From contig WJIL01000006.1 of the NCBI GenBank assembly GCA_014730275.1, positions 100,191 through 148,629 of the forward strand: DNA of 48,439 bases. Direction: 5' to 3'. Positions 1 through 48,439 of the stretch are shown here, in pieces. A model generated the notes under the pieces. It was not told the origin of the DNA, searched no databases, and saw nothing but the letters and a program-made list of their open reading frames with translations. Both the position numbers and the translations under genes were made by a program. Source of the stretch: Candidatus Lokiarchaeota archaeon (lineage in GTDB: Archaea > Asgardarchaeota > Thorarchaeia > Thorarchaeales > Thorarchaeaceae). Every line of letters starts with the position of its first letter. Position 1 is the first letter of the stretch.

Positions 1-1
1 G

Positions 2-40
2 GTAGAGCAACAGAAAGCCATGGCACGCCTTGAAAGATAA
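2..40 (+). CDS. Possible C-terminal end of an upstream gene (partial)
   Basis: The first bases hold one plus-strand frame that stays open from the window edge for twelve codons and ends in TAA at 38-40. It encodes VEQQKAMARLER, a charged helix-like tail. It would be convergent with the zinc-ribbon gene that follows, leaving 2 bases between the stops. This is too short to identify or to prove as coding. Confidence 0.25.
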   Translation, partial: VEQQKAMARLER

Positions 41-42
41 AT

Positions 43-399
43 TCACTCCAAGATTTTTTGTTCTATGGACTCTTCATTTGCTTCTCTGATGCGTTTTCCC
101 TGTTTTGCTTTCCAAAGGAGGAATGGTCCAAGACAGTAAGCTCCGACAACAAGCAGAGAAAAACCGGGTATGAGGGCTACGCCTAATAGCGGAAAAAGTG
201 TGAATAAGACAGCGAAAATCAACAAACTAACTCCAAAGAAAACAAAGATTTCATAGCGGTCTGCTGCTCTACACTCGGAAGAGCAATAGCTCTTTCTTCC
301 AAATATAGAGTCGATTGGTTTTCCACACCACTGACATCTTCGAGTTGGGTCCCCGTATTCTCCTCTCCGGGGATACTCGCTATCGTGTGCTTCCCTCAC
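43..399 (-). CDS. Small zinc-ribbon membrane protein
   Basis: The 118-residue protein begins with a short Cys motif, RCQWCGKP followed by YCSSECRA (CX2C...CX3C, residues about 22-44), which looks like a treble-clef or zinc-ribbon knuckle. Two hydrophobic segments follow (about 51-75 and 76-94), then a basic and acidic tail. The start is GTG at 399, with AAGGT about eight bases upstream. It lies 63 bases downstream of the ABC permease on the same strand and could be transcribed with it. Archaea carry many such zinc-knuckle plus two-helix proteins of unknown role. No function can be assigned. Confidence 0.75.
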   Translation of the reverse strand: MREAHDSEYPRRGEYGDPTRRCQWCGKPIDSIFGRKSYCSSECRAADRYEIFVFFGVSLLIFAVLFTLFPLLGVALIPGFSLLVVGAYCLGPFLLWKAKQGKRIREANEESIEQKILE

Positions 400-462
400 A
401 ATTTGTTACCTTATGATGGATTTCGAATCTGTCCTATTAGATGTTTGCTACTGCCTCCATGT

Positions 463-1329
463 CTAGACAGACACATCTTGCCGCCATGCAAGCATCTTCC
501 GTTCAGCATAGAGAAAGAGATAGCTCAAAAGGAAACCAATGAACCCAATAACAAGCATTGCCGATATGGTCTCACCAGTGCGACCTAGCTGTTGGGTAAT
601 GCTCACGAGGTACCCGAGTCCTAGCCCTCCACCTATGATTTCTGCAGCCACCAAACACATCCATCCAATCCCAAACCCAACCCGCAGGCCTGCAAGCACC
701 TCGGGAAGGGCAGAAGGAATGATTACTCTTCTAAGGACCTGTCTCTCGGTGGCACCGAAAGTTCGGCATACGTCAAGATGAACAGAATTTGTTCGCTTTA
801 CACCCGCAGTTGTATTCAGCAAAATGGGGAAAAAAGAACCTATCCAGATTATGAAAACTTGCGCAACAAGTAAAGAAAAGGGATACTGCAGACCTTTGAA
901 CATCAAAATGGAAATCGGAATCCAAGCAATGGGAGGGATAGGACGCATAGCATCAACCACTGGTCCGAGAATAGCATCAACAGTCTTGTACCGACCGATA
1001 GCAATGCCAAGAGGTACTGCAGTACCGATTGCTAGAACGAAACCAAGTATTACTCGGAATAAGCTCCATCCTGTGTGGAGAAGAAGCGTATTTCCCTCTG
1101 TATCCCCTTCAACAATGAGTTTAATGAAAGAAGTCCCGATATCGATGAGTGTTATTTCATCAGCGATATGGCCGATAATCTGCCAAAGAACAAGAAGAAT
1201 CACAGCTGGCAGTAATACCTTCAAAATGAGATCTCGGAATGAGAAGCCTCTCCATTCAAATGAGAAAGTATCAACTTCTTTATTGCCCGATGTGCTAGTC
1301 GCTACCGTTTCGCTTTCAGGCACACTCAT
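463..1329 (-). CDS. ABC transporter permease, SsuC/TauC type
   Basis: This is an inner-membrane permease of the binding-protein-dependent family (BPD_transp_1) used for nitrate, sulfonate, taurine or thiamine-precursor uptake. About six membrane helices are visible. The EAA-type loop that contacts the ATPase is around EVLAGLRVGFGIGWMCLVAAE in the last third. The frame is open to a GTG at 1344, but ATG at 1329 (protein beginning MSVPESE) is a more ordinary start and gives 288 residues, normal for the family. The gene for the binding protein lies directly upstream on the same strand with a short gap, so the two form an operon. No ATP-binding subunit is encoded beside them in this window. The substrate cannot be read from the sequence. 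Confidence 0.9.
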   Translation of the reverse strand: MSVPESETVATSTSGNKEVDTFSFEWRGFSFRDLILKVLLPAVILLVLWQIIGHIADEITLIDIGTSFIKLIVEGDTEGNTLLLHTGWSLFRVILGFVLAIGTAVPLGIAIGRYKTVDAILGPVVDAMRPIPPIAWIPISILMFKGLQYPFSLLVAQVFIIWIGSFFPILLNTTAGVKRTNSVHLDVCRTFGATERQVLRRVIIPSALPEVLAGLRVGFGIGWMCLVAAEIIGGGLGLGYLVSITQQLGRTGETISAMLVIGFIGFLLSYLFLYAERKMLAWRQDVSV

Positions 1330-1395
1330 CGCCGATTGAACCACTCGTGCATCTCTTTTTTGTCTGTCGCTTCAGATTCCAGGATCTATTCAGGA

Positions 1396-2406
1396 TTAAG
1401 CATTCTCAATGAAGGTCATGTTGATGAAACCATCAAGAAACTGCTCGGGAGTGTCAATGTCAACAAGCTCCTGGTGAATCAGGAAATCAAGATACATACG
1501 TAGACCCGTACGATTCAGATTGTAGTCGTAGATGATACGACTAAAAGCAAGTTCCACAGCGCCTTCATCGATTCCCAACCAGTCAATTGCAATCTGTAAT
1601 GCTTCAGTAGGATGCTGCACAATCCACTCCTCAGCCCTTTTATGAACTGAGATGACCTTCTGTACGATGTCAGGATTGTTCTCTAGGTAATCATTTGCTG
1701 CTGCTACTACGCAACATGGGTGATTGGGCCAGATCTCCCCTGAAAGCATCAACGGTGTGGTAGTATTCTCGTAATCAGATTGAGCTGGGAAGGGTTCCCA
1801 TGCAATAAAAGCGGGGGCATCTTCGGAGAGTGATATGGCCATATCCTGAACTCGCTTTACTTGGGGGTCTATGTCGTTTATAGTCAGGTCTGAGCTATTG
1901 AGCGCTAATCGTAGAAGGAAATTCTGTACTGTTGATGGGCCAGGATGATACACGGTTTTGCCTGCCAGGTCACCAATTTCGGTTACATCTCCATTTTCAT
2001 ACGCAGACTTCTTCACAGTGATTGCTGATCCTTCAAGGTTCACTGCAGCTAGAATCGTGATGGCGATTTCCTGATTGATACCTACAACCATAGCGGGAGC
2101 TGCTCCAAGATAACCCATTTGGATTTGCCCACCGCCAAAACCATTCATCTCGTATGCTCCGTTCTGGTATTGTAATAGTTCTACATTGATTCCCTCTTCT
2201 GTAAACCATCCCTTTGATTGAGCAACTTTCAAAGCGAGCTGATGGAGATCCTGAGAAAGATACCCAATGCGTACCGTGTTAGGATTGGGAGTAAGTACAA
2301 CGAAAATCGCAACAGATGAAACTATCAAGACTGCTACTGCTACTCCAATCGCTTTGTTTTTCTCCACTTTCTTGTTCTCCGCCTTCTTTATAGCCGAATC
2401 TGACAT
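1396..2406 (-). CDS. Membrane-anchored ABC substrate-binding protein, SsuA/NMT1 type
   Basis: The 336-residue protein has a lysine-rich cytoplasmic N terminus, one membrane anchor (about residues 19-38) and an extracellular periplasmic-binding-protein type 2 domain beginning at TVRIGYLSQDLHQLALKVAQ. Family landmarks include the ALKVAQSKGWFTEEGINVELL segment and the GQIQMGYLGAAPAMV segment typical of SsuA, TauA and NMT1/THI5-like proteins. There is no lipobox cysteine, so a transmembrane anchor replaces the lipoprotein tail, as is common in archaea. It is the first gene of an operon with the permease downstream. The 66-base gap to the divergent Alba-like gene must hold both promoters, but I see no convincing TATA box there. 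Ligand unknown; nitrate, sulfonate and similar small anions or thiamine precursors are family possibilities. Confidence 0.9.
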   Translation of the reverse strand: MSDSAIKKAENKKVEKNKAIGVAVAVLIVSSVAIFVVLTPNPNTVRIGYLSQDLHQLALKVAQSKGWFTEEGINVELLQYQNGAYEMNGFGGGQIQMGYLGAAPAMVVGINQEIAITILAAVNLEGSAITVKKSAYENGDVTEIGDLAGKTVYHPGPSTVQNFLLRLALNSSDLTINDIDPQVKRVQDMAISLSEDAPAFIAWEPFPAQSDYENTTTPLMLSGEIWPNHPCCVVAAANDYLENNPDIVQKVISVHKRAEEWIVQHPTEALQIAIDWLGIDEGAVELAFSRIIYDYNLNRTGLRMYLDFLIHQELVDIDTPEQFLDGFINMTFIENA

Positions 2407-2472
2407 ATGAGTATTGAGATAGGAACGCTTCAGGCGCCAGATTGATTAGTCAAGACCAGCACTACGAGTAAT

Positions 2473-2862
2473 ATGACCCTTCGGGATCGAATTCCTAGCA
2501 AGCTACGACTCAGTGATGCGCTAGTCTCAGTCGATATGGACAGTGAAGTATCAGTACACCCTACAAGCGACTATGTACTTCTAGAGATTCCCCATGACGT
2601 AGGACGAATCAGCATCTATCGAATAGCCAAAACTGCTTATAACCTCGTGAAAAACGATAATCGTATGGTAGCAATTAGGGGTTACGGATTCAAAGGAATC
2701 GGTCTCTCCGTGCGTATTGCACACAAACTCAAACAAATGGAGGAGCGCTTCTTATATCAAATGACGTTCGATACGTTTGACGCTATAGATCCCGACGAAC
2801 CTGATCGACACCTTACGTCTGTCCAAATCATTGTAATGCCGCCGGAAAAACGGGAAGACTAG
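2473..2862 (+). CDS. Divergent Alba-like nucleic-acid-binding protein
   Basis: The 129-residue protein fits the Alba fold order. After a short strand (YVLLEIP) there is a helix (ISIYRIAKTAYNLVKNDN), a strand and glycine loop (VAIRGYGFKGIGLSVRIAHKLK) matching the Alba pattern of 'A+GrAIsraVd.aE', and a late beta hairpin ending in VQIIVMPPE. Alba proteins bind DNA or RNA as dimers in archaea. The family identification is by pattern and is not certain, because the N-terminal KK/RNA-binding lysine pair is not evident and the N-terminal 25 residues are extra. It is divergent from the ABC binding-protein gene and 10 bases upstream of the next membrane-protein gene. Confidence 0.6.
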   Translation: MTLRDRIPSKLRLSDALVSVDMDSEVSVHPTSDYVLLEIPHDVGRISIYRIAKTAYNLVKNDNRMVAIRGYGFKGIGLSVRIAHKLKQMEERFLYQMTFDTFDAIDPDEPDRHLTSVQIIVMPPEKRED

Positions 2863-2872
2863 TTGAAGATAC

Positions 2873-3493
2873 ATGAATATGGAAAGAAACACAAGGAGAT
2901 TAGGCAACGCAGGTGGATTCGTAAAGACTAAGCTATCCAAGTTAGAGCTACCTGAAGTTTGTCCCGTATGTATGGAGCAGGCAGAAGACCTGGTCCCTAT
3001 AACGGCTTATGAGAGAAAAGACAGTGGCCAGTTAGCTGAACCGCCCCGTAGTGCATGGAGAACTACCAGAAAAGACATTGGTCCCTCCTTACGTTCAATG
3101 CGTGGAGCCCTGATCTTGTGGGTTCCATGCTGTGCGGCACACTGCAATGTTCGAAGCGATCGTGAGAAATATGTTGGTCTATGTGGTTTTCTTCTATTGT
3201 TGTATCCGCTCATCTACATGTGGCTAGGAATAATATATGCAATAGGAAACGAAGAATCCATTTTTCCACCCATTACAGGGTTACTCATAGTAATCGTAAT
3301 TCTGATCTTCTTGGGGGTTTACAGCTTTTTTCCACGAGCACTAGAACGCTCGTTTCGAATACAGAGCATCAATAGAACTAGTGATTACGTCATACTAGGT
3401 CTTTCCAATAAAGAATACTTGGCAGCAGTAATGGAGAAGAATCAAATGTATGCAGAAAGGCTAGGCAAGAATATGAACTCAAAAGCCACATGA
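2873..3493 (+). CDS. Zinc-motif membrane protein, unknown function
   Basis: The 206-residue protein has a CPVCMEQAEDLVPI motif near residue 31 (a single CX2C knuckle) and a CCAAHC cluster near residue 83 that could supply the other metal ligands. Two strong transmembrane helices follow (about residues 103-123 and 131-151), then a hydrophilic C-terminal domain of about 50 residues. The start is ATG at 2873; a second ATG at 2879 is equally possible. It follows the Alba-like gene by 10 bases and is probably co-transcribed with it. I do not recognise a family. Confidence 0.75.
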   Translation: MNMERNTRRLGNAGGFVKTKLSKLELPEVCPVCMEQAEDLVPITAYERKDSGQLAEPPRSAWRTTRKDIGPSLRSMRGALILWVPCCAAHCNVRSDREKYVGLCGFLLLLYPLIYMWLGIIYAIGNEESIFPPITGLLIVIVILIFLGVYSFFPRALERSFRIQSINRTSDYVILGLSNKEYLAAVMEKNQMYAERLGKNMNSKAT

Positions 3494-3563
3494 AGGCAAG
3501 GGCAGTGCTGTCCTTTTGTTTCATATTATTTCTTTCAATCAAACGGATAGAAAAGGCTCAAAA

Positions 3564-3573
3564 CCTATAAATC
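3564..3573 (+). promoter_or_regulatory. TATA-like box upstream of the beta-helix gene
   Basis: The sequence CCTATAAATC is preceded by an A-rich stretch that could act as a BRE. It would place transcription start near 3595, leaving a leader of about 20 bases before the ATG at 3614. This is a pattern match to archaeal promoters only. Confidence 0.5.
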
Positions 3574-3613
3574 AACCTCTGATTCATGAATGTACAAATG
3601 AGAGGGGTCGTGC

Positions 3614-4819
3614 ATGATTGAACCCAATGTTAGAAGAATGGTATGTCTATTGCTCTTATGGCTATTTATCGTTACACCGCTATCATTGGGTGTCAAGAAT
3701 AGAGCAGAAGTACAGGGAAGTAGATTGCTAGTTCCCAAACAAGAAATCGTCGTAAGCAGCCCCGTTACCATCTCAGGTAATGACGATTTTGAGATTCAAG
3801 GCTGGGCTGGAAGTGGTACTGAAGAGGACCCCTATGTTATTGCAGATTTGAACATCAGAGGTGCAGCAGAATGTATAATCGTTGAAAATACAGACGTGTA
3901 TTTTGTCATCCGCAATTGTTCTGTAGAAGCAAATAACATTGATGATGCAGTTGGGATTCTTCTGACAGGGGTAAAGAACGCCATAGTGGATGGCTGCTCT
4001 GCAAGTGATGCAGAATGGGGAATCCGCCTTGAAAATTGCTCAAATTGCGAAGTTGTCAACTGCAGGGTATACAACAACAATATAGGGGTGGTATTTCAAG
4101 GCGTGTTCAATTCCACGTTGCGTGATACTGCGACTCATGGATGTAATTTTGGGGTTGCTGCTCAAGAGACAGAAAACTGTGAGTTCCAGTCTAACCGGAT
4201 ATTTGGAAACAAAGTAGTTGGCATCTCATTGGGAGAATCCACTAATCGATGCATAGTTTTTGGGAACTCGATAGGATGGAATGACGCATGGTCGGTTTCG
4301 GATGACGCGCGCGACAATGGATATGAGAATCAATGGAATGAAAGCACTCAAGGAAACGAATGGCACGCCTACAACGATACAGAAACATATTCCATTGCAG
4401 GAAATGCGAGTTCAGTTGACTATTATCCAACATTGTTAGTAGATACAGACCCACCACAGGTAAATTCTCCAGACGATATTTCATTTGAGCATGGTGCAGT
4501 GGGTTTTGCAGTAAACTGGTCGTTCTCAGACGAATATCCGCGGCTGATAGAGATTATCACAGACAACGCAACGGTAAGAACTATTGATTGGCATGAGGAT
4601 AGTGTTTCGTATAGTGTTAATCATCTACCTCATGGGGTCCATAACTGTACTATTAGATTGACTGACTGGGCGGGAAATCAAGTGAGTGATACTGTTCGGG
4701 TGATTGTTATGTACAGTATTTTTGGCGGCCTAGGAACACCCTATGTACTGATTTCCTCTATACTAAGCGTGCTTGCTGTTGCAGCAGTTATCGTTGTCAT
4801 GATAAAGACACGAGGATAA
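3614..4819 (+). CDS. Surface protein with right-handed beta-helix repeats and C-terminal anchor
   Basis: The 401-residue protein starts with a signal peptide (hydrophobic core VCLLLLWLFIVTPLSLG). The segment AGSGTEEDPYVIADLNI is the usual entry to a NosD/PbH1 parallel beta-helix. Repeated rungs rich in Asn and Cys follow (for example FVIRNCSVE, AIVDGCSAS, CEVVNCRVY, STLRDTATH, CEFQSNRIF). After the helix there is an Ig-like segment (about residues 275-365). A membrane helix (about 375-398) ends in KTRG. The topology is an extracellular protein tethered by its C terminus. Such proteins often bind or cleave polysaccharide, but no catalytic residues can be named here. It seems to be a single-gene unit with its own promoter. 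Confidence 0.85.
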   Translation: MIEPNVRRMVCLLLLWLFIVTPLSLGVKNRAEVQGSRLLVPKQEIVVSSPVTISGNDDFEIQGWAGSGTEEDPYVIADLNIRGAAECIIVENTDVYFVIRNCSVEANNIDDAVGILLTGVKNAIVDGCSASDAEWGIRLENCSNCEVVNCRVYNNNIGVVFQGVFNSTLRDTATHGCNFGVAAQETENCEFQSNRIFGNKVVGISLGESTNRCIVFGNSIGWNDAWSVSDDARDNGYENQWNESTQGNEWHAYNDTETYSIAGNASSVDYYPTLLVDTDPPQVNSPDDISFEHGAVGFAVNWSFSDEYPRLIEIITDNATVRTIDWHEDSVSYSVNHLPHGVHNCTIRLTDWAGNQVSDTVRVIVMYSIFGGLGTPYVLISSILSVLAVAAVIVVMIKTRG

Positions 4820-4870
4820 CGGATTATGTTCTCGTAACGTATTGGACAGAGCAAGTTCGCAGTCTCGACA

Positions 4871-4880
4871 TATCTAAATA
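4871..4880 (+). promoter_or_regulatory. TATA-like box upstream of the saccharopine dehydrogenase-like gene
   Basis: TATCTAAATA is centred about 29 bases upstream of the ATG at 4905. At normal archaeal spacing, transcription would begin at or next to the start codon, so the mRNA is probably leaderless. No Shine-Dalgarno sequence is visible before this ATG, which agrees with that. Confidence 0.45.
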
Positions 4881-4904
4881 CTGGCCTTACTATATCATTG
4901 AGCC

Positions 4905-6119
4905 ATGTCACGCGTGGTGGTCCTCGGCGGATGTGGTACTGTAGGTAGTATTGCTGTTGAAACACTTGCTTCCTACGAAGACATTTCGAGTATTGTTATA
5001 GCAGACATACGAGAAGATGCCGCAAAGAAACGGGCTGAGTCTGTAGATGCGGAACTTTGCTTGCCTCGAAGAGTGGATGTCACAGTAAGAGAGAGTTTAG
5101 ACGAAGCAATTCAAGATGCTGATGTGGTCCTTAATACATGTGGGCCATTCTATCGATTCGGTCCCACTATTCTTAGCAGAGTAATTGATGCAGGAATCGA
5201 CTACGTTGATGTATGTGATGATTTTGACGCGACAAGGAAACTCTTGGATATGGATGATGACGCGAAAAAGGTAGGCATATCAGCACTTACAGGCATGGGG
5301 AGTTCACCAGGCATAGCTAACCTGCTGGCAAAATTCTGCGCGGATCATATGCTTGACTCCGTAGACTCAATCGATATTTATCATGCGCATGGTGGTGAAC
5401 CCAACGAAGGAAGGGCTGTTGTGGCTCACCGAATTCACAGTATGCAGGCAGACATTCCAATGTATCTGAATGGCAAATTCACCACTGTGAGATATTTTGG
5501 CGAGGATGGCAAAGCGCTAGAAGAGGACGTAGATTACAAACTGGTCGGTACTCACAGATCTTATCCGTATCCGCATCCCGAAACCATAACTTTGCCTCAA
5601 TGGATCGAATGCAATCGAGTAACGAATCTTGGCTGTGTTTTACCAGACGAGTACTATGATTTGATTCGAGGTGTTGTCCGCTTAGGCATAACTGAGGAAA
5701 CACCAATCGAGGTATCAGGTGTTGAAGTAGAACCGTTTGAGTTTGCTATGTCATATATTCTAGATCAGAGAGAGAAAATCCTCCAGAAGACGAACTTTGG
5801 CGAGCAGAGGGGTTGTCTGAAAATCACAATGAAAGGAACTATGGAAGGTAAGACGCATCGTTTTGATTTTTCGTTGGCCTCCAAAGGTCAATCTATGGGA
5901 GAAGGAACAGGAATTCCGGCTGCACTTGGTGTCATACTCATGTTGCGCGGTAAAATCCAGAAGAAAGGCGTCCTTCCGCCAGAAGGCTGTGTTAATCCAC
6001 TTGATTTCCTTGGTTTGATGCAAGAACAACTCAAGATGGAGAAAGTGGGGGGTGAGGGTTCACCTCTCATTATTGAATCAACCGATCATGAGGGCAACAC
6101 CGAAGAAATTTCATTGTAG
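4905..6119 (+). CDS. Saccharopine dehydrogenase-like oxidoreductase
   Basis: The 404-residue soluble protein opens with a Rossmann dinucleotide motif (VVVLGGCGTVGSIAVETLA) and an acidic strand end (IVIADIRED) that suggests NAD-type specificity. The segments DADVVLNTCGPFYRFGPTIL, GIDYVDVCDD and ALTGMGSSPGIANLLA are hallmarks of the saccharopine dehydrogenase/homospermidine synthase-like family. The length fits family members of about 380-430 residues. These enzymes make or split imine-linked amino acids, or reduce related substrates. The substrate here cannot be told, because no lysine or polyamine gene lies beside it. The kinase gene follows closely on the same strand. Confidence 0.85.
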   Translation: MSRVVVLGGCGTVGSIAVETLASYEDISSIVIADIREDAAKKRAESVDAELCLPRRVDVTVRESLDEAIQDADVVLNTCGPFYRFGPTILSRVIDAGIDYVDVCDDFDATRKLLDMDDDAKKVGISALTGMGSSPGIANLLAKFCADHMLDSVDSIDIYHAHGGEPNEGRAVVAHRIHSMQADIPMYLNGKFTTVRYFGEDGKALEEDVDYKLVGTHRSYPYPHPETITLPQWIECNRVTNLGCVLPDEYYDLIRGVVRLGITEETPIEVSGVEVEPFEFAMSYILDQREKILQKTNFGEQRGCLKITMKGTMEGKTHRFDFSLASKGQSMGEGTGIPAALGVILMLRGKIQKKGVLPPEGCVNPLDFLGLMQEQLKMEKVGGEGSPLIIESTDHEGNTEEISL

Positions 6120-6205
6120 TACTCAGTTTGCCATTTTTCAGGTAAACGATTCATCCCGAAAGCTATTTGTCCTGCCGCGAAGAGTGTTATCAGTCTGTTA
6201 TTGGG

Positions 6206-7789
6206 GTGCTTACGCTGAGTAGCTACGTACTTGCACATGATCTGGGGACAGGCGGTAACAAGGCTTCCCTCGTTGATGTAAACGGAAACATACTAGCTTC
6301 TGCTGTCCGAGACTATCCTGTGCTCTATCCATCTGAGGGTTTTGCTGAACAGGATCCCAATGCTCATTGGTGGAAAGCGATATGTGAGACCTCCCGAGAA
6401 GCGGTTAAGAAATCTAATATCGAGGCTACCGAGGTTTCTGCAGTCACCTTTTCAACACAAATGATGGGTACTATCCCCGTAGATAGAAACGGCAAGCCAC
6501 TGATGAACTGCATGACTTGGATGGACAGCCGTGCAGCAAAGCAGAACAAAAGAATCGCCTCTAATCCGATAAGAATGATGCGTATGCTCTGGCAAACGGG
6601 AGGGTTACCTTCAGGCAAAGACATTATCGGGAAGATTCTTTGGATAAAGGAAGAGCGTCCCCAAATCTATGAAAAGACGTACAAATTCCTAGATTGCAAG
6701 GACTATTTGGTATATCGGAGCACAGGAGAATTTGTTACTTCATGGGATTGCGCTAATCTGACTTGGTTCATGAACTCACGAGGTGGAAATAACGAATGGT
6801 CGGACACCATTCTGGGTTGGATGGGTGTCGATAAGGACATGCTACCCGAATTGGCCCCGTCAACTGCTGTAGTAGGCGCGCTCACAGATGAAGCTGCGTC
6901 GGATTTGGGGTTGAAAATATCAACATTGGTTGTCAATGGATGCGGCGATATGACTGCTGCTGCAGTGGGATCAGGAGCAACAAGAGAAAAGGAAGTTCAT
7001 CTCTATGCGGGTTCTAGTGCTTGGCTTGGAGCGCACGTGAAGAAACGAAAACTCGATATCTTCACGTATACGGGATCGATAAGAAGTGCTATTCCTGACA
7101 AATATTTGATGATAGCAGAACAAGAATCAGCAGGGGCGTGTCTCAAACATGTACGGGAACACTGGCAATGTGATCTTTGTGAACGGGTGAAGGGTGCTGC
7201 AAAAGAGGAGTGTGCTAAATGCCGCAGTGGAGAAAGAAATCCCTTCAAGACACTGGATGAAATTGCTAAGCATTCGCCACCGGGGTCTAACAAGTTGCTC
7301 TTTGCACCCTGGATGTTTGGAGAAAGAACCCCGCTTGACGATCATAACGTCCGTGGTGGATACTTCAATCTCGCTTTGTCACATGATAAGGCCGATATGG
7401 TCCGAGCTGTCATGGAAGGAGCGGCATATCACACCCGCTGGATGATGGAGGGGGTAGAGAAACATCGGATGCTGGGGAAAGTCGATAAAGTAAACATGGT
7501 CGGTGGTTGTGCAAATTCCGATATTTGGTGTCAAATTTACGCTGATATTTTGGATAAGCCTGTGCATCGGATGGAGAACTATTTTGAAGCAGGGAGTGTT
7601 GGAGCCGCCATGGTGGCATGGGTCGGGTTAGGTGAAATCCCAGATTTTGTCAACGCTGCAAAACGAGTCAATATTGATCGTGAATTTAGACCAGATGGGG
7701 ACAATACGGAAATGTACCATAAGCTCTATGAGATTCTGAAGAAATACTACAAGAAGAACAAGGGTCTGTGGAAAGCCCTTAATGAGTAA
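6206..7789 (+). CDS. FGGY-family carbohydrate kinase with an inserted Cys4 motif
   Basis: The protein is a xylulokinase/glycerol-kinase type sugar kinase. It has the N-terminal phosphate loop (AHDLGTGGNKASLVD), the TMTWMD-like CMTWMDSRA segment, the catalytic-base region NGCGDMTAAAVGSGA, and the C-terminal ATP-binding segment NMVGGCANSDIWCQIYADIL. The frame opens at a TTG at 6167, but GTG at 6206 leaves only nine residues before the first strand and is preferred (527 residues). Between the two kinase lobes it carries CDLCERVKGAAKEECAKC (CX2C-X10-CX2C, Cys 322, 325, 336 and 339), a probable zinc site not part of textbook FGGY kinases. The substrate is unknown; the adjacent oxidoreductase gives no firm clue. 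Confidence 0.88.
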   Translation: MLTLSSYVLAHDLGTGGNKASLVDVNGNILASAVRDYPVLYPSEGFAEQDPNAHWWKAICETSREAVKKSNIEATEVSAVTFSTQMMGTIPVDRNGKPLMNCMTWMDSRAAKQNKRIASNPIRMMRMLWQTGGLPSGKDIIGKILWIKEERPQIYEKTYKFLDCKDYLVYRSTGEFVTSWDCANLTWFMNSRGGNNEWSDTILGWMGVDKDMLPELAPSTAVVGALTDEAASDLGLKISTLVVNGCGDMTAAAVGSGATREKEVHLYAGSSAWLGAHVKKRKLDIFTYTGSIRSAIPDKYLMIAEQESAGACLKHVREHWQCDLCERVKGAAKEECAKCRSGERNPFKTLDEIAKHSPPGSNKLLFAPWMFGERTPLDDHNVRGGYFNLALSHDKADMVRAVMEGAAYHTRWMMEGVEKHRMLGKVDKVNMVGGCANSDIWCQIYADILDKPVHRMENYFEAGSVGAAMVAWVGLGEIPDFVNAAKRVNIDREFRPDGDNTEMYHKLYEILKKYYKKNKGLWKALNE

Positions 7790-7819
7790 TGAATTGGTCA
7801 GTTTCTACAACACAGATAG

Positions 7820-10072
7820 TTAGCAGGCCGAACCAGGGTGTTTTTGCAATTGTAGCACAAAAGTAGTACCCTGTGTGTAGTCGCCGTTCACGCGGCTTCT
7901 CACGCTGATATGGCCATCGAATGAATCAATGATTGTCTTAACCAAGTAGAGACCCAGACCCGTGCCTTTCGCGCTTTCCATGAATCTAGTGAATAGCTTC
8001 TCTCTTTTCCCCTTTGGTATTCCCGTTCCATAATCACTTATTGAAATCTTCAGATAGCAATCTGTTCCAATCTTCATCGGAGCTACCGATACTTCTATTC
8101 TTTTTTCTTCAGGGGAGTTTTCGATGGCATTTTTGAACAGGTTAATGAACACATCAAGTAGCAAATCGTTAGCTAAGACGTAATACGTTTCTTCTGGACA
8201 AATGAAATCAACTTCATCATAGTCCACATCAAGAGAAGCTATCGCCAAGTCGAAGGACCGTTTCATGATATTTGTTAGATTGATGGGCATCATTTCCTCC
8301 GGACTACTTTCTGTTAACGATACCACTTTCTTCATCTTCTCAATTCTCTCTATGGCGTCTCTCAAAGCACTTTTTGCATTCTCCAAGAAATCACGACGCA
8401 ATTTCTCCGGTTCTCTTGGAGAAGTTGCCAGCTCCAAGCTACCCAGCAGGATGTGGTGGTAGTTGTTGATATCATGGAGCAGAATGTCGGAAAGCAGCGT
8501 TGCTTTCTGCTCTGAACGCTTTGCTTCCTTTACGGTATTCAGATACTGAAATCCTATAACAGCAGGTCCTACTGTAAGGCCAGTAGACATGAATGCCTCA
8601 CCAATCCACCATCCAAATGTCCAAGCCGGAAATATAGACTTGAGGAAATGCGGAACTGTCATCAGCAACATGAATCCAACTGCAATAAGCTCCAAGCTTA
8701 GTTCAGCCTTGCTTTTTTCGGTCAGAACCGCAATGGCGTAGATGAATATACCAAAATCTGTAAGAGTCACTATAAGAAGAAAAACACGTCCCAGGACGCT
8801 ATTGCGAAGAGCTGCTGAAGAGAAAGCTACGTAATTCACTGCCAAATGGGCAACAAGAAATAGTAGAATAGTAATCAATACGCAGACTATTAGCCAAGTA
8901 TTTGCATCACGAGACTGTGACGAATCTGAGTTCCGCTGATTATACTCCGTGGAAATCATTAGAAGAATCCCAGCCAGCAACCCACCGATGATATGAGGAT
9001 ACACCGTTAAATCACTGGGATCTTCGCGGACTGCAATTGTGATAACCTGAAGAATGTTGATGGTGCTCCAGCTGCCAAAGAATGCAATCAACGGGTTGTA
9101 GGAATCGGATGGCCTATAACCTGAGTACCCACGAATAAGGAAGGCCATTATCGCTGAAACGCTTGCTGTAGCTATATGCGTAATTAGGAAAGCCGTTTTA
9201 TCAATCACAAGAACTGTTCCGATATGGGTCTCGATCCAAACAACAAGCACAAAGGGAATAAAAATCAGTAACGAAAGCGATGGGGCTATTGCTAGAGCTT
9301 TTCGAAAAGGAAAGCCAATTCTTTCGAAATATGGCGTTGAAATAGATAAATAGAGTAGAGAAAAGCCTACTGCCACAAATGCAAGTGACAACGTCCGTGA
9401 GAGATACAAAGAATTAGGAAAAACCAGAGCAGCTATTGCTGAGAATGCCATGAGGACATTGCTCATCATCAGATGGAAAGCGTTGAGTTCCTGAAAGGAC
9501 TCTCTGTTCCTAGATGAAATGAAAGCGTTTAATGTGAACCCTATGATAGCTACTACCGCAAGCATATTTCCAACGGGGGATTCAAGCGGACTAGTATTAT
9601 GGACAAGAAATACCCCAAATATTCGAATTAGTACAATACCAGTTGCAATTCCACCCAAGGCTTTGGAAGCGTTTTCTTCTGAATCCTGTAATCGAATTGT
9701 AGCAGAATTAAACACCAAAAGAGTCAGAGCAAGAACAAACAAATCAAGTTTTACATAAAAGATGTTAATTTCCAAAGAAAGATGAGAGTACAAGCTTTGA
9801 TTAAGCAGTATCCTAGCAGCAGTGCCAACCGAACGTAATGAATAAAGAATGAAATATACAGTTAGAAACCCAAAGAAGACTGATTTTTCCTTACGAAAGC
9901 GTAGCGCAGTCATTGCTGCCCCAATAGAACAGATGAAAGCCAAAAATGACATGAGGCCTACGTAGTTAGCAGATGAAGACCAGGCAAACAAACCAAGATA
10001 GGTAATTGGTAGTGGGCTTAGGAGTATGACTACTATTCGCAATAGCTTCTTAGCGTGCTTGGGTAAGGTCAC
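7820..10072 (-). CDS. Polytopic membrane histidine kinase
   Basis: The first 520 residues of this 750-residue protein are almost entirely hydrophobic, with about 14-16 predicted membrane helices. A dimerisation/phosphoacceptor segment follows (LLHDINNYHHILLGSLELA, His near residue 532). A HATPase_c domain carries the N box NLFKNAIENSP, the G1 box DYGTGIPKG and the G2 box GTGLGLYLV. It therefore senses something in or at the membrane and autophosphorylates; no receiver domain is attached and no response regulator is adjacent. The only start the frame allows near the N terminus is GTG at 10072, because a stop lies two codons upstream. A perfect AGGAGGTGA sits on top of this start rather than before it. 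Its stop is 30 bases from the convergent sugar kinase. Confidence 0.9.
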   Translation of the reverse strand: MTLPKHAKKLLRIVVILLSPLPITYLGLFAWSSSANYVGLMSFLAFICSIGAAMTALRFRKEKSVFFGFLTVYFILYSLRSVGTAARILLNQSLYSHLSLEINIFYVKLDLFVLALTLLVFNSATIRLQDSEENASKALGGIATGIVLIRIFGVFLVHNTSPLESPVGNMLAVVAIIGFTLNAFISSRNRESFQELNAFHLMMSNVLMAFSAIAALVFPNSLYLSRTLSLAFVAVGFSLLYLSISTPYFERIGFPFRKALAIAPSLSLLIFIPFVLVVWIETHIGTVLVIDKTAFLITHIATASVSAIMAFLIRGYSGYRPSDSYNPLIAFFGSWSTINILQVITIAVREDPSDLTVYPHIIGGLLAGILLMISTEYNQRNSDSSQSRDANTWLIVCVLITILLFLVAHLAVNYVAFSSAALRNSVLGRVFLLIVTLTDFGIFIYAIAVLTEKSKAELSLELIAVGFMLLMTVPHFLKSIFPAWTFGWWIGEAFMSTGLTVGPAVIGFQYLNTVKEAKRSEQKATLLSDILLHDINNYHHILLGSLELATSPREPEKLRRDFLENAKSALRDAIERIEKMKKVVSLTESSPEEMMPINLTNIMKRSFDLAIASLDVDYDEVDFICPEETYYVLANDLLLDVFINLFKNAIENSPEEKRIEVSVAPMKIGTDCYLKISISDYGTGIPKGKREKLFTRFMESAKGTGLGLYLVKTIIDSFDGHISVRSRVNGDYTQGTTFVLQLQKHPGSAC

Positions 10073-10077
10073 CTCCT
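10068..10077 (-). promoter_or_regulatory. Shine-Dalgarno-like sequence overlapping the kinase start codon
   Basis: On the minus strand the sequence reads AGGAGGTGAC, a full complement of the 16S rRNA 3' end, and the GTG start of the histidine kinase is inside it. No in-frame start lies at the usual 5-10 base spacing; the next candidate is a TTG ten codons later. Either the true start is unusual or the match is fortuitous. Confidence 0.4.
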
Positions 10078-10147
10078 AATAACCTCGGGCCTTGAGCATG
10101 ACCTCAGCTATATGAATGATTATCCGTTGAATATTACTGTCTTGCCG

Positions 10148-11455
10148 TTACAGTGCAAAACCGGTCTTACCAGAGCCCCAAGATTCCAACGCAACTTTCA
10201 GTTCTTCATGTTCCTTGGCGTACTTTCCAACAGGAATATCCTCCATCTTAGCGTCGATAGCTTGCCTGAAGGCCATCGCTCCTGCTTTTGGACCATCAGG
10301 ATGTGCATGGATTGCTCCACCAGAGCCAATCACAATATCTGGGCCAAGATCTTCCATTACTTCTTCAACCATTCCTTGGGAAATGCCTCCACTTGGCATG
10401 GGAGCACTCTGTTCGATGTGCTGAAGAGGCATGGTCATCTCGTGTGCCATGCCGAGAAAACGCTCCTTTAGAATTGGAGCCTTCCCGTAGGGAGCTGGAA
10501 AAACCGTGATATCCGAGCCGCATAGACGGGGTAGCTTGCCAATGACCAAGTTTGACGCAATCCCAGAAATCGGAGATTCATACAGAGCACCAGCAATATC
10601 CATGTGACCAAGAACTGGTACCTTCGTCGATTCATCCTCACATACGGCTCTGAAGGCAGAATATCCAACAGCTAGGAAATTGACCATAAGCGCGTTAGCG
10701 CCGTATTCTTGTGCTCGTTCAGCGTTTTCAAGGACCTTTGGGACGCGGTCGGTGATATTTGCGGTATAGAGAGTTTTCTCCCCCTTTTCCTCGTCAGCTC
10801 TATCTGCGGCTTCCATGAAGAGTGTGACCCGTTCTTCCAAAGTATTGAAGTGTGGATCAGCAAGCAGTTCGTCATCCTTTATGATATCTGATCCACCTAC
10901 TGCAGCTTCATAGAAAAGCTCTGCACCCATTTCCGCAGAAGTGTACACACATGGCTTGATCATGTTGTTAAGAAGGGGGCGTTCTTTCACACCGAGGAGC
11001 TTTCGCAGTCCTTTCATACCAAATTTCGGGCCAGAAAACTCCTTGAGCCAGCTCTTCGGAAAACGCAAGTCCAAGCACTTGATGCGCCCACCCATGGAGA
11101 TGTTCCCAATAACTGTGCTCAACAACATCGGAATCTGAGGGCCAAAATTCTCGTGGGGAAATGCTACTTGAATGATGTACTCTCGGCGTTTCAAGTCGCT
11201 GGGTTTGCTGTATTCATAGTACGGTACTTCGTATATGCCAATCACCTTTGCCACGTGCCGTTTCCTCACTTCAACCGTTTCACCAGGTACCATTGTCCAA
11301 GTGCCAGTCGATTGCTCAATGGCGGCTGCATGAGCCACATCTCGTGCATCCATGAAGGGAGGTAGGCCTACATAGTATGTTCCTATAACATATTTCTCAA
11401 AATCCAGTGCATCCGGCATTGCATCGGGCATTGCCTCAAGCGGGATCCTATCCAT
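10148..11455 (-). CDS. RuBisCO-like protein (form IV-like, probably not a carboxylase)
   Basis: The 435-residue protein aligns end to end with the RuBisCO large subunit. Numbered from ATG 11455, retained features are EQSTGTW near residue 47, GN (117-118), IKP (166-168), the carbamate/metal triad segment KDDE (193-196), SGG (355-357) and GG (379-380). Catalytic positions that differ are the second lysine of KPK (Cys169), the HxHR histidine and arginine (Asp286, Ile287), and the HIH histidine (Val318); the loop-6 lysine is kept (Lys325). This combination rules against ribulose-bisphosphate carboxylation and points to a RuBisCO-like protein; enolase- or isomerase-type chemistry is known in that group. 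TTG at 11464 is an alternative start. Divergent from the folate operon; no methionine-salvage gene is adjacent. Confidence 0.9.
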   Translation of the reverse strand: MDRIPLEAMPDAMPDALDFEKYVIGTYYVGLPPFMDARDVAHAAAIEQSTGTWTMVPGETVEVRKRHVAKVIGIYEVPYYEYSKPSDLKRREYIIQVAFPHENFGPQIPMLLSTVIGNISMGGRIKCLDLRFPKSWLKEFSGPKFGMKGLRKLLGVKERPLLNNMIKPCVYTSAEMGAELFYEAAVGGSDIIKDDELLADPHFNTLEERVTLFMEAADRADEEKGEKTLYTANITDRVPKVLENAERAQEYGANALMVNFLAVGYSAFRAVCEDESTKVPVLGHMDIAGALYESPISGIASNLVIGKLPRLCGSDITVFPAPYGKAPILKERFLGMAHEMTMPLQHIEQSAPMPSGGISQGMVEEVMEDLGPDIVIGSGGAIHAHPDGPKAGAMAFRQAIDAKMEDIPVGKYAKEHEELKVALESWGSGKTGFAL

Positions 11456-11631
11456 AGCAATCAATCCTACAACTCAATATACATGGTGTCTTATGTCCTT
11501 TTGGAGCAAACGTCGAAGTGTATTGAAATTTGTAGAAGATATCATTCAGCTGGCTTTATTTGTCAGATTGACATAGACACACGTAGTATTTCGCTTGGTG
11601 TTCTCGTTATTTGGGAGAGCCAAGTCAACTT

Positions 11632-11636
11632 GGAGG
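11632..11636 (+). promoter_or_regulatory. Ribosome-binding site deciding the fhs start
   Basis: GGAGG lies eight bases upstream of the ATG at 11645. The frame is open 54 codons further upstream to 11483, but family N termini match MIHISEVAEKARINEKYLEPYG, so this site marks the real start. Confidence 0.6.
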
Positions 11637-11644
11637 CTTACAGC

Positions 11645-13240
11645 ATGATTCACATATCAGAAGTAGCGGAGAAAGCCAGGATTAATGAAAAGTATCTTGA
11701 GCCCTACGGAAGGCACATGGCCAAAATAGACTTGAGCATACGAGAAGAACTTGGTGAACGGAAGGGCAAGCTAATCCTTGTTACAGCAACGAATCCTACA
11801 AGCGCCGGAGAGGGAAAAACGACCAATTCCATCGGATTATCGATGGCTCTCAATGCATTGGGCCACAATGCGGTTGTGACGCTTAGAGAGCCTTCTCTGG
11901 GACCTGTATTTGGCATCAAGGGTGGTGCCACAGGTGGCGGGCAATCGAAGGTTCTTCCATCAGACAAAATCAACCTATCATTTACAGCTGATTTTCCAGC
12001 AATAACCTCAGCGCACAATCTGCTTTCTGCTTTGATTGACAATCATATACATCGAACCACGGATGTAGGCATCGACGGTAGACGAGTTTATTGGCCGCGG
12101 GCACTTGATATGAATGATCGTGCTCTTAGAAAGGTCGTTGTTGGGCTTGGCGGAAAGTCAGGAGGGTATCCACGAGAGGACACATTCGTCATTACAGCAG
12201 CATCAGAAATCATGGCAATTCTTGCTCTTTCAAAAGACTATGACGACTTGAAGAAACGGCTCGGAAACATACTGGTTTCAAGAGATTTGGATTTGAATGA
12301 GGTCTACGCAAGGGATTTGAACGCTGAAGGAGCCATGGCAGTTCTGTTGAGTGATGCACTCAAACCTAACCTAGTTCAGACCTCCGAAGGAACTCCAGCC
12401 ATTATTCACACTGGACCGTTTGCCAATATTGCTCATGGCACGAATTCTATCGTGGCTATCGACCTTGCGCTTCGCCTTTTTGATTACGTCGTAGTGGAGG
12501 CAGGATTTGGTGCGGATCTAGGAGCCGAGAAATTCTTCAATATTGTGACGCGCGCAGGGGAATTTGGGGTCGATGCTACTGTGCTGCTAACGTCAATTAG
12601 AGCCCTCAAGAAACATGGTGACGGTGAGCTCAAGAAGGGCTTTTCGAACCTAGAGGCTCACGCAGAAAATCTTGATGAGTTTGGGGTGCCATTCGTTGTT
12701 ACGTTGAATCGCTTTCCAGATGACACCGACGAAGACATTGCTGAACTGAGAAAGTTCTGCGAATCGAAGGGGTGGACCATGGAGGTTTCAGAGGTCTTTG
12801 CAAAGGGTAGCGATGGGGGCAAGGATTTCGCCAAGAGCGTACTTGATGCTGTAGAAAAAGAAAGCACTCTGAACTACACATACAATCTTGATGATGACAT
12901 AAAGACCAAAATCGAGAAGCTGGCCAAGTCAGTGTATGGTGCAGATGATGTCATATACTCAGGCAACGCGGGAGGGGAAATCTGGTCACTAGAAAATCGT
13001 GGCCATGGTGATTTGCCCATCTGTGTTGCGAAAACACAGTTCAGCCTCTCAGATGACTCGAAGTTACTTGGAAAACCTGAGGATTTCAGAGTGAATGTAC
13101 GAGGAGCAGATGTTAGTGCTGGAGCGGGTTTTGTTATTGTGTATATGGGAGACGTAATGCTCATGCCGGGATTGCCTAAGAAACCCGCCGCTGAAGACAT
13201 GGACATCGATAGTAATGGCAATAGGCAAGGTGTAATGTAA
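11645..13240 (+). CDS. fhs: Formate-tetrahydrofolate ligase
   Basis: This enzyme couples formate, ATP and tetrahydrofolate to give 10-formyl-THF, and can run backwards to make ATP. The protein (531 residues from ATG 11645) shows the ATP loop NPTSAGEGKTT, the LREPSLGPVFGIKGGATGGG segment, and the C-terminal DVMLMPGLP motif typical of the family. The length is close to the usual 550. It heads a plus-strand cluster with folD 16 bases downstream and a formiminotransferase-cyclodeaminase after that. The enzyme is common in acetogens and clostridia and is found in a minority of archaea that use folate-type C1 carriers, so an ancient transfer is plausible. It is cytosolic. Confidence 0.95.
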   Translation: MIHISEVAEKARINEKYLEPYGRHMAKIDLSIREELGERKGKLILVTATNPTSAGEGKTTNSIGLSMALNALGHNAVVTLREPSLGPVFGIKGGATGGGQSKVLPSDKINLSFTADFPAITSAHNLLSALIDNHIHRTTDVGIDGRRVYWPRALDMNDRALRKVVVGLGGKSGGYPREDTFVITAASEIMAILALSKDYDDLKKRLGNILVSRDLDLNEVYARDLNAEGAMAVLLSDALKPNLVQTSEGTPAIIHTGPFANIAHGTNSIVAIDLALRLFDYVVVEAGFGADLGAEKFFNIVTRAGEFGVDATVLLTSIRALKKHGDGELKKGFSNLEAHAENLDEFGVPFVVTLNRFPDDTDEDIAELRKFCESKGWTMEVSEVFAKGSDGGKDFAKSVLDAVEKESTLNYTYNLDDDIKTKIEKLAKSVYGADDVIYSGNAGGEIWSLENRGHGDLPICVAKTQFSLSDDSKLLGKPEDFRVNVRGADVSAGAGFVIVYMGDVMLMPGLPKKPAAEDMDIDSNGNRQGVM

Positions 13241-13256
13241 TAGGTGATACGAATTG

Positions 13257-14189
13257 ATGTCGCTTGACTTCACTCCGGACTGTTTTTGTGATGGCAAAGT
13301 CATTGATGGGCGAGCCCTGTCCAAGCAGATTCGTGGCAAAATAGAGGAGGAAGTTGAGCGGTTAACTGAGCTTCATCAACTGCGGCCGAAATTGACAACC
13401 ATACTTGTAGGAGACGACGCTGCATCGAAGAAATATATCAAATACAAACAGAAAGCGTGCAAGAACGTAGGTATTCTCTCCGAAAACTTCAATCTGCCAG
13501 GAGATATACAAGAAGATGAGCTCATCGAGAAAATCGAGGAATTGAATCAGGACAACAAGGTTCACGGAATTCTTGTCCAGCTTCCCCTTCCGAGACATAT
13601 TGACAAAGAGAATATCATCGGGGCTATAGACCCCGACAAAGACGTGGATGGTTTTGCACCACGGAATATCTACAGACTGTTCCATGGCGGAGAAATGTTA
13701 GCAGCAGCTACACCTCAGGGAATCGTGACCATGCTTGATCACCTAGACGTGAAGCTGAAAGGCCTGCAAGCAGTGGTTATCAATAGATCAATCATCGTAG
13801 GCAAACCACTCATCTTCTTGCTCCTCAACCGTGACCTCACCGTTTCGGTATGCCACTCCAAAACTGAGGATTTGAAGAGGCACACAACGAATGCGGACGT
13901 GTTGATAACAGCCGTCGGTCTTCGTGAATCAAAAGAAGACCCATACTTCATCACTGCAGATATGGTCAAAGAGGGCGTAGTGGTCATTGATGTAGCATCA
14001 CCTTACGGTGACTGTGACTTTGACGAGGTCAAGAAGAAAGCCAAATACATCACCCCGGTACCAGGGGGCGTTGGGCCAATGACAATCACAATGCTCCTCA
14101 AGAATGTATTAACCGCCTACGCCTACCAGACAGCGCAAGCAAATGTTCTCGCCACTGATGCCATTGACTACGGATCCTATACCACCTAA
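13257..14189 (+). CDS. folD: Methylene-THF dehydrogenase / methenyl-THF cyclohydrolase
   Basis: This bifunctional enzyme interconverts methylene-, methenyl- and 10-formyl-THF. The 310-residue protein has the YIKYKQKAC segment with the catalytic Tyr-x3-Lys pair, VQLPLPRHID, the PDKDVDGF loop, a Rossmann motif around RSIIVGKPLIFLLL, and the C-terminal PVPGGVGPMTITML signature. ATG at 13257 has GGTGAT about nine bases upstream and is preferred over the TTG at 13254. The cofactor (NADP or NAD) is not evident. It is tightly coupled to fhs upstream. The FTCD gene starts 100 bases after its stop. Confidence 0.95.
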   Translation: MSLDFTPDCFCDGKVIDGRALSKQIRGKIEEEVERLTELHQLRPKLTTILVGDDAASKKYIKYKQKACKNVGILSENFNLPGDIQEDELIEKIEELNQDNKVHGILVQLPLPRHIDKENIIGAIDPDKDVDGFAPRNIYRLFHGGEMLAAATPQGIVTMLDHLDVKLKGLQAVVINRSIIVGKPLIFLLLNRDLTVSVCHSKTEDLKRHTTNADVLITAVGLRESKEDPYFITADMVKEGVVVIDVASPYGDCDFDEVKKKAKYITPVPGGVGPMTITMLLKNVLTAYAYQTAQANVLATDAIDYGSYTT

Positions 14190-14289
14190 AGGGCTTCAGT
14201 CCTCATCGGGTTTATGGAACAATCCCAAACCCTTTTTTGGCGTTGCCTTTGTCGGATGCATAAGAAGCGACAAAAGGGTGACTCTGAAA

Positions 14290-15849
14290 GTGAAAGTGAT
14301 AGAATGTGTGCCCAACTTTAGTGAAGGGCGGGACAAAGAAGTTATTGATGCTATAGGTGATGCGATTAAGAGTGTGGAAGGAGTCAGACTGCTAGATGTG
14401 GAATTTGATCCTGACCACAATCGTTCAGTCTTCACCTTCATCGGCGCCCCGGAGAATGTCAAAGAAGCTGCTCACGAGGCTGCTGATGTGGCTGTTGAAA
14501 AGATAGACATGCGCGAGCACAAGGGTGGTCATCCCCGAATGGGCGCAGTGGACGTAGTGCCATTCATTCCTCTTCACGGCACGACCATTGGTGAATGCAT
14601 AGAACTCTCAAAAGAATTCGGCGAAGAGTTTGCAGCAAAACACGATGTACCAGTGTACCTGTATGCGGAATCTGCAACAAGGCCCGAACGGGAAGAGCTT
14701 CCTAATATCAGACAAGGTGAGTATGAACTCCTGAGTGAGAAAATCGGAGAAGATTCGACAAAGGAGCCAGACTTTGGGCCTAACAAAATCAATCCCAAAG
14801 CAGGAGCTACTGCTACAGGAGCACGGCACTACCTTATCGCCTTCAACATGAACTTGAATACCACCGACGTGGAAGTGGCAAAGGAATGTGCGAATGCGGT
14901 CCGTGCCACGACAGGTGGCTTTGTCTATGTTCAGGGTATCGGGCTTGATTTGCCTGAGAAAGGCATGGTACAGGTCTCCTGTAATCTAATCCATCCCAAA
15001 CGAACCAAAATCCATCAGGTACTGGAAGTCGTCAAGAACGAAGCTAAGAGATTCGGAGCTACCGTAGTAGAAACAGAAATCATCGGCATGGTTCCACTGT
15101 TTGCTCTGCTCGACGCACTCGATTACTACCTGCAACCTGAGCGTCTTGACGAGGATATGATTCTTGACCTCTATTATCTCGGAGGCACCGACGACCCCAC
15201 CGAGAAATCCTTCTCGGAAATGTCGCTTATCGAGTTCAGCGATGCTGTTAGACGAGCCCGTGCAACTCCGGGAGGTGGCAGCGTTGCGGCAGCAATGGGG
15301 GCCTTTGGCAGTGCGCTTGTGTGTATGGTGACTGGTTTGTCACTCACAGGGCGCAAGTTCGCAGCTATCAAACAGGAAATGCTTGATGTTCGTCACGATA
15401 CAGAGACCGAACGGGGAGAGCTGATGGGGCTAGTGGAGGAAGACTCTGAGGCATTCGATCAGGTCATGGCGAAGTACAAGATGAAAGCAGAAAGCGAAGA
15501 AGAGAAGAAAGAGAAAGAGAAACAGATTCAAGAAGCCACCAAGAACGCCGCAGAGGTTCCACTTGAGACAATGCGACGGTCATACAATGCTCTTGAGAAT
15601 GCAGTACCAGCAGCCAAGAAGGGGAATATCAATGCAGTCACAGATGCAGGAGTTGCAGCTCATGCACTCATGGCAGCAATCGAAGGTGCTGCTCTCAATG
15701 TCCGCATCAACTTGGACAGCATTGAAGATGAGTCATACGTCAAAAAGACCCGAAAAGAAGTAGAAGATCTCATAGAAAAGGGCAAGGAAACCAAGGCAGA
15801 AGTTCTAGAACTTGTCGAAAAGAGAATGAAGGAAATGGCGGAGCAATAG
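14290..15849 (+). CDS. Fused glutamate formiminotransferase / formimino-THF cyclodeaminase
   Basis: The protein transfers a formimino group to THF and deaminates the product to methenyl-THF. The start is GTG at 14290, preceded at good spacing by AGGGTGA; it gives ECVPNFSEGRD at the N terminus, and the open frame upstream to 14143 overlaps folD and is not family-like. Domains of the 519-residue product are FTCD_N (about 1-180, with the catalytic His81 in HKGGHPRMGAVDVVPF), FTCD_C (about 182-300) and the helical cyclodeaminase (about 315-510, beginning ATPGGGSVAAAMGAFGSALV). The two-domain fusion is like the animal enzyme. Its partners supply the following C1 steps. The formimino donor may be formiminoglutamate from histidine or formiminoglycine from purines; no hut genes are in the window. 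Confidence 0.93.
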   Translation: MKVIECVPNFSEGRDKEVIDAIGDAIKSVEGVRLLDVEFDPDHNRSVFTFIGAPENVKEAAHEAADVAVEKIDMREHKGGHPRMGAVDVVPFIPLHGTTIGECIELSKEFGEEFAAKHDVPVYLYAESATRPEREELPNIRQGEYELLSEKIGEDSTKEPDFGPNKINPKAGATATGARHYLIAFNMNLNTTDVEVAKECANAVRATTGGFVYVQGIGLDLPEKGMVQVSCNLIHPKRTKIHQVLEVVKNEAKRFGATVVETEIIGMVPLFALLDALDYYLQPERLDEDMILDLYYLGGTDDPTEKSFSEMSLIEFSDAVRRARATPGGGSVAAAMGAFGSALVCMVTGLSLTGRKFAAIKQEMLDVRHDTETERGELMGLVEEDSEAFDQVMAKYKMKAESEEEKKEKEKQIQEATKNAAEVPLETMRRSYNALENAVPAAKKGNINAVTDAGVAAHALMAAIEGAALNVRINLDSIEDESYVKKTRKEVEDLIEKGKETKAEVLELVEKRMKEMAEQ

Positions 15850-15859
15850 GCGCTACGTC

Positions 15860-16945
15860 TCACTGAACCGAAACATCGGCACCGCGGTGGATATGGATTC
15901 GATAGGTTTCCCCTCCGACCTCTCGAATCGCCTCCGCAACTTCTTTTTCTTTGTTCGGTGCAAGGGCCATCATGGTTCCTCCACCACCGGAGCCGTTTAT
16001 TTTACATCCAAGAGCCCCAGCTTTTTGAGCAGCTGTAATCATTGATTCTATTTTGTCAGTCGATCTATTGAGTCCGTCCCTAAGCAGTCGATGGTGTTCA
16101 TTGAGCATTTGACCAATCTTTTCGTAATCAAGGGGCTGCTTATTCAGTACCTGTAGGGCCTGACGTGTTAAATCCCGATTGAGCAATGTGGTTTTTGTCA
16201 TCGTTCTTGTAGGTTCCTGCAGCTCTTCAAGAGGGGCAGTCACATCCTCTACGGGAGTTCTTGTTGGTGAGAAACTATCGATAACATGCGATAATCTCTG
16301 GTATCCCGGTTCCACAGTCTCTCTGATGAATGCCAAGTCGCCAACGGTATCTTCCTTGCTTTCTAAGGAGTCTCCAATTACTATCCCCTTGAGGTTTGCA
16401 GGAATCCGAGTCACTTCAGGTGAGCTTTCAGAAAATCGAAGATGAATGACTCCACCGTAGGCCGATGACAGATGATCTTGCATGCCGCCACTCTCATTGA
16501 ACTCTGCCACTTCAGCCAGATATGCAAATCTAGCTATCTCAGATTCAGCCAAGTGGGCTCCACTAAGATGAGCAACAAGTAGTATGGAAGCAACGGTCAA
16601 AGCAGAAGAACTACTCAGCCCTGCAGCTATGGGAATACCGCCAGTTATCTCAGCTTCGATTCCTTGTCCAGGTTTGAATCCATGTCTTGCCATCACGTTG
16701 AATGCACTGCGCAAGTAGTCTCGATCATGACGATACTCAAGTTGTTCACCGATATCGAATCTATCTGATTCCTCAGTATCAAGATAACGAACCGAAACAT
16801 GAAGGTCCGCAATAGAATGTCCCTTCAATTTGATGCACAAATCGATAGCAGCAGGTATGACAGGAAGACCTAGGTAGTCACTATGCTCACCGAACAGGCA
16901 GACCCGACCTGGTGCGACTACTTCAATGGAATCTTGGTTTGACAA
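15860..16945 (-). CDS. GHMP-family small-molecule kinase, galactokinase-like
   Basis: The 361-residue cytosolic kinase has the three GHMP motifs. Motif 1 is APGRVCLFGEHSDYLGLPV with a GEHSDY core that resembles galactokinase (GEHTDY) more than mevalonate kinase (GEHAVVY). Motif 2 is IPIAAGLSSSSALTVA and motif 3 is KINGSGGGGTMMAL. GGMQDHLSSAYGG corresponds to the substrate-side GxxDQ region. The start is TTG at 16945; no in-frame ATG is available. It stands alone and converges on the FTCD gene with 10 bases between stops. A sugar 1-kinase is the best guess. A mevalonate-type activity is less likely but cannot be excluded. Confidence 0.85.
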   Translation of the reverse strand: MSNQDSIEVVAPGRVCLFGEHSDYLGLPVIPAAIDLCIKLKGHSIADLHVSVRYLDTEESDRFDIGEQLEYRHDRDYLRSAFNVMARHGFKPGQGIEAEITGGIPIAAGLSSSSALTVASILLVAHLSGAHLAESEIARFAYLAEVAEFNESGGMQDHLSSAYGGVIHLRFSESSPEVTRIPANLKGIVIGDSLESKEDTVGDLAFIRETVEPGYQRLSHVIDSFSPTRTPVEDVTAPLEELQEPTRTMTKTTLLNRDLTRQALQVLNKQPLDYEKIGQMLNEHHRLLRDGLNRSTDKIESMITAAQKAGALGCKINGSGGGGTMMALAPNKEKEVAEAIREVGGETYRIHIHRGADVSVQ

Positions 16946-17098
16946 ACCGCATACCGCCTATGCAATGACATCACTTGGTGGCTCATCAAGGTTCTGAAAA
17001 GCGTTACACGTCGAGGCTCTCATATTCTCATTTGAGCTTTGTATTTACACGGAACAGTTTTCTATGACCCAAAGAAAGCATTCAGAAGGGATTTTCTC

Positions 17099-18886
17099 AT
17101 GAATAGGAAAAGCGCCACCATAGTCATTATACTAATCATTATTGCCGCTGGGGCTGGAATCTACTTTCTACTTCCCATTGGCCCTTATGTGCCACCGGCA
17201 TACGAAGAATCTGCTGACGCCGGAGATTTCGCCATTCAAGAAGTCCACCCCTTCGCTGATGATACTTCAGATGAATTCGTGGAAATCCAGTATCGAGCAG
17301 AACAAAACTACGATCTCGATTCGTGGGGCATCACAACTTTTGAAAGCGAACCAATACTGCTTCCCGAGATAGATGGATTGGATTACTTGGCCATCATCAC
17401 CGTTTTCACAGGTATAGGCATCCCAGATTTAGATGCCAGTGATGGTCGTTCAGTTGTTTATCTAAACCTCACAAGCGATATATTCAATGATACTTCAGGC
17501 GAAATCGCCATCCTTGATGAAGCAGACAGAATTGTTGATTATGTCCGGTACGGCAGCATTGATAGCACAGAAAGAGACACTTTCTGGGAGTCTGGCGGCG
17601 GCAGTATTCTCTCAATTACTCAGAACACATCTGCTCAGCTATTCGGACCAGATGTTGATTCATCCGATAACTGGGAAAACGCTCCACCAACACCAGAAGC
17701 ACTCAATGCCCTTCCAGAAACCAGTCAAGACGGAATTTCAATTGTCATCGTTAATGGAATTGATGATATCTTAACAGGAGAGATTGTGGTTGAAGCAGGA
17801 CCCCAAGTTGTAAGACGATATCCAGGAGTGAATGTGTCAATATGTAGGGAAATACACGAGATGGTGGATTTCACAATGCATTTTCTCCTTGGTGAAGGAT
17901 ACGTGGGACCTCACACTTCCTCTGATGGTAGGCTCTATGTTGATGTCGCCCAAGGCAATGATAACCATAGCACTGGCGTAGCCTCATCCGATGGCAGGAT
18001 ACGGATTTGGATCGGGCAGAAGGCTTCAAAGACAGAGCTGAAGGCCACAGTAGAACACGAGGTCGCGCATATGTTCCAGTTCGCCTACCGCTCTAGAAAT
18101 GGGGACTCTCAGAGGCACTATGGTCATCCACCTGATACAAACAACTGGTGGAACGAGGGGTTTGCAGATTACTGGGGCGTAGAGAGTGCTAAGAAAAACT
18201 ACAACAAAACCACCGAAGAAGTTCATAAGGCGCGGCAAGCAACTGGTGGTTCAAACTGGTACGACCATGGTCATGACACGAACACAACCATTTTCACCAA
18301 CTGGTCTGCGGAACCTGGTTGGGACAGATATCAGGTGGCATATCAATTCATGAAGTTTCTCATGGAAGAGTATGGAGAGGAAAACGTATCAGCAATCTAC
18401 CATGCTATATGGTATGACACGCCAGCATCAGCTGATAATGTCGATGCCCGTGAAGCACTCGAGGAAACGTTGAACAAGACCCTTGATGAAATCTTGGCTG
18501 AGTTCTATCTTTGGAAAGTTGTGGATAGAGAAGATGGAGATATACCAGAAAGCAAAATCCACTTCAACATCACAATCTCGGATGATAATCCATCGGAAAG
18601 CATCAATGAATCAGCTTGGACAGGTGGAGCTATTGTACAACGCATTATCACAAACGGTTCGCATCCAATTCAAATCAGGTTTGGTGGAGATACTGAGAAC
18701 TGGACAGCCGTTGTGATTCTCAAGCTCGTAGGAGGAGAGACAGTGAATATGACTCTGGGATTGAATGAATCCATAATGCTCTCTCCAACCGAAGTGCATG
18801 AGGTTCTTATCATCAAGATTCGCAGTGTTGACGACACAGGAGAAGGCATACTCTTTCAAGCCTATCAGGATACTGGAGAAGAATAG
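17099..18886 (+). CDS. Membrane-anchored surface metalloprotease with N-terminal lamin-tail-like domain
   Basis: The start is ATG at 17099, with GAAGGGA upstream; the 20 codons of open frame before it are not family-like. The 595-residue protein has an N-terminal membrane anchor (TIVIILIIIAAGAGIYFLLP). A lamin-tail (LTD)-like beta domain follows (FAIQEVHPFADDTSDEFVEI through NALPET, about 40-215). The metallopeptidase domain carries EHEVAHMFQF (His320, Glu321, His324) and, 28 residues later, WWNEGFADYWG with Glu353 as the probable third ligand, a gluzincin arrangement. A C-terminal beta domain follows. Topology predicts an extracellular enzyme. It seems to be a single transcription unit. The substrate and exact peptidase family are unknown. 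Confidence 0.82.
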   Translation: MNRKSATIVIILIIIAAGAGIYFLLPIGPYVPPAYEESADAGDFAIQEVHPFADDTSDEFVEIQYRAEQNYDLDSWGITTFESEPILLPEIDGLDYLAIITVFTGIGIPDLDASDGRSVVYLNLTSDIFNDTSGEIAILDEADRIVDYVRYGSIDSTERDTFWESGGGSILSITQNTSAQLFGPDVDSSDNWENAPPTPEALNALPETSQDGISIVIVNGIDDILTGEIVVEAGPQVVRRYPGVNVSICREIHEMVDFTMHFLLGEGYVGPHTSSDGRLYVDVAQGNDNHSTGVASSDGRIRIWIGQKASKTELKATVEHEVAHMFQFAYRSRNGDSQRHYGHPPDTNNWWNEGFADYWGVESAKKNYNKTTEEVHKARQATGGSNWYDHGHDTNTTIFTNWSAEPGWDRYQVAYQFMKFLMEEYGEENVSAIYHAIWYDTPASADNVDAREALEETLNKTLDEILAEFYLWKVVDREDGDIPESKIHFNITISDDNPSESINESAWTGGAIVQRIITNGSHPIQIRFGGDTENWTAVVILKLVGGETVNMTLGLNESIMLSPTEVHEVLIIKIRSVDDTGEGILFQAYQDTGEE

Positions 18887-19051
18887 TAGCTTACCACGGC
18901 ACGTTGCAAAGCTGTTGATATGCTCAGAATGCATCGAAAAGAGCATTACTCGAAGGTGAAATCGACATATCGACGAATGCCGTATTCTGAATCGTCTACT
19001 CAATAGACTTTTAGGTTATGTTAGGCTCTCCATGTGATATAATCCGTTTTC

Positions 19052-19056
19052 GGAGG
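19052..19056 (+). promoter_or_regulatory. Ribosome-binding site of the polyprenol kinase gene
   Basis: GGAGG in the context CGGAGGAAGAAAG sits seven bases before the ATG at 19064, one of the strongest sites in the window. It fixes the start of this gene and indicates a leadered transcript. Confidence 0.6.
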
Positions 19057-19063
19057 AAGAAAG

Positions 19064-19864
19064 ATGATATTTGACCCGTTTAATCTCGGCTTAATTTGGG
19101 ACGTAATCGCGTTCTTCATCTCATTCATCTTGGTTCTGATGTTAGTCCAGATAAATGCAGCAATCGAAAAGAGTGGTGCGCTATCGGCTACTGTGACTCG
19201 AAAGACAATCCATACATTTGCAGCACCAGTATGGGTTGTTAGCTGGCTCCTATTTACGGGTGGGGTGTTCAGTCGGTGGTTAGCTATGATAGTGCCTTTA
19301 CTATTTGTGATTTTGTTCGCAGCAATTGGAACAGGAGCTATGGAGAATGAGGATTTCGTGGGCTCGATGTCACGAAGTGGAGATCCAAAGGAACTCCTTG
19401 AAGGTACGCTGTACTACGCATTCATTATGCTGGTTGTAGGAATACTGTGGTTTTATGTGCCAGCCAGCGGAAATCTAACAGCAGCAACTCCCACAGCGCT
19501 CATCATTTTCGGTTGTCTAGCAGGTGGGGATGGATTGGCAGATGTTATTGGGCGAAAATATGGTGGCGAGAGAAAATTCGGATTCGGTGGAGCTGAGAAA
19601 ACTATCGCTGGTTCGATTGGAATGTTCATCGGTTCATTTCTCTTCAGTATCGTCTTGGTTGCCATATTCTCTTTAGAAACTGGATTTTCAATCGTCCCAC
19701 TCATCATGCCGATTGTCGTTGTGAGTATTATAGCAACGATAGTGGAAGCAATAACCCCCTCTGGCTATGACAATCTCTCTATCCCGATAGCAACGATTAT
19801 TGTTATTCTGTTGCTACCCTATCTTGGATTCTATTGGCCATATCCAATGTTCACGCTGTTCTAG
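19064..19864 (+). CDS. CTP-dependent polyprenol/phytol kinase family membrane protein
   Basis: The 266-residue protein has about seven membrane helices and the conserved pattern of the SEC59/DGK1/VTE5 kinases: RKTIHTFAAPVW near residue 46, GDGLADVIGRKYG near 163, EKTIAGSIGMFIGSF near 183, and a late GYDNLSIP. This family uses CTP to phosphorylate dolichol, phytol, farnesol/geranylgeraniol or diacylglycerol in the membrane. The next gene, 18 bases downstream, is isopentenyl phosphate kinase, so the two are almost certainly co-transcribed. That points to an isoprenoid alcohol as substrate. Dolichol kinase for glycosylation is the other possibility. Family identification is good; substrate is inference. 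Confidence 0.85.
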   Translation: MIFDPFNLGLIWDVIAFFISFILVLMLVQINAAIEKSGALSATVTRKTIHTFAAPVWVVSWLLFTGGVFSRWLAMIVPLLFVILFAAIGTGAMENEDFVGSMSRSGDPKELLEGTLYYAFIMLVVGILWFYVPASGNLTAATPTALIIFGCLAGGDGLADVIGRKYGGERKFGFGGAEKTIAGSIGMFIGSFLFSIVLVAIFSLETGFSIVPLIMPIVVVSIIATIVEAITPSGYDNLSIPIATIIVILLLPYLGFYWPYPMFTLF

Positions 19865-19882
19865 ACACAGCGGTGGCAGAAT

Positions 19883-20701
19883 ATGGAACAAGATCTCACT
19901 ATCCTCAAGCTTGGCGGCTCGCTCATTACTGACAAATCTGAGCCATATACAGTACGCCACGATATTCTGGAAGGTGCCGCCAAGGAAGTAAAAGAGTGCA
20001 TAGATCAGGGATTGATTGAAGGACTTATTCTGCTTCATGGAGTCGGTTCGTATGGCCATCCTCCTGTTCTCAAACACAAGCTGCACAAAGGATACCTAGG
20101 ACCTGACCAGCTATTACCATTGTCTCAAACACAGTCGGAAGTAGCAGAACTTAGGAATTTGGTTGTGAAGCAATTCCAAGAAGTTGGGGTGCCGGTCTGT
20201 TTGATGTACCCCTCTTCGATGTTTATTCAGGAGAAGATGCAGATAATCAAGTACTTCTTCGAACCGCTCAAAGGATGGGTCGATATCGGAATGGTTCCCT
20301 TGTTAGGCGGCGACATCATCATTGACCCTGCTATGGGCTGGAGCGTGGGAAGTGGAGATCAAATGGCAGTTGTTATTGCCCAAGAGCTGGGAGCGAAGCG
20401 GCTCCTATTTGCCTGTGACGTAGCTGGTATTTACGATGCAGATCCAAAAACTCACCCAGATGCTTCGCTGATGAAAAAAGTGAATCTCAACAATATCGAT
20501 GCCGTTTTTGAGGAGATGGGAAAATCGGATGTTGTTGATGCCAGCGGAGCCATGAAAGGTAAACTGAACTCAATCGTCCCTGCAAAGAATCTAATTGAGA
20601 AGGGCTTGAAAGTTTCGCTTTTCTCAATGATGGAGTATGGCAATCTCACAGCCCTTCTCAAAGGTGCGGAAATCGAAGCAACGGATGTAGTAGTGCGTTG
20701 A
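19883..20701 (+). CDS. Isopentenyl phosphate kinase
   Basis: This amino-acid-kinase-fold enzyme phosphorylates isopentenyl phosphate to isopentenyl diphosphate in the archaeal mevalonate pathway variants. The 272-residue protein has LKLGGSLITDK at the N terminus and LHGVGSYGHPP, whose His59 is the catalytic histidine diagnostic of IPK. PLLGGDIIID, GSGDQMAVVIAQ and ACDVAGIYDADP form the nucleotide site. Length and motif order fit characterised archaeal IPKs. It is the second gene of a pair with the polyprenol kinase. A long hairpin follows its stop. Cytosolic. Confidence 0.93.
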   Translation: MEQDLTILKLGGSLITDKSEPYTVRHDILEGAAKEVKECIDQGLIEGLILLHGVGSYGHPPVLKHKLHKGYLGPDQLLPLSQTQSEVAELRNLVVKQFQEVGVPVCLMYPSSMFIQEKMQIIKYFFEPLKGWVDIGMVPLLGGDIIIDPAMGWSVGSGDQMAVVIAQELGAKRLLFACDVAGIYDADPKTHPDASLMKKVNLNNIDAVFEEMGKSDVVDASGAMKGKLNSIVPAKNLIEKGLKVSLFSMMEYGNLTALLKGAEIEATDVVVR

Positions 20702-20710
20702 TTCTGAGAC

Positions 20711-20752
20711 AAGCAGAAGAAGGCATAATCAGATGTGCCTTCATTTCTGCTT
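20711..20752. terminator. Long hairpin between convergent genes, likely bidirectional terminator
   Basis: The arms are AAGCAGAA plus GAAGGCA (20711-20725) and TGCCTTC, a two-base AT bulge, then TTCTGCTT (20736-20752), giving 15 paired bases around a 10-base loop. It starts 9 bases after the IPK stop and runs into the last codons of the convergent lipoate ligase gene, whose stop is at 20741-20743. There is no long T run, so termination is inferred from position and stem strength. Confidence 0.55.
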
Positions 20753-21835
20753 GAAAGCAAGCATTACAGCAGTCTGTAAATCCTCAGGTGTCACACCTGG
20801 AGAATCAATATCAAGATCGGAATAGGCTTTTTCTACGCGCTCAAGAACTGAGCCTTCATCTAGCTCCACGCCAACAAGAACTTCTTCAAGGTCACCAATG
20901 GCACCGGAAGGCAACATGAAGAAGTCTCCGCTGATGACGATTTCTTCAATAACGTTACCCACTTCTTTGGCAGTCACTCTAATGAGACCGCCAGGAGCCT
21001 TATGATTAGCTGTTCCAAGAGAGGCATCGGCAGATATCTTCACTGTACGTGCGTCCAATCGTCCCCCACTGCGCCAGTGCAACCACTCATCAGAAAGATA
21101 CTTCCCTCGCAGGTCGCTCATCTTTTTCTTCTCCCACTCGCTCAGCGTACCAAGCTCTAGCTTGATGTCTAGCGTCTCCTCGTAAAGCTTGACGAGGTCC
21201 TTCTTCAGTTCCTCCTTGTCGGGCATCGAACCAGTTTCCAGCTTGATGGTTGACATCCGCTCTTTGAGACTCTGGAAGACTTTGTCCCTGAATTTCTCGC
21301 TTGGTACTTTAAGCACGCGAGCCATCATCTCGAAGTCGAAATCCAAAATCAAGTTGCCAGTAAGAATCCGTGCATCACCGACATCACCTGCACCATTGCC
21401 AGAAATTTTCTTTTCGCCCACTTGAATATCATTAACAGGACGGAATTCGGCATCTATACCCAAGATTCTGTAAGCCTGAACTGGAGCTTTGAGGAATTTC
21501 CGATAATATGCATCAATTCCGCGTGGCGTGTTTGGGCTGTCGATTCTACCAATTATCTGATAGAATAGCTGTCCATCATCAAGATAAACACCACCGCCAC
21601 CAATAACACGGCGTGTTACTACTATATCATTAGCTTGACAATAAGCTAGGTCGATGTCTTTCTCAATTTCTTGGAAATACCCTACACTCACCAAAGGTTC
21701 AGCAGGCCAGCAGATAATGATTGTATTTGGTGATTCGCCTTCGGTTATCCCTTGGGCCACCATGTCGTAGATAATTTGTGTCTCGAGAGGGTCAATGGGA
21801 CCCAAATCCAATAATCGCCAAGTCTCAACAGTCAT
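20741..21835 (-). CDS. Lipoate-protein ligase A-like protein with C-terminal domain
   Basis: The 364-residue protein has the BPL/LplA catalytic core: TRRVIGGGGVYLDDGQLFYQ (RR at 75-76), and DIQVGEKKISGNGAG with the adenylate-binding lysine in KISG (143). A further domain after about residue 260 (from IRVTAKEVGNVIEEIVISGDFF) matches the accessory C-terminal domain. The core and accessory parts are thus in one chain, whereas some archaea encode them as two genes. The enzyme attaches lipoate or octanoate to 2-oxoacid dehydrogenase or glycine-cleavage H proteins, none of which is in the window. A link to the C1 folate cluster through glycine cleavage is possible but not shown. An AT-rich TATA-like stretch near 21855-21868 suggests a leaderless mRNA. 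Confidence 0.88.
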   Translation of the reverse strand: MTVETWRLLDLGPIDPLETQIIYDMVAQGITEGESPNTIIICWPAEPLVSVGYFQEIEKDIDLAYCQANDIVVTRRVIGGGGVYLDDGQLFYQIIGRIDSPNTPRGIDAYYRKFLKAPVQAYRILGIDAEFRPVNDIQVGEKKISGNGAGDVGDARILTGNLILDFDFEMMARVLKVPSEKFRDKVFQSLKERMSTIKLETGSMPDKEELKKDLVKLYEETLDIKLELGTLSEWEKKKMSDLRGKYLSDEWLHWRSGGRLDARTVKISADASLGTANHKAPGGLIRVTAKEVGNVIEEIVISGDFFMLPSGAIGDLEEVLVGVELDEGSVLERVEKAYSDLDIDSPGVTPEDLQTAVMLAFKQK

Positions 21836-21947
21836 GACATTACCAAATGGGCTCCAATTAATAATAGCTTTGAATCTGACAACAAGTTGAACTCCTGAGT
21901 TAGCGGAAGGAGAACCAACATCTCAAAGAAAAGCAGGTTATGCCAAG

Positions 21948-21957
21948 GCATAAATCA
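21948..21957 (+). promoter_or_regulatory. TATA-like box of the ABC exporter operon
   Basis: GGCATAAATC, preceded by the purine-rich CAA, lies 30 bases before the ATG at 21987. Transcription would start near 21978, giving a very short leader. It sits in the 151-base gap shared with the divergent lipoate ligase. Confidence 0.45.
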
Positions 21958-21986
21958 TATCGAAAACGTGATTCTCGTGATTCGTT

Positions 21987-22766
21987 ATGATTGAATCAAG
22001 GGGCCTAACAAAGGTCTTTGGCGAGGATTTCAAGGCAGTGGATAACTTATCCTTTGACGTAACATCTGGCTCGGTCTACGGATTGCTTGGACCAAACGGA
22101 TCAGGCAAGTCAACTACAATGCGGATACTACTGGGCCTTCTAAAACCAGATGAAGGTACTGCCCGAATCAACGGCTATGATATCCGTAAGGAATTGGTCA
22201 AGGCCAAGAGGGTGATTGGCTACGTGCCTGAAGATCCGGTTTTACCCGAACGCATGACGGGCTGGGAATACGTAAATTATGTGGCTGATATATGGCGTAT
22301 ACCACGTGGTGCAGAGCGCGAGGAAGACATTGAAGATCTGCTTCTCCTACTCGACATCCAAGATGCAAGCAATGACCTAATTGAAGCCTACTCCAAAGGA
22401 ATGGCGAGGAAAATCAGCCTCGTTGCTGCACTGATACACCGTCCGAAAGTGCTTATTCTCGATGAAGTGCAGGCAGGAATTGATCCAAGGGGAGCAGCAA
22501 CTATCAAGGAAATACTCAACGGACTGAAGGAACGGGGAGCCTCGATTCTGATGAGCACCCATATTCTTGAAATTGCAGAACAGATGTGTGATAGGATAGG
22601 AATCATAGATGAAGGAAAACTAATTGCAGAAGGTACGATGGACGAGCTCCGTCAGAAGGCGGAGGGCGAAGAAAGCCTCGAAGAAATCTTCCTCGACCTC
22701 ACAGGCGGGCCAGATATGCAGTTGATTTTGCAGTACCTCCAGAATTCAGAAGATACAGAGGAATAG
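21987..22766 (+). CDS. ABC exporter ATP-binding protein
   Basis: The 259-residue ATPase has Walker A GPNGSGKST (35-43), a signature region with YSKGM in place of LSGGQ (135-139), and Walker B LILDE (156-160). A D-loop (AGIDPRG) and switch segment (STHILEIAEQMCDRIGII) follow. The YSKGM signature and the C-terminal extension are typical of CcmA-type subunits that work with ABC-2 membrane proteins. The permease begins 3 bases after its stop. The pair forms a two-gene exporter of unknown cargo. Confidence 0.93.
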   Translation: MIESRGLTKVFGEDFKAVDNLSFDVTSGSVYGLLGPNGSGKSTTMRILLGLLKPDEGTARINGYDIRKELVKAKRVIGYVPEDPVLPERMTGWEYVNYVADIWRIPRGAEREEDIEDLLLLLDIQDASNDLIEAYSKGMARKISLVAALIHRPKVLILDEVQAGIDPRGAATIKEILNGLKERGASILMSTHILEIAEQMCDRIGIIDEGKLIAEGTMDELRQKAEGEESLEEIFLDLTGGPDMQLILQYLQNSEDTEE

Positions 22767-22769
22767 AGT

Positions 22770-24488
22770 ATGGACCTTTCAGATCTCCTTATCATACTGC
22801 GGCATGATATCTCTAAGAGCCTTCGTGTTCGAGCACCTCAGGGAAAACGAACAGAGAAAGAGAGCTTTATCAGACGAACATGGCCGGTTCTACTGGCTGG
22901 AGGAGTAGCCGCTGTCATCATCTGGTTCATTGTAACATTCGTTCCTCCAATATGGCCACAGATTTCAGAGATTGCTAGTCAGAATCTCGGATTTGGAGCA
23001 ACCATATTCAACGCGGTGTTGATTTTCTCCTTTATCGGTTCAATCATGGTTTCAGCCACTACAGTTGGGAATAGCAAGAGAATGGAGTATCTCATGGTTT
23101 TTCCAGTCCAACTACGAACGATTTTCTTAGAGAAGACACTTGTTATCATCCTATACAACTCTATTTTCTGGCTTGTCATCGGTACGCCCATTTTCATCGG
23201 TTTCTCTGTAATCTCACCTCAGCTCCTGGCGCCCCTAGCAGTACCCGTCTTCGTGATGTCATTGTTCACCTTAATCACCATGGGTGTTTCGGCAGGAGGG
23301 TTGATTGGACTGGGCGCGGCAAGACTTCTAGCTGGAAGACGTTTACTACGACAAGTTGGTACTGCCATTGTGAGCGCTGCTGCAATTGTGGGAAGCACAT
23401 TATGGTATGCGAGTTTCTATCTGAGCGGAGACAATGGATTCAGTTTTTTTGATACAATTCTGGAATGGGCAGGTTTGCTCGGATTATCTTCAGATATCAC
23501 ACCAGGGTTCATAGCCAGCAAGCTTTCCCTGGGCCTTCTCGTTGGAGCACAATTTCAGCTCGGTGAGATTCTCTACGCATTGCTAATGGGCTTAGTAGGA
23601 ATAGGACTCATTTACGTAAATTCTTATGCAAGTGAAATGGCACATTATAGTGGCTGGTTGGCTCAGCCCACTCAACGAACACGGAAAGAAGAAGAAGCAG
23701 AAATTGAGCATGAGCCATGGGACCCAAATCCCATACCTGGATTCAATTTCAATCAAACCATCTCGGTATCAATCTGGAGAAACTGGGCATCCATACGACG
23801 AGAAGCAAGAGTAGTCACTCAATATTTGCTTGGTCCCATAAGATTCGTCATCTGGATCATTCTTCCTGTTTTTGTCGGAGGAACAATGTTCATGCAATTC
23901 ACACCATTTCTGATAGTTGCTGCTCTCATACCCTTTGCAACATCATACGGGCTTTACTTCGCAGGCTATGAACTGGTTTATGAGGGAGAAAACCTGATGA
24001 CTCTGCAATTGGCCGCAGCCAATATGGAGGACTACATTAAGGGCAAGATATACAGTGCCACTCCATTCACATTCGTCGCAAGCGTCATAGTCTCAATTCT
24101 GATACTTTTCATTGCACCCCAGTTGTGGATATACTTACCAGCAGTAATAATCGGCTGCATCGGGGTCAATCTCGCATCTGGAGCAATTGCGGCCAATGCA
24201 GCAGCAATGGGTGGTGACTTCAAAGCTGAAAGGCGAGTTACAAGGCAGCGAGGTTCTAGTGTGCAGATGCCGATTCGAGGATGGAGTATTTTGCGAGCTC
24301 AGCTTGTTCCGTATCTAGTAGGGTATGTTGGCATTTTTAGTATAGTTATTGTTGGAATTGTAGTGAATCCAATCTATTCGTACCTTATTTTGCCGGTGCT
24401 CCTTGCTGTGTGTTGGCAGTTGTTGCAGAAATATGCCCATAGTGCTGGTGTGAAGATAGCACAGGTGGAGGCAACCGAATACCTCTAA
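22770..24488 (+). CDS. ABC-2 type exporter membrane subunit
   Basis: The 572-residue polytopic protein is translated directly after its ATPase. It has a cytoplasmic basic N terminus, a first helix near WPVLLAGGVAAVIIWFIVTF, and around ten further hydrophobic segments. A charged cytoplasmic loop (RTRKEEEAEIEHEPWDPN, about residues 295-312) divides two halves of similar layout. This is about twice the size of common ABC-2 permeases and suggests an internally duplicated arrangement, as in the larger ABC-2 export proteins of archaea. Substrate unknown. Confidence 0.85.
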   Translation: MDLSDLLIILRHDISKSLRVRAPQGKRTEKESFIRRTWPVLLAGGVAAVIIWFIVTFVPPIWPQISEIASQNLGFGATIFNAVLIFSFIGSIMVSATTVGNSKRMEYLMVFPVQLRTIFLEKTLVIILYNSIFWLVIGTPIFIGFSVISPQLLAPLAVPVFVMSLFTLITMGVSAGGLIGLGAARLLAGRRLLRQVGTAIVSAAAIVGSTLWYASFYLSGDNGFSFFDTILEWAGLLGLSSDITPGFIASKLSLGLLVGAQFQLGEILYALLMGLVGIGLIYVNSYASEMAHYSGWLAQPTQRTRKEEEAEIEHEPWDPNPIPGFNFNQTISVSIWRNWASIRREARVVTQYLLGPIRFVIWIILPVFVGGTMFMQFTPFLIVAALIPFATSYGLYFAGYELVYEGENLMTLQLAAANMEDYIKGKIYSATPFTFVASVIVSILILFIAPQLWIYLPAVIIGCIGVNLASGAIAANAAAMGGDFKAERRVTRQRGSSVQMPIRGWSILRAQLVPYLVGYVGIFSIVIVGIVVNPIYSYLILPVLLAVCWQLLQKYAHSAGVKIAQVEATEYL

Positions 24489-24515
24489 ACGATACTAACT
24501 GAATCATTTCACGAG

Positions 24516-25391
24516 TCAAAGGCTAAGCTTATCAAATATGTAAGGCCATACGAAGACCCCAATTATGACCACAATGCAGTATCGCAGTGCTCGCAACCAA
24601 ACGATTTCTGATGGTAGAATAACACCAAGACCAATCAAAGACACCATCACCAATGTAAGGCCAATCAGAACTCTGACGACAGATTTCCACTTCGCATTTT
24701 CAGGAATACTGCATTCAAAGCCAATGTACTCCTTTTCCAAGGGTAAAGCAATTGCAACACCCATAACAAGGCCACCTAGCGCACCGAAGTTATCAGAGGG
24801 GGCTGAAGGAAGGAGATACGTACTGACGATAGTTGCTGCAAGGCCAAACACAAACAAACCAGCATAGAATCGCCACTCACTCACCTTTGAGATTTGTTTC
24901 CGAATCCAGTTTTCTGAAAGGAGTACCAAAACAACGACAAACAATCCCACCGCCCAACCTAGTACAACATCAGTCAAGTAGTGAACACCAAGATACACTC
25001 GTGAAACTCCAATGAGCACAATCAGTACTAGCGATAGAATATGAATCCAAGATGTCCTAGCTTCAGCGGCAATCCATCCAAAGAACGAAGCGGAGTTCTG
25101 AGCATGGCCGCTAGGCGTGCTGTAGTTGCTTGCTTCATAATCTCCGTACCAGTTGCTCGGGTCAGGTCGAGGATTCTGGATAAGAACCTTCAGCCAGTAA
25201 TTCAAAAGAAGACTAGCAAGAAGAACGAAAGCAGTTCTAATTGCTGTCCGTTTATCATATACCCAGTATACAATCAAAATGAAAGCAATATAGAAAGCTT
25301 CTGAGCCTAGCTCAGTAATAGCGCGGAAGAAGGAGCCTGCCCATGGTAATGCTTCACGAAATAGATCAGTGAATCCAGGGTCGAAGAACAT
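24516..25391 (-). CDS. PAP2-family membrane phosphatase
   Basis: The 291-residue protein has the three-part PAP2 signature: KVLIQNPRP (Lys68, Arg75), PSGH (93-96) and SRVYLGVHYLTDV (Ser130-Arg131, catalytic His137, Asp141). About seven to eight membrane helices surround it. Family members remove phosphate from lipid phosphates and diphosphates, including polyprenyl diphosphates and phosphatidic acid. In an archaeon, a polyprenyl diphosphate or archaetidyl-type lipid is plausible. It is transcribed alone and converges on the ABC exporter. Confidence 0.9.
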   Translation of the reverse strand: MFFDPGFTDLFREALPWAGSFFRAITELGSEAFYIAFILIVYWVYDKRTAIRTAFVLLASLLLNYWLKVLIQNPRPDPSNWYGDYEASNYSTPSGHAQNSASFFGWIAAEARTSWIHILSLVLIVLIGVSRVYLGVHYLTDVVLGWAVGLFVVVLVLLSENWIRKQISKVSEWRFYAGLFVFGLAATIVSTYLLPSAPSDNFGALGGLVMGVAIALPLEKEYIGFECSIPENAKWKSVVRVLIGLTLVMVSLIGLGVILPSEIVWLRALRYCIVVIIGVFVWPYIFDKLSL

Positions 25392-25511
25392 GGTAGTTTC
25401 CCTGATGCTTTGTACTTACAGACACCCTCAAAAGTATGTCTGAACTATTCCCCAAAATTCTGCCACCTATCAAAAGCCTAAAGTGGCAGATAGGGATGTA
25501 TTCCTTGGTGG

Positions 25512-27020
25512 ATGGTTTCTAATATGGTCTTAGAGCATCTCGAACCAACAGTCGTCTGGGAAATCTTCGAAAGCCTGCTGGTACAAACACCTCGGGAATC
25601 CAAGAAGGAGGACAAAATCCGAGAAGTTATCATAAACTGGGTGAAGGAGCAATCAGATAGAAAAGATATAGAGCTCAGCATCTATGAAGATGATGTCGGC
25701 AACATCTTGATCAAGAAGCCTCCAACCGATGATATGCAGGACGCACCACCTTTGCTTCTGCAGGGCCATATGGATATGGTAGCTGAAACCGACAGACCCG
25801 ACGGTTTCGATTTTGATACACAACCCATTCCCGCAAGAATTCAAGAAAATGGTGAATGGGTTGATGCAGACGGCACCACGCTTGGAGCAGATAATGGTAT
25901 AGGCGTAGCCCTTGCCTTGGCTCTGCTCATCAAAGAGAATCTCTCCCATGGTCCACTTGAGGTCCTGCTCACTGTCGATGAAGAAACAGGGCTGACAGGC
26001 GCTTTTGGGCTTGATGTGGATCAATTACCGATTCAGAGTAAGTTGATGATAAATATCGATACAGAGGATATGCACCACATCACGATAGGCGCCGCTGGAG
26101 GCGGAAATACTAGACTTACCCGTGAATTGAACTTCGAAGAGACTGATGATACGTGGCAGTATATTGAGATGAAGGTTTCAGGTCTGCTCGGTGGTCATTC
26201 TGGTGTTGATATTCATCTGCCTCGAGCCAATGCGAACAAACTGATTGCAAGGATACTATCAGCAATAGTCCAAGAAGTGCCAATTAGGCTATCTCGGTGG
26301 AACGGCGGTAGCAAACACAACACAATAACACGAGATTCATCTATTGTATTTGCAATCAAATCCGGTGACCAAGAAGAAGCTGCATCAGTATATGAAGAAC
26401 AGAAGAACCGGATTCTCTCCTACTACCACGAAGAGGAGGACCCACTTGAACCAAACATAGCAATCTCATGGGATGAATGTGAGGATGCAGAAGCAATTGG
26501 AATTGAAGAATCCAAGACCATTATTCAAACAGCCCACGCCATACCTCATGGGCCCATTCGGTTTTCCCCGGCTATTGAAGGCCTAGTTGAGTTGTCCAAT
26601 AATTTTGCAATTGTTAGTACAGATGAGAAAGGACTGTTATTCCATCTTTCATCTCGAAGCAACATCGATTCGGAGCTGGACGCACTGAGAAGTCGATTAG
26701 CCGACCTAGGACGCCTTGGAGAATGGGAAGTCGAACGAGAGCAAGCCTATCCTGGTTGGACACCGAAACCAAAGAGTCCGTTCCTGAAGTTCGTTAAGGA
26801 AAAATACGCGGATGTTAGTGGTAAGGACATCATCATTGAGGCTGTGCACGCAGGCCTCGAATGTGGTCTAATTGGAGCAAAGATTCCGAATATGCAGACA
26901 GTCTCTATTGGTCCGACCATAGAAAACCCACACACTCCAGATGAAAGAGTCCGGATTGATGATGTGGCAGAAACATACGAAGTTCTTCAGGCGATTGTGG
27001 AAGACCTCCCAGAGATGTAG
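25512..27020 (+). CDS. pepD: PepD-like M20 dipeptidase (aminoacyl-histidine/cytosol nonspecific type)
   Basis: The 502-residue protein matches PepD-type dizinc peptidases. The first metal motif is LLLQGHMDMVAE (His86, Asp88). LGADNGIGVALALAL supplies the bridging Asp127, and TVDEETGLTGA supplies Glu157 and Glu158. A lid domain follows with GLLGGHSGVDIHLPRANA, a close family signature. It would split dipeptides in the cytosol. ATG at 25512 is listed; ATG at 25524 (protein from MVLEHLEP) has a better-spaced GGATGG and is an equal candidate. It appears monocistronic and fits a peptide-using lifestyle. Confidence 0.92.
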   Translation: MVSNMVLEHLEPTVVWEIFESLLVQTPRESKKEDKIREVIINWVKEQSDRKDIELSIYEDDVGNILIKKPPTDDMQDAPPLLLQGHMDMVAETDRPDGFDFDTQPIPARIQENGEWVDADGTTLGADNGIGVALALALLIKENLSHGPLEVLLTVDEETGLTGAFGLDVDQLPIQSKLMINIDTEDMHHITIGAAGGGNTRLTRELNFEETDDTWQYIEMKVSGLLGGHSGVDIHLPRANANKLIARILSAIVQEVPIRLSRWNGGSKHNTITRDSSIVFAIKSGDQEEAASVYEEQKNRILSYYHEEEDPLEPNIAISWDECEDAEAIGIEESKTIIQTAHAIPHGPIRFSPAIEGLVELSNNFAIVSTDEKGLLFHLSSRSNIDSELDALRSRLADLGRLGEWEVEREQAYPGWTPKPKSPFLKFVKEKYADVSGKDIIIEAVHAGLECGLIGAKIPNMQTVSIGPTIENPHTPDERVRIDDVAETYEVLQAIVEDLPEM

Positions 27021-27025
27021 GAATA

Positions 27026-27043
27026 GAGCAAGATCTTCTGCTC
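27026..27043 (+). terminator. Small hairpin after the dipeptidase gene
   Basis: GAGCA and TGCTC are separated by eight bases, starting six bases after the pepD stop. A second perfect hairpin, GCTAAT-cttc-ATTAGC, lies at 27099-27114 before the methyltransferase. Neither has a T tract, so a terminator role is only a guess. Confidence 0.25.
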
Positions 27044-27145
27044 AAGCACGACGCAGATAGACCCCTCCAGCAAACGACTCAGGTAGACTAGCGGAGTAGC
27101 TAATCTTCATTAGCGAATCCGTAAATCCATCTTGGGTTCTTTGGC

Positions 27146-27943
27146 TTGCAATTTCGATACCTAACGGATTCTGATTACGAACAGGCGTTCTATGAATTTG
27201 GTAATTTCAGAGCCAAAATTGCAGAGAAGATACACGAACTGAGTTCGAGTAATGAGAATATCATTCTTGATTTCTTGGCAGGTCATGGATTGCTGTCAGC
27301 GGAAATTGCCATGTTATTTCCTTATGCAAGAATATACGCGCTGGGATTGAGCAATGATGCTGAATCTTGGAAACGGCTCAGAGGATCTGAAAAATTTCCT
27401 GAAAGGACTTGGCGAAGGTTTCACTACTTGACAGCGGATGCAAGGCATATCCCATTAAAATCGTCTACATGTGAAATTGTAGTGAATTTTTTAGGGCTTG
27501 AAGATCTCCGAATGACATCTGGAATAGAAGGGATTCATTGTGCTATTTCCGAGATTCGCAGAATAACGAAGGATAACGCACTAGTTCAAGTTAGCATAGT
27601 AGAATACGGTGAGGAACCTGAAGAGAAAATAGCAGAGGAGGTTTGGAAGACCATTGGATTGAATGCAATCTTTCTTGAAGAGAATGAGTATCTTCGGTTA
27701 TTCGAGAAAGAGGGGATGCACAAAATTGAGGAACTCGAGTTGAAATGGGGGAGAAAAATGACCCCAAGACAAGCTAGGGAGGAACTAGAATTCGCATGCA
27801 AGGAAGCTCCTCGAATATTCTCTGGCTTCGGCGTGGAAGCTGTTTCGGTCGATGACCTCTGGAATAAATTCGGTCATAGAATAGAAGAACACGGGATGGC
27901 ATATTGGTCACGAGTGAAGGCCAACATCCTAAGGAAGCAGTGA
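27146..27943 (+). CDS. Class I SAM-dependent methyltransferase
   Basis: The 265-residue protein has motif I NIILDFLAGHGLLSAEIA (glycine-rich AdoMet loop), a following acidic/aliphatic strand at RIYALGLS, a DARHIPL motif corresponding to motif II/III, and VVNFLGLEDLR at the motif IV position, in the usual Rossmann order. The substrate is unknown. The only nearby start is TTG at 27146; a stop lies ten codons upstream, and no ATG occurs before motif I except far inside the protein. It ends one base before the AOR stop on the opposite strand. Confidence 0.75.
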   Translation: MQFRYLTDSDYEQAFYEFGNFRAKIAEKIHELSSSNENIILDFLAGHGLLSAEIAMLFPYARIYALGLSNDAESWKRLRGSEKFPERTWRRFHYLTADARHIPLKSSTCEIVVNFLGLEDLRMTSGIEGIHCAISEIRRITKDNALVQVSIVEYGEEPEEKIAEEVWKTIGLNAIFLEENEYLRLFEKEGMHKIEELELKWGRKMTPRQAREELEFACKEAPRIFSGFGVEAVSVDDLWNKFGHRIEEHGMAYWSRVKANILRKQ

Positions 27944-27944
27944 A

Positions 27945-29780
27945 TCAACTCAATGGTGTATTATGCAAATCAGTCAAGTCCAGTTCACGCAATTTGCCTC
28001 TGTTTGGTTTTCCTGTGTTTCGGTCCCAATCGCGAATCTCATACCAAAGATTCAGCTGTTCTTCAACGTCTGGGACATATCCCTCAGTGGGACCCTCAAG
28101 TGGTTTCATCACTATGTCCGGGAGTTCCTCGCCTGAAGGATGGTATCCAAGTTTGAGATTCAACATGCGTTGGAGTGTAAAAATCCGCTCTCCGATACGA
28201 TTGAGTTCATTTAAGGAGAAACTCCAACCGGTTACAAGCTCAAGAAGTTTGGCTAGTTGTTTGCCTTTCACGGGATAGAAATTGCAGATAAGGGCAGAAT
28301 TGGTCAAAGAACGAAGGTTTTGCAATCGTGCAGTAATCTTGGCTTCATTTGCAAAACGGTCCTCGCTTTCTATCTCAAAATCGGGATATGACACTCCCAT
28401 TTGCACGTTGTACATGTCAGCGGTCATATGACATGCCCCTCTTGGTGAAGTGGTGTAGGCCAATGCCATGCCAGAGAATGCACGGGGATCGTGTTGTGGC
28501 AGTTCAAGGCCGTTAACCTGTGCTGCAAGATGCTCAACCCCAAATTTTCGGCCAAATTCCCCGCTTCCTTCTGCCATTACATCCCCAATTCCATCGCGCA
28601 GGGCAATTTTCTCGATGAAACGAATAGCTGCATCAGCATCGCCCCAGCGGGGAGCTATGCCATCCAAGTCCTCCTCAGCAATGATGTCTTGGTCAAAGAG
28701 ATAATAGGCAAAAGCTATGATGTTGCCAGTTGATATGGTGTCAAGCCCAACCAAATCGAGTTTCTTATTGGCATATGATAAGGCCTCAATGTTGTCATTC
28801 ATAATCAAGGTTCCAAAAGTACCTGTTACTTCTAGTTCGGGCCCAACAAACTCGCCTGTGGCATATTTCCCCTCATCGATTTCGATTACCCGTCCACATC
28901 CAATAGGACATCGATAGCATGCTTTCTTTCCAGTTAGAATTGTCTCCTTGACTGTACTTCCACTAATAGCATAGGCGTCAAAATCAGATTCGGTGTAGTA
29001 CTTCACCGGAAGGGAGCCATACATCATGGTCGCCATATCAACAAAACCGGCTGTTCCCAGCTCTGAATACATGTTGAAGGTCGCATCATTCCTGCTTTCT
29101 TGATTCAGAGCAGTAACAAATTCCGACAATTCCTCAGCCTTAGCAACCGCAATATCTCGCTGCGTACCATGAACTACAACGGCCTTAAGTTTCTTTGAGC
29201 CCATTACTGCGCCCATACCGGTACGACCAGCCGCCCGATAGTGGTCAATCATAATATTGGCGAACTTGACGAGATTTTCTCCTGCAGCACCAATCCGAGC
29301 TATACCAGCCCTGTTGTGCCCGGTCTCTTCCTTGAGGGTTTCCCATGCTTTCTGTGTATCCATTCCCCACAGATGCGCAGCGTCTCGTATTTCAACCGTT
29401 GAGTCTTCGGCTAGTACATAAACGGGGTTTTTCGCAGTTCCTTCAATCAACAGCCCGTCATATCCAGCAAATCTGATATCCGCCCCAAGATGGCCGCCAA
29501 AGGTGCTGTAGCCCAGCAGGCCGGTCTGAGGTGATTTGGCACAGACCGTCGCTTTGCTGCCAGTAGGGACTCTCGTGCCACAGAACGGTCCGGTGATGAA
29601 CAGAAGAGGGTTTTCGGGACCTAATGGATTGGTTGATTCATCAATGTAATCATAGAGTATCCGAGAACCGAGTCCAGAACCGCCCAAGAAAGTTCGGAGC
29701 ACCCCATTATCCAAGTGATACTCGCTTATCTTCTCAGAAGATAGATTTACACGGAGTAGTTTCCCTCTATAGCCATCCAA
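27945..29780 (-). CDS. Aldehyde:ferredoxin oxidoreductase, tungsten-pterin family
   Basis: The 611-residue enzyme oxidises aldehydes to acids with ferredoxin as acceptor. It has the N-terminal MDGYRGKLLRVNL opening and the SELGTAG region. Four iron-sulfur ligands are visible (Cys288, Cys291 and Cys295 in CYRCPIGC, plus Cys498 in ALICNFYP). The tungstopterin-binding segments are AAGRTGMGAVMGSKKLKA and DPRAFSGMALAYTTSPRGACH. The length is typical of the family. Translation starts at TTG 29780, with GAGGTC seven bases upstream, overlapping the end of the alcohol dehydrogenase gene. The two form an operon that converts alcohol to aldehyde to acid. The aldehyde range is unknown. Cytosolic. Confidence 0.94.
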   Translation of the reverse strand: MDGYRGKLLRVNLSSEKISEYHLDNGVLRTFLGGSGLGSRILYDYIDESTNPLGPENPLLFITGPFCGTRVPTGSKATVCAKSPQTGLLGYSTFGGHLGADIRFAGYDGLLIEGTAKNPVYVLAEDSTVEIRDAAHLWGMDTQKAWETLKEETGHNRAGIARIGAAGENLVKFANIMIDHYRAAGRTGMGAVMGSKKLKAVVVHGTQRDIAVAKAEELSEFVTALNQESRNDATFNMYSELGTAGFVDMATMMYGSLPVKYYTESDFDAYAISGSTVKETILTGKKACYRCPIGCGRVIEIDEGKYATGEFVGPELEVTGTFGTLIMNDNIEALSYANKKLDLVGLDTISTGNIIAFAYYLFDQDIIAEEDLDGIAPRWGDADAAIRFIEKIALRDGIGDVMAEGSGEFGRKFGVEHLAAQVNGLELPQHDPRAFSGMALAYTTSPRGACHMTADMYNVQMGVSYPDFEIESEDRFANEAKITARLQNLRSLTNSALICNFYPVKGKQLAKLLELVTGWSFSLNELNRIGERIFTLQRMLNLKLGYHPSGEELPDIVMKPLEGPTEGYVPDVEEQLNLWYEIRDWDRNTGKPNRGKLRELDLTDLHNTPLS

Positions 29781-29790
29781 GGTGACGACC

Positions 29791-30966
29791 TCAGAAATCT
29801 ATTGACTTGCCCTCGTACATATAATGATACATCCGTCGAATCCCTTCACTGCCAATATCACGGGGATTCATGGTTATGCTGGAATCCATCATTGTGAATT
29901 CAACTAGTTTGTCGAGACCGTCTTCCAATTGTTTCTTTTTCACTCCGGCTTCTTTCAAACTGGTTGGAGCACCTATTTCGTTTTGCAATTCTCTTATTTT
30001 CTGAGCTAATGCGAGAGCAGCTGCTCCGTCATCTTGTTCGTCAATATCAATGAAGGTGGCCAGCTCAGCGTACATCTCAGCTGTATCAGAGTTTTCAAAG
30101 GAGTTGTACTCGATCGTATATGGAAGGGCTATACCCACAGCCATCCCATGATGGATCTCAAGTACAGAACCCATACAGTGGCCAAGAGAGTGGGCCAAAC
30201 ATACCTGTGAATTACTGAAGGCCATTCCAGCTAGATTGGCGGCAACCAGCATTTTCTCTCGTGCCTGCTCGTCCTCCAAGTTGGCCACACTCTTCGGTAG
30301 CCACTGGAAAATAATCCTCAGTGATTGAATCGCACATGCATCAGAATAGTCATTCTTCCAGTTTGATATGTAGGCTTCAATTGCATGAGTCAGGCTATCC
30401 AATCCAGTATAGGCTGTAAGATCCTTGGGAAGACCACGAACGAATGAGGGGTCTAGAATAGCCACATCAGGAACTAACTCATTGTTGTTAGTGGCGAATT
30501 TGCGACCTGTGTCATCATCTCGGATTACCACCGCCTTTGTTGCTTCAGAACCGGTACCGGCAGTTGTTGGTATACAAAGGAGACGACTTCTATTCCGCAA
30601 ATCGAGAGGTTCCAGAGGAGTAACAGCAGCTAAATCAGTATCGGGATGTTCATAGAGAATCCAAGCGGCCTTCGCTGTATCAATGACGCTACCTCCACCA
30701 ACAGTCATGATCCAATCCGGCCCAAAACGACGCATAGCATCTGCTGCATTTTCCACTACTGATACACGGGGGTCAGGTTCTGCACCATCCCAGATTGCTG
30801 CTTCCCATTGTTCGCTAACCAACAGGTCGCAGACCTTCTCCGGAAAGCCAAGCTCATTGATGTTCGGATCTGTTACAATGAAGGCCTTCTTTCCTTTCAA
30901 CTCTGTAAGTTCGTTTAGCGCATCCTCACCAAAAATCACCTTTGGAACAGTGAACCACCAAGGCAT
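29791..30966 (-). CDS. Iron-containing alcohol dehydrogenase
   Basis: The 391-residue protein belongs to the group III Fe-ADH family. It has the NAD-binding GGGSVIDTAKAAWILYEHP segment, CIPTTAGTGSEAT, and the metal site formed by LDSLTHAIEAYIS, LAHSLGHCMGS and IHHGMAVGIALPY. It oxidises alcohols or reduces aldehydes with NAD(P). It is the first gene of the operon, with the AOR 10 bases downstream. A TATA-like box at about 31001-31013 and an ATG start at 30966 give a short leader. Confidence 0.93.
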   Translation of the reverse strand: MPWWFTVPKVIFGEDALNELTELKGKKAFIVTDPNINELGFPEKVCDLLVSEQWEAAIWDGAEPDPRVSVVENAADAMRRFGPDWIMTVGGGSVIDTAKAAWILYEHPDTDLAAVTPLEPLDLRNRSRLLCIPTTAGTGSEATKAVVIRDDDTGRKFATNNNELVPDVAILDPSFVRGLPKDLTAYTGLDSLTHAIEAYISNWKNDYSDACAIQSLRIIFQWLPKSVANLEDEQAREKMLVAANLAGMAFSNSQVCLAHSLGHCMGSVLEIHHGMAVGIALPYTIEYNSFENSDTAEMYAELATFIDIDEQDDGAAALALAQKIRELQNEIGAPTSLKEAGVKKKQLEDGLDKLVEFTMMDSSITMNPRDIGSEGIRRMYHYMYEGKSIDF

Positions 30967-31000
30967 CTCAAATCAAACTCGGTATTGTCTTTCTCAGACA

Positions 31001-31013
31001 GGCATAAATGTTT
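31001..31013 (-). promoter_or_regulatory. TATA-like box of the alcohol dehydrogenase/AOR operon
   Basis: Minus-strand AAACATTTATGCC lies about 40 bases upstream of the ATG at 30966, which puts transcription start near 30978 and leaves a leader of about a dozen bases. Confidence 0.4.
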
Positions 31014-31031
31014 GACTAGTCACTAGAAATA

Positions 31032-31127
31032 ATGAGGCGTGATATAACCAACGGCCATTCTTTTGAAGAACTGTCGTCAGGGTATGAAAAAATGCCTATT
31101 TGTCATCTCGATAGTAAGAGGGGTTAA
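31032..31127 (+). other. Possible short ORF (31 codons) in the gap behind the alcohol dehydrogenase
   Basis: An ATG-to-TAA frame encodes a 31-residue peptide starting MRRDITNGHSFEELSSGYEK. It has no obvious family, and no clear ribosome-binding site was seen. It could be a decayed gene start, since it lies in the 202-base space upstream of the divergent alcohol dehydrogenase operon. Chance is the simplest explanation. Confidence 0.15.
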
Positions 31128-31168
31128 CTCCGGGCAAGCATAGCTTCTGTTGAATAGATTATCATTTC

Positions 31169-32257
31169 TTAAGCAATAACTCGACGGGGCAAATCCTGAA
31201 GGATTGTAGTTGCATCCCCCACTATATTTTCCACAAGCTCCTCAACACTTGGAAAATCATCAATCCTACCGACAACTTCGCCTCCAAACATGAGGGCTGT
31301 CTCAGGGTTATCTGCCAAGAGGTCTTCGAAACCGGCCCTTTCAGACTTGAGTATGCTTTCATTTGACTCAACTGGATTACCAAGATAGAAGCTTGGAATG
31401 TCCTTCAGAGTTTGTTTCACGATGGATTCTGCTCTTGCATTCCTGAGAAAACGCATTGGACCAAAAATGCCGCGACCTGTCAATGTCTCACGCTCTTCTT
31501 TCTGAATGATACTCTTCTTCCAAATGTTTTGAAAATCACTCTCTTCTGTTGCTATGAAGCGTGTCCCCATCTGAATGCCAACAGCACCGAGACAAAGAGC
31601 TGCAGCCATGGACTTGCCATCGCAGAACCCACCTGCAGCAACCACTGGTATGTCAACCGCCTTTGTGACAGCAGGGACCAGAACCATAGAATGTACGGGA
31701 TCCCATGATATGTGAGCACCACCCTCATGGCCTGAAGCCACTATGATATCCGCCCCAGATTTCTCTGCTTTCTTTGCGTGATATACTGACGGAACCACGT
31801 GAGCCCATGTCAAGCCATGTTTCTTAACCTCCGACCAGGGGGCTGGATTGCCTGCAGAGGTTACGAGAACGCGCAGGTGTTTCTCAATGTCTGAATCGCT
31901 TTGGATATCTTCAATCGTCTGTTCTACAAACATCTTGGAAGCAAGAATGAATTCGGAGGCAACTGGAACATTCACGCCAAAAACAGCATCTGTACCCTTG
32001 AGAGAGTCTGTAACTGCCTCTATCGACTTCTGCAGAAGAATTCGCGGAGGATCGGAACCAAACAGTTTCTCAGGATCTATAGGAGCAGCATCAGGCAAAA
32101 GAGAAGCCGCCATTCCGATACTGCTGATTACTCCTAATGCTCCTGCCTTGGATACAGCTATTGCAAGGCTTTGAGTTTTGTAGGGACCCATCCCGCCCTG
32201 CATTATCGGGTGTTTGATGTTTAGTATGTCATTTAGAGGAGTTCTTAATTCAGACAT
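31169..32257 (-). CDS. Nitronate monooxygenase/FabK-like flavoprotein
   Basis: The 362-residue protein (from ATG 32257; a TTG lies three codons earlier) is an FMN TIM barrel. It begins with IKHPIMQGGMGP and continues with AGALGVISSIGM. ASGHEGGAHI carries the histidine typical of nitronate monooxygenases, and FMN-phosphate segments follow (VVAAGGFCDGKSMAAAL, GAVGIQMGTRF). Related enzymes oxidise nitronates or reduce enoyl-ACP. Archaea lack fatty-acid synthesis of the FabK type, so nitronate oxidation or an unknown flavin reaction is more likely. It appears monocistronic. Confidence 0.87.
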   Translation of the reverse strand: MSELRTPLNDILNIKHPIMQGGMGPYKTQSLAIAVSKAGALGVISSIGMAASLLPDAAPIDPEKLFGSDPPRILLQKSIEAVTDSLKGTDAVFGVNVPVASEFILASKMFVEQTIEDIQSDSDIEKHLRVLVTSAGNPAPWSEVKKHGLTWAHVVPSVYHAKKAEKSGADIIVASGHEGGAHISWDPVHSMVLVPAVTKAVDIPVVAAGGFCDGKSMAAALCLGAVGIQMGTRFIATEESDFQNIWKKSIIQKEERETLTGRGIFGPMRFLRNARAESIVKQTLKDIPSFYLGNPVESNESILKSERAGFEDLLADNPETALMFGGEVVGRIDDFPSVEELVENIVGDATTILQDLPRRVIA

Positions 32258-32364
32258 GGGTAACAATAGGATTCAGCCCCTTTAGACATATCCCATTTTC
32301 AGATCGAGCTGAACAAGATACAGAAAGGGGAAGGGAATGTAGTCCCTTCCTGTTGTATATCGCA

Positions 32365-34191
32365 TTAGATTAGCATTCCGGCCGTCATAATCCAGACCAC
32401 GAGCAGTGTTGCCGTTATTGCTCCAAGATAGATTCTCCCCGTTTGTTGATAAAACGCAGTCATTATGAAGAAGATTCCTGCAAAGAGAGGCAGATATGAC
32501 ATCAGGAATATCCCATAAAGGCCCATTAGTAGGATTGGACCCGTTCCAAATAGGAACATGGGGAGATAATTAACGAGAATCATGACAAGAAGGACGGATT
32601 CCATTGCGAATACGATTTTGATCCACCAGATAAGCTGAGTCTTCACTGGTGAGCCGTATTCGGGTTGTCGTAGCATGCCATACGCAAACACACCTCCATT
32701 GATGAGGAAGAAGGGTAGAACGGGCAAGATGTATACCAAGAATTGCCCGAATCTTTCTGGTGTGAAAGATTTGAAGATAGGCCACATATACCTAAACTCT
32801 ATGCCTAAGAAGAACTGTGAGATGGAGACTAGCAGGTACAAATACCCGAATAGGAATGCTGACAGGAGAATCGTCCTGAAGATGATGTCTCGGTTCTTAG
32901 AATCTGTTATTGATTTGAAGCGACCTACATCGGGGTAAGAGACTCCGTCTTCTTTGTTGGATTCCTTCCTGAACCAAAATCTGAAGGAAACCCAAGCGAT
33001 AATGGCATTAACTAGAAACCATAGTAATATGCCATTCCCGGTTACCAACATAAAAATTGGTGCAGTAGTACCGATAAGAACTCCAAGTATCATTCCTATA
33101 TTTGGCAGAATAAGATACGTCACGCCAGCTATTATCGCATTGAGGAGAGCAAATCCCCACCACTGTCTTCCTTTGATTGGTATTTTTTCAGGAAGAGGGC
33201 GGGCAATCTTATTGAAATAAGGCACATCCAAAAGGATGCCGGCCAATGGAATCAAAGAGAGAACTGATACTATCAGTGCAAAGAGAGTCGCCCCTTCCCG
33301 TATCATGTATGTCTGAGTATTCACCCCTGATACTGCCCATGCGTCTGATTCTGAATAACTCATAAGGGCTTGGAGCATCCATGCTGTAGTCTCTGCCACG
33401 CCCTTTTGGTTCCATGTTGCTCCGGGATGTGTGCAAGGGCATTTCGCATACCTATGTGCTGAACCATCCGCAAAATCCCCGTAAGTATAATCAACTTGTG
33501 CAGCATCGGGACCAGACAGCTCCTCATTGTACGCAATCATCTCAAGGCTATCTGCAAGGAATTCAGCTCTAACCTGAGTTGTGAAAAGCTCTTCATAGAA
33601 GGACCAAACAGCCAGGTAGTTGTTCATGTAATCATGCTCGGTTAGATTGTAGGGGCCATCGGCTTGGATTGCTATAGCTCTATGATCCGGATTCAGTTCA
33701 GCTATCGCGCTTGCTGTGCCTGCACCCATCGAATGGCCGACGAGACCTATTTGAGCTGCATTAACAAAACCCAAACCCTTGAGCCATTGATATGCCACGT
33801 TTCCACCAAGAGTTTGTAGTGATTCTCCACCAAGGTAATCCAAAACGTCTGTGATGCGATCAGAATCGCCATGGCTTAGTTCGTCAAGTGCAAGTGCAAC
33901 TACTCCCCGCTTAGCAAGCTCTAGTGCAGCAGGACCTTCCGTGTCTTTGTCGTTGTTCATTCCATGAAGTAGGAGGACAGCCGGTGCTGGACTGGCATTT
34001 GTTGCTGTTAGAGGTCGGTACATCTTTCCTGCAACAGCCAATCCGTTGTCGTCGATTATCCGAATATACTCTACATCGATGGATCCAAAGTTGCTCTGAA
34101 TACCGTGACCCAGCAGTGCAGAAGATCCTATCAGCACAAGACAAAGAACGAACAACTGTTTCTTCCTATTCAGTTGTTTGAGAGTTTCCAT
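32365..34191 (-). CDS. Alpha/beta hydrolase fused to a polytopic membrane domain
   Basis: The 608-residue protein has an N-terminal signal anchor (about 12-28). An alpha/beta-hydrolase domain faces outside, with the oxyanion segment LLLHGMNND (about 73-81) and the nucleophile elbow VGHSMGAG (Ser154). A histidine in CTHPGATWN (about residue 254) is a candidate member of the catalytic triad. From about residue 300 onwards there are eight to ten membrane helices without recognisable enzyme motifs. GGAGTGA lies seven bases before the ATG at 34191, and a TATA-like GTTCATAATATTCC at 34227-34240 precedes it. The hydrolase could be an esterase, acyltransferase or dienelactone-hydrolase-like enzyme acting at the cell surface; the substrate is unknown. 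Confidence 0.8.
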   Translation of the reverse strand: METLKQLNRKKQLFVLCLVLIGSSALLGHGIQSNFGSIDVEYIRIIDDNGLAVAGKMYRPLTATNASPAPAVLLLHGMNNDKDTEGPAALELAKRGVVALALDELSHGDSDRITDVLDYLGGESLQTLGGNVAYQWLKGLGFVNAAQIGLVGHSMGAGTASAIAELNPDHRAIAIQADGPYNLTEHDYMNNYLAVWSFYEELFTTQVRAEFLADSLEMIAYNEELSGPDAAQVDYTYGDFADGSAHRYAKCPCTHPGATWNQKGVAETTAWMLQALMSYSESDAWAVSGVNTQTYMIREGATLFALIVSVLSLIPLAGILLDVPYFNKIARPLPEKIPIKGRQWWGFALLNAIIAGVTYLILPNIGMILGVLIGTTAPIFMLVTGNGILLWFLVNAIIAWVSFRFWFRKESNKEDGVSYPDVGRFKSITDSKNRDIIFRTILLSAFLFGYLYLLVSISQFFLGIEFRYMWPIFKSFTPERFGQFLVYILPVLPFFLINGGVFAYGMLRQPEYGSPVKTQLIWWIKIVFAMESVLLVMILVNYLPMFLFGTGPILLMGLYGIFLMSYLPLFAGIFFIMTAFYQQTGRIYLGAITATLLVVWIMTAGMLI

Positions 34192-34365
34192 ATTTGTTTC
34201 ACTCCAATGCAGAAAGCTTCACCAAGGAATATTATGAACTTCGTTCCCAGTTAATAATGTTACTTCTGCATTTCATGAAACAGTAATGCGGGATATCCTA
34301 GTACATGTTCTAAAGAGTTTTCAATTTCTAAGCAAGTAGCTCTCTCGATTCACAGAAGGTATCAA

Positions 34366-36405
34366 TCATTCTTTCCGCTCGGTCATTTCTATCAAGTTGG
34401 CTTCTTCAAGAAATTCCAAAAGCCGGTAGATTACATCTCGTAATTCGTAGCCAGTCTCCGCATGAATATTGTCAGCAATCCGCAAAGCAGAATTATGACC
34501 ATCAATCCAGAAATCAACAAGGGTGAAGACGGGCAGAGTCGTCACGCGAAACGAGTCCAAGATGTCTTTGAGCTCCTTCTCATCCTCGTAGGAGATCTTA
34601 GCGAAAACCGAGTCCTCATCTATTGGTCCTGGCTCACAAGTTTTCACAGGAACTGCGTCGTCCAATGGATGAGGGTCATGACTTGCTTCCGAATCTATTC
34701 CCCATTCATCAAAAACCTCGCTATAGGCTTCTTCCTCGTTTCTGCTTTCCTCCCGGATTTCTGAGAAACCCCGCCAGAAGATATCCTCAGAGATTCCAGG
34801 TACCATTCGTTCTATAGAAAGAATCGCCTCAGAATAGGATTCTCTCAAGAGATGCAGCTTGTGTCTAGCCCACTCCTTGCTTCGAACAAGTCTCTCCTGT
34901 GGTTTCCCTATTCGCATACCCTTGGACGTGGCCAACGAGGTTAGTATGTCATGGCTAATTTCGTCTACCTGTTTAGAGAATTCTTGAACCACTGTGTCGG
35001 ACAGCCAGCTCACAGTGTCCTCATCAACAGTACTTAGGATATAGAGTAATGTGCCCGTAAGCATGGCGTATTTTTTGAGCATATCATTGTCAACATGCTC
35101 AGGTAGATCCCTGTCAGTATGATAGTAGGTATACGGCCACGATGTCAAGCCAACCATTGGAATATCAAAATCTGGGGAGTTGAATATGTAGTAGTCACTA
35201 CCCCCGCTGAATGGGATTATGTCCCAACGGAATTTCGCAACGCCTCTGAGACCCGCAAAAAGCTCGTCATTCTTAACTAGATATCTCATCAGCCATCGGC
35301 ACAAAGGCCCAATGTAGGAATAATTTGCAAGAGAAGGCATTACTGCAAGCATTGAACCGCCTGTCTCTTCTTGATTGTTCCCAATCATATCCAGATTGAC
35401 TCCCCCGACAATCCTGTCGATGGTCCCCTGTTCGCGTCTATGCTTAAGATACGCTACTGAGCCTAGGTATTCCGGCATATAGAGAAAAACGATGCTGCGT
35501 TTGGGTATCGACATGGATTCATTCTCAGCCAATGCTGCAAACGTGCGTGCCAGCTCCATTGAAGTTGCAACGCCAGACGCATTGTCAACCGCACTCGGTT
35601 TGGGATGGTCAAGATGAGATGTTACAATTGCTTCTTGTTCGGTTTCTCCTTGGATTCGAGCCTCTACTATGGAGAATCTGGATTCTTTGAAGGTAGCATC
35701 TACTGAAGCACGAACCGTTATACGATCGTTTTGCAGGTAGTTTCGAAGGGCATCGCCATGAGATGGGGAAATCACAAATCCAAAAGCTCGCTCTTCTTCC
35801 CCATACCACCAGAAGCTTGAGTATAGCAGGCATTCTGCAAGTCGAGGTTCCCGATGAAGAGGTAGAGCTCCTCGTCTATCAGTCACGATTCCAATAGCTC
35901 CGAATTCGCTAACCGCTAACTTCCGAATATGATCCGGATTTGAACTTGTTAGAACAATTTTCCCTTCTACGTCTTTTCCTTCATAGTCGGACCGTGCTTT
36001 GCCTTCACCAACATCGAGAAGCTCGGTCTCTACAGCTTGTCCATCGGTACCCACAGAACGCTGAACAAGTGATAGTGGGGCTTCTTCAAAACTGGCCAAT
36101 CTTCCATACGGCATGAGGTTCCTAAGTCTGAGATCAGAAATGCTTGGAGATATGATTTCTAGAGTTCCAGATTTCGGAACCCATTCTTTAGCAGAAGGAA
36201 AATTGTAGAACTGATGGTCATCTTTTGCAGGAAGCTCCAGTATGTTATACTCAATACCATGTTTATCAAAGAATTCTGTTACGATATCCACAGCATCAGA
36301 ATAGCCAGGAGTTAGCTGTGTCCTGTGTGTCATCGCCAATCTGCGAATAACATCCTTTGCAGTTTGCGGATGAAACTCCTCATTGATTATTCTCTGAATT
36401 GTCAT
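34366..36405 (-). CDS. M28-family metallopeptidase with PA-like insert, last gene of the cyanophycin-type operon
   Basis: The protein (679 residues from ATG 36405; GTG at 36414 is possible, but AGGAA fits the ATG better) has M28 metal-site motifs: TSHLDHPKPSAVDNASGVA (near 265-285, His and bridging Asp), MPEYLGS, GGVNLDMIGNN, and YYHTDRDLPEHV. A protease-associated-like domain precedes or interrupts the catalytic part (EGKDVEGKIVLTSS region). The last 80 residues look like a winged-helix or helical domain (ALRIADNIHAETGYELRDVI). It starts 23 bases after cphB on the same strand, so it may act on dipeptides or peptides from polymer breakdown. No signal peptide is seen, so it is probably cytosolic. 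Confidence 0.82.
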   Translation of the reverse strand: MTIQRIINEEFHPQTAKDVIRRLAMTHRTQLTPGYSDAVDIVTEFFDKHGIEYNILELPAKDDHQFYNFPSAKEWVPKSGTLEIISPSISDLRLRNLMPYGRLASFEEAPLSLVQRSVGTDGQAVETELLDVGEGKARSDYEGKDVEGKIVLTSSNPDHIRKLAVSEFGAIGIVTDRRGALPLHREPRLAECLLYSSFWWYGEEERAFGFVISPSHGDALRNYLQNDRITVRASVDATFKESRFSIVEARIQGETEQEAIVTSHLDHPKPSAVDNASGVATSMELARTFAALAENESMSIPKRSIVFLYMPEYLGSVAYLKHRREQGTIDRIVGGVNLDMIGNNQEETGGSMLAVMPSLANYSYIGPLCRWLMRYLVKNDELFAGLRGVAKFRWDIIPFSGGSDYYIFNSPDFDIPMVGLTSWPYTYYHTDRDLPEHVDNDMLKKYAMLTGTLLYILSTVDEDTVSWLSDTVVQEFSKQVDEISHDILTSLATSKGMRIGKPQERLVRSKEWARHKLHLLRESYSEAILSIERMVPGISEDIFWRGFSEIREESRNEEEAYSEVFDEWGIDSEASHDPHPLDDAVPVKTCEPGPIDEDSVFAKISYEDEKELKDILDSFRVTTLPVFTLVDFWIDGHNSALRIADNIHAETGYELRDVIYRLLEFLEEANLIEMTERKE

Positions 36406-36428
36406 TGTTTTCACTTCCTGAAATTCTA

Positions 36429-37244
36429 CTAACGATGGGTCACTGGATAAGGCAAATCTGTCTTGGACATCCCGAAAGTCTCAAGGTTGATTTTGTGGCC
36501 AAACGGGATCACAGAAAGCTCAAGCGAACCTACTCCAATTCGCCCAGATGGTTCCAGATTACCAGAATTATTGAACGATATGCCGTTTCCTCTAAGGAAA
36601 GTGGTGACATCCGTTCCAATCACAACTGCAGATTCATCTCTAAGCATAACTGCAGTATCATTGGTTATTCCAATCCCAGTTTTTGATGGATGCTCCGATA
36701 ATGCATGGACTAAGCGATAAAATCGGTTTCTTGCTATGAAATGGGTATCTAGGACTAGATCCGGTAACAATGCCAGACCTTCCTTTATGGGTATCTCACC
36801 TTTTCTGAGAGCTTGACCAGCACCGCCCCCTGCAATCATAACTTCACTCATTGCCATAGCCCCCGCGCTTGTTCCCGATAGGACAATATCCTCACCTATC
36901 CGACCCTGCAATGCTGAGTGAAGGGGCGTGTCTTTGACTTTTCGTACCAAGCGTGATTGATCTCCGCCAACAAAGAAAATTGCATTTGCTTGGTTAACTT
37001 GTTCAATCGTATCCGAGTCTTTGCCGTCATCTCTGCTCAAGACACGGAGCACGGACACATCTGTGAAACCCATGCTTTCAAATTGGTGACAGTACGTCTC
37101 TGAAGTGCTTTCTGGATAGCTACTTGCTGTTGGAAAGATACGTATTCTTGAATCAGAGTCTAGTTCATTAGTGATAGCCAGAAAAACTGGCTCTCGCGGG
37201 TAAATGTCCTCGTTTCCTCCAATAAGAACAAACGTGGTAGACAT
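36429..37244 (-). CDS. cphB: Cyanophycinase (peptidase family S51)
   Basis: The 271-residue serine exopeptidase has VLIGGNEDIYP at the N terminus, FFVGGDQSRLV, and the nucleophile elbow SGTSAGAMAMSEVM with Ser126. LDTHFIARNRFYRL corresponds to the cyanophycinase substrate loop (DQHF-type, with Thr in place of the usual Gln). The enzyme cleaves beta-Asp-Arg dipeptides from cyanophycin. The frame extends to an ATG at 37259, but the GGAGGT there is spaced eight bases from the ATG at 37244, which is taken as the start. That start is one base after the stop of the synthetase paralogue, so translation is coupled. Length fits the family (about 270). Confidence 0.9.
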   Translation of the reverse strand: MSTTFVLIGGNEDIYPREPVFLAITNELDSDSRIRIFPTASSYPESTSETYCHQFESMGFTDVSVLRVLSRDDGKDSDTIEQVNQANAIFFVGGDQSRLVRKVKDTPLHSALQGRIGEDIVLSGTSAGAMAMSEVMIAGGGAGQALRKGEIPIKEGLALLPDLVLDTHFIARNRFYRLVHALSEHPSKTGIGITNDTAVMLRDESAVVIGTDVTTFLRGNGISFNNSGNLEPSGRIGVGSLELSVIPFGHKINLETFGMSKTDLPYPVTHR

Positions 37245-37245
37245 T

Positions 37246-39762
37246 CTAGAAACCTCCATTTTCGCGAATCTTTCGAATCAAATCGATAGCGCCGTGCGGT
37301 TCGTTGGTAGTTACAAGAACCAAATCTTCCTTGCTTAGACTCTTCCTCAGTTCTTCCATTCCTTCCTCGAGAGTTGCAGCCACATCAAAGCACTCCCCAC
37401 AGTCAAATACTGTTTCAGGATATTCAATGTCGTAAACAATTGCTTTCTTGTAATGTCGCGAAATGCCATTCAGTACTGTCCGTATTGCTTGAGTTGAAAG
37501 GCCACTAGGAAGGCGAAGCAAGCCGTAGACGTCCCCGAGATCCATTCGACGTTTGTACCTGCTGACAAATCTGCTTGCAATGCCTATGTTACTTGGTTTG
37601 GTTGCTAAATCGACAAACAAGTATCTATCTTGAACCTGAAAGAGGTTCATTGCCCCGGGCAGCTGTTCGGGGCTGTTGTTGAAAGTGAGGAGTGCATTCT
37701 TTATCTCACCTAGTTCAGCTCCGTTTGTATATGCTGCGGCTGCCGCAGCTAGAAGATTCTCAATATTGAAATGAGCTATGCCTTCAAATGTCAGTGGTGC
37801 ATCTAGATAATTGATGAGCGGCAGTACTTTCCCCTGATCAATAAGAACAAGCATCTTTCCCATCACAGTAGCAATCAGGTGGTTCTCTTTCTGTATGGTA
37901 TCAAATAGTGGATGATCAGGTTCTCGCGATATAATCACGATTTCTCCCTGTGTCTCAGAGATGATTTCATCAAATTCCGGAATTTGGGTGTTGATTATGA
38001 GTCTGCCCGAAGATCTGACGCGTCTCGAGAGCAAGCGTCTCCCATCGGTCATCCGTTCCTGTAAAACCGGGTAGTCTTCTCGTGATTCATAGGAATTAAG
38101 GACTATCGCGGTATCTACATCTCGATAGGCCAAACCTGAAGAAACAGAATCCAAGGCACTCTGTTCCAATATGGCAAACTCTACTCCAGGATCCCCCAGA
38201 ACCATCTTGTGTCCTTCGTGATTTGCACCGGTCTCACTTGTGATTTTGTTACCTGCGATTCTAACACCTGTTGAGCATGCAAGCCCAGTTTGTTTACCAC
38301 TCATTCGTAGCAAATGATTCAGAAGTGTTGCAACTATGGTTTTACCGTGACTGCCGGATATCGAGGCTATTGGAATCCTTAGCTCATCACTATTTGGATT
38401 AAGGTTTCTCAAAATCAGCTCTTCTACATCAGCCTGTTTGCCCCTGAAGGGATAGTGATAATTACGTACTTCTAATTGGGGCGATAGCGCGACTACGACA
38501 CCGCGCCCCTCAGAAATAGGTTCTGATATGGTTTCTGCAATGATGTGTATCTCCAGCAATGAAACCCTCAAAGCACGCGCAATTCGCTTCGACAGAAAAG
38601 CATTGAAGGGATGAAATCGTTCAGTGACATCTTCAGCTGTTCCCCCAGCATTCATCGTAGCTACGCTAGCAAGGTCAATTACTTCACCTTCTGGCGGAAT
38701 AGTCCCCGATGAGAAACCTTGTTTTGCCAAGGTCATTTCATAATCTAGGCCTGTCGAGATTGAGGAAAGAGCTGTCTCTTCATATTTTCCACGTGATGGT
38801 CGAGAATTCTCAATAGCTACGAGTTCATCAATAGTATGTTCGCCGTCACCAGTCACTCTTGGGGGTTTGTTTTTAATCGCAAATACCGAGTCTCCCACCA
38901 GAACTACTCGATAAAGATTGCCCGGAATCCAATTCTGTATCAGAACCTGATTTTCTGTTCTGCAGCATTCTCCGAATGCCCTTTTGAGTTCTTCTTCATT
39001 TTCCAAATTCGCATAGGTTTTTGTCCCAAAGGTTTCTTTCAGAGGTTTTATGACAACAGGATATCCTATTCTCTCTGCATAATCTATTGCCTCATCTATT
39101 GTTCCAGCCCTATAGCTGATTGGAACTTCGAAACCCATATCCCGGAGGATTTTCTCTAGTGTCGATTTGTAGACGGTTGTGTCTACCGCTAGAACACTTG
39201 TATGTTCGGGAATAGACCCCCACATGAGCCGACGATTCTTGCCATATCCATATTGAACAAGTTCCCGATGGATCTGATAATGGGGTATATTCAGATCTTC
39301 AGCCTTCGATGCTATTAGTCTGGTATTCATTCCTACGCCATGAGTCCTCACGAAATAACTGTAGGATTTCTTCCAATCATCAACGATTAATTCTTCACCC
39401 ATGAATATTCGATTCAGAATATCAATGACATGTCGTGTCGCCTCAGCTGTTGCTTCCGGAAAATTGGTTTCTATGAAGAGGGTTAGCCCATCAGATTCTG
39501 AACTCAGAAGTCGGTATTGAAACGGGATTTTCCTCTCTTTGGCAACAAAATACGAGGCTATACTCACCAGTGCTTCTGAAAGTACCATATCTTCTGAATC
39601 AATGGGGCAGTTGGAAAACGATGAGTTCGGACCAGCTACTTCGCCCATAGTTTGATGAATGATGTCCTCTTCTTCGGTGGTTAGTGAGACAAGTATGCCT
39701 TGAGAGTTCGAATATGTATTGGGCCCATGATATTCAATCAGGGAATCGAGTTCGAGTATCAC
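37246..39762 (-). CDS. Degenerate cyanophycin synthetase paralogue (probable pseudoenzyme)
   Basis: The 838-residue protein matches the neighbouring CphA along its full length, including the GYG segment (171-173), VTGDGEHTIDEL and the FNIENLLAA motif. Both catalytic centres look damaged. In the ATP-grasp domain the GRG loop reads GTK (246-248), the EExxxGRDxR segment reads QNWIPGNLYR, and the D...EIN metal ligands read IH and VAL (about 405-425). In the Mur-ligase domain the P-loop survives as GSHGKT (470-475), but ETARGG reads EQSALD and DYAHN reads DLATK. Frame and length are intact, so it is maintained, not decayed. Its GTG start overlaps the cphA stop (GTGA). A structural or regulatory subunit is the simplest guess. 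Confidence 0.85.
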   Translation of the reverse strand: MILELDSLIEYHGPNTYSNSQGILVSLTTEEEDIIHQTMGEVAGPNSSFSNCPIDSEDMVLSEALVSIASYFVAKERKIPFQYRLLSSESDGLTLFIETNFPEATAEATRHVIDILNRIFMGEELIVDDWKKSYSYFVRTHGVGMNTRLIASKAEDLNIPHYQIHRELVQYGYGKNRRLMWGSIPEHTSVLAVDTTVYKSTLEKILRDMGFEVPISYRAGTIDEAIDYAERIGYPVVIKPLKETFGTKTYANLENEEELKRAFGECCRTENQVLIQNWIPGNLYRVVLVGDSVFAIKNKPPRVTGDGEHTIDELVAIENSRPSRGKYEETALSSISTGLDYEMTLAKQGFSSGTIPPEGEVIDLASVATMNAGGTAEDVTERFHPFNAFLSKRIARALRVSLLEIHIIAETISEPISEGRGVVVALSPQLEVRNYHYPFRGKQADVEELILRNLNPNSDELRIPIASISGSHGKTIVATLLNHLLRMSGKQTGLACSTGVRIAGNKITSETGANHEGHKMVLGDPGVEFAILEQSALDSVSSGLAYRDVDTAIVLNSYESREDYPVLQERMTDGRRLLSRRVRSSGRLIINTQIPEFDEIISETQGEIVIISREPDHPLFDTIQKENHLIATVMGKMLVLIDQGKVLPLINYLDAPLTFEGIAHFNIENLLAAAAAAYTNGAELGEIKNALLTFNNSPEQLPGAMNLFQVQDRYLFVDLATKPSNIGIASRFVSRYKRRMDLGDVYGLLRLPSGLSTQAIRTVLNGISRHYKKAIVYDIEYPETVFDCGECFDVAATLEEGMEELRKSLSKEDLVLVTTNEPHGAIDLIRKIRENGGF
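37252..37257 (-). promoter_or_regulatory. Ribosome-binding site of cphB inside the end of the upstream gene
   Basis: Minus-strand GGAGGT is made from the last Gly-Gly codons of the synthetase paralogue and lies eight bases before the cphB ATG at 37244. It decides the cphB start and ties its translation to the upstream gene. Confidence 0.6.
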
Positions 39763-42368
39763 AACCCCCGACCTCCAGCCATTTCTTGATTCCTGTACTC
39801 AGATATGGCATCGTATACTGTTTCAAAGCTTTCAAAATTCACAAAAATGAGTTCGTCTTCTACTGAATTCTGCAAAGCCCGTTTAATGGCTCCAGGTTCT
39901 ATAGAATAAGAGTGAATGTCTTTTTCGGACATTCCTGCGGAGAGCAAGCTTTCTTGCAAGATTTGTGCTAGTTCGCCACGTTCCCGTCCCCGGGTGTTTT
40001 TGTCCTCTTTGAGGTAGACTTTATCGAACGTGTCAGCTACAATTTTCATTATCTCTCGATATTCCGTATCTCTGCGGTTCCCGGGTAAACAGATCGCCCC
40101 AGTAAGTCTTGCTAACCCCCATCTCTTTTTCAGTTTAAACAGGAATTTTGAAACCAGCTCCATAGCAGCTTTGTTGTGTGCATAATCGATAAACACATTG
40201 AATGAACCAATTCGTAGCATATTGCTTCGACCGGGATTCAATTCGGGAGTAGGAGCAAAAGATAGCAAACCAGCACGTATCGTATCAAGGCTCACATCCA
40301 TTGCATGTGCAATTGCTGTTGCTGCCAACGCATTCTCAATGTTAAAGTCGGCAATTCCTTCAAAGGTGATTGGTACTGAATCAACCGCAACCAAAGGGAG
40401 CAATCTTTGCCCGTCATGTATGCTGATGGTTTCATCCCGAATTGTAACATACGGCAAGTCTTCGTCCTTGAATTTGTTCAGTCGTTGATTTTGGGGGGAT
40501 TGACTGAATCCGATTTTCTTTCCACCAAAACGCTCTGATTGTTCCCAAACTAAATCATCATCGCAATTAACTACAGCCCAACCATCAGGATGCGTGACTT
40601 CATAGAGCAAACCTTTGACTTCAGCCATACCTTCAACGGTTTCTATACCATGTTCTCCCAAGTGTTCCTCCGTAACATTTAGCACCGTTGATATGTCAGC
40701 CTGATCAAATCCCAGCCCCCGTTTGAGTATCCCACCTCTAGCTGTTTCGAGAACCGCAGCATCAGTAGTAGCATCCTTGAGGATAACCTCAGCGGACCAT
40801 GGCCCGGTACAGTCGCATTGCAAAATTCGAGAACCGCGAACATAGATTCCTTCAGTGGTAGTTGTACCCACGTCATACCCCGCCAGTCTCAATATATGGG
40901 AAACCAATAGCGTTGTTGTAGTTTTGCCATTCGTTCCGGTTATGGGAATAATCGGAATTCTGGAATCCTTTTCATCCGGGAAAAGCTGTGAGACAATTGC
41001 CTTCCCAGGTTCTCTAGCTTTTCCCTGCCTTGGATGAATATGCATCCGCAGTCCTGGGCTTGCGTTTATTTCGATTATTCGCCCCCCATTCTGATACCAG
41101 CTCTCAGTGACATTGGGAGCAATAACATCAACACCACAAACATCCATGCCTAGCAATCTTGCAGCACGGATGGCAATAGTCTCATTAACAGGATGTATTT
41201 CGTCGGTTTTGTCGATTGCTACCCCGCCTGTACTCAAATTCGCGGTAGTCTTGAGTATGACTTTTCGTCCTTGTTCAGGAGTAGAATCCAAGTTCAATTG
41301 CTGTTTCCGTAGACAAAGACGGGTCTGCTCATCAATTGTAATCTTGGTCAAAGGGAGTTCATGACCTTCTCCTCGCATCGGATCTGCATTCACCTCGTCA
41401 ATGAGCTCCTCTACCGTATGCTCACCGTCACCGGTAACCGATGCTGGTTTTCTCTCAGAAACAGCCACTACCTTCTTTCCGACAACTAATACACGGTAAT
41501 CTCTGCCTTCCACATGTTCCTCTATGAGAACTTGGTCGGAGAAATTTCTGGCTGAATCAAACGCCTTTCGTGCAGATTCTACAGATCTAAGATTCGTAGT
41601 TGCTCCTCGCCCCTTGCTGGAATCCACAGGCTTGATTGCAAAGGAACCATCAATATCTTCGATTACCGCTTTGCCTTCGTCCCAAGTTTCTACAGCTGAA
41701 CCCTCGGGAACAGGCAACCCACCCATCTTGAGGACATCTTTAGTCATTGATTTTAATTGTGCAATTTTCATGCCCACAAATGAGGTGGCATCTGTGGTGG
41801 TAGCTTCTATTTTCCGATTCTTGGCGCCATAACCAAGCTGTACTAGGCTATAATCATTGAGTCGCATCGAGGGAATCCCTTTCTCGTCCGCAGCACTAAC
41901 AATAGAGTCTGTGCTTGGTCCCAAGGAGTATTTGTAATAATCGCGCTCTAGCGTTTCTATGATACCACCAAAATCAACTGGTTCATCAGCGTTCATTGCA
42001 TTTAGAACATAGACAGCATCGTAGGCTGCGTTACTAGCTACCTTCTCGGTGTCCATTTCAATGACATACTCATAGCAACTCTCGATTTTCTCGATACTCC
42101 TAACCACCTTGTGTTCATTTCCCGTTGCCTCAGTCAAGAGGGCAGCTGTGAGATTTGGTAATAGCGGCCAAAGTGGAAAACCATCTTCCCGTTTCTCAAA
42201 ATTCGGTTCTTTCAGGTCCAAGTGCGATTGTAACTCAGAAAGTATTTTCCGATATTTACCCACATTAACAACATCATCATCCCCCGTTTCTACTTGTGGT
42301 TTTATTGTGGACCGTTCAGGTGCGTATACACTTGGACCTAAGTAAATCCGAACATCAACTACTTTCAA
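39759..42368 (-). CDS. cphA: Cyanophycin synthetase
   Basis: This is the catalytic member of the pair, with the domain order of CphA1. An N-terminal domain ends in VQLGYGAKNRKI. An ATP-grasp domain follows with FAIKPVDSSKGRGATTNL, LIEEHVEGRDYRVLVV, CGVDVIAP and RIIEINASPGLRMHIHP. A Mur-ligase-like domain then shows the ATP loop ITGTNGKTTTTL, LETARGGILKRGLGFDQ, LNVTEEHLGEHG, FNIENALAA and DYAHNKAAM. The enzyme builds a polyaspartate backbone with arginine side chains, using ATP at two sites. The frame opens at a TTG at 42377, but a second TTG at 42368 has AAGGAA nine bases upstream and matches the family N terminus, giving 869 residues. It heads a four-gene minus-strand operon. Confidence 0.92.
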   Translation of the reverse strand: MKVVDVRIYLGPSVYAPERSTIKPQVETGDDDVVNVGKYRKILSELQSHLDLKEPNFEKREDGFPLWPLLPNLTAALLTEATGNEHKVVRSIEKIESCYEYVIEMDTEKVASNAAYDAVYVLNAMNADEPVDFGGIIETLERDYYKYSLGPSTDSIVSAADEKGIPSMRLNDYSLVQLGYGAKNRKIEATTTDATSFVGMKIAQLKSMTKDVLKMGGLPVPEGSAVETWDEGKAVIEDIDGSFAIKPVDSSKGRGATTNLRSVESARKAFDSARNFSDQVLIEEHVEGRDYRVLVVGKKVVAVSERKPASVTGDGEHTVEELIDEVNADPMRGEGHELPLTKITIDEQTRLCLRKQQLNLDSTPEQGRKVILKTTANLSTGGVAIDKTDEIHPVNETIAIRAARLLGMDVCGVDVIAPNVTESWYQNGGRIIEINASPGLRMHIHPRQGKAREPGKAIVSQLFPDEKDSRIPIIPITGTNGKTTTTLLVSHILRLAGYDVGTTTTEGIYVRGSRILQCDCTGPWSAEVILKDATTDAAVLETARGGILKRGLGFDQADISTVLNVTEEHLGEHGIETVEGMAEVKGLLYEVTHPDGWAVVNCDDDLVWEQSERFGGKKIGFSQSPQNQRLNKFKDEDLPYVTIRDETISIHDGQRLLPLVAVDSVPITFEGIADFNIENALAATAIAHAMDVSLDTIRAGLLSFAPTPELNPGRSNMLRIGSFNVFIDYAHNKAAMELVSKFLFKLKKRWGLARLTGAICLPGNRRDTEYREIMKIVADTFDKVYLKEDKNTRGRERGELAQILQESLLSAGMSEKDIHSYSIEPGAIKRALQNSVEDELIFVNFESFETVYDAISEYRNQEMAGGRGL

Positions 42369-42458
42369 AACCCACAATTCCTTTGATATGTTTCAACAAG
42401 CCTGCCAATCATTTTGGACTAACTAGAACTCGGCAATAGCCTCAAGCATTCTGCTTCT

Positions 42459-42492
42459 CACATATAGGCTCTTTTCGATAGTTAAATATTCT
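42459..42492 (-). promoter_or_regulatory. Candidate promoter of the cyanophycin-type operon
   Basis: Two minus-strand TATA-like stretches lie upstream of cphA: GCCTATATGT (about 42461-42470) and AATATTTAAC (about 42482-42491). They would give leaders of about 65 and 90 bases. The choice cannot be made from sequence. Confidence 0.3.
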
Positions 42493-42551
42493 ATGACTGC
42501 GGCTTAAGAGAAATAACTGTCAGAAAGAAACACGAAACAGTTCAATGGGGC

Positions 42552-42589
42552 AAAAAAAGGGAGAGCCCCCGAGTTATCCCAAGGGGGCT
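42552..42589 (-). terminator. Hairpin-plus-T-tract terminator of the MFS gene
   Basis: On the minus strand AGCCCCC and GGGGGCT form a 7-base-pair GC stem around a 12-base loop, followed by CTCCC and seven T residues. The first arm overlaps the stop codon of the transporter (42588-42590). This is the clearest terminator in the window and resembles a bacterial intrinsic terminator; archaeal polymerase also stops at T tracts. Confidence 0.75.
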
Positions 42590-44030
42590 ACTCCTCAGCC
42601 ATGATTGATATCGTATCTTCCTGTTTTTCTGAACCGTTGACCAGCGTAGGTTTCTCATGATTAAGCCCATGTCGAATGACAGCTGCTCCTGAAAGAGATA
42701 TAATTCCACACAAGGTGAGGGTAAGGGGGAAGCCCGCAACTCCAATTAGCCAGCCGAAGAACACAATCTGTGGGATTGCTAGCAATGTTGAAATAGTAGG
42801 AGATAGAGAGTACAGACTGTTACGAATTTTGTTGGGTACCACATCAACCATTTCCCGCTGAGTCAGGATTTGGGCGAATCCCCCAAAGAAGCCTGTCACT
42901 GTGAAGGTTATGGCCATCATTGTAATGGGGAGGATACTTGACGAAGGCACTTGTAGAACCACGAGATCCGTAAACGGAAACAGGAACGTCACCATGTTGC
43001 TGCTGGGGTCTGGTGGGAGAAACTGCATTATCGCTGCAAATGCAATATAGAACACAAAGCCGACACTTTGCAGAACTCGAAATCGTGGAATCCACGTCTC
43101 GGGATCGAATCTTTTGCTCCAGACACCGCTTCGTTCCTGAGATATGATTCCTGCAAAGAACAAGAGAGTCCTGAAGCTTGAAACAGCAACATCAGTCAAT
43201 AGATAGCTGAAATACATCGGGAACAGTATGAGTTGGCCCCAAACAGTCGAAGTGCTCATCACGATGGTTCCGCCAAGGATGACATACAGAATCCATTTGT
43301 CACTGAAGAGATACCGAACGCCGTCCTTCAGAACACCAGTATACTCCTCAAGTGAGGGTTTGTCAGGTCGAACCGCTTCTACTTCTGGGAAATCCTCAAT
43401 GGCCAACATGACAACGATGGCAATTATCCCACAGAGAACACCCTGCAATTGGAATACCCACGCCCTTCCCAGAATAGCAGCGAGAATGCTTCCAGGAATG
43501 AGAGCGGCAGTAGAAACAATTTGAAACAACATTCCGACCCGCCCCCACAGAACGCCAAACTGTTTCCTTTGCTGATCGCCAGGCATCGCAGCAGTGTAGT
43601 TGTTGTCAAACCACGCTTGAAAGGCTCCACTCAATTGGGAATTTCCTATTCCTTGGAGACCATAAATGGCTATGAGCAGTACAATAGGAGTACCTGAGGT
43701 CACAAACGAGGTCAGATAGAAACCCGCGGCAAAACACACGAAAGCAGAACTAATTATGTACCGTTGGCCAATCCAATCTCCGATAGCACCAGTAGGATAA
43801 TCTAGACCCGTCTGAACAGCCAGCTGAACAGCCACAAGAATACCAACAACACTTAGTCCTTCAATGTAGGATCCGTTTCCAACTGCTTCAGCCACGAAAA
43901 TTGTGTAGAATGTTGTGCTCAGTGTTACAGTAGCTGAAACCAGTGGAAGGAATAAAGCTAGGGTCTTAGCTAGATCCAATATCCGATCGTTCGCATCCTT
44001 GAGGCCGAAGAATCTTTCTAGCGTGCTCAT
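42588..44030 (-). CDS. Major facilitator superfamily transporter
   Basis: The 480-residue protein has about twelve membrane helices. The segment GLDYPTGAIGDWIGQRYIISSAF between helices 2 and 3 matches the MFS motif A (GxLaDrxGrr). A long charged loop after helix 6 (EDFPEVEAVRPDKPSLEEY) separates the two halves. It is probably a secondary exporter or importer of a small solute; no substrate motif is evident. The upstream 60 bases hold repeated TGTA-type elements that could be an operator. It ends in a strong terminator. Confidence 0.88.
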   Translation of the reverse strand: MSTLERFFGLKDANDRILDLAKTLALFLPLVSATVTLSTTFYTIFVAEAVGNGSYIEGLSVVGILVAVQLAVQTGLDYPTGAIGDWIGQRYIISSAFVCFAAGFYLTSFVTSGTPIVLLIAIYGLQGIGNSQLSGAFQAWFDNNYTAAMPGDQQRKQFGVLWGRVGMLFQIVSTAALIPGSILAAILGRAWVFQLQGVLCGIIAIVVMLAIEDFPEVEAVRPDKPSLEEYTGVLKDGVRYLFSDKWILYVILGGTIVMSTSTVWGQLILFPMYFSYLLTDVAVSSFRTLLFFAGIISQERSGVWSKRFDPETWIPRFRVLQSVGFVFYIAFAAIMQFLPPDPSSNMVTFLFPFTDLVVLQVPSSSILPITMMAITFTVTGFFGGFAQILTQREMVDVVPNKIRNSLYSLSPTISTLLAIPQIVFFGWLIGVAGFPLTLTLCGIISLSGAAVIRHGLNHEKPTLVNGSEKQEDTISIMAEE

Positions 44031-44348
44031 GAATTAAGCCTCGTACAGTAATTGTACATTATTACATTTTGTTCGGTTATGTTACATTTAAGTCTTTGTT
44101 TCACAGCCATATCCTTGAGTGTTGCTTCGGTCATGGATTCATCCTCAAGACATAGTTGTCTGGTCACCAATCAAGAAGAAAGTGCAAAAATGTGACCAGA
44201 TTTGCGGTCATTTTTGGGCTAAGGTAATACCAAACTGGTGCAGGTAATACTTGACAATCATACCTTATCTCGAAAGAAACTGAAAGCTAGGATACTGCGT
44301 GACACACAAGCTCGCCCATCACATAAGACATGTTTCGGCGAAATAGCT
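44031..44348. other. Intergenic region with repeats upstream of the MFS gene
   Basis: This 318-base gap holds no convincing gene. Near the transporter it contains TGTAC-type repeats (44043-44068) and two TTACATTT copies (44062-44069 and 44082-44089). Farther up there is a perfect 8-base inverted repeat, CTGGTCAC (44160-44167) and GTGACCAG (44192-44199), and a direct repeat GGTAATAC at 44223-44230 and 44243-44250. A TATA-like ACTTAAATG on the minus strand near 44084-44092 may serve the transporter. Functions are not known. Confidence 0.5.
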
Positions 44349-44768
44349 CTACTCATCGATGTATTTGGTTGGAACCTTTGTTGCAGTGCTTACAAGCTCA
44401 CTTGCAGCCTTGGTATATCTCATTATTTTGGACATTGATCCTTGGAGTTTGAATTTCCTAGCCATCAAGCCGCGAATTGGCCCTATTTCACCCTGAAACA
44501 GCGATTTCCAGTTCTTGTATGGACCAGAATAAGTGAACTCTGCGGATTTGTCGCCCTCAACCATTTCTGCATCCCTGCACTTACCATGCCAAAGATCCAA
44601 ATAGAAGCTGATTGGTTCTTCTATGATCTCACCGTCAGCTTCCACCTCAAAAATGAAGTCGCCTTCCCAATCACTTGCAGCGTCCTCATAATCCTCATTT
44701 TCGTTGAGAATCTCTTTGTATCGCTCAATCCACTCCTGCGAAGGAAACACAAGTTTCTCATCATTCAT
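44349..44768 (-). CDS. SCP2 sterol/lipid-transfer-domain protein
   Basis: The 139-residue protein looks like a stand-alone SCP2 domain. It has a helix (QEWIERYKEILNENEDYEDAA), beta strands (GDFIFEVEADG, ISFYLDLWHGKC, SAEFTYSGPYKNWKSLFQGE), and the helical end with the family core pattern GLMARKFKLQGSMSKIMRYTKAASELV. SCP2 domains bind hydrophobic ligands such as acyl chains or isoprenoids. In archaea small SCP2 proteins are poorly characterised. It is cytosolic, with no signal peptide. It may be monocistronic. Confidence 0.75.
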   Translation of the reverse strand: MNDEKLVFPSQEWIERYKEILNENEDYEDAASDWEGDFIFEVEADGEIIEEPISFYLDLWHGKCRDAEMVEGDKSAEFTYSGPYKNWKSLFQGEIGPIRGLMARKFKLQGSMSKIMRYTKAASELVSTATKVPTKYIDE

Positions 44769-45136
44769 GTCACATCACCTGTGAGTATCAATCAGGAGAA
44801 TAGCACATTCCGGGTGATAAGGGTTCTGAAAAGCAATCAGGTTGTTTGGCTTCTGCTCCCACTAGAAGTATTCAATTTCCTTGCGTTGTTCGGCATGCTA
44901 TTTTAGGTTCAATCAAGTATAGTTATCATTTACACACTATGTCCGTGCATCTCCATGATGGTGGTGTCCCATGAAAGAAAACCAATTCATTCTCATTTCA
45001 CTTGTCCTCCTTACCGCATCATTAATTCCCATAGAAGGAGCAAGCATGCTGCAATGCCGATCGCATGGTATCTACTAAAAGCAAAGCGAAAATAGAGGTG
45101 GAAGACTCTTTGTTGTTCGAGGTGCAAGAGTTCCGA
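44769..45136. other. Intergenic region with a short signal-peptide-like ORF
   Basis: In this 368-base gap the only feature I can support is the short frame at 44971-45078 and an overlapping second frame (described separately). The segment next to the SCP2 gene should contain its promoter, but no clear TATA box was picked out. Nothing else was recognised. Confidence 0.4.
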
Positions 45137-45181
45137 CTAGGTGAACCTCTTCAAAACTTGTCTCGAAGAAAGCACCTCTAG
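44971..45181 (+). pseudogene. Possible remnant of a secreted-protein gene
   Basis: An ATG at 44971 with GGTGGTG upstream starts a 35-residue frame that reads as a signal peptide (MKENQFILISLVLLTASLIP, then IEGASMLQC) and stops at 45078. The +1 frame then stays open to 45181 from an ATG at 45065 and encodes a 38-residue charged segment beginning MVSTKSKAKIEVEDSLLFEV. The layout suggests a secreted protein gene cut by a frameshift and truncated at the convergent PHP gene, whose 3' end it overlaps. Chance is possible. Confidence 0.3.
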
Positions 45182-45811
45182 CCCCAATGCAGCGGCTAGC
45201 TCCTTAGCTTTCTGGATACGGCCTACTTCTCTCGGCATGTGAGCATCACTACCAAAAACAAATTCGCATCCTGCCTCTTTGGCCAGTTCAAGAAAGCTTT
45301 CGTTTCGCGGAGGGTAGCGAGAGCTAAGCTCCACAAGCACATCGTTAGATGCAAGTACTTCAGCAACTTTCCTTCCATCCTTCTCTTGATACGAGGTTAG
45401 ATATCCATCGTAATGACCAAGGATGTCAAACTCATGATGTGATGCAGCCCCAGCGACTGCTGACGCCCACGTACGGGAGTCACTTCCCCAGTGAACAGAA
45501 CCGATGAGTATGTCAAATTGCTCTCTTCCTCCAGCAACCTCAGCCAATTCTCCATCGGAAAGGATATCCACCTCGGCCCCGTCCAGGATTTGCAGCCTCC
45601 GAGTAACAGAACGTAATCGTTCAATTTCCCGTCGGCGTTGTTGAATAAGGCCTAAACCGCCTCTTTGTGAGCCACGAGAAGGCCAAAAATGATCCGTGAT
45701 GGCTATGATTGCAAGTCGTCTCTCTTTGGATTTCGTGACAATTTCCTCAATCGAGGAGGAAGCATCCGAGTACTCGGAATGAATATGAAGATCGTATCGT
45801 TGGCCTGGCAT
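45137..45811 (-). CDS. PHP-domain metal-dependent phosphoesterase
   Basis: The 224-residue protein has all PHP metal motifs: YDLHIHSEYSD (motif 1), IAITDH (motif 2), DGAEVD, GSVHW, DILGHYDGY (motif 3) and FVFGSDAHMPREVG (motif 4). This is the histidinol-phosphatase HisK/YcdX-like class, hydrolysing phosphomonoesters with manganese, iron or zinc. No histidine-biosynthesis gene is near, so the substrate is open. It is a single gene on the minus strand and cytosolic. Confidence 0.9.
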   Translation of the reverse strand: MPGQRYDLHIHSEYSDASSSIEEIVTKSKERRLAIIAITDHFWPSRGSQRGGLGLIQQRRREIERLRSVTRRLQILDGAEVDILSDGELAEVAGGREQFDILIGSVHWGSDSRTWASAVAGAASHHEFDILGHYDGYLTSYQEKDGRKVAEVLASNDVLVELSSRYPPRNESFLELAKEAGCEFVFGSDAHMPREVGRIQKAKELAAALGLEVLSSRQVLKRFT

Positions 45812-45913
45812 CGAGCCACACCAGCTTCAGCCTCAATATAACTGCGTTCATAGCCGATGTTTTAGAATAGTAAATGCTTCAGCATCCTGATGGGTAGTAT
45901 GACCTCTAAATGG

Positions 45914-45922
45914 TTATATATC
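45914..45922 (+). promoter_or_regulatory. TATA-like box of the sensor gene
   Basis: TTATATATC is a strong archaeal TATA match. It predicts transcription start near 45945, 15 bases before an in-frame ATG at 45960 and about 108 before the preferred ATG at 46053. Confidence 0.5.
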
Positions 45923-46052
45923 AGCTCAAAGAATATTATGTGGCGTAAAAGACTTCGCCATGCCAAAGACTTGGGAGTACTGGTGGTTGTTCCTTAGTTC
46001 TGCGGCTATTCCGTTCAAACATGTCCAACTCGCAAAGTGGGGAAATCAAGGG

Positions 46053-48439
46053 ATGAAAATTCTGCTTGTTGATGACGAGGCCAACCTTCTTGATATGACA
46101 AAGATATTTCTTGAGAAAGAAAATGAGAGGTTCAATATTGATTCCACAACCTCTGCCAAGAAGGCCCTTGATTTTCTCAGTGAGAATGATTATGATGTCG
46201 TAGTCTCTGATTACGCGATGCCAGAAATGGATGGGCTAGAACTACTAGAAGAATTGAGAAAGGAAACGGATATACCATTCATTCTATTCACTGGCCGGGG
46301 ACGAGAAGAGGTTGCCATGCAAGCTCTGAATCTTGGAGCAGACAGGTACCTCCAGAAAGGCCATGATGTGCGTGTGGCATACGGTATGCTGGCAGATGCA
46401 ATCATTCAGGAAGCAGAACACTACAAATCAGAGAACAAGCGGAGGAGAGCTGAACAACGGTACAAACTCATTGCCAAGCATATGCCCAACGGAATTGTTC
46501 ACATTCTAGATCAAAACCTGCGATTTGTGTTTAGTGCGGGGGAAATGCTGGATAAAATAGGTCTTTCAAATGAAGAACTGATTGGCAAGACTGTTTCAGA
46601 AGTGCTTCCAGAAGATACAGCAAAAATGGTTGAAAGCTATTATCAGAGAGCGTTGAAGGGAGAACCGGTCACCTTCGAGGGAGACTATGCGGGAAAGCAT
46701 TTCCTGCTTAATGTTATTCCTCTTGAAGAAAATGCGGGTGAGATGGAAGGTATTCTAGTTTTAGCAGTAGATATCACTGAGCGTAGGAGCATGGAGGAGG
46801 AAAGGGAACGGCTCATTGGCGAGCTGCGAACCATTAATAAAACCATCGTAGCTGCGAGCCGGACAAAAGGTGTGAATAAGATATGTCAAATGATAGCAGA
46901 AACCGTGCACCAGCTCAACAAAGATAGTATTGTTGCTACAACTCTTTACAATCGGGAAACAGAGAGGGTTACTTTACGAGCTCTAGTAGGTCCAGGAGAG
47001 ATTCGAAATAGAATTCTGAAACTATTTGGGGATAGGATAACCCAGATATCTCTGGATCCCAATGAGATGGGAGAAGCCTCTCATCTCTATACGACAGGGA
47101 AATTAGAACGAATACCTGGAGGCATTTACACCCTCATGGCAGGTAAAGCTTCTCAAACTCTCTGTAACACCGCCGAGAGAATAATGGGCATTGATTCTGC
47201 TTATGCTATCGGCTTTGCACTAGGAGACAAGCCCTATGGTGGGATAACAATACTTCCGCTAAAAGGCCAAGAAGTCCGACACAAGTCCGCAATTGAAACC
47301 CTCACCAGCCATATCTCTGAAATTCTTCAGCGAAGGCAAACAGAAAAAGAGCTTAGACAAAGTGAAGCCATCCATAGAGCAATATTCGAAAATACCGGAA
47401 CGGCTACAGCATTTCTGGAGGAAGACATGACAATTTCACTGGTGAACTCAAAGTGCGAAGAATTGAGTGGGTACTCGAAGGAAGAAATAGAGGGTAAAAT
47501 GAAATGGACGAAATTCACACGAGAAGAAGACCTCGAAAGAATGAAGCGATATCACAAGCTGAGAAGAAAAAACCCTGAATTGGTTCCTAACAGGTACGAG
47601 TTTCAATTTGTCACGAAGAGCGGCGAAATAAGACTTATTGATTTGTTCATATCAATGATTCCTGGAACCAAGAAGAGCATCGTATCACTAGTTGATATAA
47701 CGGAATACAAAGATGCTCAGAAGGAGATTGAGAATCTCAACTCATTGCTAATGGCAATCAGAAACATCAACCAAGTCATTGTACAGGAACCAGACTTCAA
47801 AATCATGCTTCAGAAGATATGTGAGTTCCTTGTGGAAACACGAGGTTACCTTGGTTGTTCTATTGCCTTTTTTGAAGAAGATGACAATCATATCCGTCCA
47901 CTTGTCAGTACGGGGAAGCTTCGGAAAAGCAAAGAGTGGGCCATAACACCTGAAGGCGAAGGTACAGCTCCGGACTGTGTGATGCGTACCCTCTCAACAT
48001 CCGAGATGCAAGTTATTGAAAACACAATGGCATGCACAGATTGTTCCTATATCTTTGGCGAAGGACAATGGCATAGAAATATCGTAATTCCAATGATATC
48101 AAATGAAAAGCCAGTAGGCCTTCTTCGTGTAGTTGTAAGCAGACAGGTTCGGTTGAAGGAACAAGAAAAGAACATACTACAGGAAGTGGCAGGCGATATC
48201 CTGTTCGCAAGAGAAAAGCATGAAGCTGAGCTTAGGCTCAGACAAAGCGAGAGAAGAGCTCGGAGTATCATGGAGGCATCACTGGATGGTATTGCTCTTC
48301 TTGACAGGGAAGGTCGGGTACTTGACTGTAATACCCGATACGCAGCGCGTTTTGATAAGAAGTCTGATGAAATAATAGGAAAGACACCTTGGAAACTACA
48401 TCCTGATGTTAGCGCAAAAAGAAAAGAAGCACTGGAAAG
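46053..48439 (+). CDS. Hybrid sensor with N-terminal receiver and repeated PAS/GAF domains (cut by window end)
   Basis: The frame stays open to the window edge, so at least 795 residues are encoded and the C terminus is missing. Order from ATG 46053: a receiver domain (ILLVDDEANLL; phosphoacceptor Asp53 in SDYAMPEMDG; FTGRG; YLQKGHD); PAS 1 (about 133-250); GAF 1 (about 260-430); PAS 2 (about 434-560, beginning AIFENTGTATAFLEED); GAF 2 (about 563-725); and PAS 3 (from about 727, SIMEASLDGIALLDREG). A kinase domain is expected downstream but is not visible. An in-frame ATG at 45960 would add 31 residues; GGGGAAATCAAGGG before 46053 supports the shorter start. The receiver-first layout is frequent in archaeal sensor kinases. 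Signals are unknown. Confidence 0.9.
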   Translation, partial: MKILLVDDEANLLDMTKIFLEKENERFNIDSTTSAKKALDFLSENDYDVVVSDYAMPEMDGLELLEELRKETDIPFILFTGRGREEVAMQALNLGADRYLQKGHDVRVAYGMLADAIIQEAEHYKSENKRRRAEQRYKLIAKHMPNGIVHILDQNLRFVFSAGEMLDKIGLSNEELIGKTVSEVLPEDTAKMVESYYQRALKGEPVTFEGDYAGKHFLLNVIPLEENAGEMEGILVLAVDITERRSMEEERERLIGELRTINKTIVAASRTKGVNKICQMIAETVHQLNKDSIVATTLYNRETERVTLRALVGPGEIRNRILKLFGDRITQISLDPNEMGEASHLYTTGKLERIPGGIYTLMAGKASQTLCNTAERIMGIDSAYAIGFALGDKPYGGITILPLKGQEVRHKSAIETLTSHISEILQRRQTEKELRQSEAIHRAIFENTGTATAFLEEDMTISLVNSKCEELSGYSKEEIEGKMKWTKFTREEDLERMKRYHKLRRKNPELVPNRYEFQFVTKSGEIRLIDLFISMIPGTKKSIVSLVDITEYKDAQKEIENLNSLLMAIRNINQVIVQEPDFKIMLQKICEFLVETRGYLGCSIAFFEEDDNHIRPLVSTGKLRKSKEWAITPEGEGTAPDCVMRTLSTSEMQVIENTMACTDCSYIFGEGQWHRNIVIPMISNEKPVGLLRVVVSRQVRLKEQEKNILQEVAGDILFAREKHEAELRLRQSERRARSIMEASLDGIALLDREGRVLDCNTRYAARFDKKSDEIIGKTPWKLHPDVSAKRKEALE

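What the first reader, a model, noticed from the sequence alone, without database searches (positions are those of the whole stretch)
34366..42368. A cyanophycin-type operon in an archaeon: CphA, CphA paralogue, CphB and M28 peptidase
Four genes run head to tail on the minus strand. The first overlap is GTGA, the second gap is one base with the ribosome-binding site inside the upstream gene, and the third gap is about 23 bases. CphA has intact family motifs and CphB has the GTSAGA nucleophile elbow. Cyanophycin is mainly known from bacteria, so a complete synthesis-and-breakdown operon in an apparent Asgard-type archaeon is uncommon. The M28 peptidase could replace isoaspartyl dipeptidase. That the product is cyanophycin rather than another isopeptide polymer is inference.
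Basis: partly seen in the sequence, partly recalled or inferred. Interest (0 to 1): 0.85.

Follow-up and report, generated by a model that had tools for sequence, protein, structure and literature searches.

The report
Cyanophycin operon in an Asgard archaeon
An Asgard archaeon carries a conserved four-gene set for making and breaking down a cyanophycin-like nitrogen-storage polymer, otherwise known from bacteria, and one of the four genes is a full-length copy of the polymer-making enzyme that appears to have lost both of its ligase active sites.

Summary
In detail: four co-directional genes, with the overlap and gaps as stated, encode a cyanophycin synthetase (CphA1), a CphA paralogue, a cyanophycinase (CphB) and an M28 metallopeptidase. 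The host is archaeal and very likely Asgard (ESCRT-II gene; same-genus genome syntenic on both sides of the operon). The same operon, about 50% identical, lies in another genus of the family. A third genus keeps an in-frame cphA1-M28 fusion scar. In 228 genomes of the phylum, CphB occurs in exactly the seven with CphA1; five of these belong to a second family with a canonical CphA1.

(1) CphA1 is not fully canonical: the N-domain site that makes primers is missing, and two catalytic residues differ (H267K, D585E). (2) The paralogue keeps the whole fold and is as conserved as its neighbours, but has lost the Mg-binding residues of the ATP-grasp site and the key residues of the Mur-ligase site. 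It therefore looks like a pseudo-synthetase partner, unlike cyanobacterial CphA2 and proteobacterial CphA'.

Best explanation: an archaeal cyanophycin store made by CphA1 with a non-catalytic partner and emptied by CphB, with M28 as probable dipeptidase. The product's identity and the roles of the paralogue and M28 are inferred.

The parts
39759..42368 (-). cphA1: cyanophycin synthetase with ATP-grasp (G) and Mur-ligase (M) sites; N-domain primer site missing; H267K, D585E
   Evidence: TIGR02068 901 bits > 850; 7wac match E=7e-172; residue table; TTG start is shared with G218, open frame reaches 42377
37246..39762 (-). Full-length CphA paralogue; both ligase active sites degenerate (pseudo-synthetase)
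   Evidence: TIGR02068 429 bits < 850; D431H, E450A, N452S, H586R, Kcarb->R, YAHN and GDRRD lost in both genera; model pLDDT 86, TM 0.82 to TeCphA1
36429..37244 (-). cphB: cyanophycinase (peptidase family S51)
   Evidence: TIGR02069 193 bits > 126.6; 3en0 match E=2e-39; GTSAGA and family-invariant D171, H173, Q101, R177, R179 kept
34366..36405 (-). M28-family zinc peptidase with DUF4910 region and about 190-residue C-terminal extension; candidate dipeptidase
   Evidence: PF04389 1.5e-19; H267, D277, E315, D342, H432 invariant in 12 relatives; closest folds M28 aminopeptidases and glutamate carboxypeptidases
42472..42505 (-). Conserved upstream element, probable promoter/operator of the operon
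   Evidence: AAGCCGCAGTCAtAGaATATTTaACTATcGAAAA is nearly the same upstream of the G218 cphA1 remnant; weaker in G195
34280..44310 (.). Segment (operon plus upstream MFS gene) absent from same-genus genome G219: an insertion/deletion within a syntenic chromosome
   Evidence: blastn of L138: 89% flanks to 34279 and from 44311, about 220 bp in between

Best explanation
This is an archaeal cyanophycin-type storage operon. CphA1 elongates a poly-aspartate backbone at its ATP-grasp site and adds arginine (or lysine) to each side chain at its Mur-ligase site, using ATP. It cannot make its own primers by the known N-domain cleavage, so it depends on primers, probably chain ends left by CphB. The paralogue is a catalytically dead, full-length synthetase that most likely assembles with CphA1 as a structural, chain-binding or nucleotide-sensing subunit. 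CphB cuts the polymer back to beta-aspartyl dipeptides, and M28 most likely splits these dipeptides (or trims chain ends). Shown: gene content, order, conservation, co-occurrence and residue losses. Inferred: product, primer dependence, subunit role, M28 substrate.
For: CphA1 and CphB pass curated equivalog cut-offs. CphB is present in exactly the seven of 228 phylum genomes that hold CphA1 (one in 5.8e12 by chance if genomes were independent, though related genomes are not). The four-gene order is kept in G195 at 48-55% identity with unrelated flanks, and G218 has a cphA1-M28 fusion scar. All other tested G- and M-site residues of CphA1 are kept, including K220, K261, R309, D431, E450, N452, K499, E558, H586 and the carbamate lysine. 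The paralogue's losses are shared by both genera, yet it is about as conserved as CphA1, domain by domain, and keeps the fold. In PMC9262961, CphA1 without the N-site is primer dependent.
Against: H267 (H or Q in 49 bacterial CphA) is K and D585 (D in 49/49) is E, so substrate or activity may differ. No M28 enzyme is known to act on beta-aspartyl-arginine, and the window's genome has IaaA-type genes that could do this step. Nothing tested shows that the paralogue binds CphA1. The operon is rare: 2 of 47 family genomes, plus one scar.
Confidence: 0.62

Rival explanations
1. The operon makes and recycles a different isopeptide polymer (another residue than Arg/Lys on the Asp side chains, or another backbone), with CphA1 retuned by H267K and D585E.
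For: Two catalytic positions changed in both genera and K267 also in the G218 remnant; K at 267 in none of 49 bacterial CphA. Long stem of the pair, 1.2 changes per column.
Against: CphB keeps the family-invariant residues and scores well above the cyanophycinase cut-off. CphA1 is above the cyanophycin synthetase cut-off.
Confidence: 0.2
2. The paralogue is an active enzyme with relocated catalytic residues (for example ATP binding by its kept M-domain P-loop) or a CphA2-like enzyme that joins dipeptides.
For: P-loop GKT, E558, K220, K261, R309 and R458 are kept. A tandem second cphA is common in beta/gammaproteobacteria.
Against: CphA2 works by the G site, which here has lost both acidic Mg ligands and N452; the M site lost H586, the carbamate lysine, YAHN and GDRRD. 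Bacterial CphA' keeps the G site (14/14).
Confidence: 0.12
3. M28 is not part of the polymer pathway, or acts as a general aminopeptidase; the dipeptides are split by the chromosomal IaaA-type enzymes.
For: IaaA-type genes in the window's genome and in its cph-less sister G219. An M28 paralogue is widespread in the phylum without cph genes.
Against: The M28 copy in the operon is a distinct full-length clade kept in both operons (1440+ bits against about 200-320 for the others) and in the G218 scar. G195 has no IaaA-type gene and no IadA above cut-off.
Confidence: 0.35
4. The contig is bacterial contamination binned with an archaeon.
For: Cyanophycin synthetase is otherwise reported as bacterial (PMC11915815).
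Against: A same-genus genome is about 89% identical on both sides of the operon; GC matches the surroundings; a second genus has the operon on a 417-kb contig; no bacterial CphA closer than about 42% in the 80-locus sample.
Confidence: 0.02

Closest known systems
Bacterial CphA1 (Synechocystis UTEX2470, Trichodesmium erythraeum; TIGR02068)
   Same: N-G-M architecture, nearly all G- and M-site catalytic residues, clustered with cyanophycinase
   Different: N-domain Cx19HxxEH site missing, H267K, D585E; archaeal host; full-length degenerate tandem partner
Cyanobacterial CphA2 (PDB 7ta5, 8fxh)
   Same: Second CphA-like protein without the N-site motif
   Different: CphA2 lacks the M P-loop and M lid and works by its G site; the paralogue keeps M P-loop and M region and has lost the G-site Mg ligands
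Beta/gammaproteobacterial tandem cphA'-cphA (e.g. Nitrosomonas, L054)
   Same: Tandem pair in which the full CphA has a degraded N-site and a replaced H267 (Q)
   Different: Bacterial CphA' keeps N-site and G-site and loses the M site; here the partner has lost all three, lies downstream, and H267 is K
Cyanophycinase CphB (PDB 3en0, TIGR02069)
   Same: Ser nucleophile elbow and family-invariant residues, operon position next to cphA
   Different: Only about 30% identical to bacterial and f8 copies; archaeal
IadA, IaaA and CphZ (M14-like) isoaspartyl dipeptidases
   Same: Same expected last step
   Different: The operon encodes an M28 enzyme instead; M28 is not a known cyanophycin dipeptidase

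Membership tests
Cyanophycin synthetase CphA1 (39759-42368) | Score above TIGR02068 equivalog cut-off | tested here: met
   901 against 850 bits
Cyanophycin synthetase CphA1 (39759-42368) | G-site residues K220, K261, R309, R323, N394, D431, E450, G456, R458 | tested here: met
   all kept
Cyanophycin synthetase CphA1 (39759-42368) | G-site H267 (H or Q in bacteria) | tested here: inconclusive
   K in own, G195 and G218; position varies within the family (33 H, 16 Q) so not strictly defining
Cyanophycin synthetase CphA1 (39759-42368) | M-site K499, T500, E558, H586, carbamate Lys, YAHN, D585 | tested here: inconclusive
   all kept except D585E
Cyanophycin synthetase CphA1 (39759-42368) | N-site Cx19HxxEH (in about 83% of CphA1, so not defining) | tested here: not met
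   absent; makes it the primer-dependent type if the rule of PMC9262961 holds
Cyanophycin synthetase CphA1 (39759-42368) | Polymer formation from Asp and Arg | not testable with these tools
   needs enzyme assay
CphA1 (paralogue 37246-39762) | TIGR02068 cut-off and G/M catalytic residues | tested here: not met
   429 < 850 bits; Mg ligands and M-site residues lost
CphA2 (paralogue 37246-39762) | Active G site, M P-loop and M lid lost | tested here: not met
   opposite pattern
Proteobacterial CphA' (paralogue 37246-39762) | G site kept, M site lost | tested here: not met
   G site lost; not in the CphA' clade
Cyanophycinase CphB (36429-37244) | TIGR02069 cut-off; Ser elbow and invariant residues | tested here: met
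   193 > 126.6; GTSAGA, Q101, D171, H173, R177, R179
Cyanophycinase CphB (36429-37244) | Releases beta-Asp-Arg from cyanophycin | not testable with these tools
   needs assay
M28 peptidase (34366-36405) | PF04389 match and metal ligands | tested here: met
   70.9 > 21.3 bits; H267, D277, E315, D342, H432 invariant
M28 peptidase (34366-36405) | Glu-Glu pair (general base plus ligand) | tested here: inconclusive
   only one Glu (PEY/NEF); Clostridium 3k9t also has a single Glu, APET
Isoaspartyl dipeptidase (IadA, IaaA) | Membership of the M28 gene | tested here: not met
   no NCBIfam hit at all for it
Asgard archaea (host) | ESCRT-II gene in the genome | tested here: met
   PF05871 over cut-off, none of 14 control genomes
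Asgard archaea (host) | Profilin | tested here: inconclusive
   no match in own genome, but nothing rang in any control either

The most novel reading that the evidence does not exclude
Asgard archaea of one family use a hetero-oligomeric cyanophycin synthetase in which a fully degenerate CphA copy is an obligatory non-catalytic subunit replacing the lost primer-making N domain, together with a new M28-type isoaspartyl dipeptidase: an archaeal cyanophycin pathway with two components of a kind not described.
Probability: 0.3. Interest if true: 0.78.

Novelty: new variant of a known kind. Interest (0 to 1): 0.62.

Why it matters
A 2025 survey of Mur-domain proteins found CphA only in bacteria (PMC11915815), and only cyanophycinase homologues, in a few archaea including Asgards, had been mentioned (PMC9723716). 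A conserved archaeal operon in two genera, a scar in a third, and a canonical CphA-CphB set in a second Asgard family would extend this nitrogen-storage polymer to archaea. The pseudo-synthetase raises a testable question about how CphA1 without an N-site starts its chains. The M28 gene is a candidate for a last-step enzyme, which a 2023 paper called undiscovered in several groups (PMC10206079).

Tried and rejected
Contamination: rejected by synteny with the same-genus genome and by a second operon on a 417-kb contig. One archaeal clade of all CphA1: the free tree separates the two families, but the AU test does not reject one clade (p 0.175), so one or two acquisitions stays open. Paralogue as a duplicate of its neighbour CphA1: not rejected (p 0.342), not shown. 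Paralogue as CphA2 or CphA': rejected by residue pattern. A pseudo-CphA orthologue in 46 cphA-bearing bacterial genomes: none, best 338 bits, the score of ordinary CphA. M28 context in family f11: no cph genes nearby. RNA genes or tRNA at the insertion site: none. 'of' cannot centre on bacterial loci, so other phyla were not surveyed. Profilin search was uninformative.

Full report
What is there. On the minus strand, four genes run head to tail: CphA1 (39759-42368, TTG start), a CphA paralogue (37246-39762), CphB (36429-37244) and an M28 peptidase (34366-36405). CphA1 and CphB pass the curated NCBIfam equivalog cut-offs (901 > 850; 193 > 126.6) and M28 passes Pfam's; the paralogue reaches only 429 bits on the CphA model. 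The MFS gene upstream ends in a terminator-like hairpin with a T run (about 42551-42591), so the operon is probably its own transcription unit.

The host. The window is the end of a 148,629-base contig in a 3.64-Mb, 99.5%-complete genome. That genome has an ESCRT-II gene over Pfam's cut-off, seen in none of 14 control genomes; among prokaryotes this family is an Asgard marker (general knowledge). A genome of the same genus (G219) is about 89% identical to the window on both sides but lacks exactly 34280-44310, the operon plus the MFS gene. GC is 44-46% across the operon, like its surroundings. Contamination is therefore excluded for practical purposes.

Conservation. Among 228 genomes of the phylum, CphA-like genes occur in eight. 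G195, another genus of the family, has the same four genes in the same order (51, 48, 55 and 54% identity) with unrelated flanks. G218, a third genus, has one open frame made of CphA1 residues 4-274 joined to M28 residues 639-677: an internal deletion that removed most of the operon (unless the assembly is wrong). It also keeps a near-identical upstream element. Five genomes of a second family (f8) hold canonical CphA1, four of them with CphB on the same contig. CphB occurs in exactly the seven genomes with a complete or near-complete CphA1 and in none of the other 221.

CphA1. Residues were read from an alignment with 49 long bacterial CphA, using published catalytic residues (PMC9262961, PMC9427784). 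All tested G- and M-site residues are kept, with two exceptions found in both genera: H267K (33 H and 16 Q in bacteria, never K; K also in the G218 remnant) and D585E (49/49 D in bacteria). The N-domain Cx19HxxEH site, which cuts cyanophycin into primers, is missing. CphA1 of this type is primer dependent in the published work; about one sixth of bacterial CphA1 lack the motif. So the enzyme is expected to be active but primer dependent; altered substrate choice is possible.

The paralogue. In both genera it has lost R323, N394, D431, E450, N452 and G456 at the ATP-grasp site, and D585, H586, the carbamate lysine, YAHN and GDRRD at the Mur-ligase site. It keeps the M-domain P-loop and E558. 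It is about as conserved between the genera as CphA1, domain by domain, so it is not a decaying pseudogene. Its predicted structure (pLDDT 86) is a whole cyanophycin synthetase, TM 0.82 to TeCphA1. CphA2 and proteobacterial CphA' show the opposite loss: they keep the G site and lose the M site. In eight proteobacterial loci, CphA' keeps the N-site in seven (the eighth has gaps there), while its partner CphA has lost C59 and has Q at 267 in all eight. A division of labour between tandem copies therefore has a parallel in bacteria, but a partner dead at all three sites does not, among the loci seen here. No orthologue turned up in 46 cphA-bearing bacterial genomes.

Origin. In a 67-row tree the pair from this family falls, on a long stem, with Bacillota and proteobacterial CphA (97*), and f8 falls with acidobacterial, myxobacterial and other CphA (99*). 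A single archaeal clade is not rejected (p 0.175). Descent of the paralogue from its neighbour is not rejected either (p 0.342). Transfer from bacteria is likely, but the number of events is open.

CphB and M28. CphB keeps the Ser elbow and all residues invariant in eight compared cyanophycinases. M28 belongs to a large Asgard family, but the operon copies form their own full-length type. Metal ligands are kept, and the closest folds are M28 aminopeptidases and glutamate carboxypeptidases, some of which are known (general knowledge) to act on acidic or gamma-linked substrates. G195 has no IaaA-type gene and no IadA above cut-off; the window's genome has IaaA-type genes, as does its cph-less sister. 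An AstE/AspA-type gene is in all three, including the cph-less G219. M28 is thus the best candidate for the last step, most clearly in G195, but unproven.

Literature. A 2025 survey found CphA only in bacteria (PMC11915815). A 2022 paper noted cyanophycinase in a few archaea, including Asgards (PMC9723716). No paper found in the open library describes an archaeal CphA; subscription literature was not searchable.

Verdict. A real, conserved archaeal operon of the cyanophycin kind, with a variant CphA1, a degenerate full-length partner and an M28 enzyme: a new variant of a known kind. The polymer's identity and the partner's role need the bench.

Noticed in passing
L039, L052, L054, L057, L063, L064, L074, L086 (proteobacterial loci): Tandem cphA'-cphA pairs: the partner CphA has lost C59 and has Q at 267, while cphA' keeps N- and G-sites and loses the M site, which looks like a division of labour.
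   Followed up: partly
L015 11551-12477 (G218): In-frame fusion of the start of cphA1 to the end of the M28 gene, a scar of a lost operon.
   Followed up: partly
L019 5776-7106 (G040): Mur-ligase half of a CphA in two frames between cphA1 and cphB; a broken second copy or a frameshift of the draft assembly.
   Followed up: no
window 10148-15849: RuBisCO large-chain homologue beside formate-THF ligase, methylene-THF dehydrogenase and formiminotransferase genes.
   Followed up: no
L138 7266-7489 (G219 empty site): About 220 bases with GC-rich, partly palindromic sequence in place of the operon; no Rfam or tRNA match.
   Followed up: partly
window 42551-42591: Terminator-like hairpin followed by T run after the MFS gene, separating it from the operon.
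   Followed up: no
window 42588-44030: MFS transporter present in the operon-bearing genome and absent from the syntenic site in G219; relatives are widespread in the family, so a link to the operon is not shown.
   Followed up: partly
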